From positions 3,123,194 to 3,187,193 of the forward strand of contig NZ_KB913013.1 of NCBI RefSeq assembly GCF_000383955.1: 64,000 nt of DNA. Reading direction: 5' to 3'. This DNA is from Rudanella lutea DSM 19387 (GTDB lineage: Bacteria > Bacteroidota > Bacteroidia > Cytophagales > Spirosomataceae). Positions 1 to 64,000 of this stretch are shown here, piece by piece; within the stretch, counting starts at the first letter, position 1; each line of letters begins with the position of its first letter. Under the pieces are notes generated by a model. That model was not told where the DNA came from. It was given only the letters and a program-made list of their open reading frames with translations, and did not search any database. Both the position numbers and the translations under genes were made by a program.

Positions 1-2073
1 CTTGTAGCGACCCACGCGGTCAGGGTCTTCGAGCAGTAACTCTTTCACAATTACAATGCTTTGCGTAAACGTATTGGCCGTTTCGTTGAAGAACGTCATC
101 GCCTTTACCACGTCGAAGTCCGACACGGGCGCGTCGGAAATGAGTGGGTAAAATGAAGCATAGTTGCGGGTTTTATTGGCCGACACAATAGCCATGATGA
201 TAGAGAGCTTCAGCGAGCTAACGAGTGAGGTATTCAGGTTGCTCACCTCGCGCCCATCGGCATTCAGGATAGCCGGTCGGTAACCGCCATCGGTGCCGGT
301 TTCCACAAACCGGATGGTGCCGTAGAAAGCTCCCGTGGGCGCGTTGATGTTGCGGTAGTGTTCATTAGCCGCGTCTTCGAGTTGCCGCACCAACTCGCGG
401 TACTTGGTATCTTTGACGCGCTTGGCCAACTCGGCCATGTCGAACAACATCTCTTTCTTCTGAATCAGATAGGGCGGTACCTGCCCCTGCGAGAGCACGT
501 TCAGCCGGTCGTTAATTTGTTTCTGCCGATTTTCTTTCTGCTCTTTTTGCGTCCGGTACTTATCCAGATCACGGCCAAACTTTGTTATATCAGCAATAGC
601 TCCATCCATCGAGTTCATGATGTCACGTGCGTTGGTGATGCCGCTCGTTTGCTCCTGCTCCTGAAGCTCGCGCATCCGGGCTTCCAGTTCCAGTTTGGTA
701 GCCCCTACCTGTTCCTGCTTCATTTGTCCGTCGTGCATCGACTGCTGCACCCGGTAGTTGATGCTTTCGATACTGCTCGCCATACCCAGCCCGTTTTGCA
801 TCAATTGCTTAAAAAACGACTTCAGATTCGTTCGGGGGAGTTCGGGTTGACTAATTTCCGGTTCGGGCAAGAGTAAACTTCGGATGGCTTCGTAGGCATC
901 ACTGCCTTCGGGGGCCGGTCGGTCGCAAACCTTACAGTGTTCGTCGGCAAGCATTTGCCGGACATACATCGGCTCCGGCACGTTGTCGGGCAGCCGAATC
1001 TGTAGTTTCTCACCCAATTTTTTGTCTAAGTTGGCAATAGCTTTGCGTGTAGCCACGGCCACGTCGTAGGCTTCGTGTTTTTCTTCAAATTTTCGGAGCA
1101 GGAACGTGGTATCCAGCAGCACCCAATTGTCGGTGAAGAGCTTGCGGCCCAGGGTTTCGTTGAACGTATCGGCTTCTTTTACGGCGTTTTCATAAGCCCG
1201 GCGGGCCTGATCGCGGGTTTGGGTGTACTCGTTAATTTTCTGGGCAAACTCGATACTTGCCAACAGCCCGTCTTTCTTTTCTTTGGCAAATTGCTCATTC
1301 TGCAGAGCCGAGGTAATCTGCCCCTCTAATTGGGCAATTTCCCGTTCAAGCAACCGGTATTCAGTTTGCAGTTTCTCAATTTCCTCCTGCCCTTTCTGTG
1401 ATTTTTTTAGTTCCAGATCAAATGCGTTCTTAGCCGTTTCGTAGGCCTTTTGTGTCGCCTGAATGTATCGATCCCAACGGTCAATGTCCGAGAGCTTTTT
1501 GATCACATTCCGGAGCGAGGTCGTGTTTGACGTATCGATCAGGTTATTGATTCCGCGTTCGCCCTGAAACCATACGTAGGGCCGCACATCGACCGGAATC
1601 AGCCATTCCAGCACCTCTTCATATCGGCTCGGCGGGATAGGTTTGAACGAAATGATGTCGTATTCGAATAGCTGAAACTCGCTTTTGGCAGGTTCAACCC
1701 ACTGCTTGGTGCTGGTTCGGCGGATGGTATAGGTTCTAATTAACTGATAAGCTTTGGGGGCGTTGTTGCGGACAGCTTCCACTTCAATGCAAACTTTTGC
1801 TTCAACCGACTCGCCAACAGCACACTGCTCTTTGGCTTTTTCGGACACTAACTCACCTTTAACCACGCTTGTAGGCCTAAGCTTACTTAGGGTTGCGGTG
1901 GTAGCGTTATCCGTAATGCCATCGCCAAACACCCACTGAAAGGCGTCGTAGAGCTTTGATTTTCCGTAGCCGTTGGCCCCAAGCACCATATTCAGCCCTT
2001 CCGTAAACAGGAACTCATTATCAGTGCCGTAGTAGCAAAGGAAATTCTGGATGGTTATTTTTTTGATAAGCAT
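1..2073 (-). CDS. SMC/DndD-like AAA ATPase with zinc-hook motif (3' end cut by window edge)
   Basis: The minus-strand frame is open from the ATG at 2073 to the window start (691 codons, C-terminus missing). It begins MLIKKITIQNFLCYYG, followed by a Walker A GANGYGKSKL at about residues 33-42. A long charged coiled-coil-like middle is interrupted by a CxxC hook (CKVCDRP, about residue 355), and near the visible end there is a Walker B-like segment LISDAPVSDFD. This is the layout of Rad50/SbcC and DndD-type ABC ATPases, which bind DNA and dimerise through ATP heads and a zinc hook. It starts 2 nt after the stop of the 77-residue gene, so the three genes are almost certainly co-transcribed. Assignment to the ATPase superfamily is firm. 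The DndD comparison is from memory, and the role (defence or repair) is inferred. Confidence 0.85.
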   Translation of the reverse strand, partial: MLIKKITIQNFLCYYGTDNEFLFTEGLNMVLGANGYGKSKLYDAFQWVFGDGITDNATTATLSKLRPTSVVKGELVSEKAKEQCAVGESVEAKVCIEVEAVRNNAPKAYQLIRTYTIRRTSTKQWVEPAKSEFQLFEYDIISFKPIPPSRYEEVLEWLIPVDVRPYVWFQGERGINNLIDTSNTTSLRNVIKKLSDIDRWDRYIQATQKAYETAKNAFDLELKKSQKGQEEIEKLQTEYRLLEREIAQLEGQITSALQNEQFAKEKKDGLLASIEFAQKINEYTQTRDQARRAYENAVKEADTFNETLGRKLFTDNWVLLDTTFLLRKFEEKHEAYDVAVATRKAIANLDKKLGEKLQIRLPDNVPEPMYVRQMLADEHCKVCDRPAPEGSDAYEAIRSLLLPEPEISQPELPRTNLKSFFKQLMQNGLGMASSIESINYRVQQSMHDGQMKQEQVGATKLELEARMRELQEQEQTSGITNARDIMNSMDGAIADITKFGRDLDKYRTQKEQKENRQKQINDRLNVLSQGQVPPYLIQKKEMLFDMAELAKRVKDTKYRELVRQLEDAANEHYRNINAPTGAFYGTIRFVETGTDGGYRPAILNADGREVSNLNTSLVSSLKLSIIMAIVSANKTRNYASFYPLISDAPVSDFDVVKAMTFFNETANTFTQSIVIVKELLLEDPDRVGRYK

Positions 2074-2075
2074 GA

Positions 2076-2309
2076 CTAACGGAGGGCGTTTTCGAGGGTT
2101 CTGTTCATGGTAGCCGCAGCCACATTAATGGTTATGGATTTGTCTTCAACGTCTTGCACAATCCGTTTAATGAGGTCAACCAGTATTTTAGCTTCGGCGT
2201 TTGGTTGTGACTGCAAGGTCATCCGGTTTACGTCGTCGGGCGTCAGGCTGTATTTTTGCTGAATCTGCGGGTCTTGCAGAAACGCTTTTACAATCTCGAT
2301 TTGTGTCAT
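2076..2309 (-). CDS. Small hypothetical protein (77 aa) between helicase and ATPase
   Basis: A 77-residue acidic, probably helical protein starting MTQIEIVKAFLQ. I chose the ATG at 2309 because it lies 6 nt beyond the helicase stop (2315); a longer frame to 2369 would overlap the helicase. It ends 2 nt before the ATPase start at 2073, so it is translationally embedded in the operon. I do not recognise a family. It does not look like DndE, the small partner of DndD. Its position suggests an accessory or bridging subunit for the ATPase/helicase pair, which is inference. Confidence 0.75.
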   Translation of the reverse strand: MTQIEIVKAFLQDPQIQQKYSLTPDDVNRMTLQSQPNAEAKILVDLIKRIVQDVEDKSITINVAAATMNRTLENALR

Positions 2310-2314
2310 GGTGT

Positions 2315-4537
2315 TTAGGCACTGAGTTCTTTGTGAATGGTATCTAAGTTGAGTCCATAGCTGTTGCATACTTCGCGAAACACCTCGGTGGCTTCGTATT
2401 TATTTTGGGCCATAAAGGCAAAATGTACAACCCGTTCGAGCTCTTTCTGCACCAAACGTTGCTCTAACTGGAAGGTAAAGCTATTGGGATCGGTCCGCGG
2501 AATCACCACCATGTCGTAGATGTAGGCGAAACTTTTGGCCGGGTGTTGCCGCAAAATGCGCCCCCGCCGTTGGATAAACTGTCGGGGATTCCCGGTGCTT
2601 GAGCAGAAAATGGCCTGCTCCGTGCGCGGAATATCAACGCCCTCGTCCAGGCACTTCATTGACAGCAGCGCGTTGATCTGCCCCTGTTCAAACTGCTTCA
2701 GCGTTAAATCCTTATCGGCCGAGTCGCTTGTGTATTGTGTGAGGGTGGTAGTGGGCGACACGCGCCGGATAATATTGGCGTAGAAATCAATGATTCGGTT
2801 TTCGTCGCTCAATTCGGCAAAAGCTTCTTCGTCTATCTCGCTGTCAGCATAGTAGCCTTCGGGGGCATACACGAGCGTATAATCGATGCGGCCGTGCCGG
2901 GTCATAATGTCAGACAGAATTTTCTCGAAGGTAGTCAGCTTGTTCTGCGCTTTGTGAATAATGCGTTTGCGTTGCATCAGCAGCATCTCCACCGATGCCG
3001 ACGCTTTTTCATCCCCTTTGGCGCGGGCATACAGCTTGGCGAGCTTGGCAGAGATTTCGGCATAAGCCACCATCTCCTCCTGTGTCAGGCTAACAATTTT
3101 AGGGTAGTAATAGTAAGGGCAAAGAATCCCTTCGTCGATGGCCCGCTCCATCGGAAAACTATACGTATAAGGCTCTTTGTCAGCAAAAAACGCTTCCATC
3201 TTCTCCGAGCCTTCGGGGTCATAAATACGCTTGGGGGTGGCTGATAACCCGATTCGTTTTTGTAGATGGATTCCGTCGAGCAGTTTAGCCACCGATGGCG
3301 ACGCGATGTTATGCGCTTCATCGGCCACCAGTACGGTGGTTGTAGGCAGTCGCTTGAAGTACGTCTGAAACTGCGAATTTGTAAATGAGCGGTACGTAGC
3401 AATGATGACAAACGACGTAGCGACTCCGAAACTCAATTGCGTCGTAATACTTCCGAGTTGGGCGGGCCACTCCACCGATTTTCCAGAAACGGCAATAACC
3501 TTGCGGAAATTAAACCTTCGACATTCGCCCGTCCACTGTTCTACCAATACGGTGGTTGGCACCAGAATAACGACTTGATAGGTACCAGTTTTTGCCGATT
3601 CATTCAGCACGCAATTCAGCGAGGTAATGGTTTTGCCGGTGCCGGTTGCCATCGCAAAAATACCCTTGCAATCATTTTCCAGCCAGTTTTGATAGGCTTC
3701 CTGCTGATATAGGCGTGGGCCGCTCTCGTATGGAAATCGGGGCGATGCCAAGTAAGTTTCGATCTTCTGCAAAATGCGTTGTACAGCTTTTTGGTGGGTT
3801 TTATTTCGTACCTGTTTGGCCTGTTGAGCAATAAGTTGCTGCTCCGCAGTCAGCAACTCGTCGAGGTCTTTGCCGCCATAGTCGCGCAGAATGACGGCTT
3901 CAATATCGGCAAATGGAATGAGTTCGGCATGGTCAGCGGTGCCCCCAAATAAACGTTCATACTCGTCTTCATAGCTGCTAAAAACGGTAGGATTGGCTCC
4001 CCACGACGTGCGAATTTCCAGTTCTTCGAGGTTTTCTAACAACCCCGACGCCGTGAAGTTACACGAGCCACGAAATTTGACTTTATCCCGGCCATCGCCC
4101 AAAATACCTGATTTGTAGTGAGCGATGCCACGCCCATGTTTGGGTCGGATGGCGCGAATCTGTACGCGCTCGGTGGCAATGAGCCACGCCAAACACGAAA
4201 AGAAGTGATGCCCATAGCTATCAAGCGCTTGGCGGAGGCTCTGAAAGTCCTTAGTCGAGAATGCATTTGGGGCTATCCCGCCCGAAGTGCCAACTAAGAG
4301 GGCTTCCTTATCCGGTTGCGACAAAATGTGGTTAATTATTAGTCGAGCCCGCCCACCATTGCTGATAAATTTAGCAAACCCCAACGCTAACACCCGAATT
4401 GCCGACGAACTAAAATACCCTAACAACAGGTCTAGCCGGGTGCTTTCTACCAATGCTTCCATATAGAAGGTCAGCGGTTCGTGTTGGGTGCCGGTTCGGT
4501 ACTCTTCGGAGGGGGGAAAGGTAATGTCGGCGAGCAT
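2315..4537 (-). CDS. PLD-nuclease/superfamily 2 helicase fusion
   Basis: 740 residues. The N-terminal part (about 1-220) is a phospholipase D-type nuclease domain with HxK at H140/K142 and GSCNFT at about 157-162, a single HKD half-site as in dimeric PLD nucleases. The SF2 helicase follows: an LYQQEAYQNW entry motif near 277, Walker A ATGTGKT at about 297-303, DEAH at 406-409, SAT at 432-434, and motif VI QRRGRILRQ near the C-terminus. No DUF3427 tail is present, so it is shorter than the common PLD-helicase-DUF3427 proteins. It is the first gene of the minus-strand operon with the 77-residue protein and the hook ATPase. PLD-helicase fusions occur in anti-phage systems such as Mokosh type II, but the partner set here differs. 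Domains are clear; the defence role is inferred. Confidence 0.88.
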   Translation of the reverse strand: MLADITFPPSEEYRTGTQHEPLTFYMEALVESTRLDLLLGYFSSSAIRVLALGFAKFISNGGRARLIINHILSQPDKEALLVGTSGGIAPNAFSTKDFQSLRQALDSYGHHFFSCLAWLIATERVQIRAIRPKHGRGIAHYKSGILGDGRDKVKFRGSCNFTASGLLENLEELEIRTSWGANPTVFSSYEDEYERLFGGTADHAELIPFADIEAVILRDYGGKDLDELLTAEQQLIAQQAKQVRNKTHQKAVQRILQKIETYLASPRFPYESGPRLYQQEAYQNWLENDCKGIFAMATGTGKTITSLNCVLNESAKTGTYQVVILVPTTVLVEQWTGECRRFNFRKVIAVSGKSVEWPAQLGSITTQLSFGVATSFVIIATYRSFTNSQFQTYFKRLPTTTVLVADEAHNIASPSVAKLLDGIHLQKRIGLSATPKRIYDPEGSEKMEAFFADKEPYTYSFPMERAIDEGILCPYYYYPKIVSLTQEEMVAYAEISAKLAKLYARAKGDEKASASVEMLLMQRKRIIHKAQNKLTTFEKILSDIMTRHGRIDYTLVYAPEGYYADSEIDEEAFAELSDENRIIDFYANIIRRVSPTTTLTQYTSDSADKDLTLKQFEQGQINALLSMKCLDEGVDIPRTEQAIFCSSTGNPRQFIQRRGRILRQHPAKSFAYIYDMVVIPRTDPNSFTFQLEQRLVQKELERVVHFAFMAQNKYEATEVFREVCNSYGLNLDTIHKELSA

Positions 4538-4630
4538 ATCAACAAATTCACTAAAAGGTTGCGTAGATAGTGCACCAATCTAAGTAATCTTTTTGTAAAA
4601 ACTCACAACTTACGGCCCCCCAAAAAGCAA

Positions 4631-4664
4631 CGCGGCCCCCGCTCCGTACGGAGCGGGGGCCGCG
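4631..4664 (-). terminator. Perfect 34-bp palindrome, terminator of the S41 protease gene
   Basis: Two 17-nt arms (4631-4647 and 4648-4664) are exact reverse complements with no unpaired loop in the DNA. On the minus strand the hairpin is followed by a short T run (TTGCTTTTT). It lies just past the S41 protease stop (4683) and before the helicase start (4537), separating the core gene from the candidate defence operon. Confidence 0.75.
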
Positions 4665-4682
4665 TATAGATTCTACGATCCT

Positions 4683-6389
4683 CTACTTCTTCGCCGACGA
4701 CAGGGTTTCGCCACGCTCCAACTGCCGGGCCCGGTCAAATAGGGTCAGGGCCTTCCGATATGTCTCGTCGGCATCGCTCATAACCCGGTAAAACTCGTTG
4801 TTTTGGCCGCTGCGGTTGTTGCGCTGATATGTGTAACGAGCCACGTACGCTTTCACCTGTGCCTGAATATATTTCTTCGACCGGGCAAACTCCTTCTCGT
4901 TGAATTTGATGCCCTGAGCCGTTGCATCCTTCACCAGTTGGGCCATTTGCTCATCGCCAAAGTTGACCGTCTTGTTAAACTCGGCAAAGGGCAATTTCTC
5001 CAGCGTCTTGCGGTTGTCGGCCGCATACTCAAGCGCATACTCCCGAATGATATTTTTGCCGTACAGCTGCCCCAGATAATTCGTTTGCCACGTAGTGTCG
5101 CGCGGAATAAAATAGTCGGGCGTAATACCCCCACCGCCGTACACTACCCGACCATTGTCGGTTTTAAACTTCAGCTTCGGATCGTTCTTGATCGAGTCAG
5201 CAATGAAGTACTCTCCCCGCTTCGAACGGGCCTCCAGCTCGTGTTCGTATTCGCTTTCGTGACCCAGTACGTAGGGTTTCTGAATACTGCGCCCGCTTGG
5301 CGTATAGTAACGCGAGATAGTCAGCCGAAGCTCCGAACCGTCGGATAACTGTACCGGCATTTGTACCAGTCCTTTACCAAACGACCGCCGACCCACAATC
5401 AACGCCCGGTCGTGGTCCTGTAAAGCACCAGCCACAATCTCCGAAGCCGAAGCGCTACCCTCGTCAATCAGAACCACCACCGGCCCGTGCTCAAACTGAC
5501 CGGCAATCTTGGCGAATGTCTGCCGATCGTACCGGGTATCTTTTCCATTGGTGTACACCAGCAGTTTGTTACCATCAATCAGCTCGTCGGCCAGACTCGT
5601 AGCCCGGTCCATGTAGCCACCGGGGTTATTGCGCAGGTCGAGCATGAGTTGTGTCATACCCTGCTGCTTGAGCTGCCCCAGCGCCGTGCGGAACTCCTCG
5701 TAGGTAGTTTCCGAAAAGCGGTTGACTTTGATGTAGCCCGTCTTTGCGTCGATCATGTACGAAGCATCGACCGAGTAGGTCGGAATCCGGTCGCGGGTAA
5801 CGGTCACCACCTTAGGGGCCTTTTCGCCTTTGCTCAGGATCGTCAGGCGCACTTCAGTCCCTTTTTTACCGCGTAGAGCCTGAAACACCGACCCGTTGTC
5901 CACCTTACCACCCGTCAGCGAGGTTTCGTTCACTTTTAAAATTTTATCACCACTCCGAATCCCGGCTGTTTCGGAAGGGCCGCCCGCCAACGGGGCCACC
6001 ACGTACACGGTATCTTTGTAGATATTGAATTCGACCCCGATGCCATCGAAACCACCTTCCAGCTGAGAGCGGGCTGCTACGGCTTCGTCGGGGTTCATAT
6101 AGGCCGTGTGCGGATCGAGTTTCTCCAGCATCTTGGTGATCGAATAATCTACCAGATCGTCGGTATTGACCGTATCCACGTAGTTATTCTCGATCAATTG
6201 CAGAATCTCTTTGTACTTCGTGTAGCCTCGCCCGATGGTATTCACACTCTTGGCCCCGCCAAAAAACGTAGCGCCAATAAGCATACCACCAGCCAGGGTC
6301 ACACCCAGCAACATGGGCAAACGCACCGTTGCCTTATCATTTTGGATGGGCGGGTCCTGCCGCCGGCCAAAGTTCGTATCCTCCGCCAT
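4683..6389 (-). CDS. S41 family C-terminal processing peptidase
   Basis: A 568-residue periplasmic serine protease of the Tsp/CtpA family, which clips C-termini of envelope proteins. A longer frame runs to 6500, but I chose the ATG at 6389 because AGGAGAG sits just upstream and the product then starts MAEDTNFGRRQ. One N-terminal membrane anchor (LPMLLGVTLAGGMLIGATFF) precedes a PDZ domain (GIGVEF ... GIRSGDKILKV). The S41 core has the catalytic Ser in GSASASEIVAGAL and the Lys in SFGKGLVQ. The C-terminal roughly 200 residues form the extension usual in Bacteroidota homologues. The strong hairpin at 4631-4664 ends the transcript. Confidence 0.93.
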   Translation of the reverse strand: MAEDTNFGRRQDPPIQNDKATVRLPMLLGVTLAGGMLIGATFFGGAKSVNTIGRGYTKYKEILQLIENNYVDTVNTDDLVDYSITKMLEKLDPHTAYMNPDEAVAARSQLEGGFDGIGVEFNIYKDTVYVVAPLAGGPSETAGIRSGDKILKVNETSLTGGKVDNGSVFQALRGKKGTEVRLTILSKGEKAPKVVTVTRDRIPTYSVDASYMIDAKTGYIKVNRFSETTYEEFRTALGQLKQQGMTQLMLDLRNNPGGYMDRATSLADELIDGNKLLVYTNGKDTRYDRQTFAKIAGQFEHGPVVVLIDEGSASASEIVAGALQDHDRALIVGRRSFGKGLVQMPVQLSDGSELRLTISRYYTPSGRSIQKPYVLGHESEYEHELEARSKRGEYFIADSIKNDPKLKFKTDNGRVVYGGGGITPDYFIPRDTTWQTNYLGQLYGKNIIREYALEYAADNRKTLEKLPFAEFNKTVNFGDEQMAQLVKDATAQGIKFNEKEFARSKKYIQAQVKAYVARYTYQRNNRSGQNNEFYRVMSDADETYRKALTLFDRARQLERGETLSSAKK

Positions 6390-6523
6390 CACTCTCCTGT
6401 TTTTAAGGTTGTACACACGCCATAACGCAGTATGAATACTATAATGTTTACCAAAATCGAGGGAAAGCAGAAAAATAATCAACCCCGGCCATTTTAGCAC
6501 AGAACAACAAGAAAATCAGTCGC

Positions 6524-8533
6524 TTATTTAGCAACTGCAATCTTTCCCGACGCTACCAGTTCCACAAACCCGTCGAGTGCCGCCGGGTTGCGCATAGTAT
6601 CGCGGCTTGCTACGGTTTGGGGGTCGCTGCCAGCCAGGATTTTCTTAACGGGCATCTCCATTTTTTTGCCGCTGATGGTGTACGGCACCTCCGACACCTG
6701 ATACACGGCATCGGGCACATGACGCGGGCTGTACTGCGTCCGAATAGCCTGTCGAATCCGGCCGATAAGTGTGTCGTTCAAATCCTGTCCATCGCGTAAG
6801 GTTACAAACAACGGCATAAAGTAGCTACCACCGGGGAGGTCTACGCCCACCACAAGGCTATCGGCCACTTCGGGAACGCTCTCTACGGCACTGTAAATCT
6901 CGGCGGTTCCGATCCGCACGCCATCGCGGTTGAGCGTCGCGTCTGAGCGGCCGTAAATCACCACACCATTGTGCTCGGTGATACGGATAAAATCGCCGTG
7001 CCGCCACACATTCGGGAAGGTGTCAAAGTAGCTGCTTCGGTACCGCTCCTGATTAGGGTCGTTCCAGAAGAAAATCGGCATAGACGGCATCGGTTCCCGG
7101 ATGACCATCTCCCCCAGCTGATTCTGCACCGGCTCGCCCGCTTCGTTGAACGCGTCGAGTTTGCAACCCAGCAACCGGCGTTGAATCTCGCCGGCATACA
7201 CGGGCACCTCCGGGCACCCGCCCACAAAACCGCTACAGATATCGGTGCCGCCACTAAACGAAATAAGCCAGACATCTTTCTTCACGGCCTCGTACACCCA
7301 CCGGAAGCCCTCGGGCGGCAATGGAGAGCCCGTTGAGCCTATCGTCCGCAGGCTCGTCAGGGTGTGGGTACGTATAGGCCGGAGCGGCTCCCCATCTACC
7401 CCACCCCGCATACACGATACAAAGTAGGCTGCTCCACCCCCAAAATGGTTAACCTGTGCCCGTTCGGCCAGGTCCCAGAGGGCGTTGAGGTTGGGGTAGG
7501 CCGGTGCCCCTTCGTACAGGACGAGGGTGGCCCCCAGCAGCATCGAGGCCAGACCAAAGTTCCACATCATCCAGCCCGTAGTTGAGTACCAGAAATACCG
7601 TTCACCGGGCCGGACATCCTGATGCAGGGCCAGCGCCTTGAGGTGTTCGAGCAGGCAGCCGCCCACACTGTGCGTAATGGCTTTGGGCTTACCCGTTGTC
7701 CCTGATGAATAAAGTACCCAGATAGGGTCGTTGAACGGCACCGGTTCAAAGTACAGGCCTGTGTTGGGGGTTTGTACTACCTCGGCCCAAAGGTCGGAGC
7801 CTGTCAGCCGGTTTTGCGCGGGCAAATCGGCGTAGGGCACCCAGATTACCCGCTCTACCGTAGGCAGTGCCTGCCGAAGCTCCTGCATCACGGCGGTTTT
7901 GTCGATCAGTTTGCCGTTGTAGAAATACCCGTCAACGGCCAGCAGTACTTTAGGCTCAATTTGCCGGAACCGATCGACAATGCTCGCGGTACCAAAATCG
8001 GGCGAGCAACTTGACCAGACCGCCCCCAGCGAGGCTGTAGCCAGAAACGACACCACCGTTTCGGGTATGTTGGGCAGTACCGATACCACACGGTCGCCCA
8101 TACCAACCCCGGCATCGCGGAGGTAGGCGGCCACCGCAGCAACCTGCCGCTCCAGCACATGCCATGACATCTGAAACGGGTCGCGCCCCTCGGCCTGAAA
8201 AATCAGAGCCGGGTGCTGTACGCTTTTGTGGCGGAAAATATGTTCGGCATAGTTGACCGTTGCACCCGTAAACCAGCGGGTGCCGAGCATGCCCCAGTTG
8301 GGCGGTCCGGGCTGTGGCCGATCGAGCACATCGAAATAAGGCGTGTGGCTCTGCACATCAAAAAATTGGTAGATACTCTCCCAGAAGTCTTCCAGGTCAG
8401 TAACCGACCAATCCCATAAATCATCGTAATCCCGGAAATAGAGGCCGCGTTTGATAAACAGCCATTCCGTATATTTTTTGAGCGTTGAATGTTCAGCCAG
8501 AAAACGGTTGGGTTTCCAAAGAGGTGTAGTCAT
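6524..8533 (-). CDS. Acetoacetyl-CoA synthetase (acetoacetate-CoA ligase)
   Basis: A 669-residue adenylate-forming enzyme that activates acetoacetate to acetoacetyl-CoA through an acyl-AMP intermediate, feeding ketone-body and polyhydroxybutyrate-type metabolism. The ATP motif YSSGTTGKPKA is at about residue 270, and the C-terminal catalytic lysine region reads YTISGKKMEMPVKK. The N-terminus (LWKPNRFLAEHSTLKKYTEWL) and the FDVLDRPQPG stretch are typical of acetoacetyl-CoA rather than acetyl-CoA synthetase. I chose the ATG at 8533 because upstream codons to 8647 show no family-like sequence. It is divergent from the pseudouridine synthase gene. A related short-chain acyl-CoA ligase is the only alternative. 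Confidence 0.9.
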   Translation of the reverse strand: MTTPLWKPNRFLAEHSTLKKYTEWLFIKRGLYFRDYDDLWDWSVTDLEDFWESIYQFFDVQSHTPYFDVLDRPQPGPPNWGMLGTRWFTGATVNYAEHIFRHKSVQHPALIFQAEGRDPFQMSWHVLERQVAAVAAYLRDAGVGMGDRVVSVLPNIPETVVSFLATASLGAVWSSCSPDFGTASIVDRFRQIEPKVLLAVDGYFYNGKLIDKTAVMQELRQALPTVERVIWVPYADLPAQNRLTGSDLWAEVVQTPNTGLYFEPVPFNDPIWVLYSSGTTGKPKAITHSVGGCLLEHLKALALHQDVRPGERYFWYSTTGWMMWNFGLASMLLGATLVLYEGAPAYPNLNALWDLAERAQVNHFGGGAAYFVSCMRGGVDGEPLRPIRTHTLTSLRTIGSTGSPLPPEGFRWVYEAVKKDVWLISFSGGTDICSGFVGGCPEVPVYAGEIQRRLLGCKLDAFNEAGEPVQNQLGEMVIREPMPSMPIFFWNDPNQERYRSSYFDTFPNVWRHGDFIRITEHNGVVIYGRSDATLNRDGVRIGTAEIYSAVESVPEVADSLVVGVDLPGGSYFMPLFVTLRDGQDLNDTLIGRIRQAIRTQYSPRHVPDAVYQVSEVPYTISGKKMEMPVKKILAGSDPQTVASRDTMRNPAALDGFVELVASGKIAVAK

Positions 8534-8689
8534 GCAGGTAGGCAGCTTATTGACGAATACGAACTGTGTCTGTACGGTGTTGGACAGACTTTTACTCGAA
8601 ACCGTTAACGACAGACAAGGGTTAGGGATTGTTTTCGGTTGAGGCAACGTTATACCAACGGCCAGTGATGAGAGTTCTCAGAAAAGCCG

Positions 8690-8697
8690 TACCTTTG
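8690..8697 (+). promoter_or_regulatory. Bacteroidota -7 promoter box (TACCTTTG)
   Basis: TACCTTTG matches the TAnnTTTG consensus of the housekeeping sigma factor in Bacteroidota and lies 86 nt upstream of the pseudouridine synthase ATG. No convincing -33 TTTG is visible. Confidence 0.5.
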
Positions 8698-8783
8698 CGT
8701 CCATTTTTGGACAATTTACAATTCGCATAGCTGATAATCAGCCAATAGTTTATCTAACACAGCAGGGATTGCTGTATTTTTCC

Positions 8784-10694
8784 ATGAATCAGGATCAGAA
8801 TTTTAACCAGGATGATCGCCGGGATGGCGAACGTCGCTCTTTTGGTAAAAATACAGACGGCCGTCGGGATGACAACCGTCAAAATAAAGGGTTCGAGCGC
8901 GGCAATGCGCGGGGCGAAGGCGACAAACGCCCCCGGTTCGACCGCAACGCCCGACGTGACGACGCCCGGCGTGACGACGCCCGGCCCGGTGGTTTTAACC
9001 GGGGTGAACGTAACGGTAACGACCGCTTTGGCGATGACCGCCCCCGGTTCGACCGGCGCGACGACGCCCGGCGTGGCGACGCCCGGCGCCCCTTCAACCG
9101 GGACAATGATAGCCGGGATGGAGGCCGTTTTGGCCGTAGTGACGGACCACGTAATGACAACCGCCGTTTCGACGGACCACGCGAAGGGGGATTCAACCGG
9201 AACGATGATCGCCGATCAGGTGGGTTTAATCGGGAGTCGGGTTCTGACCGCCCCCGGTTCGACCGCAACGATCGCCGTAGCGACGGACCACGTTTCGACG
9301 GGCCGCGTGAAGGTGGGTTCAACCGGGACGACAAAGGTTTTGGTAACCGGGGCGAGCGCCCTTCGTTTGACCGGGCCCCACGTCGGAACGACGGCCCCCG
9401 GGAAGGTGGATTTAACCGCCGGAACGATGGAGACGAACGTGGTCCGAGCCGGTTTGGCAATGAACGCCGGTTCAACGACACCCGTGGTGGAGACCGTCGC
9501 GAGAGCGGTTTCGACCGGAACAACGAGCGGGGCGAAGGTCGGTCCTTCAATCGTCGGAACGACGATAACCGGGGCGATGGCCGTCGGGGTGAAAGCCGGT
9601 TTAACCGCCATGGCGACCGGCCCGAAGGCGGCCGCCGGGATTTCAACAACCGTGGCGAAGGAAACCGTCGTCCGTTTGGCGATCAGCCCTCAGGCGACCG
9701 TCGGGGCCCATTCAACCGACGTGACGACGACGCTCAGGATAAATCAAAGCGTTTTGGCCGCGACAATGAATTTGACAAGCGTTTCACCGACGAGCAGCGC
9801 GACGACAGCCGCGAGCGCCGGGTAGGCCGCTACAAAGCCGCTCCTGATTATAAGCTCGACAAACCCGGCCTCGGGAAGCCTGGCTTCAGCAAGCCCGGCT
9901 TTGATAAGAAATCAGACAAGAAAAGTTTCGGCAAGCGCGACGACAAACCCCGCCCTGAACGCGAACACGACGAGCGCGACCCGTCGGGCCTGATGCGTCT
10001 GAACCGCTACATTGCCAACGCCGGGGTGTGCTCACGTCGGGAAGCCGACGAGCTAATCAGCCGGGGCGACATTACAGTCAACGGTAAGGTCGTGACCGAA
10101 ATGGGCTATAAGGTGAAGGAAAATGACGTGGTAAAGTACGGCAAAACGGTACTGAACCCCGAAAAGATGGTGTATGTGCTTCTCAACAAGCCGAAAGATT
10201 ACATCACTACCACCGAAGACCCCGAAGAGCGCCGGACCGTAATGGAACTGGTAGCCGATGTTGGCAACTTCCGGATTTACCCCGTCGGTCGTCTCGACCG
10301 CAACACAACCGGTCTGTTGCTGCTGACCAACGACGGCGAATTGGCCGACAAGCTGACGCACCCGTCTAACAATATCCGCAAGATTTATCAGGCCGAACTC
10401 GATAAGCCCATCACCGAAGAGCATTTTGAAGCCATTCGGGCCGGTGTTGAGCTGGAAGACGGCATGATTAAGCCCGACGACCTGGCTCTGGTTACACCCG
10501 ATGCGCAAGTTGTTGGCATCGAGATTCACAGCGGCCGCAACCGGATTGTCCGCCGGATTTTCGAGCACTTCGGCTACGAGGTTATGAAGCTCGACCGGAC
10601 AGTGTACGCCACGCTAACCAAAAAAGAGCTGCCACGCGGTAAGTGGCGCTTCCTGGAGCCCAAAGAAGTAATCAAGCTCAAGTACCTGAACTAA
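8784..10694 (+). CDS. RsuA/RluB-family 16S/23S rRNA pseudouridine synthase with long disordered N-terminal arm
   Basis: 636 residues from the ATG at 8784 (MNQDQNFNQDD). Residues 1 to about 390 are low-complexity, made of Arg, Asp, Gly, Asn, Phe and Pro in loosely repeated units such as RPRFDR, REGGFNR and RRDDARR. Then comes a normal enzyme: an S4 RNA-binding domain (MRLNRYIANAGVCSRREADELI) followed by the PsdU core with the catalytic Asp in GRLDRNTTGLLLLTNDGEL. The C-terminal half equals a complete RluB/RsuA-type enzyme, which isomerises a uridine in ribosomal RNA. The disordered arm is common in this lineage and may bind RNA or condense. RluB versus RluF specificity cannot be set by eye. 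Promoter at 8690, terminator at 10715. Confidence 0.9.
   Translation: MNQDQNFNQDDRRDGERRSFGKNTDGRRDDNRQNKGFERGNARGEGDKRPRFDRNARRDDARRDDARPGGFNRGERNGNDRFGDDRPRFDRRDDARRGDARRPFNRDNDSRDGGRFGRSDGPRNDNRRFDGPREGGFNRNDDRRSGGFNRESGSDRPRFDRNDRRSDGPRFDGPREGGFNRDDKGFGNRGERPSFDRAPRRNDGPREGGFNRRNDGDERGPSRFGNERRFNDTRGGDRRESGFDRNNERGEGRSFNRRNDDNRGDGRRGESRFNRHGDRPEGGRRDFNNRGEGNRRPFGDQPSGDRRGPFNRRDDDAQDKSKRFGRDNEFDKRFTDEQRDDSRERRVGRYKAAPDYKLDKPGLGKPGFSKPGFDKKSDKKSFGKRDDKPRPEREHDERDPSGLMRLNRYIANAGVCSRREADELISRGDITVNGKVVTEMGYKVKENDVVKYGKTVLNPEKMVYVLLNKPKDYITTTEDPEERRTVMELVADVGNFRIYPVGRLDRNTTGLLLLTNDGELADKLTHPSNNIRKIYQAELDKPITEEHFEAIRAGVELEDGMIKPDDLALVTPDAQVVGIEIHSGRNRIVRRIFEHFGYEVMKLDRTVYATLTKKELPRGKWRFLEPKEVIKLKYLN
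8950..9720 (+). repeat. Degenerate in-gene repeats encoding RDD/GGFNR units
   Basis: Within the pseudouridine synthase gene, short units such as CCCGGTTCGACCG, GACGACGCCCGGCGTG and GGTGG(A/G)TT(T/C)AACCG recur many times. They encode RPRFDR, DDARR and GGFNR. The repetition also keeps two other frames open over hundreds of bases, which should not be read as genes. Such tracts can change length by slippage or recombination. Confidence 0.8.
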
Positions 10695-10714
10695 CGGTTC
10701 AGAGCTTATGTAAA

Positions 10715-10789
10715 AACCGGGTGCCTTACCAGAGCATCAGCAAAGAAATTTCTTAACTGATACGCCGGTAAAGCATCCGGTTTCTTTTA
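10715..10789. terminator. Hairpin between convergent pseudouridine synthase and uxuA genes
   Basis: AACCGGGTGCCTTACC (10715-10730) pairs imperfectly with GGTAAAGCATCCGGTTT (10767-10783), with a nested ATCAG/CTGAT stem and a following TTCTTTT. It lies between two convergent stop codons and probably serves both strands. Confidence 0.6.
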
Positions 10790-10803
10790 AAGCAAGCCAA
10801 TCG

Positions 10804-12009
10804 TTACGACTCGCTCCGTTCGATACCCATTTCCAGCCCCCGCAACTCAGCCAGGCCGCGTAGCCGCCCAATGGCCGTGTAGCCGGGGTTTATTTTTTTG
10901 CTGGAGGTCAGATCGTCGAGCATCCGATGGCCATGATCGGGTCGGAATGGCATCCGCAAATCCTCCCGACCTTCGTCCTGTCGGCGTTTTTGCTCCTTCA
11001 GCAACGCCCGCATCACGCTGTACATATCCACATCGCCCGCCAGGTGATCGGCTTCGTGGAAACTCCGCATCAGTGAGGGGTCGTCGGCATCGCGCAGGGT
11101 GCTCCGCAGATGCACAAAATGAATCCGTGGCCCCAGCCGCTCTACCATACCAGGCAGGTCGTTGTCGGGCCGAACCCCATAGCTACCTGTGCAGAAACAC
11201 AGCCCATTGGCCGGCGAGTCCACTTCGCTCAGTAACTGTTTTGCGTCGGCTTCGGTGCTCACTACGCGGGGCAGACCCAGAATTGGGTACGGCGGATCGT
11301 CGGGGTGAATAGACAGACGCACCCCAGCCGACTCAGCTACCGGCGTAATTTCGCGTAGAAACGTATACAGGTTTTGCCGCAGTTCGGCATCGCCCGTGTG
11401 TTTGTACGTATCGAGAGCTGCCTGAAACTGTTCGAGCGTGTAGCTTTCTTCCGAACCGGGCAAACCCGCAATAATTGTCCGAGTCAGGCGCTGCACATCG
11501 GCCTCAGTGGCCCCGTCCAGCCAGGCTTTGGCTTCCTGCTTGCGCGCATCGCTGTATTCGGCTTCAGCACCGGGCCGTTTCAGAATATACAATTCAAAAG
11601 CCGCAAACTCGGTCGCATCGAACCGGAGCCCCGTTGAGCCATCGGGCATGGGATAATCCAGATTGGTGCGGGTCCAGTCGAGTACGGGCATAAAGTTGTA
11701 ACAAACCGTATCGATACCGCACTGAGCCAGATTCAGGATCGACTCTTTATAGTTTTCGATATGTTGGCGATATGCCCCCGTGCGTGTTTTGATTTCTTCA
11801 TGCACCGGAATACTCTCGACAACCGACCAGGTAAGCCCGGCCTCTTCGATGATCTTTTTCCGCTGCTGAATTTCAGCTACGGGCCATACTTGCCCATTCG
11901 GGATATGATGCAGGGCCGTTACGATTCCGGTGGCACCTGCCTGTCGGACGTGCGCCAGCGATACGGGGTCATTCGGACCGAACCATCGCCAGGTTTGTTC
12001 TAAAGCCAT
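10804..12009 (-). CDS. uxuA: Mannonate dehydratase
   Basis: A 401-residue TIM-barrel enzyme that dehydrates D-mannonate to 2-keto-3-deoxygluconate in hexuronate catabolism. Family hallmarks are the N-terminus [33 protein letters not shown], the [13 protein letters not shown] segment, and the C-terminal metal-site stretch [15 protein letters not shown]. It is full length for UxuA. No other uronate genes are adjacent. It lies just outside the left end of the mobile element, so before insertion it was next to the tRNA-Leu gene. Confidence 0.95.
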
Positions 12010-12126
12010 TCAGACTACTTTTTGGGGTATAAGACGAAGGAGCGGCCGGTTTACCGATGCCCGCAAAAAAAGGGGTACTTTCCGCCAAGGATGTAGCTTT
12101 TGGGCGCGATTTGAGCCCTTTTAACG

Positions 12127-12158
12127 CCAAAGAGCCGCTACAAGTAGCGGCTCTTTGG
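12127..12158 (-). terminator. Perfect 15-bp hairpin, probably the original tRNA-Leu terminator
   Basis: CCAAAGAGCCGCTAC (12127-12141) pairs perfectly with 12144-12158 across a 2-nt loop. On the minus strand it is followed by a short T-containing tract. It lies 11 nt outside the displaced tRNA 3' end at 12169-12191. The natural reading is that it terminated tRNA-Leu before the element was inserted. Confidence 0.6.
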
Positions 12159-12168
12159 GCAATTTTAG

Positions 12169-12191
12169 GTACCAGGAGCGGGAATCGAACC
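12169..12191. repeat. Attachment site, integrase side (displaced 3' end of tRNA-Leu)
   Basis: A 23-bp copy identical to 17504-17526. It carries the acceptor and part of the T-arm of tRNA-Leu but is followed by unrelated sequence, so it is not a tRNA gene but the left junction of the element. Confidence 0.9.
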
Positions 12192-12298
12192 TTTACCTTT
12201 TCGTACCGTCACCTATTCTTATTATTACTGATTATCAGCACTTTATAAAAGTCACTTGTCTACTTCAAAAGTAAATCAGAGTAGTTAAAAGTAAGATT

Positions 12299-12344
12299 TG
12301 TTTCGGTAATGTTTCGGTAATGTTTCGGTAAAATGTTTCGGTAA
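12299..12344 (+). repeat. Four TGTTTCGGTAA direct repeats (probable integrase arm sites)
   Basis: Copies at 12299-12309, 12310-12320, 12321-12331 and 12334-12344. The first three are in exact 11-bp phase, about one helical turn. They lie between the attachment site and the integrase ATG (12383). Two more copies sit at the other end of the element (17428-17449). Position at both ends suggests arm-type binding sites of the recombinase, and the left set could also regulate the integrase promoter. Confidence 0.75.
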
Positions 12345-12382
12345 ACTATTTTCGGGCAGGATAGTAAAACGAAACATAGAAA

Positions 12383-13618
12383 ATGAAGACCGATTCAGCA
12401 ATCAGCCGAAACGCTGTTAATGCTTTTACCTTCTCAATTGAGCTTAACCATAAGCCAAAAGCAAACGGTGACTATGGTTTATTTCTTCGGATAACGGAAA
12501 ACCGGAAGGTAAAGCGGATATACACCGGATTTGATGTACCCAAAAAGGATTGGAACCCCAAAAAGAAAGAAGTTCGTCGTACCTATCCGCTATACAGCCA
12601 GATAAACAAGCGGATAGAAGAACTGAAGGCACAAGCCATAACGGTAAAGGCAGAAGTTAAGGGAGCAACGACCAACGTAGTAGTAAGCCACCTGAAAGGC
12701 CAAAACACCTCTTTATTTTTTCCGTACGCTGATATTCAAGTCGGTAAAAGAACTTACAACACAGCCCGAAACCTTAAATCTGAAATCAAAAAATTTCGGG
12801 ATTGGATAGGTAATGAGCAGTTAACCTTTGCTGACATTACAACCCCTATACTTTACGACTATCACGATTGGCTGATACGTTCGCACGGCAATAACCTGAA
12901 TTCGGCTAACACCTCTTTAACGAAAATACGCACCGTCATAAGCAAGGCCACCGAAGAGGGACTTATAAAATGGCAGGATAACCCGTTTTTGGGCTTCAAA
13001 ATGACAGAAGCCAGACCCCAACGGGTAAGACTCACAGAAGAGGAATTACAAGCATTTTCAACCGTTGACCTACCCGAAGGTACGCTGATATGGCATACCC
13101 GTAATTACTGGCTATTCGCTTTCTATACGGCAGGGGTACGTTTTAGCGATGTGGCTTGCCTGAAGTGGAGCAACATTAACGGGGGTAGGCTATCGTACGT
13201 AATGCGTAAGACGCAACACGTTATTCAGCAAAGCCACACAATTCCCTTACCCAAACAGGCAGAAGCCATTTTAGACCACTACCGGAGCCCCGAAAGCAAG
13301 CCCGAAGACTATCTGTTTCCAATCCTCAGCACACAACGCGAATACAACACCGAAGACGACCTGTTAAAAGAAATTTCGCGCAAAAATGCGCTAATCAATA
13401 AGTACCTCAAGCTAATCTGCCAGAAGGCGGAAATAGCCAAAGACGTATCATTTCATTCGGCCAGGCACACCTTTGCCGACTTAGGCCGAAGGAAAATCAA
13501 AGACGTATACGCCATATCAAAGCTACTTCGGCACTCCAAAATCAATATTACCGAGAAGTACATAAAGGACTTTGATACTGAAGTTACCGATCAGGCTTTG
13601 AACACCCTATTCGGGTAG
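12383..13618 (+). CDS. Tyrosine recombinase (site-specific integrase)
   Basis: 411 residues. The N-terminus (FSIELNHKPKANGDYGLFLRITENRK) is the arm-DNA-binding fold usual in Bacteroidota integrases, followed by a SAM-like core-binding domain and the catalytic domain. The catalytic set is visible: Arg253 in AGVRFSDVACLKW, His358/Arg361 in HSARHTFADLG, His in LLRHSKINIT, and the nucleophile Tyr393 in EKYI. It catalyses integration and excision at the 23-bp attachment site in tRNA-Leu. It is next to the left attachment site, with four putative arm sites just upstream. Confidence 0.95.
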   Translation: MKTDSAISRNAVNAFTFSIELNHKPKANGDYGLFLRITENRKVKRIYTGFDVPKKDWNPKKKEVRRTYPLYSQINKRIEELKAQAITVKAEVKGATTNVVVSHLKGQNTSLFFPYADIQVGKRTYNTARNLKSEIKKFRDWIGNEQLTFADITTPILYDYHDWLIRSHGNNLNSANTSLTKIRTVISKATEEGLIKWQDNPFLGFKMTEARPQRVRLTEEELQAFSTVDLPEGTLIWHTRNYWLFAFYTAGVRFSDVACLKWSNINGGRLSYVMRKTQHVIQQSHTIPLPKQAEAILDHYRSPESKPEDYLFPILSTQREYNTEDDLLKEISRKNALINKYLKLICQKAEIAKDVSFHSARHTFADLGRRKIKDVYAISKLLRHSKINITEKYIKDFDTEVTDQALNTLFG

Positions 13619-13643
13619 TTTTTTATTGTAGTCCTTTTCGGGT

Positions 13644-14492
13644 ATGAATTCTTACCCTTCTTTAATTCAATCAATGGACAACTTAATTAACATTCTTCCT
13701 GAAAACTGGCTTGCTGAGTACCTTTTTCGAGTGTACCTAACAGAAGATGATTGGGAAAAATGGGGAAGAAAAGAGCTTAGTGAATATCAAGTTGAACAAG
13801 AGTTGTATAAAACTTGTGAAGACTTTCTTTCATACTACCAAGTTCCGACTGATTATCAAATCATGTCTAACATCTGCTACATCGTTGATTTTTTACAAAA
13901 CGAAGAATCGAAGATTATGGAAATCGGTGGGTATAATGTTTATGAATCACCTTCAACAAGTGAGTTAATCAAAGATATGGAAGCTATTAAATCGTTTATC
14001 AATTTGGTGATTGAACAAGACAAGGCTTATAAAGCAGCACATGAGAAATGGTCATCAATCCTACAAAACAGTGAAAGAGAAGAGGATGTACCACCTGCAC
14101 CTGATTTACCTTATTATTCCATAACTTTTAATTCTTACGGCAAGTCTCCTAAATCTGTTCACATTAAGGAATATGCTGCAACTTATATGCTCAACTTGAT
14201 ACGTGAATCTCCCAAAAGCCCGCATTTATATCAGACTAATATTTCAAAACACTCAAATGAAAAAGTTATAACGCGCTTTTTGAAAAACACAATTGTAGCT
14301 CTTGATAAGATATTAATACGCTTAGATTTTACGTTTCACACCAAGAAATTAAAGTATTGGTTCATTCAAGGTATTTTGCAGATGAGCAATGTCAATCTTG
14401 ATGAGGTTACAACAGATATAGATAAATACTTTAATCAATTAGAAAATAGAGCCCGCAAAGAAGGTCTTTTTAGTCAGGTCCCTAACCCTTAG
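13644..14492 (+). CDS. Hypothetical AT-rich cargo protein (282 aa)
   Basis: I do not recognise a family. The product is 282 residues, hydrophilic and rich in Lys, Glu, Ile, Tyr and Asn, with no signal peptide or membrane segment. It reads as a largely helical cytoplasmic protein with segments such as WLAEYLFRVYLTEDDWEKW and KYWFIQGILQM. Base composition is markedly more AT-rich than every neighbour, including the other genes of the element, so it was probably acquired separately. It begins 25 nt after the integrase stop and is followed by its own hairpin (14503-14541). That insulated position behind the integrase is where many satellites carry accessory or defence genes, but no function can be assigned. 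Confidence 0.75.
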   Translation: MNSYPSLIQSMDNLINILPENWLAEYLFRVYLTEDDWEKWGRKELSEYQVEQELYKTCEDFLSYYQVPTDYQIMSNICYIVDFLQNEESKIMEIGGYNVYESPSTSELIKDMEAIKSFINLVIEQDKAYKAAHEKWSSILQNSEREEDVPPAPDLPYYSITFNSYGKSPKSVHIKEYAATYMLNLIRESPKSPHLYQTNISKHSNEKVITRFLKNTIVALDKILIRLDFTFHTKKLKYWFIQGILQMSNVNLDEVTTDIDKYFNQLENRARKEGLFSQVPNP

Positions 14493-14502
14493 TCATAAAA
14501 GC

Positions 14503-14541
14503 AACTTCAGACCTATCCTTTTTTCGGGAATGTCTGAAGTT
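14503..14541 (+). terminator. Terminator-like hairpin after cargo gene
   Basis: AACTTCAGAC (14503-14512) pairs perfectly with GTCTGAAGTT (14532-14541), with a T-rich loop. It follows the stop at 14492 and isolates the integrase/cargo pair from the downstream genes. Confidence 0.5.
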
Positions 14542-14614
14542 TCTACGCTATTTCCCTCTAATGACCTTTGACTCGTTCAATGATTCTTTTTTTACAATCA
14601 AAACGAGTTAACAC

Positions 14615-14869
14615 ATGGCAAACAGCCGTAAAAAAGACCCGATTCAAGGAATCGCAATTGAAGCGCAACTTATCGAAGTTGTGTCATGCCCTACCGATCA
14701 GCTAAAGCTTAGAACCGCTTTACGTTCGTGGTTTATGTCGTTCCTCACCCAAACCGAAGACCACATAAATCATTCTTCGTTGGTTGAGAACATCTACTAC
14801 TACGAAGTTCTTCAAGAGTGGATTGATGCCACCGGATTAATCACGCAAAACCACACCGTAAACGATTAA
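14615..14869 (+). CDS. Small hypothetical protein (84 aa)
   Basis: An 84-residue soluble protein starting MANSRKKDPIQGIAIEAQLIEV, of unrecognised family. It ends 5 nt before the start of the helix-turn-helix gene, so the two are probably co-transcribed. Basic at the N-terminus and acidic later. Confidence 0.6.
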   Translation: MANSRKKDPIQGIAIEAQLIEVVSCPTDQLKLRTALRSWFMSFLTQTEDHINHSSLVENIYYYEVLQEWIDATGLITQNHTVND

Positions 14870-14874
14870 TCACG

Positions 14875-15180
14875 ATGGAAGCTAAACTGATAACCGTAGA
14901 GGATTATAAAGCCCTACAATGCGCTTTAACGCGCTTAGAAAGCAAGTTAGACAAACTGATACCGGAGCAATTGGATACGGTGACGTATACCCCCGAAGAG
15001 GTTTGTAAAATGCTTGATTGCAGCCCCAAAACGTTGCAGAACTACCGGGACAAACAACTAATTGACTTTAGCCAGGTTGGACCAAAGATTTGGTTCACGG
15101 CACAAGATGTGCAAGCGTTTCTGAATCGTAACAGGATTCAGGCGAAAGGATTGCTTCGGAAAAATCAGCCCAACGCCTAA
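14875..15180 (+). CDS. Helix-turn-helix (excisionase-type) DNA-binding protein
   Basis: 101 residues with an N-terminal helix (ALTRLESKLDKLI) and a MerR/excisionase-like helix-turn-helix from about residue 40: TYTPEEVCKMLDCSPKTLQNYRD, then VGPKIWFTAQDVQAFL. This HTH_17 type is common on Bacteroidota mobile elements, where it acts as an excision factor or replication/transcription regulator. Lying between the integrase and the Rep gene, it could set integration direction or copy number. Specific role inferred. Confidence 0.8.
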   Translation: MEAKLITVEDYKALQCALTRLESKLDKLIPEQLDTVTYTPEEVCKMLDCSPKTLQNYRDKQLIDFSQVGPKIWFTAQDVQAFLNRNRIQAKGLLRKNQPNA

Positions 15181-15194
15181 ACCCCGTTACGACC

Positions 15195-15704
15195 ATGAAC
15201 GCAATCTTTTTAAAGTCAATCGAGAAACGGGCTATCTACCACCGGAGCCCCGAAACAAAGGTAAGCTTCTACCGGCAACCGGGAAGCACCGAGTTACTAC
15301 CTCAGCGAATCAACTTTTCAATAGACCCGGAAGGGTTTCAGCCAGTAACGCGAACGGGAAGAGCCGCACACTTAAAGAAAGTGGCAGATGTGAAAGCCCG
15401 ATTCACCCGGAAGGACACACAAAGCCCGTACTATGTCTTAGCCAGCAACACGGAGCCCCGAATAAGCTTTTCGGTTTGGGAGTACCCCGAAATGCCGTTA
15501 CTGTTAGGCTTTGCAGATATTGGCAGAAGCAACGAAATGGGCAAGATTGAACAAACCCCCGATTTGGTCGCCATTATACGCACCCCCGATAATTGCCGGG
15601 ATACGTTGGAACTTCGTATCTATCCGGGCTTATACCCTAAACGGGATACCGTACTGACGCTATTGCACGAAGAGCTAAGAGTACAACCCCCGATTTGGGT
15701 CTGA
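15195..15704 (+). CDS. Hypothetical protein upstream of Rep (169 aa)
   Basis: A 169-residue protein, no recognised family, starting MNAIFLKSIEKRAIYHRSPETK. It begins 14 nt after the helix-turn-helix gene. It has alternating hydrophobic/charged stretches suggesting beta structure, no signal peptide and no membrane segment. Followed by a terminator-like hairpin (15720-15749) before the Rep gene. In filamentous phages a single-stranded-DNA-binding protein often neighbours gene II, but I see no sequence support for that here. Confidence 0.65.
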   Translation: MNAIFLKSIEKRAIYHRSPETKVSFYRQPGSTELLPQRINFSIDPEGFQPVTRTGRAAHLKKVADVKARFTRKDTQSPYYVLASNTEPRISFSVWEYPEMPLLLGFADIGRSNEMGKIEQTPDLVAIIRTPDNCRDTLELRIYPGLYPKRDTVLTLLHEELRVQPPIWV

Positions 15705-15719
15705 TAGGCTGAAAACAAA

Positions 15720-15749
15720 AAAGGGGCTTCCCACGCGGGTAGTCCCTTT
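15720..15749 (+). terminator. Terminator-like hairpin before Rep gene
   Basis: AAAGGGGCTTCCC (15720-15732) pairs with GGGTAGTCCCTTT (15737-15749), 11 of 13 positions, with a 4-nt loop and a following T-rich stretch. Confidence 0.5.
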
Positions 15750-15782
15750 CTTCTTATTAGGATAGAAAACGAGAACACAGCT

Positions 15783-16772
15783 ATGTTTGACCATATCGGT
15801 ATTTCCCTTTTCGTTGGTAAAAGTACACCGAATCTATCGAACCTCACTCATACGGGTAATGTCTGGCAGGGTTGGCAACAATACCGTATAGAAGGGGTTT
15901 GCCCCCTCAGAGTCCAATACAATCCCAAACTATGGGAGTTAAAAATTAGTGGCAGTATACCGTACCTATTCAGAGGGCATAACTACCCCGCAGGTACAAA
16001 CGACCTTCGGGAAGGTATCGACTATATCAGCCAGATAGTAGGCATGAATGTATTTGCCGGGAAGGTTGACACGTTCGAGTATGGTCAGTTTGTGCATACT
16101 CCACACAAGACAAAAGTTCTACTGGCAAACCATAACCACCTACCCGGATTCAAGGCACACGGCTATATTAACGGAGCCAGCAAATACTTTGAATCCTCAG
16201 CCCTACGGGTAAAGTTGTATGATGCCAGGCAGAACTTTGCCCACAAGATCAAAGGGAGCCCCAAAGAAGCCCTACAGCAAGACTTCGGCTTTAAACCCGA
16301 TCAATCTTATCTGAAAGTCGAAAACCACTACAAGAAGCCCCAAATCTATTTTAAACAGGCGGTATTGGTTGCAGACCTATTCAGTAGTCAATTCGTCAAC
16401 CTTTGCAAAGAAGACCTTCTGACAACCTACCAACGAATTCAGAAAACACCAGCCAGCGCAATGCCTACCAACAAAAAAGACCTTTCGGCTTCAATGCTTC
16501 CCCTATTGGTCCTGAAAGACTTAGAACTACAGTACGGCTTCAACACAGAAGAGCTATTAATTGAGAAGCTAAAAACGATGCCGGAAGAGGTACTGACTAC
16601 CGAAGACCGTAAGGCCCGTAAACGGCAATTACGTAAGATGCTTAGTTTGTTGATGCCGGAAACGTCAAACAGTCCTTTCGATGTATCGGAGCAATTAAGG
16701 CAAGCTTTGTACAACACCGAAGGGGGCAGCGCGGGTCAAATCCCTACCGCACTCTTAAACCGCGAACGGTAA
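15783..16772 (+). CDS. Probable phage/plasmid replication initiator of the gene II/X (inovirus Rep) family
   Basis: 329 residues. The spacing of motifs matches my memory of filamentous-phage gene II proteins: an N-terminal MFDHIGISLFV strand, then LWELKISGSIPYLFRGHN followed by GTNDL (compare VEIKASPAKVLQGHN and GTTDL in phage f1), a central SSALRVKLYDARQNF and a later LKVENHYKKPQIYFKQAV block (compare VRFEARIKTRYLKSF). Such proteins nick the plus-strand origin for rolling-circle replication. The 3' end of the gene lies inside a repeated unit (16721-16770). Family placement is by eye and moderately sure. The catalytic Tyr is not identified with certainty. Confidence 0.62.
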   Translation: MFDHIGISLFVGKSTPNLSNLTHTGNVWQGWQQYRIEGVCPLRVQYNPKLWELKISGSIPYLFRGHNYPAGTNDLREGIDYISQIVGMNVFAGKVDTFEYGQFVHTPHKTKVLLANHNHLPGFKAHGYINGASKYFESSALRVKLYDARQNFAHKIKGSPKEALQQDFGFKPDQSYLKVENHYKKPQIYFKQAVLVADLFSSQFVNLCKEDLLTTYQRIQKTPASAMPTNKKDLSASMLPLLVLKDLELQYGFNTEELLIEKLKTMPEEVLTTEDRKARKRQLRKMLSLLMPETSNSPFDVSEQLRQALYNTEGGSAGQIPTALLNRER

Positions 16773-16856
16773 TACAACCTCACGCGTATCGTGTCAAAAT
16801 TGAAATAGGGGGGTAGCGTGGGCAAAATCCTTAGCGCAATCTTAAAGCACGAGCGC
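16721..16856 (+). repeat. Two ~50-nt direct repeats, 86 nt apart, at the 3' end of Rep
   Basis: The unit beginning at 16721 (AGGGGGCAGCGCGGGTCAAA...) recurs at 16807 (AGGGGGGTAGCGTGGGCAAA...) with a few substitutions, and a shared GTGTCAAAATT follows each. The first copy encodes the C-terminus of Rep. Iteron-like repeats beside an initiator gene suggest an origin or autoregulatory site. Confidence 0.6.
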
Positions 16857-17427
16857 AAGTCCACCGAAAAGAATACAGTGTCAAAATTCGCACCTTAGAA
16901 AATCAAACACCCAAACAGAATACAACTAACTCATTAACAATAATATACGAGCATTATAAACCCCAAAAACAGCCCCAAAAAGCGGTAAAAAGTGGCTAAA
17001 ATGCCCCCAAAATAGCCTGTTTTCCCCTCAGTAATCGGGGGAGCAAGATTATTTTCACACTGTAAAAAGGGGCAGATAGGCAGGGCATAGCGAATCTTGC
17101 CACCGTACCAGCCTACGAACGGAAGACCAACGGCACACACACAAAACCAAAAGTCTAAGGGGGGTTCTTTCTGGCAACATATGGCAGGGTATAGCGAATC
17201 TTGCCACCGTTCCAAACCGCGAACGGAAGACCCGCTTTAGCCAACATCGTGCGATATAATCAAAGGGGGTATACCCCTTTCTTCGTTTATCGGGCAATAG
17301 TGGCTAAGAGTCGGTTTTTACTTACCGGAGCCCCCAAAACGAAGAGGTACGGAAGCCCAAATGAAACCCCTATGAATAAGGCGAAAGGGGGATTATATCA
17401 GTTTGGCTTCAGGGGATATTTGTAAAA
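16773..17427. other. Noncoding control region of the element
   Basis: About 650 nt without a credible gene. It holds the second copy of the 86-nt-spaced repeat, a CCCC/GGGG hairpin near 17020-17042, a 50-bp direct repeat pair (17079-17128, 17183-17232) and G-runs. The arrangement (Rep gene, then repeats and hairpins) is what a rolling-circle origin region would look like; no nick site was identified. Confidence 0.5.
17079..17232 (+). repeat. 50-bp direct repeat pair downstream of Rep
   Basis: 17079-17128 and 17183-17232 both begin GGCAGGG(C/T)ATAGCGAAT and agree at about 44 of 50 positions; their starts are 104 nt apart. Both end GAACGGAAGACC, a motif that also occurs in part (CGCGAACGG) at the end of the Rep gene. 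Confidence 0.75.
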
Positions 17428-17449
17428 TGTTTCGGTATTGTTTCGGTAA
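17428..17449 (+). repeat. Two TGTTTCGGTA(A/T) repeats at the tRNA end of the element
   Basis: Copies at 17428-17438 and 17439-17449 in 11-bp phase match the four-copy array at 12299-12344 and in the same orientation. They are about 55 bp from the right attachment site, consistent with integrase arm sites. Confidence 0.75.
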
Positions 17450-17462
17450 AAAATCAAAAATC

Positions 17463-17497
17463 CCCGTAAAAGGCTGATTCACAACCTACTACGGGGA
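17463..17497 (-). terminator. New terminator downstream of tRNA-Leu, supplied by the element
   Basis: CCCCGTA (17463-17469) pairs with TACGGGG (17491-17497). Read on the minus strand it is followed by ATTTTTGATTTTTT. It replaces the hairpin at 12127-12158 that was displaced by insertion. Confidence 0.6.
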
Positions 17498-17503
17498 TTC
17501 ATT

Positions 17504-17526
17504 GTACCAGGAGCGGGAATCGAACC
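17504..17526. repeat. Attachment site, tRNA side
   Basis: The copy of the 23-bp repeat that forms the functional 3' end of the tRNA-Leu gene (acceptor stem and part of the T-arm). Because the element carries these bases, the tRNA stays intact after insertion. Confidence 0.9.
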
Positions 17527-17823
17527 CGCACGGGCCTTACGGCCCACAGGATTTTCTTACCAACTACAGCTTTCGCTGCTCGTTACCATTTGCAACGATT
17601 TGTGGTCTGGACTGTCTCTTTACCCTCGACTCACTCGTTAGGGTACCGCCTGTTCAGTCTCTACACCTTCCACACCAACAACTGTTAGTAGGCTTGGCTC
17701 GGGATTGCCAATCAATTACTTGATAAGGTTTCCCCGAATTTAAGCGGTTCTACATCGGTCGTTTCCAACCGTGCACTCAAATTGATCTAAGTCCGGCGCG
17801 TCTACCTATTCCGCCATCCCGGC
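17505..17823 (-). tRNA. tRNA-Leu(UAA), split by a group I intron
   Basis: Exon 1 is 17789-17823 (35 nt) and exon 2 is 17505-17555 (51 nt), together 86 nt with the long variable arm of a leucine tRNA. The 7-bp acceptor stem (GCCGGGA with TCCTGGT, two G-U pairs), D-arm GCG/CGC, variable stem GGGCC-GTAA-GGCCC and T-arm GCGGG-TTCGATT-CCCGC are all visible. Exon 1 ends CTT and exon 2 begins AAAATCC, giving anticodon UAA. The anticodon stem has one C-U mismatch at positions 28/42. CCA is not encoded. The 3' end serves as the attachment site of the adjacent element. Confidence 0.9.
17556..17788 (-). ncRNA. Group I self-splicing intron in the tRNA-Leu anticodon (between U34 and A35)
   Basis: A 233-nt insert in the anticodon loop. 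Exon 1 ACTT pairs with intron GAGT to form P1 with the required U-G pair at the 5' splice site, and the intron ends in G. Core elements on the minus strand in order: P2 CGGT/ACCG; P4 side TCGGGGAAACC with GGCAATCCCGAGCC (17696-17709); P5 ATCAA-GTAA-TTGAT; P7 halves GACTG (near 17655) and CAGTC (near 17613); P8 TACCCT/AGGGTA; P9 TCGTT/AACGA and a CAGC-GAAA-GCTG hairpin. The order, several core strings and the insertion site match my memory of the cyanobacterial and plastid tRNA-Leu(UAA) intron (subgroup IC3). No homing endonuclease is encoded. Confidence 0.92.
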
Positions 17824-17850
17824 AATCCACCCGACGAATCGGATAACTAC

Positions 17851-17880
17851 AAAAAAAGCACCGTTGGTCGGTGCCTTTTT
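17851..17880 (-). terminator. Terminator between tRNA-Gly and tRNA-Leu
   Basis: AAAAAAAGCACCG and CGGTGCCTTTTT flank a TTGGT loop. On the minus strand it directly follows tRNA-Gly and ends in seven T, so the two tRNAs are partly uncoupled. Confidence 0.75.
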
Positions 17881-17881
17881 C

Positions 17882-17957
17882 TGGAGCGAAAGACGGGGTT
17901 CGAACCCGCGACCTCGACCTTGGCAAGGTCGCGCTCTACCAGCTGAGCTACTTTCGC
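17882..17957 (-). tRNA. tRNA-Gly(GCC), CCA encoded
   Basis: Acceptor GCGAAAG pairs with CTTTCGC, D-arm TAGCTCAGCTGGTAGAGC, anticodon stem-loop GACCTTGCCAAGGTC with anticodon GCC, T-arm GCGGG-TTCGAAC-CCCGT. The discriminator U is followed by an encoded CCA (17882-17884). Confidence 0.95.
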
Positions 17958-17995
17958 GTTTGGTGATTCAGCGTTGCGGTGCTGAATTGTGGGTA

Positions 17996-18026
17996 CAAAA
18001 GTAGAGCGTTTTCCGACGTTTGTCAA
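17996..18026 (-). promoter_or_regulatory. Promoter of tRNA-Gly
   Basis: On the minus strand TTGACA (18026-18021), 17 nt, then TACTTTTG (18003-17996), matching the Bacteroidota -33/-7 pattern. The tRNA starts 39 nt downstream at 17957. Confidence 0.55.
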
Positions 18027-18031
18027 GAGGT

Positions 18032-18068
18032 AAACCCAAAAAATTCTCTTGTTGAATTTTTTGGGTTT
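18032..18068. terminator. AT-rich perfect 15-bp hairpin
   Basis: AAACCCAAAAAATTC (18032-18046) is the exact reverse complement of 18054-18068. It lies between the prenyltransferase stop (minus strand) and the tRNA-Gly promoter and probably ends the prenyltransferase transcript. Confidence 0.6.
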
Positions 18069-18168
18069 GATGATCAATCACTTATAAGCCTAAAAAAATC
18101 ACGAACCAGGAGCTGCACGGGTACCAACTACTGCGTACTTACCCTCGGTAGCTCGCTCTCACTCCAGT

Positions 18169-19029
18169 TCAGGACTCTAAAAACAGTAGCGTCAGAAAAA
18201 AAACGTTGAGGCCGATCCCCGACAAGACCGTCATCCGCATAGCCGATCGGAAATCAGCCCGGGCACGGTCGTGCCGAACCCGTCCATACCAGGCTACAAA
18301 AAAGATCATGGCGGGCAGAATACAGGCCAGCAAAATGTAAAACGGCGAACGCCCCCCAAAATACACGTAAAAACCAGCCAGTGAGCAGGCAAATACCAGT
18401 AAGGCACAAACAAACGTCCCCTCAACACCCAGCAGGCGGCTCAGGGTGAGGTCGCCCCGGCGGGCGTCTTCGGCATGTTGGTACACCTGCGTAAGAGGGT
18501 ACATAGCCATCACGTTGAGGGTACACAAACAGGCCGCCAGCAAGGGTTGGCGCGTAAGAAGGTGTTCGAGCGGTACATCGTTTATGGCCTGCAAAGTCAT
18601 CAGGTAGGTGAATCCCCCCTGAAAAAGACTTACGATGAGCCAGCTCCAGACCGGGTATTTTTTGAGCCGAATCCGATCGTGGCTGTACGCTTTGGAAATG
18701 AGCCCATAAATGAGCAAATAGCACACGAAAGACCAGCCCACCAGCGTGCCCAGCAGCAAAGCCAGGACATCGAGCCCCCAGGCTACCCGGTGCAGGGTTT
18801 GGTCTACGGGGGGCGGGTTTTCCAGAATCCCTATACTTTCCTCGTCTTTATCGAAAAAGCTATTGTAGGCGTTACTGGCTGGATACAACAGAAGGTGCAG
18901 AATAAAGGCCACCAATACCGACCGGCCCAAATCGGGGTTGACCGACTGGCTAAGTGCGAACCAGAAAACGGGCAGTAGAAAAAACGAAAAAGGAACCCGC
19001 AGATGAAGCCAAATTTCGCGAAGGGTCAT
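18169..19029 (-). CDS. UbiA-family prenyltransferase
   Basis: A 286-residue integral membrane protein with about eight to nine hydrophobic helices. The first aspartate-rich motif reads NAYNSFFDKDEE (about residues 53-64), matching the NxxxDxxxD prenyl-diphosphate/Mg site. The second Asp-rich region is AEDARRGD near residue 190. The ATG at 19029 gives a start MTLREIWLHLRVP that leads straight into helix 1; a start at 19059 adds ten residues. UbiA enzymes attach polyprenyl chains to aromatic acceptors. It is divergent from a type III polyketide synthase 93 bp away, which could supply such an acceptor. That link is inference. Confidence 0.85.
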   Translation of the reverse strand: MTLREIWLHLRVPFSFFLLPVFWFALSQSVNPDLGRSVLVAFILHLLLYPASNAYNSFFDKDEESIGILENPPPVDQTLHRVAWGLDVLALLLGTLVGWSFVCYLLIYGLISKAYSHDRIRLKKYPVWSWLIVSLFQGGFTYLMTLQAINDVPLEHLLTRQPLLAACLCTLNVMAMYPLTQVYQHAEDARRGDLTLSRLLGVEGTFVCALLVFACSLAGFYVYFGGRSPFYILLACILPAMIFFVAWYGRVRHDRARADFRSAMRMTVLSGIGLNVFFLTLLFLES

Positions 19030-19121
19030 GGTGGAGGCAGAGGAATCGGTACATAGCATTCCAGATCATAACAATCCCAAAAAACAGACGGTTACTACAC
19101 TACAACCTATGCTGATGAACA

Positions 19122-20330
19122 TTGAATAAGAACACACACGAATATAGCGCCTTTATCACGGCGATTGGCACGGCTGTGCCGCAATACGCGGTACCCCAGA
19201 TGCAAATCGCCCAGTTTATGGCCGACGCGCTTCAGTTCGACCACCGCGACCGCCGACGGCTCACGGCCCTTTACCGCCAAACCCGCATCGAAAAACGGCA
19301 TTCGGTTTTGCCCGACTATAGCCGCGAAAATGGCGATTACGCGTTCTACCCAAATACACCGGGGCTTGAGCCGTTTCCAACGGTTGGGCAACGTATGCTC
19401 CTGTACCGGCAGGAAGCGGTCCCGTTGGCCCGGCAGGCCATCGAAACCTGTTTGAACAAACGGGCTGACTTCGACCGGCAGTCGATTACGCACCTGATTG
19501 TGGTCAGTTGTACGGGTCTGTATGCGCCCGGCCCCGATATTGAGCTGATCGAAGCACTCGGGCTACCCACAACCACGCAGCGGCTCGCCATCAATTTTAT
19601 GGGATGTTACGGGGCTTTCAATGGCCTGAAAACGGCCGACGCCATGGTACGGGCCGACCCCGACGCTAAAGTGCTGGTGGTGTGCGTGGAGCTGTGCACC
19701 ATCCACTTCCAGAAAAAAACCGAAACAGATCACCTACTCTCCAACGCCCTGTTTGCCGACGGGGCTGCGGCCGTATTGGTCGAAGGCGAGCCGGTTTCCG
19801 AACGCTTGGCACTCCGATTACGGTCGTTTTACAGCGATCTGCTCCCCGAAGGCAAAGCAGAAATGGCGTGGCACGTGAGCGATTTTGGCTTTGAAATGAC
19901 CTTGACCTCCGAAGTGCCCCGGTATATTCAGCAGGGCATCAGCGAGTTGCTGTCACGGTTGCTGCAAAAAAGCGGCCTCACCATTGGCGACATCAACCTG
20001 TACGCCATGCACCCCGGCGGCCGCAAGATTCTGGAGGTAATTGAGCAGCAGCTTGGGCTCGAAACGACCGACAACCGATTTGCCTACGACGTACTCCGCG
20101 AATTCGGCAACATGTCGTCGGCAACGGTGCTGTTTGTGCTCAATGCGGTATGGCAGAGCCTCGAATCCGGCCATACAGAACCTTCGACAGATTCGGGCGG
20201 GCATATTCTGAGTTGTGCCTTTGGGCCAGGCCTTACGCTGGAATCAATGATTCTGGACGTAGTGGGGCAACCCGTAACCACGTCCCTTACTTCGACAGCA
20301 CGTTCCAGCGCAGCAGTCCCCATCGGCTAA
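19122..20330 (+). CDS. Type III polyketide synthase (chalcone/stilbene synthase-like)
   Basis: A 402-residue homodimeric condensing enzyme that extends an acyl-CoA starter with malonyl-CoA and cyclises it to resorcinols, phloroglucinols or pyrones. The catalytic triad is visible: Cys in INFMGCYGAFNGLKTA, His in YAMHPGGRKILE, Asn in REFGNMSSATVLF. No ATG fits the N-terminus (SAFITAIGTAVPQ), so a TTG start at 19122 is used; it is uncertain. The last 44 nt overlap the convergent glycosyltransferase gene. The divergent UbiA gene is a plausible tailoring partner. Product not predictable. Confidence 0.9.
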   Translation: MNKNTHEYSAFITAIGTAVPQYAVPQMQIAQFMADALQFDHRDRRRLTALYRQTRIEKRHSVLPDYSRENGDYAFYPNTPGLEPFPTVGQRMLLYRQEAVPLARQAIETCLNKRADFDRQSITHLIVVSCTGLYAPGPDIELIEALGLPTTTQRLAINFMGCYGAFNGLKTADAMVRADPDAKVLVVCVELCTIHFQKKTETDHLLSNALFADGAAAVLVEGEPVSERLALRLRSFYSDLLPEGKAEMAWHVSDFGFEMTLTSEVPRYIQQGISELLSRLLQKSGLTIGDINLYAMHPGGRKILEVIEQQLGLETTDNRFAYDVLREFGNMSSATVLFVLNAVWQSLESGHTEPSTDSGGHILSCAFGPGLTLESMILDVVGQPVTTSLTSTARSSAAVPIG

Positions 20331-21030
20331 GCCGGTAGCGGATTGATACCCCCAACACGCCGAGACCGTAAATGGTACTGCGCTTAAAGTTGATCGACGA
20401 GGCTTCTTCAAAGTACTTGGTGGGGCAAGTGACTTCGGCAATTTCGAAGCCCTTGTAGAAAATCTGGGCGATCATCTCGTTGTCGAAGATGAAATCGTCG
20501 GAGTTGTGGGTGAAATCGAGTGAACGTAGCACCTCGCCGGAGAACGCCCGGTAGCCCGTGTGGTATTCCGACAGTTTCTGATTCATCAGAATATTCTGCG
20601 CCAGGGTCAGGAATCGGTTGGCAATGTACTTGTACATAGGCATGCCACCTTTGAGCGCGCCTTTTCCCAGAATCCGGGAAGCAAACACAACGGGATAGAG
20701 GTCGTTGCCGATGATCGAGATCATGGCCGTCAGCAGCAAGGGGGTGTACTGATAATCAGGGTGAAGCATCACCACAATATCAGCACCCAACTCCATAGCT
20801 TTCCGGTAGCAGGTTTTCTGATTCCCGCCATAGCCTTTATTCTGATCGTGCCGAATCACATGCCGGATACCCAGGCGCCGGGCTTCCTCAACGGTATTGT
20901 CGGGGCTGAAGTCATCCACCAGGATAACATCATCGACAATATCGAACGGAATTTCGCGGTACGTACGCTCCAAGGTAAGGGCTGCCCGGTAGGCAGGCAT
21001 CACCACAATGACTTTCTTCCCATTAAACAT
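20287..21030 (-). CDS. GT2 glycosyltransferase (dolichyl-phosphate mannose synthase-like)
   Basis: A 247-residue cytoplasmic GT-A enzyme. N-terminal KKVIVVMPAYRAALTLERTY, nucleotide-sugar site VILVDDFSPDNT, KGYGGNQKTCYRKA and VVMLHPDYQY (DxD-like) follow the family order, with SEYHTGYRAFSGE further on. There are no clear transmembrane helices, so it is the soluble type that transfers a sugar to a lipid phosphate carrier. Its 3' end overlaps the convergent polyketide synthase gene by 44 nt. Confidence 0.88.
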   Translation of the reverse strand: MFNGKKVIVVMPAYRAALTLERTYREIPFDIVDDVILVDDFSPDNTVEEARRLGIRHVIRHDQNKGYGGNQKTCYRKAMELGADIVVMLHPDYQYTPLLLTAMISIIGNDLYPVVFASRILGKGALKGGMPMYKYIANRFLTLAQNILMNQKLSEYHTGYRAFSGEVLRSLDFTHNSDDFIFDNEMIAQIFYKGFEIAEVTCPTKYFEEASSINFKRSTIYGLGVLGVSIRYRLSRWGLLRWNVLSK

Positions 21031-21235
21031 GGCTCAAAACTAAGTAGACCGACGAACTATGCCAATACGTTCTGGAATTAGTTCGCCGGGAGGCTTTTGG
21101 GGGACTCTAGCAATTAAGATGCCATCTCCCTACTGACTCCCATCATTTCTTTGCCCATATTGCGACAGTTTTTGTGCTAACCCTAACTTTTTTATGATCA
21201 GCGGGGTTGTCGATTTAATGATTCTTTAAGAACGT

Positions 21236-22315
21236 ATGCTAACTAGTGAGACAACTTTTTTCTTAGGCTTCGCGGCTTTCGTGATGGTCGTAATGGCCCT
21301 TGATTTAGGGGTATTTACGAAACAGAAGAGCCACGTGGTACACTTCAAGGAGGCCGCCATCTGGAGCGCCGTTTGGGTATCGCTGTCGATTGCCTTCTAC
21401 TTTTTTATCAAGAACTACGGCTATCTCGTACACGGGATCAACGACTTTGCCCGGCTCCAGCAAGTGCGCGACCTCTACGCCGACCATGTAGAGCTGGTAC
21501 CGGGTAACTTTGAACAGAGCCTACAGCTCTTTCAGAACAACATGGCCCTGGAGTACATTACAGGCTATTTGGTAGAATACTCATTATCAGCCGATAACAT
21601 CTTCGTCTTTATCCTCATTTTCGCGTCGTTTGGCGTGCGGGAGCGGTACTACAAAAAGATTCTGGTATGGGGAATTCTGGGGGCTATCGTACTCCGGTTC
21701 GTGTTTATTTTCGTGGGTTCGGCCCTGCTTCAGCGCTTCGAGTGGATCATGCTCGTTTTCGGGGCGTTTCTGGTGTACACCGGGGTTCGGCTGTTTTTTG
21801 AGAAAGAAGGCGAAGAGCAGATCGACACCAAAAACCACCCCGTGGTCAAGTTTGTGTCGAAATACTTCAACGTGTACCGGCGCAACGTAATCGACCACTT
21901 TTTTGTCCGGCGCAAAACCGACAACAAGCTGTTTGTGACCCCCTTGTTTATTGTGGTGGTGGTAGTCGCCTTTACCGACCTTGTTTTCGCGGTCGACTCT
22001 ATTCCGGCCATTTTCTCGATCACCAAAGATCCCTACATCGTATTCTTCTCCAACGTATTCGCGATCATGGGCCTGCGGTCGATGTTCTTCTTCCTGTCGA
22101 GCATTATGAGCCAATTCCGGTTCCTGAAGGTTGGTTTGGCGGTGCTGCTCACGTTCATCGGCGTGAAAATGCTCACCGACCATTATCTCGAAGAACTCGG
22201 CTTCAAACCCGTTTACTCGCTCTACATTATCGTCTCAATTCTGGCCGTGAGCGTACTGGCCTCGTGGCTTATTCCGGAGAAAAAAGCGGAGAAAGAGCAG
22301 GGTATCGAGGTGTAA
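21236..22315 (+). CDS. TerC-family integral membrane protein
   Basis: 359 residues with about nine transmembrane helices. TerC hallmarks are ALEYITGYLVEYSLSADNIFVFILIF and FTDLVFAVDSIPAIFSIT, with acidic residues inside helices that are proposed to handle divalent metal such as Mn2+. The family is linked to tellurite resistance and to metal loading of exported proteins. It stands alone with its own terminator (22341-22369). I looked for a Mn2+ (yybP-ykoY) riboswitch in the 205-nt leader and saw none. Confidence 0.93.
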   Translation: MLTSETTFFLGFAAFVMVVMALDLGVFTKQKSHVVHFKEAAIWSAVWVSLSIAFYFFIKNYGYLVHGINDFARLQQVRDLYADHVELVPGNFEQSLQLFQNNMALEYITGYLVEYSLSADNIFVFILIFASFGVRERYYKKILVWGILGAIVLRFVFIFVGSALLQRFEWIMLVFGAFLVYTGVRLFFEKEGEEQIDTKNHPVVKFVSKYFNVYRRNVIDHFFVRRKTDNKLFVTPLFIVVVVVAFTDLVFAVDSIPAIFSITKDPYIVFFSNVFAIMGLRSMFFFLSSIMSQFRFLKVGLAVLLTFIGVKMLTDHYLEELGFKPVYSLYIIVSILAVSVLASWLIPEKKAEKEQGIEV

Positions 22316-22340
22316 GACGGTAACTCGAAGTATTGAATTT

Positions 22341-22369
22341 AAAGCGGGCCGATGTGGCCCGCTTTTTTT
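22341..22369 (+). terminator. Rho-independent terminator of terC-like gene
   Basis: AAAGCGGGCC-GATGT-GGCCCGCTTT followed by a T run, 25 nt after the stop. Confidence 0.88.
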
Positions 22370-22799
22370 ATGTCTCCCGTCGTGGAGAAGTTTACCGACT
22401 TTTCTTACGGGGAAAGTCTGATTAACTTTTATTCAACACACTTCTGAGCATCGGCATATTTTGTACGCTGCCGAAGATTACATTTTATCAGCCAGATATA
22501 ATCAAATTCAGTAGGGTTTTACCCTTGTAAAAAGCCAATATTCCCAAAGGATACTTTCCAAATGGAAACCACTGTCGGTAAGTCACTTATAAGACACAAA
22601 GCAATTTGATTCTCTACTCATTCTTTACAAAACGAGGCCAATTAGCTCCGTCAAATCGTACCCCGACATAGGCCATTCCAGTTGTTCAAAACGCAATAGC
22701 AAATTTATTTTGTGGCCATTTTGCCAAACAATCCTCTGTCAGGGTTGTTCTGAGGCTAATTTTATATTGCTTTTTGTTTAACCTTTACTACACAAATTT
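22370..22799 (+). other. 430-nt AT-rich leader/promoter region of the SusC gene
   Basis: No ORF, tRNA or clear repeat seen. The sequence is AT-rich with several TTTTG strings, but none forms a convincing TAnnTTTG box with a -33 TTTG. It is long enough for a regulated promoter or leader RNA in front of susC. Confidence 0.4.
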
Positions 22800-25700
22800 A
22801 TGCAAAGTATTACCTTTTTGAGGGTAGTAAGGCTGACGTTTTGTGTGAGTATGTGGCTACTCAGTGTGGCATCGCTCGCCCAAACAAAAATCAGCGGCAC
22901 GATTAAAGCCGAAGACGGCACACCCATTGCCGGTGCCAACGTGGTTGTAAAAGGAACCACCATTGGAACCGTCAGCGACGCCAGCGGCTCCTACTCCATC
23001 ATCCCCAAACAATCGAAAGCAACACTGGTATTTTCATCATTAGGCTACCAGTTTAAAGAGGTGCCTGTTGGTAATAGCACCACCATCGACGTTACCCTGT
23101 CCGAAGATGTCTCGAACCTGGAAGAAGTTGTTGTGACGGGCCTGGCAACGAGCATCAAGCGGTCAAATCTGGCAAACGCCGTTAGTACTATTTCGGCACG
23201 GGAACTCGTCGGAACTACGCAGATTCAGACCGTCGACAACGCGTTTTACGGCAAACTTCCGGGCGTGAACATCAACACCAACGGTGGAGCACCCGGCGGT
23301 GGGGTTTCTATTCAACTACGGGGTATCTCGTCGCTGGTGGGTGCTTCACAGCCACTGTACATCATCGACGGGGTATATGCCAACAATGCCGTAAACCGGA
23401 CCGGGCGCGGCTCGGTGACGGGTGCATCGGGGGTAGAAACGCAGGATGATGCCGCCAACCGGATTTCTGACCTTAACCCCAACGACATTGAAAACGTAGA
23501 GGTGCTCAAAGGTCCCTCGGCCGCGGCTATCTACGGAACCCGGGCCAACGCCGGTGTCATTATCATTACCACCAAGCGGGGCAGTGCCGGCAAAACAAAG
23601 GTCTCGTTTGCACAGGACTACGGCTTTGCCACCGCTCAGCGATTGCTGGGCGTTGACAACTGGACGGAGGCTAAAATCAATACCTTTTTCTCGGCTGCCC
23701 GGCGCCCTGCTGAACTGGAGCGGTTCCGGGCCGCCAACGGGCAAACCTGGGACTACGAAAAATACTTCTACGGCAACACGGCCCCACTATCGAACACCCG
23801 ACTGAGTATTTCGGGAGGGACCGACAAAACGAAGTTCTTTATCTCAGGTGCCTTCGCCGACGAGAAGGGTATTATCCGCCGGACGGGCTTCAAGCGGTAC
23901 TCACTGCGGGCTAATATTGACCACAAGCTAACCAAAGACATTACGCTCTCGGTTGGCTCCAACTACATCAACACCAACACTGACCGGGGTTTCACGGGTA
24001 ACCAGAACAACTCGGGCGCCAGCATTGGCTACAACATTGTCTATGTCCCTAATTATTTCAACCTCTTCCCCGACGCCAGTGGACGGTACCCCGACAACCC
24101 GTACTTCAACGAAAACCCGATTGCCGTTACCGACCGGGGTATCAACAACAGCAACGTTAACCGCTTTATTCAATCATTTAACCTCACGGCCAACCTGTAC
24201 AAGTCGGAGCGGGCTTTGCTGAAACTGATCGGGCAGGGTGGTTTCGACTATACCCAGAACACCACGCTGGTGTACTTGCCGGAAGACCTGCAGTTTCAGC
24301 GCGGTCAGGGTAATCCCGGCGATGTGCTCTGGGGTAAAACCGAAAACGTAAACACCAACCTGCAGGCGGCTTTGGTTTTGAACTGGAACGTAGGCAAAGT
24401 TAACCTGACCAGTCAGGTGGGTGCCGTGCGGTTAAATTTCCGCGACGACCGCCTGCTCAACCGGTCGCGGGGGTTGGCCGGTGGCCAAACGAACTTGCGG
24501 CAGGGAACGGTTCAGGAGATTTTTGAGCAGCGGTTCCAGTCGATCACCGACGTAGGGGCCTTTGTTCAGCAGGAAGCGAACTGGGACGACAAGGTAATCG
24601 CTACAGCCGGTATTCGCTTCGACAAATCAACCCTGATTGGTGATGCCAACCGGTTCTGGGCCTTCCCAAAAGCCTCGTTGGCCGTAAACCTGGCTAATTT
24701 TGAGTTTATTCGCTCGTCGAGCCTCGCCAACACCTTCTCGCAGATCAAACCGCGCATTGCTTACGGTGAAACGGCGGGGGTGCCCGGCTTCGGCACAACA
24801 TTTACCCCGCTCAACTCAGCTAACATCGGTGGGTTGCTGGGCTCGGTGGTGACAACGGCCGCTGGTAACGCCAACATCGAACCCGAGCGGGCGGGCGAAC
24901 TGGAATTTGGTCTGGACCTGGGCTTGTTCAGCAACCGGATTCAGCTGGAAGCTACCTACTACGACAAGCAGACCCGCAGCAACATTCAGAACCTGCAACT
25001 GTCGCCTGCTGTAGGCATCAGCACCATCCCGACCAATCTGGCCCAACTCCAGAACCGGGGCATTGAGCTCTCGCTGGCGGCCGCCCCCGTGCAAAAAGAA
25101 AATCTGCGCTGGAACACCCGCCTGATGTGGTGGCGTAACAACCTCCTGCTCACGCGCCTGGGTATTCCGCCCTACAATGCTGGCGCGTTTGGCGTAACAC
25201 TGGGTACGTTCCTCTATCAGGAAGGATTTGCCCCAACCACCATTGTGGGCACGCGCCCCGCCCGCGATGGCAACGATACCCCGGCCGCACAGGGCGTACG
25301 GACAGGAGCTTATATTCTGGGCAACAACCAGCCCAAATTTCAGATGTCGTGGCTCAACGAATTCACGCTGTTTAAAAACTTCGACGTGAACATGCTCTGG
25401 CACTGGAAACAGGGTGGCGACAACATCAACCTCACACAGTTTCTGATGGATTCGGGCGGTACAACCCCCGATTGGGCTCAGGACGACGATGGCGATGGTA
25501 TTCCGAACGGCCGCGACCGGGGTATTGCCCCCAACAACGGGGCCGACCGCTGGGTACAGGATGCCTCGTACGTGCGTTTGCGTGAGGTGGCCATGTACTA
25601 TACCGTTCCTACCAAAACGCTCGGTAACCTGTTCAACAACAAGGTATCACGGGTGCGGGTAGGCTTCTCAAGCCAGAACCCCCTCACGTTCACCAAATAC

Positions 25701-25817
25701 TTTGGTTACGACCCCGAAACATCAACCTTCGGATTGCAGGCCGTAGCGTCGGGCGTCGATATTGCCCCCTACCCGACCCAGCGTCGTTTCTTCGGACATT
25801 TGGTTGTTGAGTTTTAA
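22800..25817 (+). CDS. SusC/RagA-family TonB-linked outer membrane transporter
   Basis: 1005 residues. A signal peptide ends near VASLAQ, followed by a carboxypeptidase-D regulatory-like domain (KISGTIKAEDGTPIAGANVVVKG), a plug domain with VEVLKGPSAAAIYGTRAN, and a C-terminal 22-strand barrel ending in an aromatic residue (HLVVEF). SusC proteins form the barrel of a SusCD 'pedal-bin' importer for oligosaccharides or peptides, energised by TonB. The SusD partner starts 13 nt downstream. No anti-sigma or sensor gene precedes it and no enzymes follow, so the substrate is unknown. Confidence 0.96.
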   Translation: MQSITFLRVVRLTFCVSMWLLSVASLAQTKISGTIKAEDGTPIAGANVVVKGTTIGTVSDASGSYSIIPKQSKATLVFSSLGYQFKEVPVGNSTTIDVTLSEDVSNLEEVVVTGLATSIKRSNLANAVSTISARELVGTTQIQTVDNAFYGKLPGVNINTNGGAPGGGVSIQLRGISSLVGASQPLYIIDGVYANNAVNRTGRGSVTGASGVETQDDAANRISDLNPNDIENVEVLKGPSAAAIYGTRANAGVIIITTKRGSAGKTKVSFAQDYGFATAQRLLGVDNWTEAKINTFFSAARRPAELERFRAANGQTWDYEKYFYGNTAPLSNTRLSISGGTDKTKFFISGAFADEKGIIRRTGFKRYSLRANIDHKLTKDITLSVGSNYINTNTDRGFTGNQNNSGASIGYNIVYVPNYFNLFPDASGRYPDNPYFNENPIAVTDRGINNSNVNRFIQSFNLTANLYKSERALLKLIGQGGFDYTQNTTLVYLPEDLQFQRGQGNPGDVLWGKTENVNTNLQAALVLNWNVGKVNLTSQVGAVRLNFRDDRLLNRSRGLAGGQTNLRQGTVQEIFEQRFQSITDVGAFVQQEANWDDKVIATAGIRFDKSTLIGDANRFWAFPKASLAVNLANFEFIRSSSLANTFSQIKPRIAYGETAGVPGFGTTFTPLNSANIGGLLGSVVTTAAGNANIEPERAGELEFGLDLGLFSNRIQLEATYYDKQTRSNIQNLQLSPAVGISTIPTNLAQLQNRGIELSLAAAPVQKENLRWNTRLMWWRNNLLLTRLGIPPYNAGAFGVTLGTFLYQEGFAPTTIVGTRPARDGNDTPAAQGVRTGAYILGNNQPKFQMSWLNEFTLFKNFDVNMLWHWKQGGDNINLTQFLMDSGGTTPDWAQDDDGDGIPNGRDRGIAPNNGADRWVQDASYVRLREVAMYYTVPTKTLGNLFNNKVSRVRVGFSSQNPLTFTKYFGYDPETSTFGLQAVASGVDIAPYPTQRRFFGHLVVEF

Positions 25818-25830
25818 GCCCTCATAAGTC

Positions 25831-27210
25831 ATGAAAAAAACTCGTTTATATCTCTCCATGCTGGCCGGGCTCATGCTGCTCAACTCATGCAGTTTCTTTG
25901 AGCTGGAAGCCCCCAATGACCCCAATAACCCCTCTCTGGGGAGCGTATCCCAAAATGCATCGCGCACACAGGTACAAAACCTGATTACGGGTCTCGAATC
26001 CCGCCATCGCGACTATGTGTTTAACGTCACGATGCTCTTTGGCACGATGGGCCGCGAATTATGGTACCTGAATGCCTCTGACCCGCGCTGGCAAACCGAC
26101 TGGCTCGGTATGAACAACCGTACGGCCAACGCCAACATGTTTAACTACCTGCCCACCTACACGAACCCCTATTTTGCCATTCGGCAGGGGCTTACGGTGG
26201 TCGATGCCGTTCGGAATACCAATACGTTTACCGATCAGGAAAAGAACGCGGTATCGGGTTTTGCCAAAACCATCATGGCGTACCAGTACCTGATTGTGGC
26301 CATGGGGCAGTACGAAAACGGCATCCGGATGAACGTGGCTGATATTCAGAATCCGGGGCCGTTTGTGCCGCTACCGGAAGCCCTCACGCAGATTCGGCAG
26401 CTGCTCGACGAAGCCAATACCGAACTCGCCAACGGAGGCACGGGCAATTTCCCGTTACGCCTGACGAGCGGCTTCACCGCTAATGGTTTCAACACGGTTG
26501 CATCGTTGCGGCAACTGAACCGGGCTATTGCGGCCCGGCTGGCCGTGTACCGGCAAGACTGGCAGGGGGCGCTCGAAGCCGCCAATGCTTCGTTTTACAA
26601 CGCTACGGGCAACTTAGATGCCGGCCCAGCCCACACCTATGGCGCGCCCCCCGATCAGTTCAACCCCTTGTTTTTTGTCCTGAATGCCAACGTGACTACC
26701 ATGATGGTGGTGCATCCGTCGGTACTGCGCGACACACTGGCTAACGATGCCCGCGTTCGGGCGAAGTTTTTCCGCCGGACCTCGCCAGTGTCCGTTACCT
26801 CCGACGGTACTCCGCTCTCCGGGCAGTATCAGGATCGGCGTTTTCCGCTCAACACCAGCGAGCTGAAGTTTTTCCGCAATGAAGAACTGGTACTGATTGT
26901 GGCCGAGGCCAACGCCCAACTGGGCAACACGCAGGCCGCTTTGGCAGCTATCAACCGCATCCGGACGGCCGCTGGCGTGGGCAACTACACCGGGGCCACC
27001 ACCCGCGAAGCTCTCATCGACGAGATTCTGTTCCAGCGCCGGTACTCGCTCTGGGCCGAACCCTGGGGCCACCGCTGGATCGACCTGCGCCGGTATAACC
27101 GCCTGAACGCGCAGAATGTCGACGTGACCCTCGACCGGGGCTCTATTTTCCGGCAACTGGCCCGGCCCCAAGCCGAAATCAACTGGGACGAATACGTACT
27201 GACCCGTTAA
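25831..27210 (+). CDS. SusD/RagB-family substrate-binding lipoprotein
   Basis: 459 residues with a lipoprotein signal (LMLLNSCSF, Cys at about residue 20) and the SusD signature: N-terminal LEAPNDPNNPSLGSV, central TPR-like helices, and the C-terminal RRYSLWAEPWGHRWIDLRRYNRL block. It caps the SusC barrel on the cell surface and captures ligand. Co-transcribed with SusC, and followed by a hairpin (27233-27264). Confidence 0.95.
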   Translation: MKKTRLYLSMLAGLMLLNSCSFFELEAPNDPNNPSLGSVSQNASRTQVQNLITGLESRHRDYVFNVTMLFGTMGRELWYLNASDPRWQTDWLGMNNRTANANMFNYLPTYTNPYFAIRQGLTVVDAVRNTNTFTDQEKNAVSGFAKTIMAYQYLIVAMGQYENGIRMNVADIQNPGPFVPLPEALTQIRQLLDEANTELANGGTGNFPLRLTSGFTANGFNTVASLRQLNRAIAARLAVYRQDWQGALEAANASFYNATGNLDAGPAHTYGAPPDQFNPLFFVLNANVTTMMVVHPSVLRDTLANDARVRAKFFRRTSPVSVTSDGTPLSGQYQDRRFPLNTSELKFFRNEELVLIVAEANAQLGNTQAALAAINRIRTAAGVGNYTGATTREALIDEILFQRRYSLWAEPWGHRWIDLRRYNRLNAQNVDVTLDRGSIFRQLARPQAEINWDEYVLTR

Positions 27211-27232
27211 ACCCGGCTCAGCTTCACAAAAC

Positions 27233-27264
27233 GAAAGGCCTGCCCCAATGGGGTGGGCTTTTCT
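27233..27264 (+). terminator. Terminator-like hairpin after SusCD
   Basis: GAAAGGCCTGCCCC pairs with GGGGTGGGCTTTTC using some G-U pairs, across an AAT loop, 23 nt after the SusD stop. Confidence 0.5.
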
Positions 27265-27357
27265 GTACACGAACAATTCGGGCCGAAACAGACGGAGGGC
27301 CCACTTGTGACGTTTTCCCAACAGGTTGTTATTTTGTAAAAACTCCGATCTGCCATC

Positions 27358-30300
27358 TTGATTCCGAATCGTTCTGTTCTCCGTACCTACCGCCGTCGTT
27401 TAACCAACCTCAGCAGCCGCAACCGGTCGTTGTTACTGTCGAGCCTGCCCGCCGATGGATTTCTGGATCTGCACGACACCGATTTTGTGCTCAACAAACC
27501 GTCGTTCAGCCTTATTCAGCAACTGCTGGCCCGCAAAGCAAGCATCCCGCTCTGCGATGTGCTCGACCCCCGGCACGAGAAAGTAAATCAGATCAGCAAA
27601 CGGCTCGGGCGCATTGCCCGCACGGCCCGGTTTATTGAGGAAGAACGCGGCACCGAAGACCTGTACGTAGGCTGGCCGTTTGTGCGCGGGCTTTTTATGG
27701 ATGGTACCCCCGTACACGCACCCCTGCTGTTTTTTCCGGTGCAGATCGAGCACAAGGGCGACCAATGGCACCTCACCCGCCGGGGCGATGAAGAAGGCTT
27801 TGTAAACCCGACGTTCATGCTGGCCTACGCTCACTTCAACGCCGTGAAGTTACCAGGCGAGTACATAGAGAAGGAGCTTGACGAGTTCGACAAAGACTCA
27901 CTCACGTTTCGGACGCAACTGTACGAGTGGCTCAAAGCCAGCCCACTGAAGATTAACTTCAACCAGGACCTGTTTGTCGACCTGCTCCGCCCCTTCGACA
28001 AGGTTACCCAGAAAACCCTGCACGCCCTCGAAAAAACCGGCGAACTGAAGCTGTACCCTGAGGCCGTTCTGGGCATCTTTCCACAGGCTGGCTCGTTTCT
28101 GGTACCCGACTACGATGCCCTGCTGACTAGTGAGGAAAGCGAGACGCAAAATCCGGTCGAGGCCGCAGCGATACCATCGCTCACCCCCCTCTCCCCGCCC
28201 CCCGCCCCATACGCCCTGAAAGAACGCTTCCTACGCACCCCACTGCCTATGGATGCCTCGCAGGAAGCTGCCGTGCGGGCCGTAAAAGGGGGCGAATCGC
28301 TGGTGGTGCAGGGGCCACCGGGCACGGGCAAGTCGCAGTTGATTGCCAACCTCATGGCCGATGCAGCCGCCGAGGGCAAGCGAGTCTTGCTGGTTTGTCA
28401 GAAACGAGCTGCTCTCGATGTGGTGTTTGAGCGGCTGAAGCAAGTGGGAATGGAGCCATTCATTGCCCTTATCCACGATTTTCAAGATGACCGCAAAGCC
28501 CTTTACGCCCAAATTGCCGGGCAAATTGAAGCCATCGACCGCTACCGACAGCAAAATCACGGGCTCGACGCTGTGCTGATTGAACGGGATTTTGACCGCG
28601 AGAGTCGGCAAATCGACGAATTGCTCGACGAACTGGAAACGTTCAAGCACGCCCTGTTCGACACAACCGAATGCGGGGTTTCGGCTAAAGAATTGTACTT
28701 GAATACCAACCCGGAGGCCAACACCATCAAGCTGGACGACCTTTATCCACATTTCCAACTTAACAATGTGGATAACTTTATCCAGCGACTACGGCACTAT
28801 ACCGATTATCAACAACGACTGGGGCCAAATCACCCCTGGAACGACCGGGTTTCGTTTGCGTCGTTTTCCACCACCGATCAGTTTGTGCTCGACCGGGCCG
28901 TAGCCGCCGTTGGTACGGTATCCCAACAGACCGCGTCGGTAGCCGCTACACATGGCATACAGTCCCTCTCACTCGATACATGGCGTAGCTGGCACGAGTC
29001 GGCCTGGGCTCTTGAAGCCCTGCTTTCGCTGCTGAATGATGCCAACAGCCGGGCACTCTGGACGGCCGTTCTGTTTTTGCGCGAGGCCGCCGACCACCCG
29101 GCGGCTACCGTGGCCGAGGGCGAGTTGCTCCGGCTGGCTAATCGCTGGGAAGAAGCCCTGACCGCACCGGGCCCCCTGGTTCTGCCGACCGAACAAACGG
29201 AGCTCGACGGGCTGGCTGTGCTCCTCAATTCGGCCATTGACGCGCGCCCGTCGTGGGTGAGCTGGAATTGGTGGCAACTCACCAATCCCGGCAAAGACAA
29301 ACTGCTTCAATTAGCGGGCATGAATGGGCTCACCACCTCGGCCGACCACCTTCGTACCCTGCAAGCCCGTTTACAGAAACGGCAGGCCCTAAACGAACTG
29401 GCTCCTTTCGCCGAGCCGCTGCTGGCCTCACTCCCGCTCGCTTACGAACCGGAGACCTTACGGCTGTTGCAGGATGCACGCGAGGTTGTGGCCCGCATGG
29501 CCGATCTGCCCGTGCTTACTCAGCTACCCGCTCAGCACTGGATTTCGGCGGGTCAGTTTGCCCAAACGGTGCGAGCATTGCGGGCGCAGGCCGACGAGGT
29601 AGCCAACGCCCTCGCCGACTGGCAGCCGTTTCTGACCTCCACGCAAATTGAGATACTGTGGGCCAACCAATCCCATGCCGACACCCTCCGTCGGGCCCTC
29701 CGCGCTGATTTTGATTTGCTGATTGAAAACGACCGGCTATGGGCTCAATTGAGCGAGGTAGAGCAAACCGTAGCCGAGCGCCTGGCTACCCATACCGAGG
29801 CCAACCCGACCGGCATAGTGGCTCTGTTTATGAATAGCCTGCAACTGGCCTGGCTCAACCATCTGGAGCAGAAATACCCCAGTTTGCGGTCGGTATCGTC
29901 GTTGCGGATGAGTCAGCAGGAACAGGCTCTGCAAACCAGTATCGAGCAAAAACAACGCCTGAGCCGCGATATTCTCCTGATGCAGCTGCGCCAGCAAACG
30001 TACCGCAACCTGACCTTCAACCGGCTCAACAACGTGACTACGTACCGCGATTTACTGCATCAGACCACCAAAAAACGGAACGTGTGGCCGGTGCGTCGGC
30101 TCATGAGTCAGTTTGCCATCGAGGTGTTCCGGCTGGTGCCCTGCTGGATGGCCTCACCTGAGTCGGTTTCGGCTATTTTTCCGCTTCAGGAAGGACTGTT
30201 TGATCTGGTCATTTTTGATGAAGCCTCGCAGTGCTTTGCCGAAAACGGCGTGCCCGCCATGATTCGGGGTAAACAAGTGGTAGTGACCGGCGACAATCAG

Positions 30301-31305
30301 CAACTTCGGCCCAGCGATTTGTACCGTACGCGTATGGACGATGAAACGGCCGGCGACGAAGCCGACCAAACCGCGCTGGAAGTAGAGTCGCTGCTCGAAC
30401 TGGCGGCCCAGTCGTTGCCGCAGGTATCGCTGACGGGCCATTACCGGAGCCGTTCCCTCGATCTGATTCAGTTTTCGAACGAACACTTTTATGGGAACAA
30501 ACTGACCTTGCTGCCCGACCGCCCAACCCTCAACCGGCAAATTCCGGCCATTCGGTACCTGTTGGTGGGCGGGCAGTGGCAGCAAAACACCAACCCCGTG
30601 GAGGCAGAGGCCGTGTTGCAACGCGTGCGCGCACTGGCCACCGAACAGCCGGGCAAATCGGTGGGCGTGGTTACGTTTAACTACCCGCAGCAGCAACTCA
30701 TTCAGGATCAACTCGAAGAGGCCCACTTGCCGGTGGCCTTTGTCAAGAATATCGAAAACGTACAGGGCGACGAGTGCGATGTCATCATTTTTTCGGTGGG
30801 CTATGCCCCCGATGAGCGGGGTCGGCTGGCGATGCAGTTTGGTAGCCTGAATCAGGCGGGTGGGGCCAACCGGCTCAACGTGGCCGTTACCCGCGCCCGC
30901 GAGCAGGTGTACGTGATCACAAGCCTGCGCCCCGAGCAATTGTCTGTCGAGACCGTTGCGAACGACGGGCCGCGCCTGCTCAAAGCTTACCTACACTACG
31001 CCCAACGGGTGTCGGCGGGCGAGTTTCGGCCGCAGCCCCGCCCGGTGGAGGGACTACGCCCGGAGGGGCTGCTCAAAAGTCAACTGTCGCGTCGGCATCC
31101 CAACTGGCAACCTGAGCTCCCGGTGGCCGACCTGACCGTTCGGGAAGGCGATGCGTACACAGCGCTGATTCTGACCGACGACGATCAGTATTACCGCCAA
31201 ACCGTAAAAGAGGCCCATGCCTTACTGCCCTTCGCTCTCCGCGACAAACAATGGCCCTACGAACGGCACTGGAGCCGCGAATTCTGGAAAAATAACGCAG
31301 GCTGA
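27358..31305 (+). CDS. Large superfamily 1 (DNA2/NAM7-like) helicase, DUF4011-type architecture
   Basis: 1315 residues from a TTG start (MIPNRSVLRTYRRRL); no ATG precedes it in frame. The N-terminal ~280 residues are a DUF4011-like region. Helicase motifs follow: Walker A VVQGPPGTGKSQLIANL near residue 318, DEAS in DLVIFDEASQCF near 953 then VVTGDNQQLRPSDLY, LTGHYRSRS, NVQGDECDVIIFS, and motif VI LNVAVTRAREQVYVITS. Between motifs I and II lies an ~600-residue helical insertion. The last ~60 residues (ALILTDDDQYYRQTVKEA ... YERHWSREFW) resemble the Vsr/endonuclease tail of this family but appear to lack a clean catalytic set. Related helicases work in DNA repair or phage defence; the role here is unknown. 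Confidence 0.85.
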   Translation: MIPNRSVLRTYRRRLTNLSSRNRSLLLSSLPADGFLDLHDTDFVLNKPSFSLIQQLLARKASIPLCDVLDPRHEKVNQISKRLGRIARTARFIEEERGTEDLYVGWPFVRGLFMDGTPVHAPLLFFPVQIEHKGDQWHLTRRGDEEGFVNPTFMLAYAHFNAVKLPGEYIEKELDEFDKDSLTFRTQLYEWLKASPLKINFNQDLFVDLLRPFDKVTQKTLHALEKTGELKLYPEAVLGIFPQAGSFLVPDYDALLTSEESETQNPVEAAAIPSLTPLSPPPAPYALKERFLRTPLPMDASQEAAVRAVKGGESLVVQGPPGTGKSQLIANLMADAAAEGKRVLLVCQKRAALDVVFERLKQVGMEPFIALIHDFQDDRKALYAQIAGQIEAIDRYRQQNHGLDAVLIERDFDRESRQIDELLDELETFKHALFDTTECGVSAKELYLNTNPEANTIKLDDLYPHFQLNNVDNFIQRLRHYTDYQQRLGPNHPWNDRVSFASFSTTDQFVLDRAVAAVGTVSQQTASVAATHGIQSLSLDTWRSWHESAWALEALLSLLNDANSRALWTAVLFLREAADHPAATVAEGELLRLANRWEEALTAPGPLVLPTEQTELDGLAVLLNSAIDARPSWVSWNWWQLTNPGKDKLLQLAGMNGLTTSADHLRTLQARLQKRQALNELAPFAEPLLASLPLAYEPETLRLLQDAREVVARMADLPVLTQLPAQHWISAGQFAQTVRALRAQADEVANALADWQPFLTSTQIEILWANQSHADTLRRALRADFDLLIENDRLWAQLSEVEQTVAERLATHTEANPTGIVALFMNSLQLAWLNHLEQKYPSLRSVSSLRMSQQEQALQTSIEQKQRLSRDILLMQLRQQTYRNLTFNRLNNVTTYRDLLHQTTKKRNVWPVRRLMSQFAIEVFRLVPCWMASPESVSAIFPLQEGLFDLVIFDEASQCFAENGVPAMIRGKQVVVTGDNQQLRPSDLYRTRMDDETAGDEADQTALEVESLLELAAQSLPQVSLTGHYRSRSLDLIQFSNEHFYGNKLTLLPDRPTLNRQIPAIRYLLVGGQWQQNTNPVEAEAVLQRVRALATEQPGKSVGVVTFNYPQQQLIQDQLEEAHLPVAFVKNIENVQGDECDVIIFSVGYAPDERGRLAMQFGSLNQAGGANRLNVAVTRAREQVYVITSLRPEQLSVETVANDGPRLLKAYLHYAQRVSAGEFRPQPRPVEGLRPEGLLKSQLSRRHPNWQPELPVADLTVREGDAYTALILTDDDQYYRQTVKEAHALLPFALRDKQWPYERHWSREFWKNNAG

Positions 31306-31514
31306 CCGGTTTTTACCACCGGCCCCGGCCCTCCCCGTCCTGTCTTTCAGGAGGGGGAACTGCAACGTCCAACCTGACGAGTACAAGGGCGGCACTCAAA
31401 ATCGCTCAGTTTGCCTGGTCAGTCTCCCCATCGCCTTTTCAGTCGATCCATCGAACCTCTCATGTCTACCTCTCAGGCACTAAGGTTGGTATGCCCGCAA
31501 TCAACTTTTCAAAC

Positions 31515-31522
31515 TACCTTTG
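31515..31522 (+). promoter_or_regulatory. -7 promoter box (TACCTTTG) of the lpd gene
   Basis: TACCTTTG matches TAnnTTTG and lies 52 nt before the ATG. The 31306-31514 stretch upstream shows no gene. Confidence 0.55.
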
Positions 31523-31574
31523 CGTTGTCAAAAAAGGAGTTCAAGGTTCTCCATTACACTTTCCCCATTAAGAA

Positions 31575-32972
<1,398 letters not shown>

Positions 32973-32993
32973 TAACGTTGTTTGTACGCATAT

Positions 32994-33027
32994 AAAACGG
33001 GGCTGGCAGTGTTGCCAGCCCCGTTTT
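32994..33027. terminator. Bidirectional terminator between lpdA and DUF3267 gene
   Basis: AAAACGGGGCTGGCA (32994-33008) pairs perfectly with 33013-33027 across a GTGT loop, with A and T runs on both sides, between convergent genes. Confidence 0.9.
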
Positions 33028-33028
33028 A

Positions 33029-33703
33029 TTAGGACGCTTTTTCACGGAAAAAGTACGAGCGTTGTTCGTTCTCGATGTCATCGTAGGTGTAAAACCGCGC
33101 TCCTTTATGTTTAGCCTGATACCGAATCAGCACAAAATCGCCAACGCAGGCCGTTGTGTGAATAAACAGGGTCATTCCCCAGAAAAGGCCGTACTGCGGC
33201 CAGATAATCCACCCGGCAATAAGCCCCGCCGAAATCACCAGAAACGGCATAATGGCAACCCAGAACAGTTCCCGGCCATTGTGCACGAATTGCTGCGCGT
33301 AGGCGTACACAATCATGCTTTTCCACGACCCACCGAACCCAACCTTCTGGGCACCGTAATATTTAAAAACGGCGGCATGAATTAGCTCATGAATAGGCAG
33401 CAGCACAAAGAAACCCAGAAAAGCCAGGCCAAACTCTGTACCCGCCCGACCAAATACCTCTGGTGCACCAGTACCGCCTTTGCCCAATTGACCGCCGACC
33501 AGATACCCGAAAACACCACCGCCCACCAGAAAACCAATAAGAAAGAAGACGGTCATAAACCGATTATTGGGCTTTTTGGTGGGTTGCGCTGAGGTTTGAA
33601 GGCCCAGTTCCTGCGCCAGAAACTGCCCCATTTCGTCGATGCGAAACGAATTGATCAGTTCGTAGCGGCCTGAGTTGTGTAGTTCATCAATAGTCGGTTT
33701 CAT
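33029..33703 (-). CDS. DUF3267 membrane protein with HExxH motif
   Basis: A 224-residue integral membrane protein with about four helices. The motif HELIHA sits in the second membrane segment (LPIHELIHAAVFKYYGA), as in DUF3267 proteins, which look like degenerate site-2 protease or zincin-like membrane metalloproteases. Whether it is catalytic is unknown; a later Asp/Glu metal ligand is not obvious. The N-terminal 45 residues are cytosolic. The stop lies 1-2 nt from the terminator arm. Confidence 0.8.
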   Translation of the reverse strand: MKPTIDELHNSGRYELINSFRIDEMGQFLAQELGLQTSAQPTKKPNNRFMTVFFLIGFLVGGGVFGYLVGGQLGKGGTGAPEVFGRAGTEFGLAFLGFFVLLPIHELIHAAVFKYYGAQKVGFGGSWKSMIVYAYAQQFVHNGRELFWVAIMPFLVISAGLIAGWIIWPQYGLFWGMTLFIHTTACVGDFVLIRYQAKHKGARFYTYDDIENEQRSYFFREKAS

Positions 33704-33760
33704 ACAGCAGGGGTTAATTTTTCCCTTAAAGTAAGCCGTTCTATCAAAAAACTCAACCGA

Positions 33761-35197
33761 TCAGGGACGAGGGGTTTGAAAGGGCCACTGTTGGCGCACA
33801 CGCGACGAAATCAGGTACGCGATTACGCCGAGCCCGATCACGGTCAGGCCGGAAAGCATAAACGAAAGCCCGGTCGAAATGAAGATGAACGCCCACACCC
33901 CAATGGCCAGCACAATAGGCACGGGGTAGATGGGCATACGAAACGGAAATGAAGCCGCCGTTTTGCGCGACCGCAGAATCCATAACCCAACCGCCTGCCC
34001 AATAAACTGAATGACGATCCGCATGGCCAGAATCGCCGTAATGACATCGCCCAACCGAAACAGGAGACTGAACACAAACGCCAGTCCACCCAGAAACAGC
34101 AACGAGATATACGGAAACTGCCGGGTGGGGTGCAACCGGGCGAAGATGGAGAAAAACTGCCCATCGGCCGCAGCGGCATAGGGCACCCGCGAGTAGCCCA
34201 GCAGTACCGCAAACAGCGACGAAAACGCCACGACCAATACCATACCCGTAGCCAGTTGAGCGGCCTGCACCCCATAAATCCGCTCAATCACACTACTGAC
34301 AATGAATTTGCTCTCCTTAGCCTCCTGCCACGGAATAACTCCCACCACGCTTATATTGAGCAACAAATACAAAATGGCGATACCCGCAATGGAGATAAAC
34401 ATACTCAGGGGAATGTTGCGCCCCGGCTTCCGAATCTCCGACCCTAAGTGGCACACGTTGTAGTAGCCGAGGTAGCAGTAGATGGTCTTCACCGAAGCCG
34501 CCCCCAGACCCGCAGCCCACCAACCGCCATTGGCCGGACTTGGCTCCAGCGCAGCGGCCAGCGTTTGGCTAACCGGACTGTTGGCATGGGTGAGCCCGCC
34601 AATAATAATCCAGCCCAGCGTAAGCAGCACGGCCCCCCAGAACACCATTCCGATACGGCCGATGTCGTCGATTTTGCGGTAGAGAAGCAAAATCACAAAC
34701 AGGACCGCCACCCCCGAAACGGCTTTTTGTTGCCACGGATCCAGCGGAACCAGGTACGAGAAGTACTGCGCAAACCCAATGGCCCCTGAGGCTACTACCA
34801 GCGGAGCCTGAATAAGCGTTTGCCAGACGTACAGAAACGAAAACAATCGCCCCCAACGCTGCTCCCCATACGCAATCTTCAGAAAGTTGTAGCTGCCTCC
34901 GGCCAGCGGGTAAGCCGCCCCCAGCTCGGCCCAGATAAAGGCATCGATAAACGAAACCACCGCGCCCAGTACCCACGCCCAGATAAACTGAGGCCCGCCA
35001 ATGATCTGAATCACGAGCGGTAACACCACAAACGGCCCAATACCGACCATATCGATCATGTTCAGGGCCGTTCCCTGCAAGAGACTAAGCCGCCGGGGCA
35101 AAGCGGTAGGAGTCGAATCAGAAGGGACATCAGCATGTCCGGGAGCCGTAGAGTTTGCCAAATCAGGAGAGGAAAAAGGGGTCTGAACTACCGGCAT
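33761..35197 (-). CDS. APC-superfamily amino acid permease
   Basis: 478 residues with about twelve transmembrane helices. The family motif at helix 1 is MVGIGPFVVLPLVIQIIGGPQFIWAWVLGAVVSF (unwound GIGPF segment), followed by ELGAAYPLAGGSYNFLKIAYG. An N-terminal 35-residue hydrophilic tail is unusual but start-supported by the ATG at 35197. It would import amino acids or polyamines by proton symport or exchange; the substrate cannot be read from sequence. Confidence 0.9.
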   Translation of the reverse strand: MPVVQTPFSSPDLANSTAPGHADVPSDSTPTALPRRLSLLQGTALNMIDMVGIGPFVVLPLVIQIIGGPQFIWAWVLGAVVSFIDAFIWAELGAAYPLAGGSYNFLKIAYGEQRWGRLFSFLYVWQTLIQAPLVVASGAIGFAQYFSYLVPLDPWQQKAVSGVAVLFVILLLYRKIDDIGRIGMVFWGAVLLTLGWIIIGGLTHANSPVSQTLAAALEPSPANGGWWAAGLGAASVKTIYCYLGYYNVCHLGSEIRKPGRNIPLSMFISIAGIAILYLLLNISVVGVIPWQEAKESKFIVSSVIERIYGVQAAQLATGMVLVVAFSSLFAVLLGYSRVPYAAAADGQFFSIFARLHPTRQFPYISLLFLGGLAFVFSLLFRLGDVITAILAMRIVIQFIGQAVGLWILRSRKTAASFPFRMPIYPVPIVLAIGVWAFIFISTGLSFMLSGLTVIGLGVIAYLISSRVRQQWPFQTPRP

Positions 35198-35383
35198 TTA
35201 GCCGTACTGCTAAGTGAGACAGGCTGTTGATTAGTTCCGACGGTCGCAAAGTTGTCAGGAACCAACCCCGCCCCGGACCAGTGGTACTGTATCGAAACAA
35301 AATAACCAACAATTCCTGTAGACTTTAGTTGGTAAATAACAAGTCCATTTGGAACAAACGACTCAACAACGAAAAACAAGCTC

Positions 35384-35983
35384 ATGAAACGTTCATTCTT
35401 TGCCGCAGCGTTACTCATCGGCCTATCGATCGGTGCCAACGCCCAGACACAAACGCAGAATACCTCAAATGGGGTCTCCACCAAATCGAGCCCTGCAACC
35501 GGGTCGGCCGAAGGGCTCAACCGGAAAGGCACCGGTGAGGAAAGCCCCAAAATGAAGTCGGGGGTCAGCCGAAGCGGTAACAGCAACCTCTCGCCCACCG
35601 GCCCAACCAATACCCACGGGAGCACTTCGGAGGGTACCGGTAGTGTGCGCTCCACAGGCGGAGCCGAAGGAACCGGCACCCGGCAAGCCCGCGGGGGCGT
35701 GAAAGGCGCCCAGAATGCCCGCAACAACACGGCCAACGATGGCGGTACTACTGGCCCCGGTGCTACCGGCGGTAACAGTCGCAATACGACCCGGACCAAC
35801 GAAGAATCGACATCAGGCTCAACGGGCGGCTCAAAACGGCCTACGTCAGCCGCAGGCGTTCAGAAAGAATCGCGCACCAACGACCGGAACGTGGGTACGG
35901 GCTACCCGGAGCCAACCGGTGTTGGTAAGCCCGGCACACCCGCCGGAACAGCCAAAGGCAAAAAAGGCACGTCGAACCAATAA
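35384..35983 (+). CDS. Secreted disordered Gly/Thr/Ser/Asn-rich protein
   Basis: 199 residues. A clear signal peptide (MKRSFFAAALLIGLSIGANAQ) is followed by an entirely low-complexity chain rich in Gly, Thr, Ser, Asn, Arg and Lys (NTSNGVSTKSSPATGSAEG, GSTSEGTGSVRSTGGAEGTG), ending in KGKKGTSNQ. No recognised domain and no Cys. It is probably periplasmic or extracellular and intrinsically disordered. The opposite strand is also open because of the biased composition but is not a gene. Followed by an intergenic hairpin and a terminator. Confidence 0.75.
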   Translation: MKRSFFAAALLIGLSIGANAQTQTQNTSNGVSTKSSPATGSAEGLNRKGTGEESPKMKSGVSRSGNSNLSPTGPTNTHGSTSEGTGSVRSTGGAEGTGTRQARGGVKGAQNARNNTANDGGTTGPGATGGNSRNTTRTNEESTSGSTGGSKRPTSAAGVQKESRTNDRNVGTGYPEPTGVGKPGTPAGTAKGKKGTSNQ

Positions 35984-35987
35984 AGGG

Positions 35988-36069
35988 TTTATGGTTTATA
36001 GTTCATCCCTCATGTTCGTTCATCCGCAATCAACTATAAACCAGAACGCGGGCCACTAAGAACCATAAA
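35988..36069. repeat. Intergenic imperfect inverted repeat (TTTATGGTTTATAGTT family)
   Basis: TTTATGGTTTATAGTT (35988-36003) is matched in inverted orientation by AACTATAAACC (36032-36042) and AACCATAAA (36061-36069), separated by an 18-nt insertion. It lies directly after the stop of the disordered protein, ahead of the separate terminator. Confidence 0.6.
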
Positions 36070-36074
36070 ATTAA

Positions 36075-36107
36075 AAAAAGGCCAGCCGCACCGCGACTGG
36101 CCTTTTT
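36075..36107. terminator. Bidirectional terminator between convergent genes
   Basis: AAAAAGGCCAG (36075-36085) pairs with CTGGCCTTTTT (36097-36107), with A and T runs on both sides. Confidence 0.85.
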
Positions 36108-36118
36108 CAATCAGGTAA

Positions 36119-37213
36119 TCAAGCCTCAGCAACTTCGGCCAGCACCGGATAGTCGGTGTAGCCTTTTTCGCCGGGCGTATAAAACGTTGAGAAATCAGGT
36201 TGATTGAGATCGGCACCGGCTTTGAAGCGCTCTACCAAATCAGGGTTAGCAATAAACGGACGGCCAAACGCTACCAGATCAGCCCGACCGCTTTCGAGGG
36301 CTTCCTCAGCTGTCTGAGCCGTGTAGCCACCACTCAAAATCAGCGTACCCGTGTACAGCTGACGAATTTGTGCTACAATCTCAGGAGCCACCGCCGGAGC
36401 GCCCATGCTCGCGTGGTCTACCAAGTGTACGTACACTACGTAGTCGTTTAGCTTCTCGGCCAGATAGGTGTAGATCGCATCGTACTCAGGGCTGTACGGC
36501 ATATCGTTGAACACACCATAGGGCGACAACCGAATCCCTACTTTTTCTTTGCCGATAGCTGCAGATACACCTTCGGCTACCTCCAGCGCAAACCGGGCGT
36601 GGTTTTCTACACTGCCGCCGTACTCATCGGTACGCGTGTTGCTGGTAGGCCGCAAAAACTGCTCAATCAGGTACCCATTGGCACCGTGCAGCTCCACCCC
36701 GTCGAAACCAGCTTCAATGGCATTCTGGGCGGCCGTCACAAACTCCTGCACCGTTGCTTTCACCTCTTCGGTTGTGAAGGCGCGGGGCGTCGGTTGGTCC
36801 AGCATACCCTGCTCGTCGGTGTAAATCTGACCCGCTGCGGCAATAGCCGAAGGAGCCAGCACCTGCCCACCCGCGTGCATATTTACCGGATGCCCTACCC
36901 GACCGGTATGCATCAGCTGAGCAAAAATGCGCCCGCCTTTGGCATGAACTGCTGCGGTAACGGCTTTCCAGCCAGCTACCTGTTCCGGTGTGTACAGACC
37001 CGGCACCCGAGCATACCCATTACCATTAGGCGAGGGAGCCACACCCTCTGTAATCAACAGCCCGGCCGATGCCCGCTGTTCGTAATAGGTGGCCATGATA
37101 TCGGTAACGTCGTGCCCGGTAGTTGCCCGGTTACGCGTCATAGGGGCCATTACAATCGGATTCGATAAGGTCAGGCCGCCCAACTGAGCGGGTGCGAATA
37201 GTTTATTTGCCAT
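36119..37213 (-). CDS. Old Yellow Enzyme-family NADH:flavin oxidoreductase (NemA-like)
   Basis: A 364-residue FMN TIM-barrel ene-reductase acting on alpha,beta-unsaturated carbonyls, N-ethylmaleimide or nitro compounds. It shows the N-terminal LFAPAQLGGLTLSNPIVMAPMTRNRA, the substrate/flavin motif DGVELHGANGYLIEQFLRPTSNTRTDEYGG (shown from about residue 175), and the C-terminal FGRPFIANPDLVERF. An ArsR-type regulator lies 74 nt upstream on the same strand and probably controls it in response to electrophiles or redox stress. Confidence 0.94.
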   Translation of the reverse strand: MANKLFAPAQLGGLTLSNPIVMAPMTRNRATTGHDVTDIMATYYEQRASAGLLITEGVAPSPNGNGYARVPGLYTPEQVAGWKAVTAAVHAKGGRIFAQLMHTGRVGHPVNMHAGGQVLAPSAIAAAGQIYTDEQGMLDQPTPRAFTTEEVKATVQEFVTAAQNAIEAGFDGVELHGANGYLIEQFLRPTSNTRTDEYGGSVENHARFALEVAEGVSAAIGKEKVGIRLSPYGVFNDMPYSPEYDAIYTYLAEKLNDYVVYVHLVDHASMGAPAVAPEIVAQIRQLYTGTLILSGGYTAQTAEEALESGRADLVAFGRPFIANPDLVERFKAGADLNQPDFSTFYTPGEKGYTDYPVLAEVAEA

Positions 37214-37287
37214 GATGAGTTAAATCGTGTTATTCAGGAGCACAACCAATCGAATCATTTAAAAGTTTGAATGTATTTGAAAAAATT

Positions 37288-37557
37288 TTAACCCAGCTCC
37301 TTCAAAAAAGCGCACAATTGCTGGAGAGCCTGCTTGTTGAGCCGCAGAAATACGTTGCGCCCTTCTTTCTGGGTATCCACTAATCCGCTATCGGTAAGCT
37401 GTTTGACGTGGTGCGATACGCACGGCTGCGACAAGCCCGTCATCTCCTGCACATCGGAGCTGGTCATTGTTTCCTGTTTAGCCAACTGCATCAGGATCGC
37501 CAGCCGGTATTTATCGGCAATGGCCCCCGTTACTTTCTCCACGTTTTTTGGTTCCAT
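37288..37557 (-). CDS. ArsR-family winged-helix repressor
   Basis: 89 residues (start MEPKNVEKVTGA at 37557; an ATG at 37578 would add 7). The winged helix reads YRLAILMQLAKQETMTSSDVQEMTGLSQPCVSHHVKQLTDSGLV, then the wing VDTQKEGRNVFLRLN. The only Cys is in QPCVSHHV of the recognition helix plus one near the C-terminus, so it may sense thiol-reactive compounds rather than a metal. It sits upstream of the ene-reductase gene in the same orientation. Confidence 0.9.
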   Translation of the reverse strand: MEPKNVEKVTGAIADKYRLAILMQLAKQETMTSSDVQEMTGLSQPCVSHHVKQLTDSGLVDTQKEGRNVFLRLNKQALQQLCAFLKELG

Positions 37558-37653
37558 AGCGGTAGGTTGTTCGTCCAAAACGATAGAGGGCGGTCTTTAA
37601 TTCACCAACTCAATAGACATAGCCGCAAATTCCTCTTTCTCGTGTTTTTGACT

Positions 37654-39276
37654 ATGAATGTAAAACGCTGCGTCTACATCAGCTTACTCTGCCTTTTTTT
37701 GTACACGACCGCCCGAGGGCAAACGTTTACCTCATCTGACCTGCCCATCCTGCTGATCAACACGGGTGGGCAGCCCATCATCAACGAGCCAAAGATACGG
37801 GCTACGCTCACATTGATTGATAACGAAACCGGGAAACGCAATCATATCACCGATAAACCGGCTCTCACAAGCCCGATTGGTATTGAGCTGCGGGGGTCGT
37901 CGTCGCAGGATTTTTTTCCGAAAAAGCCTTACGGGTTCGAGCTGCGCGACTCCGGCGGTAGCAACTCGGTTAAGCTATCGCTGGTGGGTATGCCCGCCGA
38001 AAGCGACTGGATACTCAACCCGACATACAATGACAAAACCCTGCTGCGCGAGGCTTTGGCCTACGACCTCAACCGCCGAATCAGCCGATACTACACGCCC
38101 CGTTTCCGGTACTGTGAGGTCGTGCTCAACAATGGGTACGATGGGCTGTACTTGTTGCAGGAAAAGATAAAACGGGACAAAAATCGGGTCGACATTACCA
38201 GTATCAAGAAAACCGACCTGTCGGGTGATGCGCTAACGGGTGGTTACCTGCTTAAGATTGACAAATTTGAGGGGTCAATGTCGGAATCATGGATGTCGGC
38301 ACAAGCCGGGCGAAATACTAAACAGGTTAACATCCTCATTGACCGGCCCAAGCCCGCAGACCTGGCTCTCGAACAGTTTCAATACATCAAACAGTACGTT
38401 ACTGACTTCGAGACCGCTCTCGCTGGTGACGCCTTTGCCGACCCCACCAACGGCTACGCCCGCTACCTCGATGTGGAGTCGGCCGTAGATTACATGCTAC
38501 TTACCGAGTTGTGCCGCAACGTGGACGGCTACCGGCTCAGCACCTTTTTTTACAAAGATCGGGACAGCCGAAACGGCAAACTCACAATGGGGCCCATCTG
38601 GGATTATAACCTCGCCTTTGCCAATGCATCGTACTGCAACGCCGACAAGCCCGAAGGCTGGGCGTATCAGTTCAACGAGGTTTGCCCCAATGACCCCTAT
38701 CCGCAACCATTCTGGTGGGAGCGGCTCCTACAAGACCCCGCCTTTGCCGCCCGGCTGAACAACCGATATCAAACGTTACGGCAGGGCGTGCTGGCCACTC
38801 CGCGGATTCACGCTTACCTCGACTCAACCGGAAAAAGCATTACCGACGCGCGCATCCGCAACTTCACCCGTTGGCCCGTGATTGGAACGCAGCTTTGGCC
38901 CAATGACTTTGTTGGAAAAACCTACGAAGATGAGGTTAATTACCTGAAAGACTGGGTCACCAAACGGCTCGCCTGGCTGGATGGGGCCATGCCGCAACTA
39001 GCTACCGAACCAGCCCTTACGCTCCTGATAAGCCCCAATCCGACAGCCGAGACCGTTACGGTCCGTTACCAGCTCGATCAACGTACGGATGTCCGGCTGG
39101 TGTTGACCGATTTACAGGGCCGTCGGCTGTTTAGCACCGAAGTCATGAATCAAGAGCCGGGGCCACATGCGTACACGGTGCCACCGGGTCAGCTACCAAC
39201 CGGCCCCGGTGTTTATCTGCTCACGGTACAGGCTACTGGCTATCGGCAAGCCACCAGGCGGGTTGTACGCTATTAG
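37654..39276 (+). CDS. Secreted CotH-family kinase-like protein with type IX secretion tail
   Basis: 540 residues from the ATG at 37654; upstream codons to 37408 are antisense to the ArsR gene and unlikely to be used. A signal peptide (CVYISLLCLFLYTTARGQ) is followed by a CotH domain: GIELRGSSSQDFFPKKPYGFEL, WILNPTYNDKTLLREALAYDLNRR, then GLYLLQEKIKRDKNRVDI and MGPIWDYNLAFANA. CotH proteins are atypical protein kinases of spores and secreted proteins. The last ~85 residues (LISPNPTAETVTVRYQL ... GVYLLTVQATG) are a Por/type A sorting domain, so the protein is sent to the surface by the type IX system. Confidence 0.9.
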   Translation: MNVKRCVYISLLCLFLYTTARGQTFTSSDLPILLINTGGQPIINEPKIRATLTLIDNETGKRNHITDKPALTSPIGIELRGSSSQDFFPKKPYGFELRDSGGSNSVKLSLVGMPAESDWILNPTYNDKTLLREALAYDLNRRISRYYTPRFRYCEVVLNNGYDGLYLLQEKIKRDKNRVDITSIKKTDLSGDALTGGYLLKIDKFEGSMSESWMSAQAGRNTKQVNILIDRPKPADLALEQFQYIKQYVTDFETALAGDAFADPTNGYARYLDVESAVDYMLLTELCRNVDGYRLSTFFYKDRDSRNGKLTMGPIWDYNLAFANASYCNADKPEGWAYQFNEVCPNDPYPQPFWWERLLQDPAFAARLNNRYQTLRQGVLATPRIHAYLDSTGKSITDARIRNFTRWPVIGTQLWPNDFVGKTYEDEVNYLKDWVTKRLAWLDGAMPQLATEPALTLLISPNPTAETVTVRYQLDQRTDVRLVLTDLQGRRLFSTEVMNQEPGPHAYTVPPGQLPTGPGVYLLTVQATGYRQATRRVVRY

Positions 39277-39361
39277 GTTTGCCAAACCGCCTGCTTTTAG
39301 AGATACCGGCGGGTAGTGCATACGCGCCACTCGCCGGGTCACGCAACAATTTGCTATCTGT

Positions 39362-39694
39362 ATGACAATTTCGTGGGCTGATTTTGAAAAGGTTGAGATG
39401 CGCGTGGGCACCATCGTGGCAGCTGAGCCCTTTCCGAAAGCCCGCAAACCGGCCTACCAGCTCACCATCGACTTCGGGCCTCTGGGCATCCGCCGATCAT
39501 CGGCCCAGATTACTACCCTCTACGAAGCCGAAGCCCTGGTTGGGCGGCAGGTTGTTGCCGTCGTGAATTTTCCTCCCAAGCAAATCGCTACCTTTATGAG
39601 CGAATGTTTGGTACTGGGTTCGGTAGCCGACAACGGTACCGTGACCTTGTTACAACCCGAACGACCCGTGGAAAACGGGTTACGCATTGGGTAA
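39362..39694 (+). CDS. csaA: CsaA-like tRNA-binding-domain protein
   Basis: A 110-residue OB-fold protein of the tRNA-binding/EMAP family. It reads ADFEKVEMRVGTIVAAEPFPKARKPAYQLTIDFG and ends GLRIG; length and sequence are those of the dimeric CsaA group, proposed to act as an export-related chaperone and to bind tRNA. It is full length and free-standing. Confidence 0.92.
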   Translation: MTISWADFEKVEMRVGTIVAAEPFPKARKPAYQLTIDFGPLGIRRSSAQITTLYEAEALVGRQVVAVVNFPPKQIATFMSECLVLGSVADNGTVTLLQPERPVENGLRIG

Positions 39695-39742
39695 TTGCCC
39701 TTGAACATTGATTGATGCCTAATGGTCGCAGACCACCTACGA

Positions 39743-41833
39743 ATGAAAAAATTCCTGCTACTCGGAATCACGCTTTCCTTCTTCCAATGGGTTGCCAGCC
39801 CAGTAGACACGGTTGGGCAGTCGCGCCCGATGACCGAAGACGACTATTACCGGATTGTCACGTTACCCGTACCTGAGGGCGTAAGCCTGGAAGTGGGCGG
39901 CCTGGCCCCCCTACCCGATGGCCGTTTGGCGGCCTGTACGCGCCGGGGCGATGTGTGGCTCATTGGTAACCCGTACATGCAGGGTAGCCGCGTGCCCACG
40001 TTCAAGCGGTTTGCGGCTGGTTTGCACGAGCCGCTCGGCCTGATGTGGCACCCCAAGGGCTACCTCCTCTGTACGCAGCGGGGCGAGGTAACCAAACTGA
40101 TTGACAACGATGGCGACGAGGTGGCCGACGAATACAAATCGTTTTACAAGTGGCCTCTCTCCGGCAATTACCACGAGTACAGCTACGGGCCGTTACTGCT
40201 ACCCGACGGCGATATGGTTATTACGCTCAACCTCGACTGGATTGGCTACGGAGCCAGCTTAGCCAAATGGCGGGGTTGGATGCTCAAGCTCAACGAGAAA
40301 GGCGAAATGACCCCCTGGGCTACGGGCCTCCGCTCACCAGCCGGCTTTGCCGTGTTGCGCGATGGCAGCATTTTCTACGGCGAAAATCAGGGCGACTGGG
40401 TTGGCTCAGGCCGGGTAACACACCTCGAAAAAGGCGACTTTGCCGGCAACCCGGCAGGCTTGCGCTGGTCGGGCGAGCCGAATTCACCCCTCAGCCTGAA
40501 ACCCGAAGAGGTGCCCAGTACGGGCAAGCCCATGCACGAGGTAGCCAAAACGGTTAAAAACCTGAAAGTACCCGCTGTGTGGTTTCCGCACACACTGATG
40601 GGCATTTCGACGTCCGACATGCGCGAAGACACCACCGGGGGCGCTTTTGGCCCGTTTGCCGGTCAGGTGTTTGTGGGCGACCAGGGGCACAGTAAGGTGA
40701 TGCGCATGGCCCTCGAAAAAGTAAACGGCCAATGGCAGGGTGCGTGCTTCCCCTTCCGCGAAGGGCTGCAATCGGGTATTCTCCGCATGGTATGGGGTCA
40801 GGATGGATCCATGTTTGTTGGCATGACCAGCCGGGGTTGGGCCAGCACCGGCAAATCGCCCTACGGTATTCAGCGGCTGGTATGGACCGGCAAAGTGCCG
40901 TTTGAAATGAAAACGATTCACTCGCGCCCCGACGGTTTCGAGGTTACGTTTACGCTCCCCGTCGACCGCAAAACCGGTGAAGACCCCAACTCGTACAGCC
41001 TGAACAGCTTCACCTACAAATACCACCGTACCTACGGCAGCCCCATCGAAGACGCCCGGCCCGTGCCTATCCGGGGTGTCATTCTATCGGCTGATGGCCT
41101 CTCGGCCCGAATCGTGGCCGATACGACCCTGCGCGAGGGCTACATCCACGAGCTGAAAGCCGAAGGGGTTCGGTCGGTAGCGGGTAGCTTACCCCTACTT
41201 CACAACACGGGTTATTACACACTCAACAGCATTGCCCCCGGCGAGCGTGTCGCTAACTTACCGGCTCGGGCAGCCGCAACAGCATCGGCCAGTACCGGCA
41301 TGAGTGGCCACAACCACGGCGCTATGCTCGAAGCCTCGGCTGGCAAAGCCCCCGCCGTAAGCAGCAAAGGGAAGCCTGCCAGCGCCAAAACAACCGGCAG
41401 TAAGGCCGACACGAAAGCCGTCAAACGCCTGACGGAGCAACCCGCTGACTGGACCAACGGCCCCGACCAAACAATCACGATCAGTACCAAACCCGGCCTT
41501 AAATTCGATACGGAGCAGGTGCAGGTGAAAGCCGGTAGCCGGGTAAAATGGGTGTTCAACAACAACGACGATATGCTCCACAACTGTGTAATTACCAAAC
41601 CGGGAACCGCCAACGCGGTAGGCAACGCAGCCATGCGCCTGAACCTGAACGGAGCCAAAATGAATTACGTACCTACTTCGGCCGATGTCCTGTTCCATAC
41701 GAACATCTTACAGCCCGAAACGGCCGAGAGCATCTATTTCGTAGCCCCCAGCGAACCCGGCGACTACACGTTTGTGTGTACATTCCCCGGTCACCATACG
41801 CTCATGCAGGGCACATTGAAAGTGGTTAAGTAA
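39743..41833 (+). CDS. Secreted sorbosone-dehydrogenase-like beta-propeller fused to a cupredoxin domain
   Basis: 696 residues from the ATG at 39743 (MKKFLLLGITLSFFQW signal peptide). Residues ~30-400 form a PQQ/sorbosone-dehydrogenase-like propeller (GLAPLPDGRLAACTRRGDVWL, GLMWHPKGYLLCTQRGEVTKL, GDFAGNPAGLRW). A linker rich in Ala, Lys, Ser and Thr (~500-560) leads to a C-terminal plastocyanin-like domain with type 1 copper ligands His (DMLHNC), Cys (FVCTFPGHH), His and Met (LMQG). The fusion suggests electrons pass from a soluble-sugar or alcohol oxidation site to copper in the periplasm. Substrate unknown. Confidence 0.85.
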   Translation: MKKFLLLGITLSFFQWVASPVDTVGQSRPMTEDDYYRIVTLPVPEGVSLEVGGLAPLPDGRLAACTRRGDVWLIGNPYMQGSRVPTFKRFAAGLHEPLGLMWHPKGYLLCTQRGEVTKLIDNDGDEVADEYKSFYKWPLSGNYHEYSYGPLLLPDGDMVITLNLDWIGYGASLAKWRGWMLKLNEKGEMTPWATGLRSPAGFAVLRDGSIFYGENQGDWVGSGRVTHLEKGDFAGNPAGLRWSGEPNSPLSLKPEEVPSTGKPMHEVAKTVKNLKVPAVWFPHTLMGISTSDMREDTTGGAFGPFAGQVFVGDQGHSKVMRMALEKVNGQWQGACFPFREGLQSGILRMVWGQDGSMFVGMTSRGWASTGKSPYGIQRLVWTGKVPFEMKTIHSRPDGFEVTFTLPVDRKTGEDPNSYSLNSFTYKYHRTYGSPIEDARPVPIRGVILSADGLSARIVADTTLREGYIHELKAEGVRSVAGSLPLLHNTGYYTLNSIAPGERVANLPARAAATASASTGMSGHNHGAMLEASAGKAPAVSSKGKPASAKTTGSKADTKAVKRLTEQPADWTNGPDQTITISTKPGLKFDTEQVQVKAGSRVKWVFNNNDDMLHNCVITKPGTANAVGNAAMRLNLNGAKMNYVPTSADVLFHTNILQPETAESIYFVAPSEPGDYTFVCTFPGHHTLMQGTLKVVK

Positions 41834-41857
41834 ATTTCACAGATATACTTGCCAACG

Positions 41858-41888
41858 CACAAACCCGCCCCATCCCGGCGGGTTTGTG
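41858..41888. terminator. Perfect 12-bp hairpin after the cupredoxin fusion gene
   Basis: CACAAACCCGCC (41858-41869) pairs with GGCGGGTTTGTG (41877-41888). The T run is weak (GTGTTTTA). Confidence 0.6.
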
Positions 41889-42072
41889 GTGTTTTAGGGC
41901 TTTTGGTAAGGCATCTCCCAATCAGAGCGCCTTTTTTGGTACATAGCAGCCTGTCAAAAAAATTTTGCCCGGCTGCAACGCTACGTACTTCTCCTGGGTA
42001 ATGGTTGTTTAGAAGCCGCAAACGTCAGGCGCCGACGTGCGGTCCCAACAATAAAACCAACCAGTTATCTTC

Positions 42073-42915
42073 ATGAAAAAGATTTTGTTCCTCTGCCTGT
42101 TGGCAACGTCATTGATCGGTCTGTATGGTTGTGATTCCAATAGCTCGGCGGTAGAGCCCGAAGATGAATTGTTGAGCCAGGCTCGTATGGGGGCGCAGGC
42201 CGCCGGCCAAACGGGCGACGGTCGCCTGACCAAGGTGGAAATCAGTGCGCTGCCCGCAGCCATCACCAGCTACATCGCTAAAAACTATAGTGGCTACACG
42301 GCCGAAAAAGCCGGAAAAGACAGCGACGGCAACTTTACGGTTGTTATTAAGCAGGGCAACACCATGAAAGCGCTTCAGTTTGGCGCCGATGGGGCCTTCA
42401 AACAGGAGTTAGCGTTCGGCGGTAAAGGCAAAGGGCATAACCATCCCGGTGGTCCTGGTGAGCGTGGCCCCAACAGCTTCACCTCCATTGATGTGGCTAC
42501 CCTGCCCGCAGCCATCACCAGCTACGTAACCACTAAATACGCCAGCTCAACAATCAGCGGTGCCGCTCAGAATGCCGAGAAACTGTACGTTGTGTTCGTA
42601 AAAACCACCACCGACCGGGTAGTGCTTGAGTTCAACGCCGATGGCAGCTTCAAGCAGGAGGTAGTACGGCCCGGCCGTGGCAAAGGCAGCTTCACCGACG
42701 TTGCCGTTGCCGATCTGCCGCAAACCATCTCGGCGTACATCAAGTCGACGTATGCGGATAGCACTATCAAGAAAGCCGCCAAGAGCAACGTTGACAGTGG
42801 TTTTGTGGTCTGGATCACCAAAGCCGACGGCACCAACGTAGGGTTGTCGTTCGGGGCCGACGGAGCGTTTAAGCAGGAAATTAAGTGCACGCGCAACCAG
42901 AAGCCAACCAACTAA
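42073..42915 (+). CDS. PepSY-like lipoprotein with three tandem domains
   Basis: 280 residues. A lipoprotein signal (SLIGLYGCDS, lipid Cys ~22) is followed by three repeats of ~65 residues, each starting LPAAITSYIAKNY or similar and ending FGADGAFKQE. They match the PepSY-like (DUF2874) fold, a BLIP-like periplasmic domain of unknown ligand. A His/Gly-rich linker (GKGKGHNHPGGPGERG) separates repeats 1 and 2. The gene has its own terminator at 43009-43043. Confidence 0.88.
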   Translation: MKKILFLCLLATSLIGLYGCDSNSSAVEPEDELLSQARMGAQAAGQTGDGRLTKVEISALPAAITSYIAKNYSGYTAEKAGKDSDGNFTVVIKQGNTMKALQFGADGAFKQELAFGGKGKGHNHPGGPGERGPNSFTSIDVATLPAAITSYVTTKYASSTISGAAQNAEKLYVVFVKTTTDRVVLEFNADGSFKQEVVRPGRGKGSFTDVAVADLPQTISAYIKSTYADSTIKKAAKSNVDSGFVVWITKADGTNVGLSFGADGAFKQEIKCTRNQKPTN

Positions 42916-43008
42916 GAACGTTTTGGGGTGGGTAAAGTCGGCTCTTTCCAGCACGACACACCCACACACGAATTGTTAGCTCAATAGTGTTTGTTTAACG
43001 TAGTACAG

Positions 43009-43043
43009 AGCGGACCGGCCCCTATGCGCCGGTCCGCTTTTTT
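43009..43043 (+). terminator. Rho-independent terminator
   Basis: AGCGGACCGGC (43009-43019) pairs perfectly with GCCGGTCCGCT (43028-43038) followed by TTTTT. Confidence 0.85.
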
Positions 43044-43093
43044 GTGGCTACAGGCTTTCGGGTGAGGGCTCTCCAAACGTCGGGCTGTCTCCT

Positions 43094-43101
43094 TATCTTT
43101 G
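43094..43101 (+). promoter_or_regulatory. -7 promoter box (TATCTTTG) 4 nt before the udk ATG
   Basis: TATCTTTG matches TAnnTTTG and ends 4 nt before the start codon at 43106. If used, transcription would start at or next to the A of ATG, giving a leaderless mRNA. Confidence 0.5.
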
Positions 43102-43105
43102 CCCC

Positions 43106-43732
43106 ATGAATACCAAACCGTTTATCGTCGGCATTACCGGCGGCAGTGCGTCGGGCAAAACATCGTTCCTCCACGAACTGATGAGCGCCTTTTCCGAAGA
43201 TCAGATCTGCCTTATCTCGCAGGACAATTACTACCGTAGTCTTGACTCCGTACCTATTGATGATCAGGGGGTTCATAACTTCGACCTTCCCGAAACCATC
43301 GACCACTTACGGTATGCCGAGCATATTCAGGAGCTGCGGTCGGGCGGTATTGTGGAGCAGTTGGAATACACCTTCAACAACCCGACGGTTGTACCCAAAA
43401 TTCTGACATTCAAGCCCGCGCCCATCATTGTGGTCGAAGGCATTTTTGTCTTTTACTTCCGGGAAATTGCCGACCTGCTCGACCTCAAAATCTTCATCGA
43501 TGCCAAGAACAGCATCAAGCTGGAGCGCCGGGTCAAACGCGATGCCGAGGAGCGCGGTTACGACCTCGACGATGTGATGTACCGCTGGAAATACCACGTG
43601 AAGCCCACCTACAAGCAGTTTATAAAGCCCTACCGGGCCGAAGCTGACATTGTCATTCCAAACAATGTGCATTACCGCAAAGGGCTCGACGTGGTGATTT
43701 CGTATCTGAAAACCAAAGTCCCGACGGTATAG
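43106..43732 (+). CDS. udk: Uridine kinase
   Basis: A 208-residue P-loop kinase that phosphorylates uridine and cytidine in pyrimidine salvage. Walker A GGSASGKTS is at residues 12-20, followed by SQDNYYRSL, the substrate motif NFDLPETIDH, VVEGIFVFY and the lid RRVKRDAEERGYDLDDV. Full length. It lies 3 nt before the GNAT gene, so the two form an operon. Confidence 0.95.
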   Translation: MNTKPFIVGITGGSASGKTSFLHELMSAFSEDQICLISQDNYYRSLDSVPIDDQGVHNFDLPETIDHLRYAEHIQELRSGGIVEQLEYTFNNPTVVPKILTFKPAPIIVVEGIFVFYFREIADLLDLKIFIDAKNSIKLERRVKRDAEERGYDLDDVMYRWKYHVKPTYKQFIKPYRAEADIVIPNNVHYRKGLDVVISYLKTKVPTV

Positions 43733-43735
43733 CCA

Positions 43736-44272
43736 ATGGCCTCTGTTCAGATTATGCCGGCTACGGAAGCCGACGTGCCCCGGCTCAACACACTTGTCAA
43801 CAGCGCGTACCGGGGCGAATCGTCGCGCCGGGGCTGGACCACCGAAGCCGATTTGCTCGATGGAGTCCGAACGACGGAAAAATCGTTGCAGGCGCTTCTT
43901 CAGGACCCGCACATCACCATTCTGAACTATGTGCAGGACGGCGAATTGATCGGTTGCGTTTGTCTGGAAAATAAAGGTACGGCTCTATACCTTGGTATGT
44001 TGACCGTTTCTCCCGACGCGCAGGCCAACGGTATTGGCAAACACTTGATGCAGGCGGCCGAAGCGCACGCCCTTGCCCACGGATGCTCAAAAATAACCAT
44101 GACCGTTCTGCCAATGCGCCATGAGTTGGTAGCTTTCTACGAACGGCGGGGCTTCCGAGCCACTGGCGAAACGCACGCCTTCCCGTCAGACGACCCAAAC
44201 TTTGGACTTCCCAAACTGCCCCTCGAATTCATAGTGATGGAAAAAGAGCTCCGGCCCAATCCGGCAGATTAG
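43736..44272 (+). CDS. GNAT-family N-acetyltransferase
   Basis: A 178-residue acetyl-CoA-dependent transferase. Motif A reads LGMLTVSPDAQANGIGKHLMQAAEAHA (V-x-x-x-x-Q/R-x-x-G-x-G/A pattern), with the late FYERRGFRATGE strand. It is co-transcribed with udk (3 nt gap) and ends exactly where the convergent GAF gene's stop begins. Acceptor substrate unknown. Confidence 0.9.
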   Translation: MASVQIMPATEADVPRLNTLVNSAYRGESSRRGWTTEADLLDGVRTTEKSLQALLQDPHITILNYVQDGELIGCVCLENKGTALYLGMLTVSPDAQANGIGKHLMQAAEAHALAHGCSKITMTVLPMRHELVAFYERRGFRATGETHAFPSDDPNFGLPKLPLEFIVMEKELRPNPAD

Positions 44273-44761
44273 TTAGCCGAGCAGGGGCGTAATTAACCGA
44301 CCCACGGCTTCGAGACCCTCTACATCGGCCTGACTGAAATCGTCGAGCTGGTCGCTGTCTACATCGAGTACCATGGCAACCTCGCCCTGCGGATCGAAAA
44401 TAGGCACCACGACTTCTGATTTCGACGCTGAGCTACAGGCGATATGTCCCGGAAATTGCTCTACGTCGGGCACCAGAATAGTCTGCTGTTGGGTGTAAGC
44501 CGCTCCGCACACGCCCTTATCGAACCGAATCCGAGTGCAGGCAATTGGTCCCTGAAAGGGTCCGAGCACTAATTGACCTTCTTTTTTGAGGTAGAAGCCA
44601 ACCCAGAAAAACCCAAATGCCTCCTTTAGCGCTGCTGCTACATTGGCCAGGTTGGCAGTCAGATCGGTTTCGCCTTCGAGTAGCCCGGCAATCTGCGGAA
44701 CTAAGCTTTCGTAAATAGCCGCCCGGTCGGTGGTTTGGGGGAGAATAAGTGTTTCTGCCAT
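44273..44761 (-). CDS. GAF-type free methionine-(R)-sulfoxide reductase
   Basis: A 162-residue single GAF-domain enzyme (fRMsr) that reduces free Met-R-sulfoxide with thioredoxin-type electrons. The conserved cysteines are visible: GPIACTRI, GVCGAAY, and HIACSSASKSEVVVP, the last two being the catalytic/resolving pair. It also has the FFWVGFYLKK N-terminal strand. Convergent with the GNAT gene with no spacer. Confidence 0.92.
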   Translation of the reverse strand: MAETLILPQTTDRAAIYESLVPQIAGLLEGETDLTANLANVAAALKEAFGFFWVGFYLKKEGQLVLGPFQGPIACTRIRFDKGVCGAAYTQQQTILVPDVEQFPGHIACSSASKSEVVVPIFDPQGEVAMVLDVDSDQLDDFSQADVEGLEAVGRLITPLLG

Positions 44762-44900
44762 AGGTGTTTTTCGTTTCTGGTTAATAGTTTTTTGTTCGAA
44801 CCAGTCGATACACAGTCTTAAAAATACCGCACGACCGATACATTTTTGGGTGCTACAGGATAACCAAAAACAATAAACTAAAACTATTTGACGCTAAAGG

Positions 44901-44983
44901 AACGCGGATGACACGGATTGAACAGATCGACACGGATTAAAAAAAATCTGTGCAAATCCGTTCAATTCGTGTCATCCGTGTGC
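44901..44983. repeat. Intergenic imperfect inverted repeat (CGGATGACACGGATTGAAC family)
   Basis: The left arm from 44901 (CGGATGACACGGATTGAAC) and the right arm (GTTCAATTCGTGTCATCCG, about 44960-44978) are near-exact reverse complements, with an inner GACACGGATT / AATCTGTGC pair and an A-rich centre. A related hairpin occurs at 57861-57968, so it is a dispersed family. Confidence 0.75.
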
Positions 44984-44990
44984 TGAGTTA

Positions 44991-45488
44991 TTAAGCAATG
45001 ACTCGCCCAAAATACCGGTTTAGCCAGGTTTGGCTTGCCGGCTTGAGCCAGTTAGCGGCCAAATCGGCTTTCGTGCTTACCAATGTGTTAAAGACCGTTG
45101 TTTCGGGAGTGAGCCGACCATCGAGAACGGCTTCTTTGATTTTGGGCAGCGGTAGGGTCTCTACCACACCACCGGGGGCCGCGTAAACCGCCGACCGATC
45201 AAAAAAGTCGATGCTCAGTTGTTGGCCAATCTGCTTGAGATAATGCGTTGAGGCATCAATCGAACACCCACTGGGTAAGCTGTAGCCTTCGTCGACGGCA
45301 ATCACGACAAACCGATTAGCCAGCACCTGAGCCGATGCCCGCAAAGGTTGTCCATGGGCCGCCCATCCGTTCAGGGCCGGTTCGAGCGAGGCCTGAATCT
45401 GCTCTACTTCCGCGTCGGTCAGCGGACGATTTGCCTGATACACCCACACGCGGGCGTCGTCGGGAAGTGAATCGAAGTTTGTGTACAT
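44991..45488 (-). CDS. Conserved hypothetical protein (often mislabelled ABC transporter ATPase)
   Basis: 165 residues from the ATG at 45488 (MYTNFDSLPDDARVWVYQANRPL); a longer frame begins inside a repeat and is unlikely. No Walker motif is present. Homologues in Bacteroidota often carry the name ABC transporter ATPase without support. The product is soluble, with the segment SIDFFDRSAVYA. Function unknown. Flanked by two different intergenic hairpin repeats. Confidence 0.8.
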   Translation of the reverse strand: MYTNFDSLPDDARVWVYQANRPLTDAEVEQIQASLEPALNGWAAHGQPLRASAQVLANRFVVIAVDEGYSLPSGCSIDASTHYLKQIGQQLSIDFFDRSAVYAAPGGVVETLPLPKIKEAVLDGRLTPETTVFNTLVSTKADLAANWLKPASQTWLNRYFGRVIA

Positions 45489-45498
45489 AACAGTAGCC

Positions 45499-45584
45499 AG
45501 TGAACAACGAACAACTAACAACGAGCAGTTAAAAGAGGTACTTGTTAATTGATCACTGTTAACTGTTCGTTGTTAGCTGTTCAC
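45499..45584. repeat. Intergenic inverted repeat of GTGAACAAC/TAACAACGA units
   Basis: GAACAACTAACAACGAGCAG (left arm region 45499-45532) is the near-exact reverse complement of the right arm (45559-45584, TTAACTGTTCGTTGTTAGC). The arm itself is made of short tandem variants of AACAACGA. The same units build the larger array at 51458-51615. Confidence 0.75.
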
Positions 45585-45587
45585 CTA

Positions 45588-46379
45588 TTACAACCCCTGC
45601 CCCTGGGCAATCAGTTCCGAAATATCGTACACCTTGACCCGCTCTTCCTGATTCTGGTTTTTTACTCCGTCGGACATCATAGTCATGCAGAATGGACAGG
45701 CTACGGCGATGGTATCGGCCCCGGTACCGAGGGCTTCCTGCACGCGCTCCACGTTGACGTCTTTATTGCCAGGCTCCGGCTCCTTAAAATACTGAGCCCC
45801 ACCCGCTCCGCAGCAAAGGCCATTGGCTTTTGAGCGCTTCATCTCGACCAAATCGGCATCCAGAGCCGCCAATACCTCGCGGGGAGCCTCATACACCTTG
45901 TTGGCCCGACCGAGGTAGCACGAATCATGGAACGTAATCCGACGCCCTTTAAACGACTCGCCACCGGCTACTTTCACCCGCCCCTCATTGATAAGCTGCT
46001 GCAAATACGTCGAGTGGTGAATCACCTCGTACTGCCCGCCCAATTCGGGGTATTCGTTCTTGATCGTGTTGAAACAGTGCGGGCAGGCCGTCACGATTTT
46101 CTTTACGTTGTAGCCGTTAAGCACCTGGATGTTCGAGACGGCCTGCATCTGAAACAGAAACTCATTGCCCGCCCGGCGCGCCGGATCACCGGTGCAGGCC
46201 TCTTCGGGTCCGAGTACGGCAAACTTGATACCCACATGGTTCAGAATCCGGACAAAGGCGATAGTCACCCGCTTGTACCGGTCATCAAACGAGCCGGCAC
46301 AACCGACCCAGAATAAAATTTCAGGTTCTTCGCCAGCGGCCATCATCTCGGCCATGGTCGGAACGGAGTATTGAGACAT
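45588..46379 (-). CDS. HdrB-like (Fe-S)-binding protein with two CCG domains
   Basis: 263 residues. Two cysteine-rich CCG modules are visible: first TACPHCFNTIKNEYP preceded by WVGCAGSFD, then FHDSCYLGRANKVYEAPRE with GLCCGAGGAQYF and VACPFCMTMMSDG. These bind non-cubane or 4Fe-4S clusters and form the catalytic subunit of heterodisulfide reductase, glycolate oxidase (GlcF) and lactate-oxidation (LutA) complexes. The upstream membrane Fe-S gene (same strand, 105 nt) is the likely partner. Physiological donor and acceptor unknown. Confidence 0.9.
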   Translation of the reverse strand: MSQYSVPTMAEMMAAGEEPEILFWVGCAGSFDDRYKRVTIAFVRILNHVGIKFAVLGPEEACTGDPARRAGNEFLFQMQAVSNIQVLNGYNVKKIVTACPHCFNTIKNEYPELGGQYEVIHHSTYLQQLINEGRVKVAGGESFKGRRITFHDSCYLGRANKVYEAPREVLAALDADLVEMKRSKANGLCCGAGGAQYFKEPEPGNKDVNVERVQEALGTGADTIAVACPFCMTMMSDGVKNQNQEERVKVYDISELIAQGQGL

Positions 46380-46388
46380 CGTAAGTGA

Positions 46389-46486
46389 AGTTTTCTGTTT
46401 TCGGTCTACAGTTTACAGTTTTCGAGAAACCGGACCAGCTCTATGGCGCCAGCAACTGAAAACCGAAAACTGCAAACCGAAAACTT
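46389..46486. repeat. Intergenic inverted repeat of GAAAACTG/AAACCGAAAAC units
   Basis: The left arm (TTTTCTGTTTTCGGTCTACA...) and right arm (AACTGAAAACCGAAAACTGC...) are built from the same oligomers in opposite orientation. It fills the whole gap between the two Fe-S genes. Confidence 0.65.
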
Positions 46487-47852
46487 ATGAATTAATCTGA
46501 TCGGCCCAGTTAAACCGGTCGCTTGGTGAAAATTTCCAGGGGGCCATGTTGTTTTCGATATTGCTGAACATGGCGTTCCACGAGCCGGGTGCCTGCGACT
46601 CTTCCATTACCTTGTACCGGCGCAGTTGCAGGATAATATCGAGCGGGTTAATGTTGATCGGGCAGGCATTCACACACGCCTGACAGGTGGTACAGGCGTT
46701 GATTTCTTCCACCGTGATGTAGTCGCCCAGCAACGATTTTTCGTCTTTAAACTCGGGGCCATTCTGCACCCAGCCACGCTGAATATCTTCGAGCCGGTCG
46801 CGGGTATCCATCATGATCTTCCGGGGCGACAGTTTTTTGCCCGTAATATTAGCCGGGCAAGCCGCCGTACACCGCCCGCATTCGGTACAGCTGTAGGCAT
46901 TCATGAGGTTGATCCAGCGCAGGTCTTCCACATCTTTGGCCCCAAACCGCCCAATGGTGGGCGGCTGTTCGCCGTTGTCATTGCCGCCCGACGGGTCGGC
47001 CTGCTCGGGCGAGATACCCAGCATCAGCTGCACCTCTTTGGTCACCTCAGGCATGTTGGTCATTTCGCCTTTAGGCTTCAGGTCCGAGAAATACACGTTG
47101 GGGAAGCCCAGGGCAATGTGCAGGTGCTTTGAGTAAGTTACGTACACGGCAAAGCCCATGATTCCCAGAATGTGCAACCACCAGGCGGCCCGTTCGTAGG
47201 CCACCAGCGCCCCGTCACTAAAACCGGTAAAAAGCGGCTTCAGATACTGACTGACCAAGAAATCGGGGACAATGCCCTGCAATTCGCCGTAATGCCCGAT
47301 TCCCCGATCGCGCAGTACGCTGTCCGACGCGTTCCAGGTCAGAAACAGAATCATCAGCACAATCTCGGCCACCAGAATATAGGTTGCATCTTTAACCGGC
47401 CAGTTTTTCAGTTCCCGATGGCGTTCGGGTTGCAACCGCTGTACTTTCGATACCCACCGGCGCGTCAGGAACACCACGCACACGGCCAGAACCCCGAAAG
47501 CCAGCACCTCAAATACGTTGATCAAAAACGGATAAATGGGCGTGATAAACGGCGCGAAAACCCGGTGGGCCCCGATAAGCCCATCCACAATGATCTCCAG
47601 AATCTCAATGTTGATGATAATGAAGCCCGCGTAAATCACGAAGTGCATAATCCCCACCAGCGGGTTGTCGAACATTTTTTTCTGTCCAAACGCTACCTGC
47701 AACATGATTTTCAACCGCTCACCGGCATTCGCCGATCGGTCTTCGGGTCGGCCCAGCTTGATAGCCCGCGTGATGAGTTTGACCCGTTTTGTGATAAACC
47801 AGGCCGTTACACCCAGCGCTATCACAAAGAATACTTGCTCTAAATATGCCAT
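46485..47852 (-). CDS. Membrane-bound 4Fe-4S protein (HdrC/E-like)
   Basis: 455 residues. About five to six N-terminal transmembrane helices (PLVGIMHFVIYAGFIIINIEI, FEVLAFGVLAVCVVFLTRRW, WWLHILGIMGFAVYVTYSK) carry histidines suited to b-type heme or quinone sites. Two ferredoxin motifs follow: CTECGRCTAACPAN and CTTCQACVNACPI. The architecture is like a fused HdrE-HdrC. It probably takes electrons from quinol and passes them to the HdrB-like protein downstream, or the reverse. Confidence 0.88.
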   Translation of the reverse strand: MAYLEQVFFVIALGVTAWFITKRVKLITRAIKLGRPEDRSANAGERLKIMLQVAFGQKKMFDNPLVGIMHFVIYAGFIIINIEILEIIVDGLIGAHRVFAPFITPIYPFLINVFEVLAFGVLAVCVVFLTRRWVSKVQRLQPERHRELKNWPVKDATYILVAEIVLMILFLTWNASDSVLRDRGIGHYGELQGIVPDFLVSQYLKPLFTGFSDGALVAYERAAWWLHILGIMGFAVYVTYSKHLHIALGFPNVYFSDLKPKGEMTNMPEVTKEVQLMLGISPEQADPSGGNDNGEQPPTIGRFGAKDVEDLRWINLMNAYSCTECGRCTAACPANITGKKLSPRKIMMDTRDRLEDIQRGWVQNGPEFKDEKSLLGDYITVEEINACTTCQACVNACPININPLDIILQLRRYKVMEESQAPGSWNAMFSNIENNMAPWKFSPSDRFNWADQINS

Positions 47853-47935
47853 ACGAAAAGTTGATCGCTACTGACTTCCAACCGATTGGCTCGTCAGCTT
47901 GTCTGATGGTGAAAAATATTTTCTAAAAATGTTGC

Positions 47936-47962
47936 TTTGTGGGCAATCTGCCCATAGTTTTG
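47936..47962 (+). promoter_or_regulatory. Promoter of tRNA-Phe
   Basis: TTTG (47936-47939) and TAGTTTTG (47955-47962) match the Bacteroidota -33/-7 pattern; the tRNA begins 24 nt downstream. Confidence 0.55.
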
Positions 47963-47985
47963 CACCCACGTTTAACAGACGCCGA

Positions 47986-48058
47986 GGTGATGTAGCTCAG
48001 TTGGTAGAGCAAAGGACTGAAAATCCTTGTGTCGGCGGTTCGATTCCGTCCATCACCA
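47986..48058 (+). tRNA. tRNA-Phe(GAA)
   Basis: Acceptor GGTGATG/CATCACC, D-arm AGCTCAGTTGGTAGAGC, anticodon stem-loop AGGACTGAAAATCCT with anticodon GAA, T-arm GGCGG-TTCGATT-CCGTC. Discriminator A at 48058; CCA is not encoded. A terminator follows at 48069. Confidence 0.96.
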
Positions 48059-48068
48059 CCTCGCTTAG

Positions 48069-48097
48069 AAAGCCTTCTCGTTCGGGAAGGCTTTTTT
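48069..48097 (+). terminator. Terminator of tRNA-Phe
   Basis: AAAGCCTTC pairs with GGAAGGCTTT (with one unpaired base) across a TCGTTCG loop and is followed by TTTTT. Confidence 0.85.
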
Positions 48098-48329
48098 CGT
48101 GTCCGTATGTCAGATAGTATGCGTGCATAACATTTTTTTGAATGGGCAAATATAAGCCATTTGACCCTTGTAGCAACACCTATGGGCCATAATTGTTGTA
48201 CTATCAATAGATATTTAAGTACAATACCCGCCTTAGCCGAGCCAGGTTTTACGCCCCTTCTAGCTCCCAAATAACTCACTGACTATCAGATCATAGACAA
48301 AGCCGGAAGTTGGAGTCCGGCTTAATGAT

Positions 48330-48337
48330 TACCTTTG
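48330..48337 (+). promoter_or_regulatory. -7 promoter box (TACCTTTG) 4 nt before the DEAD-box gene
   Basis: TACCTTTG ends 4 nt before the ATG at 48342; TTGG at 48310 is a weak -33 candidate. The spacing implies a leaderless transcript. Confidence 0.5.
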
Positions 48338-48341
48338 TTTT

Positions 48342-49751
48342 ATGGAAATTACTTCGTTTGACGATTTCGCTCTGAATCGCCAGCTACTCAACGCCATTGC
48401 CGATGCCGGCTACACCACCCCTACCCCGATTCAGCAGAAAACCATTCCGCTTATTCTGGGCAATCACGATGTACTGGGCATTGCGCAGACCGGCACGGGC
48501 AAAACGGCCGCCTACGTGCTGCCGTTGCTGATGAAGGTGAAATACGCGCAGGGCAAAAATCCACGGGCGCTGATTCTGGCCCCGACCCGCGAGCTGGTCA
48601 TGCAAATCGACGAAGCCATTGCTCAGCTGGCCAAATACACCGACCTACGGCATATAGCCTTGTACGGTGGCCTTGGCCCCAAAACCCAGATTGCTGCCCT
48701 CGACGCTGGCATTGATATTATTGTGGCAACACCGGGCCGTTTCATGGACCTTTACCTCACCGAGTCGATTGTGACGAAGGAGCTTAAGACCATGATTCTG
48801 GATGAGGCCGACAAGATGATGGACATGGGTTTTATGCCTCAGATCCGCAAAATTCTGGAGGTTATTCCCCGCAAGCGGCAAAACCTGTTGTTTTCGGCCA
48901 CCTTCCCCGAAAAAGTTGAACGCCTATCGGCCGAATTTCTCGAAGCTCCGGTGCGGGTTGAAGTGACCCCGCAGGCTACCGCAGCCGAAATGGTGACGCA
49001 AACGCTTTACGAAGTGCCTAATTTTCGAACCAAAATAAGCCTACTCGAAGAACTGGTAGAGCGCGAGGCTTTCGAGCGAGGTATTGTGTTTACCCGCTCC
49101 AAAACGACCGCCGAAAACGTGTACAAGTTTTTACAGCGTAAGGTAGTCGAAGAAGGGCAGGTACGGGTCATTCACGCCAATAAGGGCCAGAATACCCGGA
49201 TCAATTCGATGGAAGCGTTTAAAGAAGGCTCGGTCAAGATTCTGGTGGCTACCGACGTAGCGGCTCGCGGTATCGACGTGGCCGAGGTGTCGCACGTGAT
49301 TAATTTCGATGTGCCGCTTATTTACGAAGATTACGTGCACCGGATTGGGCGCACCGGCCGGGCCAACCGCTCGGGTCAGGCCATTACGTTTATGACGCCA
49401 CCGGAAGCGTATCATATCCAGAAAATCGAAAAAATTATTCGGATGCCCATCCCGCGCGAGGCCCTGCCCGCCAACGTCGAGGTAACCGAAACGCCGTTTG
49501 ATGAGCAGCAGGCCATGCTTCGCGAAATCGACGAGCAACGTAAAAAAGAAGACCCCACGTTTAAAGGTGCTTTTCACGAGAAAAAGTCGCTCGGAACCGC
49601 CAAAGCCCGTGCCGTTAAAAGTGGGGCACAATCGGCCCGGGCGGCCAAATTAGGCGTAAAACCAGGTGGCGGAAAGCCCAAAACGGGTGGACCAAAGCGG
49701 GCAGGCACCTCGGGTAGACCCGGCGGACCCAAGCGAAAAGGGCGGAGATAA
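48342..49751 (+). CDS. DEAD-box ATP-dependent RNA helicase (RhlE-like)
   Basis: 469 residues. All motifs are present in order: Q motif GYTTPTPIQQKTIP, I AQTGTGKTAAY, Ia PTRELVMQ, Ib ATPGRFMDL, II DEAD (ILDEADKMMDMGF), III SAT, IV FTRSKTTAE, V TDVAARGIDV, VI HRIGRTGRA. The C-terminal ~60 residues are basic and Gly/Lys/Ala/Pro-rich (GGGKPKTGGPKRAGTSGRPGGPKRKGRR region), an RNA-binding tail typical of RhlE-type helicases in ribosome assembly and mRNA decay. Confidence 0.95.
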   Translation: MEITSFDDFALNRQLLNAIADAGYTTPTPIQQKTIPLILGNHDVLGIAQTGTGKTAAYVLPLLMKVKYAQGKNPRALILAPTRELVMQIDEAIAQLAKYTDLRHIALYGGLGPKTQIAALDAGIDIIVATPGRFMDLYLTESIVTKELKTMILDEADKMMDMGFMPQIRKILEVIPRKRQNLLFSATFPEKVERLSAEFLEAPVRVEVTPQATAAEMVTQTLYEVPNFRTKISLLEELVEREAFERGIVFTRSKTTAENVYKFLQRKVVEEGQVRVIHANKGQNTRINSMEAFKEGSVKILVATDVAARGIDVAEVSHVINFDVPLIYEDYVHRIGRTGRANRSGQAITFMTPPEAYHIQKIEKIIRMPIPREALPANVEVTETPFDEQQAMLREIDEQRKKEDPTFKGAFHEKKSLGTAKARAVKSGAQSARAAKLGVKPGGGKPKTGGPKRAGTSGRPGGPKRKGRR

Positions 49752-49815
49752 TCTGCCGGGAAAACACTATATTTCCCTTCCTTTTCGTTCTAGAAAAGCA
49801 TGTCTGTTATCGAGT

Positions 49816-50604
49816 ATGACAATGAGCATTCGGATTCCCCATAATTCGTTCCTGCTGATCGTTGCGTTCCTGCCGCTCTGGACGATGGCCCAACCGGGTC
49901 AATTCATCAGTTCGGCCCGGAGCGTGAGTTCAACGAGCCGGGATAAAGCCGCGTTGCCAGGCGATGCGAGCGGAGTTGGGGCCGAGTCGGCTCAGGCTAC
50001 GCGGGTGATGCCGTTGTTTGGCGAACGGGCAAAATCGGGTGAGCAGATCGAATTCGAAATTAATTTTCTGAACGATTGCGACCAGAATTTTAGCAACCGG
50101 GGCGAAGCCAGTCAGTTCTTTGCCGCCCGCGGCTGGGATTACCTCGGCGAAAGTCAGCTCGATACCGCAGCCTACCGGTTCAACCTGGCCTGGCTGCTCA
50201 ATGAGAAAAATGTGGATGCATACTGGGGGCTTGGGGTTGTCTGCTACCAGCAGAATAAGCTCGATCAGGCCATTCGGATGCTCGGCAAGGGATTGGCCAT
50301 TGCCGATACCAACGCTGTGCTGATGACCGACCTGGCCACCGTTGAGTTGATGCAGTTTCAGCAGAAAAAAGACCCGGCGCACCTCACCGATGCCGAAACC
50401 CATTTGGCAAAAGCCCTCTCCATCTTGCCCGATAACGCTACGGCGCACATAAAAATGGCCTTGTTGCAGTACACCAAGGCCGATTATGGCCGGGCGTGGG
50501 AGCATATCCACAAGGCCCGACAGATTGACTTTTCAAGCATCGATCTCACCCTCCTGAACGAGTTGATTGCCAAACAGCCCGACCCCAAGGGTGTGTTCAA
50601 GTAA
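49816..50604 (+). CDS. Secreted TPR protein
   Basis: 262 residues from the ATG at 49816 (a second at 49822 also fits); the frame upstream overlaps the helicase tail and lacks a signal. A signal peptide (SFLLIVAFLPLWTMAQ) is followed by a low-complexity stretch and then TPR units from about residue 105: DYLGESQLDTAAYRFNLAWLLN, AYWGLGVVCYQQNKLDQAIRML, ATAHIKMALLQYTKADYGRAWEHI. Likely a periplasmic scaffold. Binding partner unknown. Confidence 0.82.
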   Translation: MTMSIRIPHNSFLLIVAFLPLWTMAQPGQFISSARSVSSTSRDKAALPGDASGVGAESAQATRVMPLFGERAKSGEQIEFEINFLNDCDQNFSNRGEASQFFAARGWDYLGESQLDTAAYRFNLAWLLNEKNVDAYWGLGVVCYQQNKLDQAIRMLGKGLAIADTNAVLMTDLATVELMQFQQKKDPAHLTDAETHLAKALSILPDNATAHIKMALLQYTKADYGRAWEHIHKARQIDFSSIDLTLLNELIAKQPDPKGVFK

Positions 50605-50631
50605 GCGGTTTATTGGTTTGGCAGCCAGGGG

Positions 50632-50934
50632 CTACACGTCTTCGAGCAACGTCCGGAAGGTAGCGTACTTATTCGCAAACAGCTCATCCGCTTTCCGCTG
50701 GTGTGCATCGGCGAATGTGTGGTGATACGCCAGAAAACTCTCCATCGCTGTAAAATACACCTGCACCGAATACGTAGCCGCTCCATTGTCGAGCTCGGTC
50801 AACAGCTTCAGAACCCTCACATTGTCGGTCAGGGTAGTAGCCTCAATCATAGGCAGGTACTCGGTCTTGGCCCAGCGGAGCCAGTCGCGTTCGATGGTAG
50901 GGTCGAGGCTGTAGGTAATATTGAAAAGAATCAT
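50632..50934 (-). CDS. DUF4286 family protein
   Basis: A 100-residue ferredoxin-like/dimeric alpha-beta-barrel-type small protein, MILFNITYSLDPTIERDWLRWAKTEYLP, characteristic of DUF4286 in Bacteroidota. No catalytic motif recognised. Single gene. Confidence 0.85.
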   Translation of the reverse strand: MILFNITYSLDPTIERDWLRWAKTEYLPMIEATTLTDNVRVLKLLTELDNGAATYSVQVYFTAMESFLAYHHTFADAHQRKADELFANKYATFRTLLEDV

Positions 50935-51021
50935 GCGGGATGCGACTAAGTTGCGGACAAGTTGCCGTTTTGGTTGTTTATTTGCCGGGGAGATTCTCCC
51001 TTGTTGTAATCTGAAAAACGT

Positions 51022-51456
51022 ATGTACTCTGGATTAGTTCATGCCCACTCGGGCCTACGCTGGGTCGCCCTGATCCTGCTGGTGGCTGCTGTAGCCACCG
51101 CTTTTGGCCGCTGGCAAAGCCGCAACGCCTTTACCGAATCGAACCGGAAACTGTACCTGTTCACCCTGATTGCCGTTCATACTCAGCTGCTGATTGGTCT
51201 GGTTCTGTATTTTATCAGCCCCAAAGTTGACTTCGGCATGATGAGCGACAAGCTCTACCGCTTCTACACGGTAGAACACCTGGTGGGGATGCTCATTGCC
51301 ATTGCACTGGTTACAGTAGGCTACTCGCGCTCGAAGCGCCTGACCGATGCCGCCGATAAACACAAGGCGGTTGCCATTTTTATGGGTATCGGTCTGCTGA
51401 TCATTCTGGCCTCTATTCCCTGGCCGTTCCGGATTCCGGGCGCGGGCTGGTTTTAA
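51022..51456 (+). CDS. Small four-helix membrane protein (cytochrome b-like)
   Basis: 144 residues with four hydrophobic helices and conserved-looking histidines near the membrane ends (LVHAHSGLRWV, AVHTQLLIGLVLYF, TVEHLVGMLIAIAL, DKHKAVAIFMGIGLL). Homologues in this phylum are annotated cytochrome b or unnamed; heme binding by paired His is plausible but not shown. Followed by the large repeat array at 51458. Confidence 0.78.
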   Translation: MYSGLVHAHSGLRWVALILLVAAVATAFGRWQSRNAFTESNRKLYLFTLIAVHTQLLIGLVLYFISPKVDFGMMSDKLYRFYTVEHLVGMLIAIALVTVGYSRSKRLTDAADKHKAVAIFMGIGLLIILASIPWPFRIPGAGWF

Positions 51457-51457
51457 G

Positions 51458-51615
51458 CAGTGAACAGTGAACAACCAACAGTGAACAACGAGCAGTGAGC
51501 AACGAGCAGTGAACAATTGACAGGGAGACATTTGACTCCTGTCCGTTGTTGGTTGTTCTCTGTCCGTTGTTAGTTGCTCACTGTTGGTTGTTCGTTGTTC
51601 ACTGTTGGTTGTACA
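51458..51615. repeat. Large intergenic hairpin of CAGTGAACAAC-type units
   Basis: The left half holds tandem variants of CAGTGAACAAC and GAGCAGTGAGCAAC. The right half holds the reverse complements (GTTGTTCACTGTTGG, GTTGCTCACTG). It begins at the stop codon region of the four-helix gene and ends 3 nt before the glycosyltransferase ATG, so that gene's leader would be inside the repeat. Confidence 0.8.
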
Positions 51616-51618
51616 TGT

Positions 51619-52362
51619 ATGGTTTCGATTATTATTCCCACCCTCAACGAGGAGCAGGCTCTGCCCCGCACGCTACGCATGCTGCGGGGATTGTGGCCGA
51701 CGCCGGTGGAAATAATTGTGTCCGATGGTGGTAGCACCGACCAAACGCTGACCATCGTGCGAAGCTGGCAAACCGAGTTACCTCATCTCCAACTGATTGA
51801 GTGCGCGCAGACGGGTCGTGCTCACCAGATGAATCAGGCGGCCCACGTTGCGCAGGGTTCTATTTTGTGTTTTTTGCACGCCGACACGCTCCTGCCCGAC
51901 GATGCTCTCTCTGTGGTAGAGCACACCCTACGCAACCCACGCGTGGCAGCCGGTGGGTTTATTTCGCTTATGCGGGGCGATACGCAAACCCGTTGGCTCA
52001 CCTCCTTGCACAATTACATCAAGAGTTATTATGCCCCACTGCTTTTCCGGCCGTACCTTTTCTTTGCTAAAGGGGCCCGGTTGCTGTTCGGCGATCAGGT
52101 GATTTTCTGTCGGCGGGAGCAGTTTATGCGCTGTGGTGGTTACCGCGACGACCTACCCATTATGGAAGAGGCCGACCTGTTGCTTAAACTGGTGCAGTTT
52201 GGCCGCATCCGGCAGGTAAACCGGGTGGTCGAGTCGTCGGACCGGCGGGTGGCGAAATGGGGCTTCTGGCGAGCCAATGCCCTGTTTCTGACAATCGGCT
52301 TTTTGTGGGGTGTAGGCTTTTCGCCCGCGCGGCTCAAGCGACTTTACAAGGATATTCGATAG
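51619..52362 (+). CDS. GT2 glycosyltransferase, TIGR04283 type
   Basis: 247 residues from the ATG at 51619 (MVSIIIPTLNEEQALPRTL); codons upstream lie in the repeat array. The family pattern is clear: EIIVSDGGSTDQTLTIVR, GRAHQMNQAAHVAQGSILCFLHADTLLP, and the later GDQVIFCRREQFMRCGGY and PIMEEADLLLKL. Soluble GT-A enzyme of unknown acceptor. Its last five codons and stop lie in the left arm of a perfect 32-bp hairpin (52348-52426). Confidence 0.9.
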   Translation: MVSIIIPTLNEEQALPRTLRMLRGLWPTPVEIIVSDGGSTDQTLTIVRSWQTELPHLQLIECAQTGRAHQMNQAAHVAQGSILCFLHADTLLPDDALSVVEHTLRNPRVAAGGFISLMRGDTQTRWLTSLHNYIKSYYAPLLFRPYLFFAKGARLLFGDQVIFCRREQFMRCGGYRDDLPIMEEADLLLKLVQFGRIRQVNRVVESSDRRVAKWGFWRANALFLTIGFLWGVGFSPARLKRLYKDIR

Positions 52363-52426
52363 GGGAAAAAGGAGAAGGGGGTTTGTCCTTTCCTCCCTTC
52401 TCCTTTTTCCCCTATCGAATATCCTT
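52348..52426. repeat. Perfect 32-bp inverted repeat spanning the glycosyltransferase stop codon
   Basis: 52348-52379 and 52395-52426 are exact reverse complements separated by 15 nt. The left arm includes the last codons (KDIR) and stop of the GT2 gene; the right arm ends 6 nt before the M28 peptidase stop at 52432. Both arms contain a G/A-rich strand (AGGGGAAAAAGGAGAAGGG). It probably terminates both convergent genes, but its exactness over coding sequence is unusual. Confidence 0.9.
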
Positions 52427-52431
52427 CCCTT

Positions 52432-53814
52432 CTATCTCAAATTTGGAACCGGCAACACAGGCAGGCTTTCGTTGCCGTCTTCACTGACGGCCTGCACCGC
52501 GAAGTAATAGTTGTCTTTGGAGTAAGGCAGCGTCATGCCGAGTTTGTTGGTGAAGAATTTCTTCTGCCAAAACGGCCAATGGGTTTCGCGCATGAGTACA
52601 TAATAGCCGCGTACCTTGCCAGTAGCCGGAGCTTTCCAGTACAAGGCGGTCGAGTTGGTCAGGTTACGTACTTCGATGGTCACGTTTTGGGGCACGGCGG
52701 GCGCTTTAGCTAAGTTGGCCAGGGTAGCTAAGTTCACGGCCGTGTTTTTGCGGAGGTATTCAAAGTCCATGAACTTGGCGTAATCGCCAAACTCGATTTT
52801 GTTTTCGACGCGGAGATCCTGATGTTGGTGATCGTAGTTTTCGTTCATCTCCGTCAGGCGCACGGCCGCAAAGCCACGTTGCACAAATGGCGTATGGTCG
52901 CCCCCGCGCAGGTAACGGTCGTTACGGTAAATCATGACCACTTCCAGATTTTCAACATACCGCTCCCCCACCTCTTTCAGGTAACGGGCCAACGTACGGG
53001 CTTTCCCATCGTTTTCGTTACCAAAGTTCCGAATCTGGGCGATGCGGCCGGTGGTATCGCGCAGCATATTGGCGGGCAAGCCTTCGCTGAATACGCGCAG
53101 CCGGGTATTGTCGATAATGTGGGTCTCGTTGGAGTGGTTGCTGCCCATGATGTCGTTGTTCAGTACCGCTTCGAGGTTCCATTTTTCTTTCACGGCCCGG
53201 TCAGAGAGGTGCTCGGCGCCCAAAAGCCCCTGTTCTTCACCCGTCAGAGTGGCAAAGACGATGGTAGCCGGGAAGTTCGACTTGCTCAGCACCCGGCAGA
53301 GTTCGATCACGGCCGCCGTACCCGAACCATCGTCGTTGGCACCGGGCGCGTTGGCGTCACGGTTCATCACGTTGGTCACCCGGCTATCCATATGTCCCTG
53401 CACCAGAAATACCCGCGTATCGGTGGGGTCGGTCCCTTTCAGAATGGCCATAACGTTGGCCATTTCTACCGGCTTATCAATCCGGCGGCCGTCGGGCTGA
53501 AGCGTCCAGGTATCGAGGGAGGCCGTCATGCGCCCACCCGACTGCTGAGCGTACTGCCGAAATTTACCCAGAATCCACTGCCGGGCCGCGCCAATACCCC
53601 GCTTGGGGTCGGTGGTGGAGCCCGGCGTGGATACGCTGAGTGTATGGCGGGTCCCGAAACTAACCAGCCCATCAATGTGGGCCCGCAGGCTGTCGGCCGA
53701 TACTTCGCTCAATAGTTGAACGATCTGCGGGTCGCGGTTGACAATTTCCTGAGCCGAGGCCGGGACCGCGAAGGCCCCCAAACCAAGCGTAAGCGATAGA
53801 AGTGTTTTTTTCAT
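52432..53814 (-). CDS. Secreted M28-family metallopeptidase
   Basis: 460 residues with a signal peptide (LTLGLGAFAVPASAQ). The two-zinc site is visible: His141 and Asp143 in VQGHMDSR, Asp161/Asp162 in GANDDGSG, Glu193/Glu194 in LTGEEQGLLGAEHL, Asp in LNNDIMGSN, and His in DHQHQDL. The C-terminal ~90 residues look like a fibronectin-type beta domain (NVTIEVRNLTNSTALYWKAP). It acts as a periplasmic or secreted aminopeptidase. Confidence 0.92.
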   Translation of the reverse strand: MKKTLLSLTLGLGAFAVPASAQEIVNRDPQIVQLLSEVSADSLRAHIDGLVSFGTRHTLSVSTPGSTTDPKRGIGAARQWILGKFRQYAQQSGGRMTASLDTWTLQPDGRRIDKPVEMANVMAILKGTDPTDTRVFLVQGHMDSRVTNVMNRDANAPGANDDGSGTAAVIELCRVLSKSNFPATIVFATLTGEEQGLLGAEHLSDRAVKEKWNLEAVLNNDIMGSNHSNETHIIDNTRLRVFSEGLPANMLRDTTGRIAQIRNFGNENDGKARTLARYLKEVGERYVENLEVVMIYRNDRYLRGGDHTPFVQRGFAAVRLTEMNENYDHQHQDLRVENKIEFGDYAKFMDFEYLRKNTAVNLATLANLAKAPAVPQNVTIEVRNLTNSTALYWKAPATGKVRGYYVLMRETHWPFWQKKFFTNKLGMTLPYSKDNYYFAVQAVSEDGNESLPVLPVPNLR

Positions 53815-53849
53815 AGGTCAGACGATGAACGGCGAAAATACCAAAAAGA

Positions 53850-54722
53850 CTAATGACTTATCATTGACCGCTTCAGAATACTTCCGATGAAGCTACCCAC
53901 AAACGTAAGACCTACCGAACCAAACAAATTAAAGGCTTCCAGCTCTTTCTGACCACTTTGTGCGGGCTGATCCGTAAACCCGTAATAACCGACCAACAGG
54001 GCACCCGCCTGCAATAACGCCAGCAACCACCCCCGGCGAGGCTCGGCAAAACCAATCGCAGCCGCCGAGATCGAAGCCATCAGGTACGGCCAGTGAATCA
54101 CGGGCGATTGTTTCACCACATACAACAGAACCACGCTGTGCATCAAGACAAACAGGGCGTTGACCCCCAGCCGACGATCCAGAAAGGCCGACGGCCGCGG
54201 CTGCTGACCGGGTACATCTCCCAATGATTGGGCCTGTTCGAGCGTTGTAGCTCGATCGGCATCGAGTTGAGCCTCTTCAATTTGACCTAACTGCTGCCGG
54301 GCCAAACCGCGCCAGTAGTAGGCCATCGGGTCTTGCCCTTTAGCATGAAAAACCGCCTGGTCAAACGCCGAGAAAGCCGCATCGAATGCACGGCGGTCGT
54401 ACAGAATCCGGCCTGTTTCAAGATGAATGTCCGAAACGGAGTTATCGTAACTGGCCCCGGTCTGCAGATCAGCAAGGGCCGCATCGCTATCGCCCAGTTC
54501 GCGCAGGCAACGCGCCCGGTACAGGTAGGCAACGCTCAGCCGGGGTTGCTCCTCAATGCGTCGGCTGAAATACTGCATTGCCTGGTCCAACTGGTTCGTA
54601 TTGTATAGGTCGATACCCGGCTGAAGCAGACTACGCTCTTTATCGGCCGACGTGCGCAGGTCGGCGTAGTAGCGCAGATAGATGATGTAGCTGATGATCG
54701 CAAACGTAATCAGAAGTTCCAT
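53850..54722 (-). CDS. Membrane protein with cytosolic TPR domain
   Basis: 290 residues: an N-terminal helix (LLITFAIISYIIYLRYY), three to four TPR-like units (PGIDLYNTNQLDQAMQYFSRRI, AYLYRARCLRELGDSDAALADL, YYWRGLARQQLGQIEEAQLDAD), then four hydrophobic helices (VNALFVLMHSVVLLYVV, LLALLQAGALLVGYYG, FNLFGSVGLTFVGSFIGSIL). No family recognised beyond TPR. Possibly a membrane scaffold. Confidence 0.75.
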   Translation of the reverse strand: MELLITFAIISYIIYLRYYADLRTSADKERSLLQPGIDLYNTNQLDQAMQYFSRRIEEQPRLSVAYLYRARCLRELGDSDAALADLQTGASYDNSVSDIHLETGRILYDRRAFDAAFSAFDQAVFHAKGQDPMAYYWRGLARQQLGQIEEAQLDADRATTLEQAQSLGDVPGQQPRPSAFLDRRLGVNALFVLMHSVVLLYVVKQSPVIHWPYLMASISAAAIGFAEPRRGWLLALLQAGALLVGYYGFTDQPAQSGQKELEAFNLFGSVGLTFVGSFIGSILKRSMISH

Positions 54723-54787
54723 GGGTGCAAGTTAATCCCTGGCAAGCTACCCGTATGACCCCAGCCTAAACAAAAGCGCCCCCGCAA

Positions 54788-56296
54788 CTACAGGGGTAAA
54801 ACAATCCGGAAAGTTGAGCCTTGCCCCGGCACGCTATGGGCCATGATCAGCCCCTGGTGGTTTTCGACTACGCGCTTACAAATGGCCAGCCCTACCCCCG
54901 TACCAGTATACTGATTGCGCCCGTGCAGCCGTTGAAACATTTGAAAAATGCGTTCGGCGTACCGCTCCTCGAAGCCAATCCCATTATCAGCCACACTGAT
55001 TTCGGCGTAATTTTTCTGGGGTGGTAAACCCTCGGGCACATCGGCCCCCGACAAGGTACGGCAGCTAACCCGGATGATTGGTAACCGGTCGGGGTGCCGA
55101 TACGTTACGGCGTTAATCAGGAGGTTCTGAAACAATTGCCGCAGCTGACTGGCATCGCCCGGTACGGTGGGTAACTCTTCACAATCAGTAGTGGCCTGCC
55201 CCTCTTGCAGGAGTGGGCTCAGGTCGTCGATAATCTCGTCGATCAACCGACCGAGCGACACCGGTTGCGAGGGTTCCCGATGAGTAGTTAGGCGCGAGTA
55301 AGCCAGCAAATCCCGGATCAGGGTGGTCATCCGGCCCGAAGCCGCCTGCATCCGCCGGATGAGGTCCATTCCGTTTTCGCCCAGCTGATCGGCAAACTGA
55401 ACCGACAGCAGGTTACCAAACGAGTGAATCTTGCGCAGAGGCTCCTGCAAATCGTGCGAAGCGATGTAGGCAAACTGTTGCAGGTTTTCGTTCGATTGTT
55501 GAAGCGCCCGGTTCATGTTCATCAATACAGCCTGCTGATGCCGCTCTTCGGTCACATCGGCCGCGTTCAGAATTAATCCCTGATCAAACTTCTTAACCGC
55601 CAGGCTCAGCCAGCGGTCCGAATCGGGGTATCGGTACTGAAACCGCTGGGTTTGTCCGGTTTGGCAGGCCTGCTGGCAGTATTCGAGCAGTTTTACGGCC
55701 TCTTTTGGAGGAAGCAGCTGCGTAGCCAGGGCCCCCTCCCGCAGTTCGGTACCGAAAAGCCAGGCATCCTGCGCAGCCGGGTTAAACAGCACCAGTTGCA
55801 GATCGGTCAGCAAGCCAGAAGGTCCGTGAATAGGCTTACAAATAACCACCGGGTTGGTTGTACTCGCCAGCACATTCTGGAATAGGCTTGCCTGCTGCTG
55901 ATGGTCGAAAATAGCTTGCTTAAGGGCCGTCACGTTGGCAAACGTAATAATCAGGCGCGAGTCGGTCAGGCGGGCAATGTGGGTATTGAACCACTCGTTG
56001 GTCTGTTCGCCGTAATGTTCGCCCCGGTAGGGCTCACCCGTAGCCAGTACGGCCTTACCGATTGTTTGCAAAGGCAGAAAGTCGGCGGGGGTCAGCAGCT
56101 CGCTCAGTAGCATCCCCACCTGAGCATTTTTCAGAAGTAAAGCCTGCTCACGGGCGGTCTGATTCACAAAAAGACACCGAAAATCGATAACCACCTGTCC
56201 GGCGTCATACACCGATTCGACCACAATAATGCCGTTTAGGGTGGCATTCAGGGCGTTTTCGAGCAGACTGGACCCTAACTCAGAGGCAAAAATCAT
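54788..56296 (-). CDS. PAS sensor histidine kinase
   Basis: 502 residues, soluble. Two N-terminal PAS-like domains (~10-120 and ~140-245) precede the dimerisation domain with the phosphoacceptor His in FAYIASHDLQEPLRKIHSF (near residue 283). The ATPase domain follows: N box NLLINAVTYRHPDRL, G1 ISVADNGIGF, G2 GTGVGLAICKRVV, ending GSTFRIVLPL. The SHDLQEPLRK box is of the phytochrome-like class. No response regulator is adjacent, so it is an orphan kinase. Signal unknown. Confidence 0.93.
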   Translation of the reverse strand: MIFASELGSSLLENALNATLNGIIVVESVYDAGQVVIDFRCLFVNQTAREQALLLKNAQVGMLLSELLTPADFLPLQTIGKAVLATGEPYRGEHYGEQTNEWFNTHIARLTDSRLIITFANVTALKQAIFDHQQQASLFQNVLASTTNPVVICKPIHGPSGLLTDLQLVLFNPAAQDAWLFGTELREGALATQLLPPKEAVKLLEYCQQACQTGQTQRFQYRYPDSDRWLSLAVKKFDQGLILNAADVTEERHQQAVLMNMNRALQQSNENLQQFAYIASHDLQEPLRKIHSFGNLLSVQFADQLGENGMDLIRRMQAASGRMTTLIRDLLAYSRLTTHREPSQPVSLGRLIDEIIDDLSPLLQEGQATTDCEELPTVPGDASQLRQLFQNLLINAVTYRHPDRLPIIRVSCRTLSGADVPEGLPPQKNYAEISVADNGIGFEERYAERIFQMFQRLHGRNQYTGTGVGLAICKRVVENHQGLIMAHSVPGQGSTFRIVLPL

Positions 56297-56388
56297 GTAA
56301 ATCAGGAGCTAACAGACATAAAAGTACGCCCATAAACACCCAAAAACTATACCTAAGTAGTAGATTTAACAACCTTTTAAGTAGCGAA

Positions 56389-56925
56389 TCAGTTGCCCAG
56401 GTCTACTAACGGAACTGTAAGCCCCAGCCCGACAGCCGCCCCCCCAAGCGGGGTAGGTTGCGCGCTTAGGCCAATACGCCCGTCGCGTAACACGGTGTTG
56501 TACCGGCGCACGGCGCTATCGACCTGATGATTACTGATAAGCGAAAACCCGATCGACGCGACCAGCGAACCCACATAGATGGTGCGGCTTATTTGGCGGT
56601 CGGGCGTCCGGTTAAACAACACATACGCCACCGAGGCCAGTCCGGTAAGCCGCCCCACCGTGGTCCAGGTCCGAAACCGCCGGAAGTGCCGGATAGCCAC
56701 CGCGTCATTTAGCTCATAGATCGGTATTTCGACCGAAAACGGCGAGCCCAGTTTACGGCCCTTGTACACATACGTGCTCCCCAGAATGGTGGAACCGGGT
56801 GCCCGCTCGATGGGCCGAAGCCCTACCGATGGCAAGGGAGTACCCGCCCCCTGCGCCCGCACGGCAGCCGGTGCCAGCAACCACCCGAACAGGATACTCA
56901 ATAAAAACAGTTTGGCAGAGGCCAT
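56389..56925 (-). CDS. Exported hypothetical protein
   Basis: 178 residues from the ATG at 56925; a start at 56952 would add nine. A signal peptide (LFLLSILFGWLLAPAAVRAQ) is followed by a beta-rich region and two hydrophobic stretches (LTGLASVAYVLFN, TIYVGSLVASIGFSLIS). Unrecognised family. It is probably co-transcribed with the Ppx/GppA gene, whose stop is 31 nt upstream of this start. Confidence 0.7.
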   Translation of the reverse strand: MASAKLFLLSILFGWLLAPAAVRAQGAGTPLPSVGLRPIERAPGSTILGSTYVYKGRKLGSPFSVEIPIYELNDAVAIRHFRRFRTWTTVGRLTGLASVAYVLFNRTPDRQISRTIYVGSLVASIGFSLISNHQVDSAVRRYNTVLRDGRIGLSAQPTPLGGAAVGLGLTVPLVDLGN

Positions 56926-56955
56926 AGGAAGGTTGGTGAGTAGGTGCAACAAAAC

Positions 56956-57840
56956 TTAGGCGCGGTTCCGCAGGCCAACCTGTTCGTAAACAAGCTGAAG
57001 GATACCATCTTTAAGGCCCAGATCAGGCACGATAATCTCCTGCGCCCCGGCCCACTTCATTACCGAAATATAGATTTCCGAAGCCGGCACGATCACATCG
57101 GCCCGGTCAGCGTTGAGACGTAGTTTGTTAATTCGATCTTCCAGACTGAACCCGGCGATGTAATCCTTCATACGCTCAATATCAGCCAGAGTCGTGGTCG
57201 TATCCGAAGTCTTCGATACCAGGTTGAATATTTTGCTGATGTTGCCGCCAGTTCCTACCGCAATAACCTCCCGCGAGCGGTCGACGTTATCATCAATCCA
57301 GGTCTGAATTTTACCCCAGGCCCCTTTGGTCTCTTTGCCTTCCAGCAAACGAACCGAGCCAATCTTAAATGAACGAGAATTGAGCTTCCGGCGATTCTGG
57401 TACAGGTTCAGCTCGGTGCTCCCCCCGCCCACATCGATGTGCAGAAACTGCCGCTCGTCGAGTGCCTGAACCACCACATTGTTGATCAGTTCGGCCTCCT
57501 GCTGCCCGTCGATAATGTGAATGTGGATGCCTGTGTCCCGACGGATACGCTCGGCAATTTCGGGTCCGTTGCTCGATTCGCGCATGGCCGAGGTGGCACA
57601 AGCCATGTAATGTTCTACCTCGTGCAACTCCATCAGCAGTTTGTACACCTGCATGAGTTTGGTGGTTCGCTCCTCACTGTCGGGGGTGAGCTCACCAAAC
57701 GTAAACACATCATGCCCCAACCGAAGCGGGAACCGGACATATTCGACTTTTTTGAAGCTGACGATACCGTCGTTATGAAGCACAGTTGAAATCTGGAGCC
57801 GGGCCGCGTTGGAGCCGATGTCGATAGCAGCGATTTTCAT
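56956..57840 (-). CDS. Ppx/GppA-family exopolyphosphatase/pppGpp phosphatase
   Basis: A 294-residue short-form member of the sugar-kinase/HSP70-like fold. Phosphate motifs are AAIDIGSNAARLQI, ATSAMRESSNG, HIDVGGGSTELNL and VGTGGNISKIF. It lacks the C-terminal HD-like domain of E. coli Ppx and GppA, as is usual in Bacteroidota. It hydrolyses polyphosphate or pppGpp and so links to the stringent response. Confidence 0.92.
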   Translation of the reverse strand: MKIAAIDIGSNAARLQISTVLHNDGIVSFKKVEYVRFPLRLGHDVFTFGELTPDSEERTTKLMQVYKLLMELHEVEHYMACATSAMRESSNGPEIAERIRRDTGIHIHIIDGQQEAELINNVVVQALDERQFLHIDVGGGSTELNLYQNRRKLNSRSFKIGSVRLLEGKETKGAWGKIQTWIDDNVDRSREVIAVGTGGNISKIFNLVSKTSDTTTTLADIERMKDYIAGFSLEDRINKLRLNADRADVIVPASEIYISVMKWAGAQEIIVPDLGLKDGILQLVYEQVGLRNRA

Positions 57841-57860
57841 AGGGGCGAAATTAGGAATTG

Positions 57861-57968
57861 GAACATGGATTCGGCGGATTGAATGGATTTAAACGGATTT
57901 TTTTAGGTTATAGCACAACCGGATGAATAATCAGTAAAAATCCGTTTCATCTGTTGCATCCGTGTTTC
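57861..57968. repeat. Intergenic imperfect hairpin, second copy of the CGGATTGAA family
   Basis: The left arm from 57861 (CGGCGGATTGAATGGATT, AAACGGATTTTT) and right arm (AAAAATCCGTTTCATC, GCATCCGTGTTTC, 57936-57968) are partial reverse complements. The arms share CGGATTGAA and CATCCGTGT with the hairpin at 44901-44983. It lies between the divergent Ppx and metH genes. Confidence 0.65.
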
Positions 57969-57986
57969 TATCCACTATAAAAGCAC

Positions 57987-57994
57987 TATTTTTG
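57987..57994 (+). promoter_or_regulatory. -7 promoter box (TATTTTTG) of metH
   Basis: TATTTTTG fits TAnnTTTG, 20 nt before the TTG used as start at 58015. A quasi-palindrome (GTCAGCCAGTTGACTGAC) covers the expected transcription start and could be an operator. No cobalamin or SAM riboswitch fits in this short space. Confidence 0.45.
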
Positions 57995-58014
57995 CACTAT
58001 TCTAAGTCAGCCAG

Positions 58015-61848
<3,834 letters not shown>

Positions 61849-61878
61849 CCAGACGCTATTCTTTTTTCTAAGTGATAG

Positions 61879-61912
61879 GACAAGACGGCCGCCCCCAGGT
61901 GGCCGTCTTGTC
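61879..61912 (+). terminator. Terminator-like hairpin after metH
   Basis: GACAAGACGGCC (61879-61890) pairs perfectly with GGCCGTCTTGTC (61901-61912). T run weak. Confidence 0.65.
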
Positions 61913-61921
61913 ATTCTATCG

Positions 61922-62026
61922 GACTCATTACTGAACATCTGGACTTCAGATACTGGACGTTAGAGGTACTACTTTTCGGTACGGAGGTCTAACGTCTAGT
62001 GTCTAACATCTAATGTCCAGTAGTGA
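61922..62026. repeat. Intergenic inverted repeat of CTGGAC/GTCTAAC units
   Basis: The left arm (CTCATTACTGAACATCTGGA ... ACTGGACGTTAGA) and right arm (TCTAACGTCTAGTGTCTAAC ... TGTCCAGTAGTGAG) are reverse complements at most positions. The right arm is itself built of the repeated unit GTCTAAC(A/G)TCTA. Confidence 0.72.
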
Positions 62027-62108
62027 GTTTATTGGGCCCACCAAACAGTAAATTAGCTATTGGTCAACGCTTAACGGGTAAGCATTAACCAATACCCTTT
62101 ATTCACGT

Positions 62109-63431
62109 ATGTCAACCCGTCGAGAGTTTATTAAGCAGGCATCGGTAGCCGGTGCCGGACTGTGGGTAGCCCCACACATCCCGGTTTTTAAGGGGTCGCC
62201 CAACGAAAAAGTGGTGATCGGTAGCATGGGTACCAATAGCCGGGGCTTTTTTCTGGCACGCATGTTTGCCAAGATGCCCAATGTCGAAGTGGGATTTGTG
62301 TGCGATGTCGACCAGAAAGTAGTGGACAAAACCGTTGACGACATCTACAAGATCACCGGTAAAAAGCCCAAAGCATACACCGATGTTCGGAAGATGCTCG
62401 AAGAGAAAGACATGGATGCGATGATGGTGGCCGCTCCCGACCATTGGCACGCACCAGCTTCGCTGATGGCTGTGAAGGCCGGCAAGCATGTGTACGTGGA
62501 GAAACCCTGCGCCCACAACCCAGCCGAGGGCGAAATGCTCGTAGCGGCTGCCCAGAAATACAACAAGCTAATCCAGATGGGAAGCCAACGGCGCTCGTTC
62601 CCCAAGATTCAGCAGGCCATGCAGGAATTGCGCGACGGCGTAATTGGCCGGGTGTATTTTGCCAAGGGGTGGTACGCCAACGCCCGCAAACCCATTGGGG
62701 TGGGTAAGGTAACGCCGGTTCCGTCGGGGCTCAACTTCGACCTCTGGCAAGGCCCCGCCCCCCGGCGCGATTTCAAAGACAACCTCGTGCATTACAACTG
62801 GCACTGGTTCTGGCACTGGGGCACGGGTGAAGCCCTCAACAACGGCACCCACGAACTCGACGTAATCCGGTGGGGCCTTGGTGTCGATTACCCCGTGGAG
62901 GTGGCTTCTATCGGCGGACGATTTGCCTATCAGGACGACTGGGAAACACCCGACACCCAGACTATTTCGTTTAAATTTCCGAACAACACGGCCTGCCACT
63001 GGGAGGGTCGGAGCTGCAACGGATTCAATAGCGAAGGCACCGGTCGCGGGGTCATTTTCTACGGTGAGAAAGGAACAATGGTTGTACCCGGTGGCGACGA
63101 CTACAAGGTGTACAATCTGGAGAACAAGCTTATTAAAGACGTAAAAACTGAACTTCAGGAGGCCGACCGTACCAACACTATGGGCATGGGCGAATTGCTG
63201 GATGGTTTGCACCTCAAAAATTTCGTCGAAGCAATTCGGGGCACGACCAAGCCAACCTGTCCCATCGAAACAGGCCATAAGTCGACGCTTCTGCCGCAGC
63301 TGGGCAATATTGCCTACCGCACAGGCCGTGTGTTACGCTGCGACCCCGCCAACGGTCATATTCTGAACGACAAAGAAGCCATGAAACTCTGGGCCCGCGA
63401 GTACCAGAAGGGCTGGGAAATGAAGTTATAA
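62109..63431 (+). CDS. Tat-exported Gfo/Idh/MocA-family oxidoreductase
   Basis: 440 residues. The N-terminus MSTRREFIKQASVAGAGLWVA is a twin-arginine signal, so it folds with its nucleotide before export. The Rossmann part (VVIGSMGTNSRGFFLARMFAKM) and the active-site EKPCAHNPAEGE are family hallmarks, followed by GEALNNGTHELDVIRW. Such exported NAD(P) enzymes act on sugars or inositols or as glycosidase-like enzymes. Single gene; substrate unknown. Confidence 0.92.
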   Translation: MSTRREFIKQASVAGAGLWVAPHIPVFKGSPNEKVVIGSMGTNSRGFFLARMFAKMPNVEVGFVCDVDQKVVDKTVDDIYKITGKKPKAYTDVRKMLEEKDMDAMMVAAPDHWHAPASLMAVKAGKHVYVEKPCAHNPAEGEMLVAAAQKYNKLIQMGSQRRSFPKIQQAMQELRDGVIGRVYFAKGWYANARKPIGVGKVTPVPSGLNFDLWQGPAPRRDFKDNLVHYNWHWFWHWGTGEALNNGTHELDVIRWGLGVDYPVEVASIGGRFAYQDDWETPDTQTISFKFPNNTACHWEGRSCNGFNSEGTGRGVIFYGEKGTMVVPGGDDYKVYNLENKLIKDVKTELQEADRTNTMGMGELLDGLHLKNFVEAIRGTTKPTCPIETGHKSTLLPQLGNIAYRTGRVLRCDPANGHILNDKEAMKLWAREYQKGWEMKL

Positions 63432-63498
63432 TGTAAGGTGACATTTCGCTTGGAGAGCTGGCATCTTTCGCAGTCCATTCAGCTTAGTGCATACAAAA

Positions 63499-63533
63499 AG
63501 AGCTGTCATCTCTCTGAACGAGATGACAGCTCT
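63499..63533 (-). terminator. Perfect hairpin terminator of the ABC-F gene
   Basis: AGAGCTGTCATCTC (63499-63512) pairs perfectly with 63520-63533. On the minus strand it is followed by TTTTT, 20 nt past the ABC-F stop. Confidence 0.85.
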
Positions 63534-63552
63534 ACTGTCTCTTCGAACGACG

Positions 63553-64000
63553 CTATTTCAGCTTTGCTTCCAGTTCTTCTACTTCCAGCATGGCCGACTC
63601 CCACTCGTCCTGAAGCTGGTTAATGTCTTTCATTACACGGTGATATTCGTCGTTGCGAGCCTGCATCAACTTATCGTCACCGTAGGTAGCCGGATCGGCC
63701 AACTCGGCTTCGAGTCGCTTTTTACGCTCCTCAAGCTGCCCTATTCTCGTTTCCGATTCTTGGGCCTGCTGGGTTAGTTTTTTCAGTGTTCGTTGCCACT
63801 CCCGGCGCTCGTCGTCGCCAGCACGACCATTGGTCGAAGGTTTGACAGGGGCCGGCAGCGTAGCGTTGCTGGCCTGTTTGGCACCCGATCCGTTACTCGT
63901 TCCGGCCGCCTTCTTCTCTTGCATCCACCACTCGTACTCGTCGAATGTGCCGGGAAACTCTTTAATCTGCTCATCTTCGATGTACCAGATTTTGTTGGCA
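63553..64000 (-). CDS. ABC-F family ATPase, C-terminal part only
   Basis: The frame is open to the window end. The visible 149 residues begin ANKIWYIEDEQIKEFPGTFDEYEWWMQ, the end of the second ABC domain. A hydrophilic linker and a C-terminal coiled coil (REWQRTLKKLTQQAQESETRIGQLEERKKRLEAELADP ... DEWESAMLEVEELEAKLK, in total ~80 residues) follow, as in Uup/YfmR-type ABC-F proteins. These bind ribosomes and resolve stalled translation. The nucleotide-binding motifs lie outside the window. The ATG at 63924 is internal, not the start. Confidence 0.88.
   Translation of the reverse strand, partial: ANKIWYIEDEQIKEFPGTFDEYEWWMQEKKAAGTSNGSGAKQASNATLPAPVKPSTNGRAGDDERREWQRTLKKLTQQAQESETRIGQLEERKKRLEAELADPATYGDDKLMQARNDEYHRVMKDINQLQDEWESAMLEVEELEAKLK

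Follow-up and report, generated by a model that had tools for sequence, protein, structure and literature searches.

We analyzed a window of 64,000 nucleotides from Rudanella lutea DSM 19387, whose first three genes are, judged by their sequences, pbeA, pbeB and pbeC of PbeABCD, a defence system linked to phosphorothioate (PT) marks. The locus is very probably a decaying PbeABCD copy of a Bacteroidota subfamily that normally adjoins SspABCD. PbeABCD was described in 2019 in the archaeon Haloterrigena jeotgali A29, where it consists of a PLD-Res-helicase, a 66-aa protein, an ATPase and a 152-aa protein, and where all four pbe genes as well as the PT mark are needed for virus protection (Xiong 2019, PMC6459918). 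According to the main text of Rakesh 2024 (PMC10853773), PbeA is an HKD DNase-SF2 helicase and PbeC a zinc-hook ABC ATPase; the small PbeB is a regulator, and PbeD is a cognate of DndE.

In window coordinates all three genes lie on the minus strand. pbeA (2315..4537) encodes a protein of 740 aa with a PLD/HKD nuclease domain fused to an SF2 helicase, and its catalytic motifs are all intact: HxK and GSCNFT in the nuclease, GTGKT, DEAH and QRRGR in the helicase. The small, fast-evolving product of pbeB (2076..2309) has 77 aa. pbeC (1..2073) encodes a zinc-hook (CxxC) ABC ATPase with a Walker A motif and the hook sequence CKVC, and like the motifs of pbeA these are conserved in relatives. The window contains the first 691 of the 739 aa of PbeC; the remaining 48 codons and the stop are found past position 1, the gene ending about 145 bp beyond it. 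pbeA and pbeB are separated by 5 nt, given a pbeB start at 2309 (the alternative in-frame start at 2369 would yield a longer gene overlapping pbeA), and pbeB and pbeC by 2 nt. An initial annotation had proposed a defence operon of three tightly packed genes; the genes, gaps and motifs were borne out and the order of the triplet is kept in relatives, but a three-gene system is not what we found, as relatives carry pbeD in addition. The lower GC content it ascribed to these genes compared with adjacent core genes holds only mildly, with 0.47-0.51 for the three genes versus 0.52-0.59 in the nearest flanking kilobases. Further into the window, GC content drops to 0.38-0.42 at positions 12001-15000, a clear contrast to the remainder of the first 20 kb that may mark another acquired segment.

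Upstream of pbeA a terminator-like hairpin is found on the minus strand (4630..4665), with a stem of 16 pairs, 14 of them GC, followed by a T run. The length of the stem is notable, while terminator-like sites as such are not claimed to be rare in the region (2 found vs 3.5 expected from shuffles). The hairpin separates pbeA from the S41-peptidase gene upstream of it, so that it is probably the upstream boundary and pbeA probably begins its own transcription unit.

The assignment to PbeABCD is carried by profile matches and by gene order. The pbeA product matched the PADLOC PbeA model PDLC02706 with 992 bits (E 4.8e-299, residues 12-727), and the NCBIfam model TIGR04095 ('DNA phosphorothioation system restriction enzyme') with 418.7 bits at a cut-off of 600. 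For the pbeC product the best PADLOC family was PbeC (80.5 bits, E 2.9e-23), with LmuB lower at 69.7 bits; PbeC scores in PADLOC are modest for this clade, which its PbeB and PbeD models do not cover well. Searches with profile libraries, PADLOC and NCBIfam among them, gave no convincing match for the pbeB product, which shares 49-53% identity with its small counterparts in Fibrella and Dyadobacter; its place and size agree with the known pbeB, and an ORF of 67-99 aa is present there in all relatives checked. pbeC shares 64-70% identity with its Dyadobacter and Fibrella counterparts. Looking for the triplet order across genomes had been suggested in the initial annotation, and indeed the A-B-C order and spacing are the same in relatives, and in those compared pbeC is immediately followed by a fourth gene. 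The same annotation held that the set matches no known system and may be an undescribed defence or DNA-processing module. That none of the three proteins passes an NCBIfam equivalog cut-off and that pbeB is without a convincing match would suit this idea, yet the score of PbeA, the ranking of PbeC and the conserved four-gene order make it highly improbable. The PADLOC search matched the locus directly to a system that already has a name, the very outcome that the annotation had considered fatal to its proposal, which is thereby refuted.

Lamassu and Wadjet were considered as well and rejected, since PbeC models score above LmuB, the SMC-like ATPase of Lamassu, and no LmuA-like gene is among the three. 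Mokosh II contains a PLD-helicase. Against both Lamassu and Mokosh, the PbeA and PbeC models score higher at this locus and the order of the four genes agrees with Pbe.

Reading beyond position 1, likewise suggested initially, disclosed the end of pbeC, decayed toxin-antitoxin-like DNA and a broken remnant of pbeD. In relatives a gene of 142-176 aa directly after pbeC is pbeD, its product matching TIGR04062 in 23 of 24 cases. Pfam gave no DndE match for the PbeD of relatives, and the DndE Pfam model PF08870 matched neither in this genome nor in the controls, which is why this search is not used as evidence. When an AlphaFold model of a relative's PbeD (pLDDT 86.6) was compared with DndE crystal structures, Z scores of 8.9/8.8 over 97-103 residues were obtained, the next best being 3.0; Foldseek alone ranked DndE high with an E-value that is not significant. 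PbeD of intact relatives is thus predicted to have the DndE fold. In this genome pbeD consists of two frame-shifted pieces located downstream, outside the window, and corresponding to codons 1-35 and 25-69 of 171; beyond that remnant no pbeD was found elsewhere in the genome. About 971 bp of unrelated, decayed toxin-antitoxin-like sequence lies between pbeC and the remnant, and we found no convincing target-site duplication or repeats around this insertion. It includes, at L002:14380-15012 on the minus strand, the decayed toxin-like gene of a PIN-domain protein, interrupted by a stop, together with a 69-aa antitoxin-like ORF. At the frame shift the alignment to Fibrella has a gap. Taken alone, the shift could be a sequencing error, but such an error would not account for the loss of 100 codons or for the 971 bp that separate the pieces from pbeC. 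The homology to pbeD ends next to the 3' terminus of a methyltransferase-HIT gene encoded on the opposite strand. This gene belongs to a tightly packed plus-strand trio outside the window, encoding an HNH_4 protein, a KptA/Tpt1 RNA 2'-phosphotransferase and the methyltransferase-HIT fusion (L002:11655-14156, genome C1:3119355-3121856), whose 3' end abuts the truncated pbeD.

The genome was searched for SspD, SspB (DUF4007) and DndC, and none of the three gave a match. In positive controls the searches for SspD, DUF4007 and DndC succeeded in 20, 20 and 6 of 26 genomes, one SspD match (G184) being a weak cross-match to the DndC gene of that genome and one DUF4007 match (G746) being weak and partial. 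PbeA, PbeB and PbeC are present at this locus, an intact PbeD and the PT genes searched for were not found in the genome, and because pbeD is not intact we file the locus, on its gene content, as a decayed relative of PbeABCD and not as a working member. With a broken pbeD and with SspB, SspD and DndC not found, the copy lacks detectable PT machinery and is probably inactive, suggesting that it no longer protects its host.

We also compared the evolutionary rate of the remaining genes by a relative-rate count with Dyadobacter as outgroup; synonymous sites are saturated, so no dN/dS ratio is given. pbeC has accumulated 99 unique amino-acid changes here versus 35 in Fibrella (p 3e-8), whereas the numbers for pbeA are 60 and 49 (p 0.34). 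The excess in pbeC falls within residues 1-600, the C-terminal ATPase part being well kept. Such an acceleration is consistent with relaxed constraint on a partner of the lost PbeD, and adaptation or recombination may also account for it. In G482, a sister genome from the same genus with 89-91% DNA identity in the region, 905 bp lie between the conserved flanks compared with 8.7 kb here, which marks the locus as a variable island. A RAYT-like gene (Y1_Tnp, weak match) is located in that genome at L065:12409-12948, where the pbe island sits here.

Open reading frames and intact catalytic motifs of pbeA, pbeB and pbeC are a counter-point to decay and allow for a recent loss or for a function without PbeD. 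It is thus conceivable that pbeABC is a working slimmed-down system without pbeD that uses methylation as self mark, or none. pbeA without significant acceleration would agree with this, as would the observation that 320 of 553 pbeAC loci are without dndCD within 10 kb, 155 of these being near methyltransferases (Xiong 2019, PMC6459918). However, the sampled relatives for which enough flanking sequence was available carry pbeD, the archaeal system lost its protection when pbeD was deleted (PMC6459918), and pbeC is accelerated here. The sole adjoining methyltransferase, moreover, is the one fused to a HIT domain, with folds resembling small-molecule or RNA methyltransferases and not a DNA methylase family. 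We regard a slimmed-down system as improbable and a decaying copy as the far better reading.

The relatives of the locus show a consistent neighborhood. A search of 390 Cytophagales genomes yielded PbeA in 19, and one of 395 Bacteroidota genomes yielded PbeC in 8; both counts include the present genome. All 25 Bacteroidota relatives sampled carry a PT-modification gene 1.9-8.7 kb from PbeA/PbeC (loci L012, L013 and L014, apparently the same contigs as L039, L041 and L038, were counted once). For 19 of them the gene is SspD (1.9-7.5 kb away), and these genomes also have SspB, one of them on a different contig; for the other 6 it is DndC (2.5-8.7 kb away). A full SspD and an over-cut-off DndC never occur together in one relative. 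Across the Cytophagales, 15 genomes have both PbeA and SspB, 26 SspB only, 4 PbeA only and 345 neither (Fisher p 4e-13, kinship ignored). The neighboring SspA, SspB, SspC and SspD reached 504, 330.6, 1330.9 and 310.4 bits in PADLOC, the SspA assignment being shared with DndA, since the Dyadobacter protein also scores 500 bits to DndA and the two are not told apart. An sspA-like gene is frequently the immediate neighbor of pbeA, the distance between them being -17 to +79 nt in several loci. These arrangements suggest that in Bacteroidota PbeABCD usually adjoins Ssp, unlike the Dnd pairing of the first description.

In a PbeA tree, 20 Ssp-linked Bacteroidota rows and the copy studied here form one group (89/92 support), within which this copy is placed beside Fibrella and Dyadobacter (100/99). 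On a Rhizobium plasmid pbeB-C-D-A lies beside genes for a PAPS reductase, an ATPase, a DUF4007 protein and a cysteine desulfurase; on alphaproteobacterial and Chloroflexota plasmids dnd genes are found beside pbe instead. The Ssp-linked Rhizobium PbeA is located elsewhere on the tree, on a long branch, implying at least two changes of partner, although its placement is unsure. Among the best 25 of 141 PADLOC families for 67 neighboring genes, the SspE and SspFGH models were absent. DUF262 (GmrSD_N) genes of about 350-380 aa occur beside sspD at L038:7874-9007 and at five other loci, and the Fibrella one was called NsnA-like by PADLOC, not SspE. Genes of the DndB family adjoin SspBCD-PbeABCD loci in L040, L041, L042, L046 and L060. 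DndB is usually listed with Dnd systems.

Gene linkage suggests that PbeABCD acts together with SspABCD in these relatives. According to this model SspABCD (or DndCDEA) would place phosphorothioates into host DNA; PbeC, the zinc-hook ABC ATPase, and PbeD with its DndE fold would scan DNA; PbeA would be the nuclease-helicase effector and PbeB a small regulator or bridge. DNA lacking the self mark would be attacked, or its replication blocked. The proximity of PbeABCD and SspBCD might instead reflect defence islands shared without functional pairing, as further defence-like genes are present in these loci and 26 of the 41 SspB-bearing Cytophagales genomes are without PbeA. Shared islands do not readily explain why SspD or DndC is found within 9 kb in every relative sampled, why the full SspD and over-cut-off DndC are never found together, why sspA so often abuts pbeA, and why the Ssp-Pbe arrangement recurs on the Rhizobium plasmid. 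We consider mere co-residence unlikely and lean towards SspABCD-PbeABCD being a PT-based defence pair of its own that has yet to be described, with PbeABCD as the effector that would read SspABCD marks.

Compared with H. jeotgali A29, PbeA, PbeB and PbeC appear in the same order here, and pbeD follows in relatives; PbeABCD of the archaeon is paired with DndCDEA, whereas this clade is paired with SspBCD and in the copy under study pbeD is broken and PT genes were not found. The CxC ABC-ATPase/DndE systems of PMC10853773 share, in the main text of that paper, the Zn-hook ABC ATPase, the HKD-SF2 effector, the small protein and the DndE cognate. They are named for a CxC hook, whereas the hook reads CxxC in the 25 sequences here, and the neighbors given in that main text are tandem DndDE or cytosine methylases, an Ssp pairing being unmentioned there. 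SspABCD-SspE and SspABCD-SspFGH (Wang 2021, PMC8092258) use the same PT-modification genes that adjoin PbeABCD in 19 relatives, the effector in the relatives being PbeABCD. The accessible part of PMC7464106 counts strains with either kind of PT genes plus pbeA-D and does not single out the pairing. In the accessible main-text literature on Ssp and Pbe, supplements and most subscription papers aside, we found no description of PbeABCD as an SspABCD effector.

What remains at the locus is the relic of a system already known, while its relatives supply a testable answer to a gap in the literature. Of 2,678 sspBCD loci, 2,211 have neither sspE nor sspFGH (PMC8092258). If the Ssp-Pbe pairing is true, it could explain part of these effector-less sspBCD loci as well as part of the pbeAC loci without dndCD, and PbeABCD would be one missing restriction partner for sspBCD loci lacking sspE and sspFGH. 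The broken copy offers a natural case for the fate of pbeC once pbeD is lost. If PbeABCD reads both Ssp and Dnd marks, PT effectors would be interchangeable between double-strand and single-strand marking machineries.
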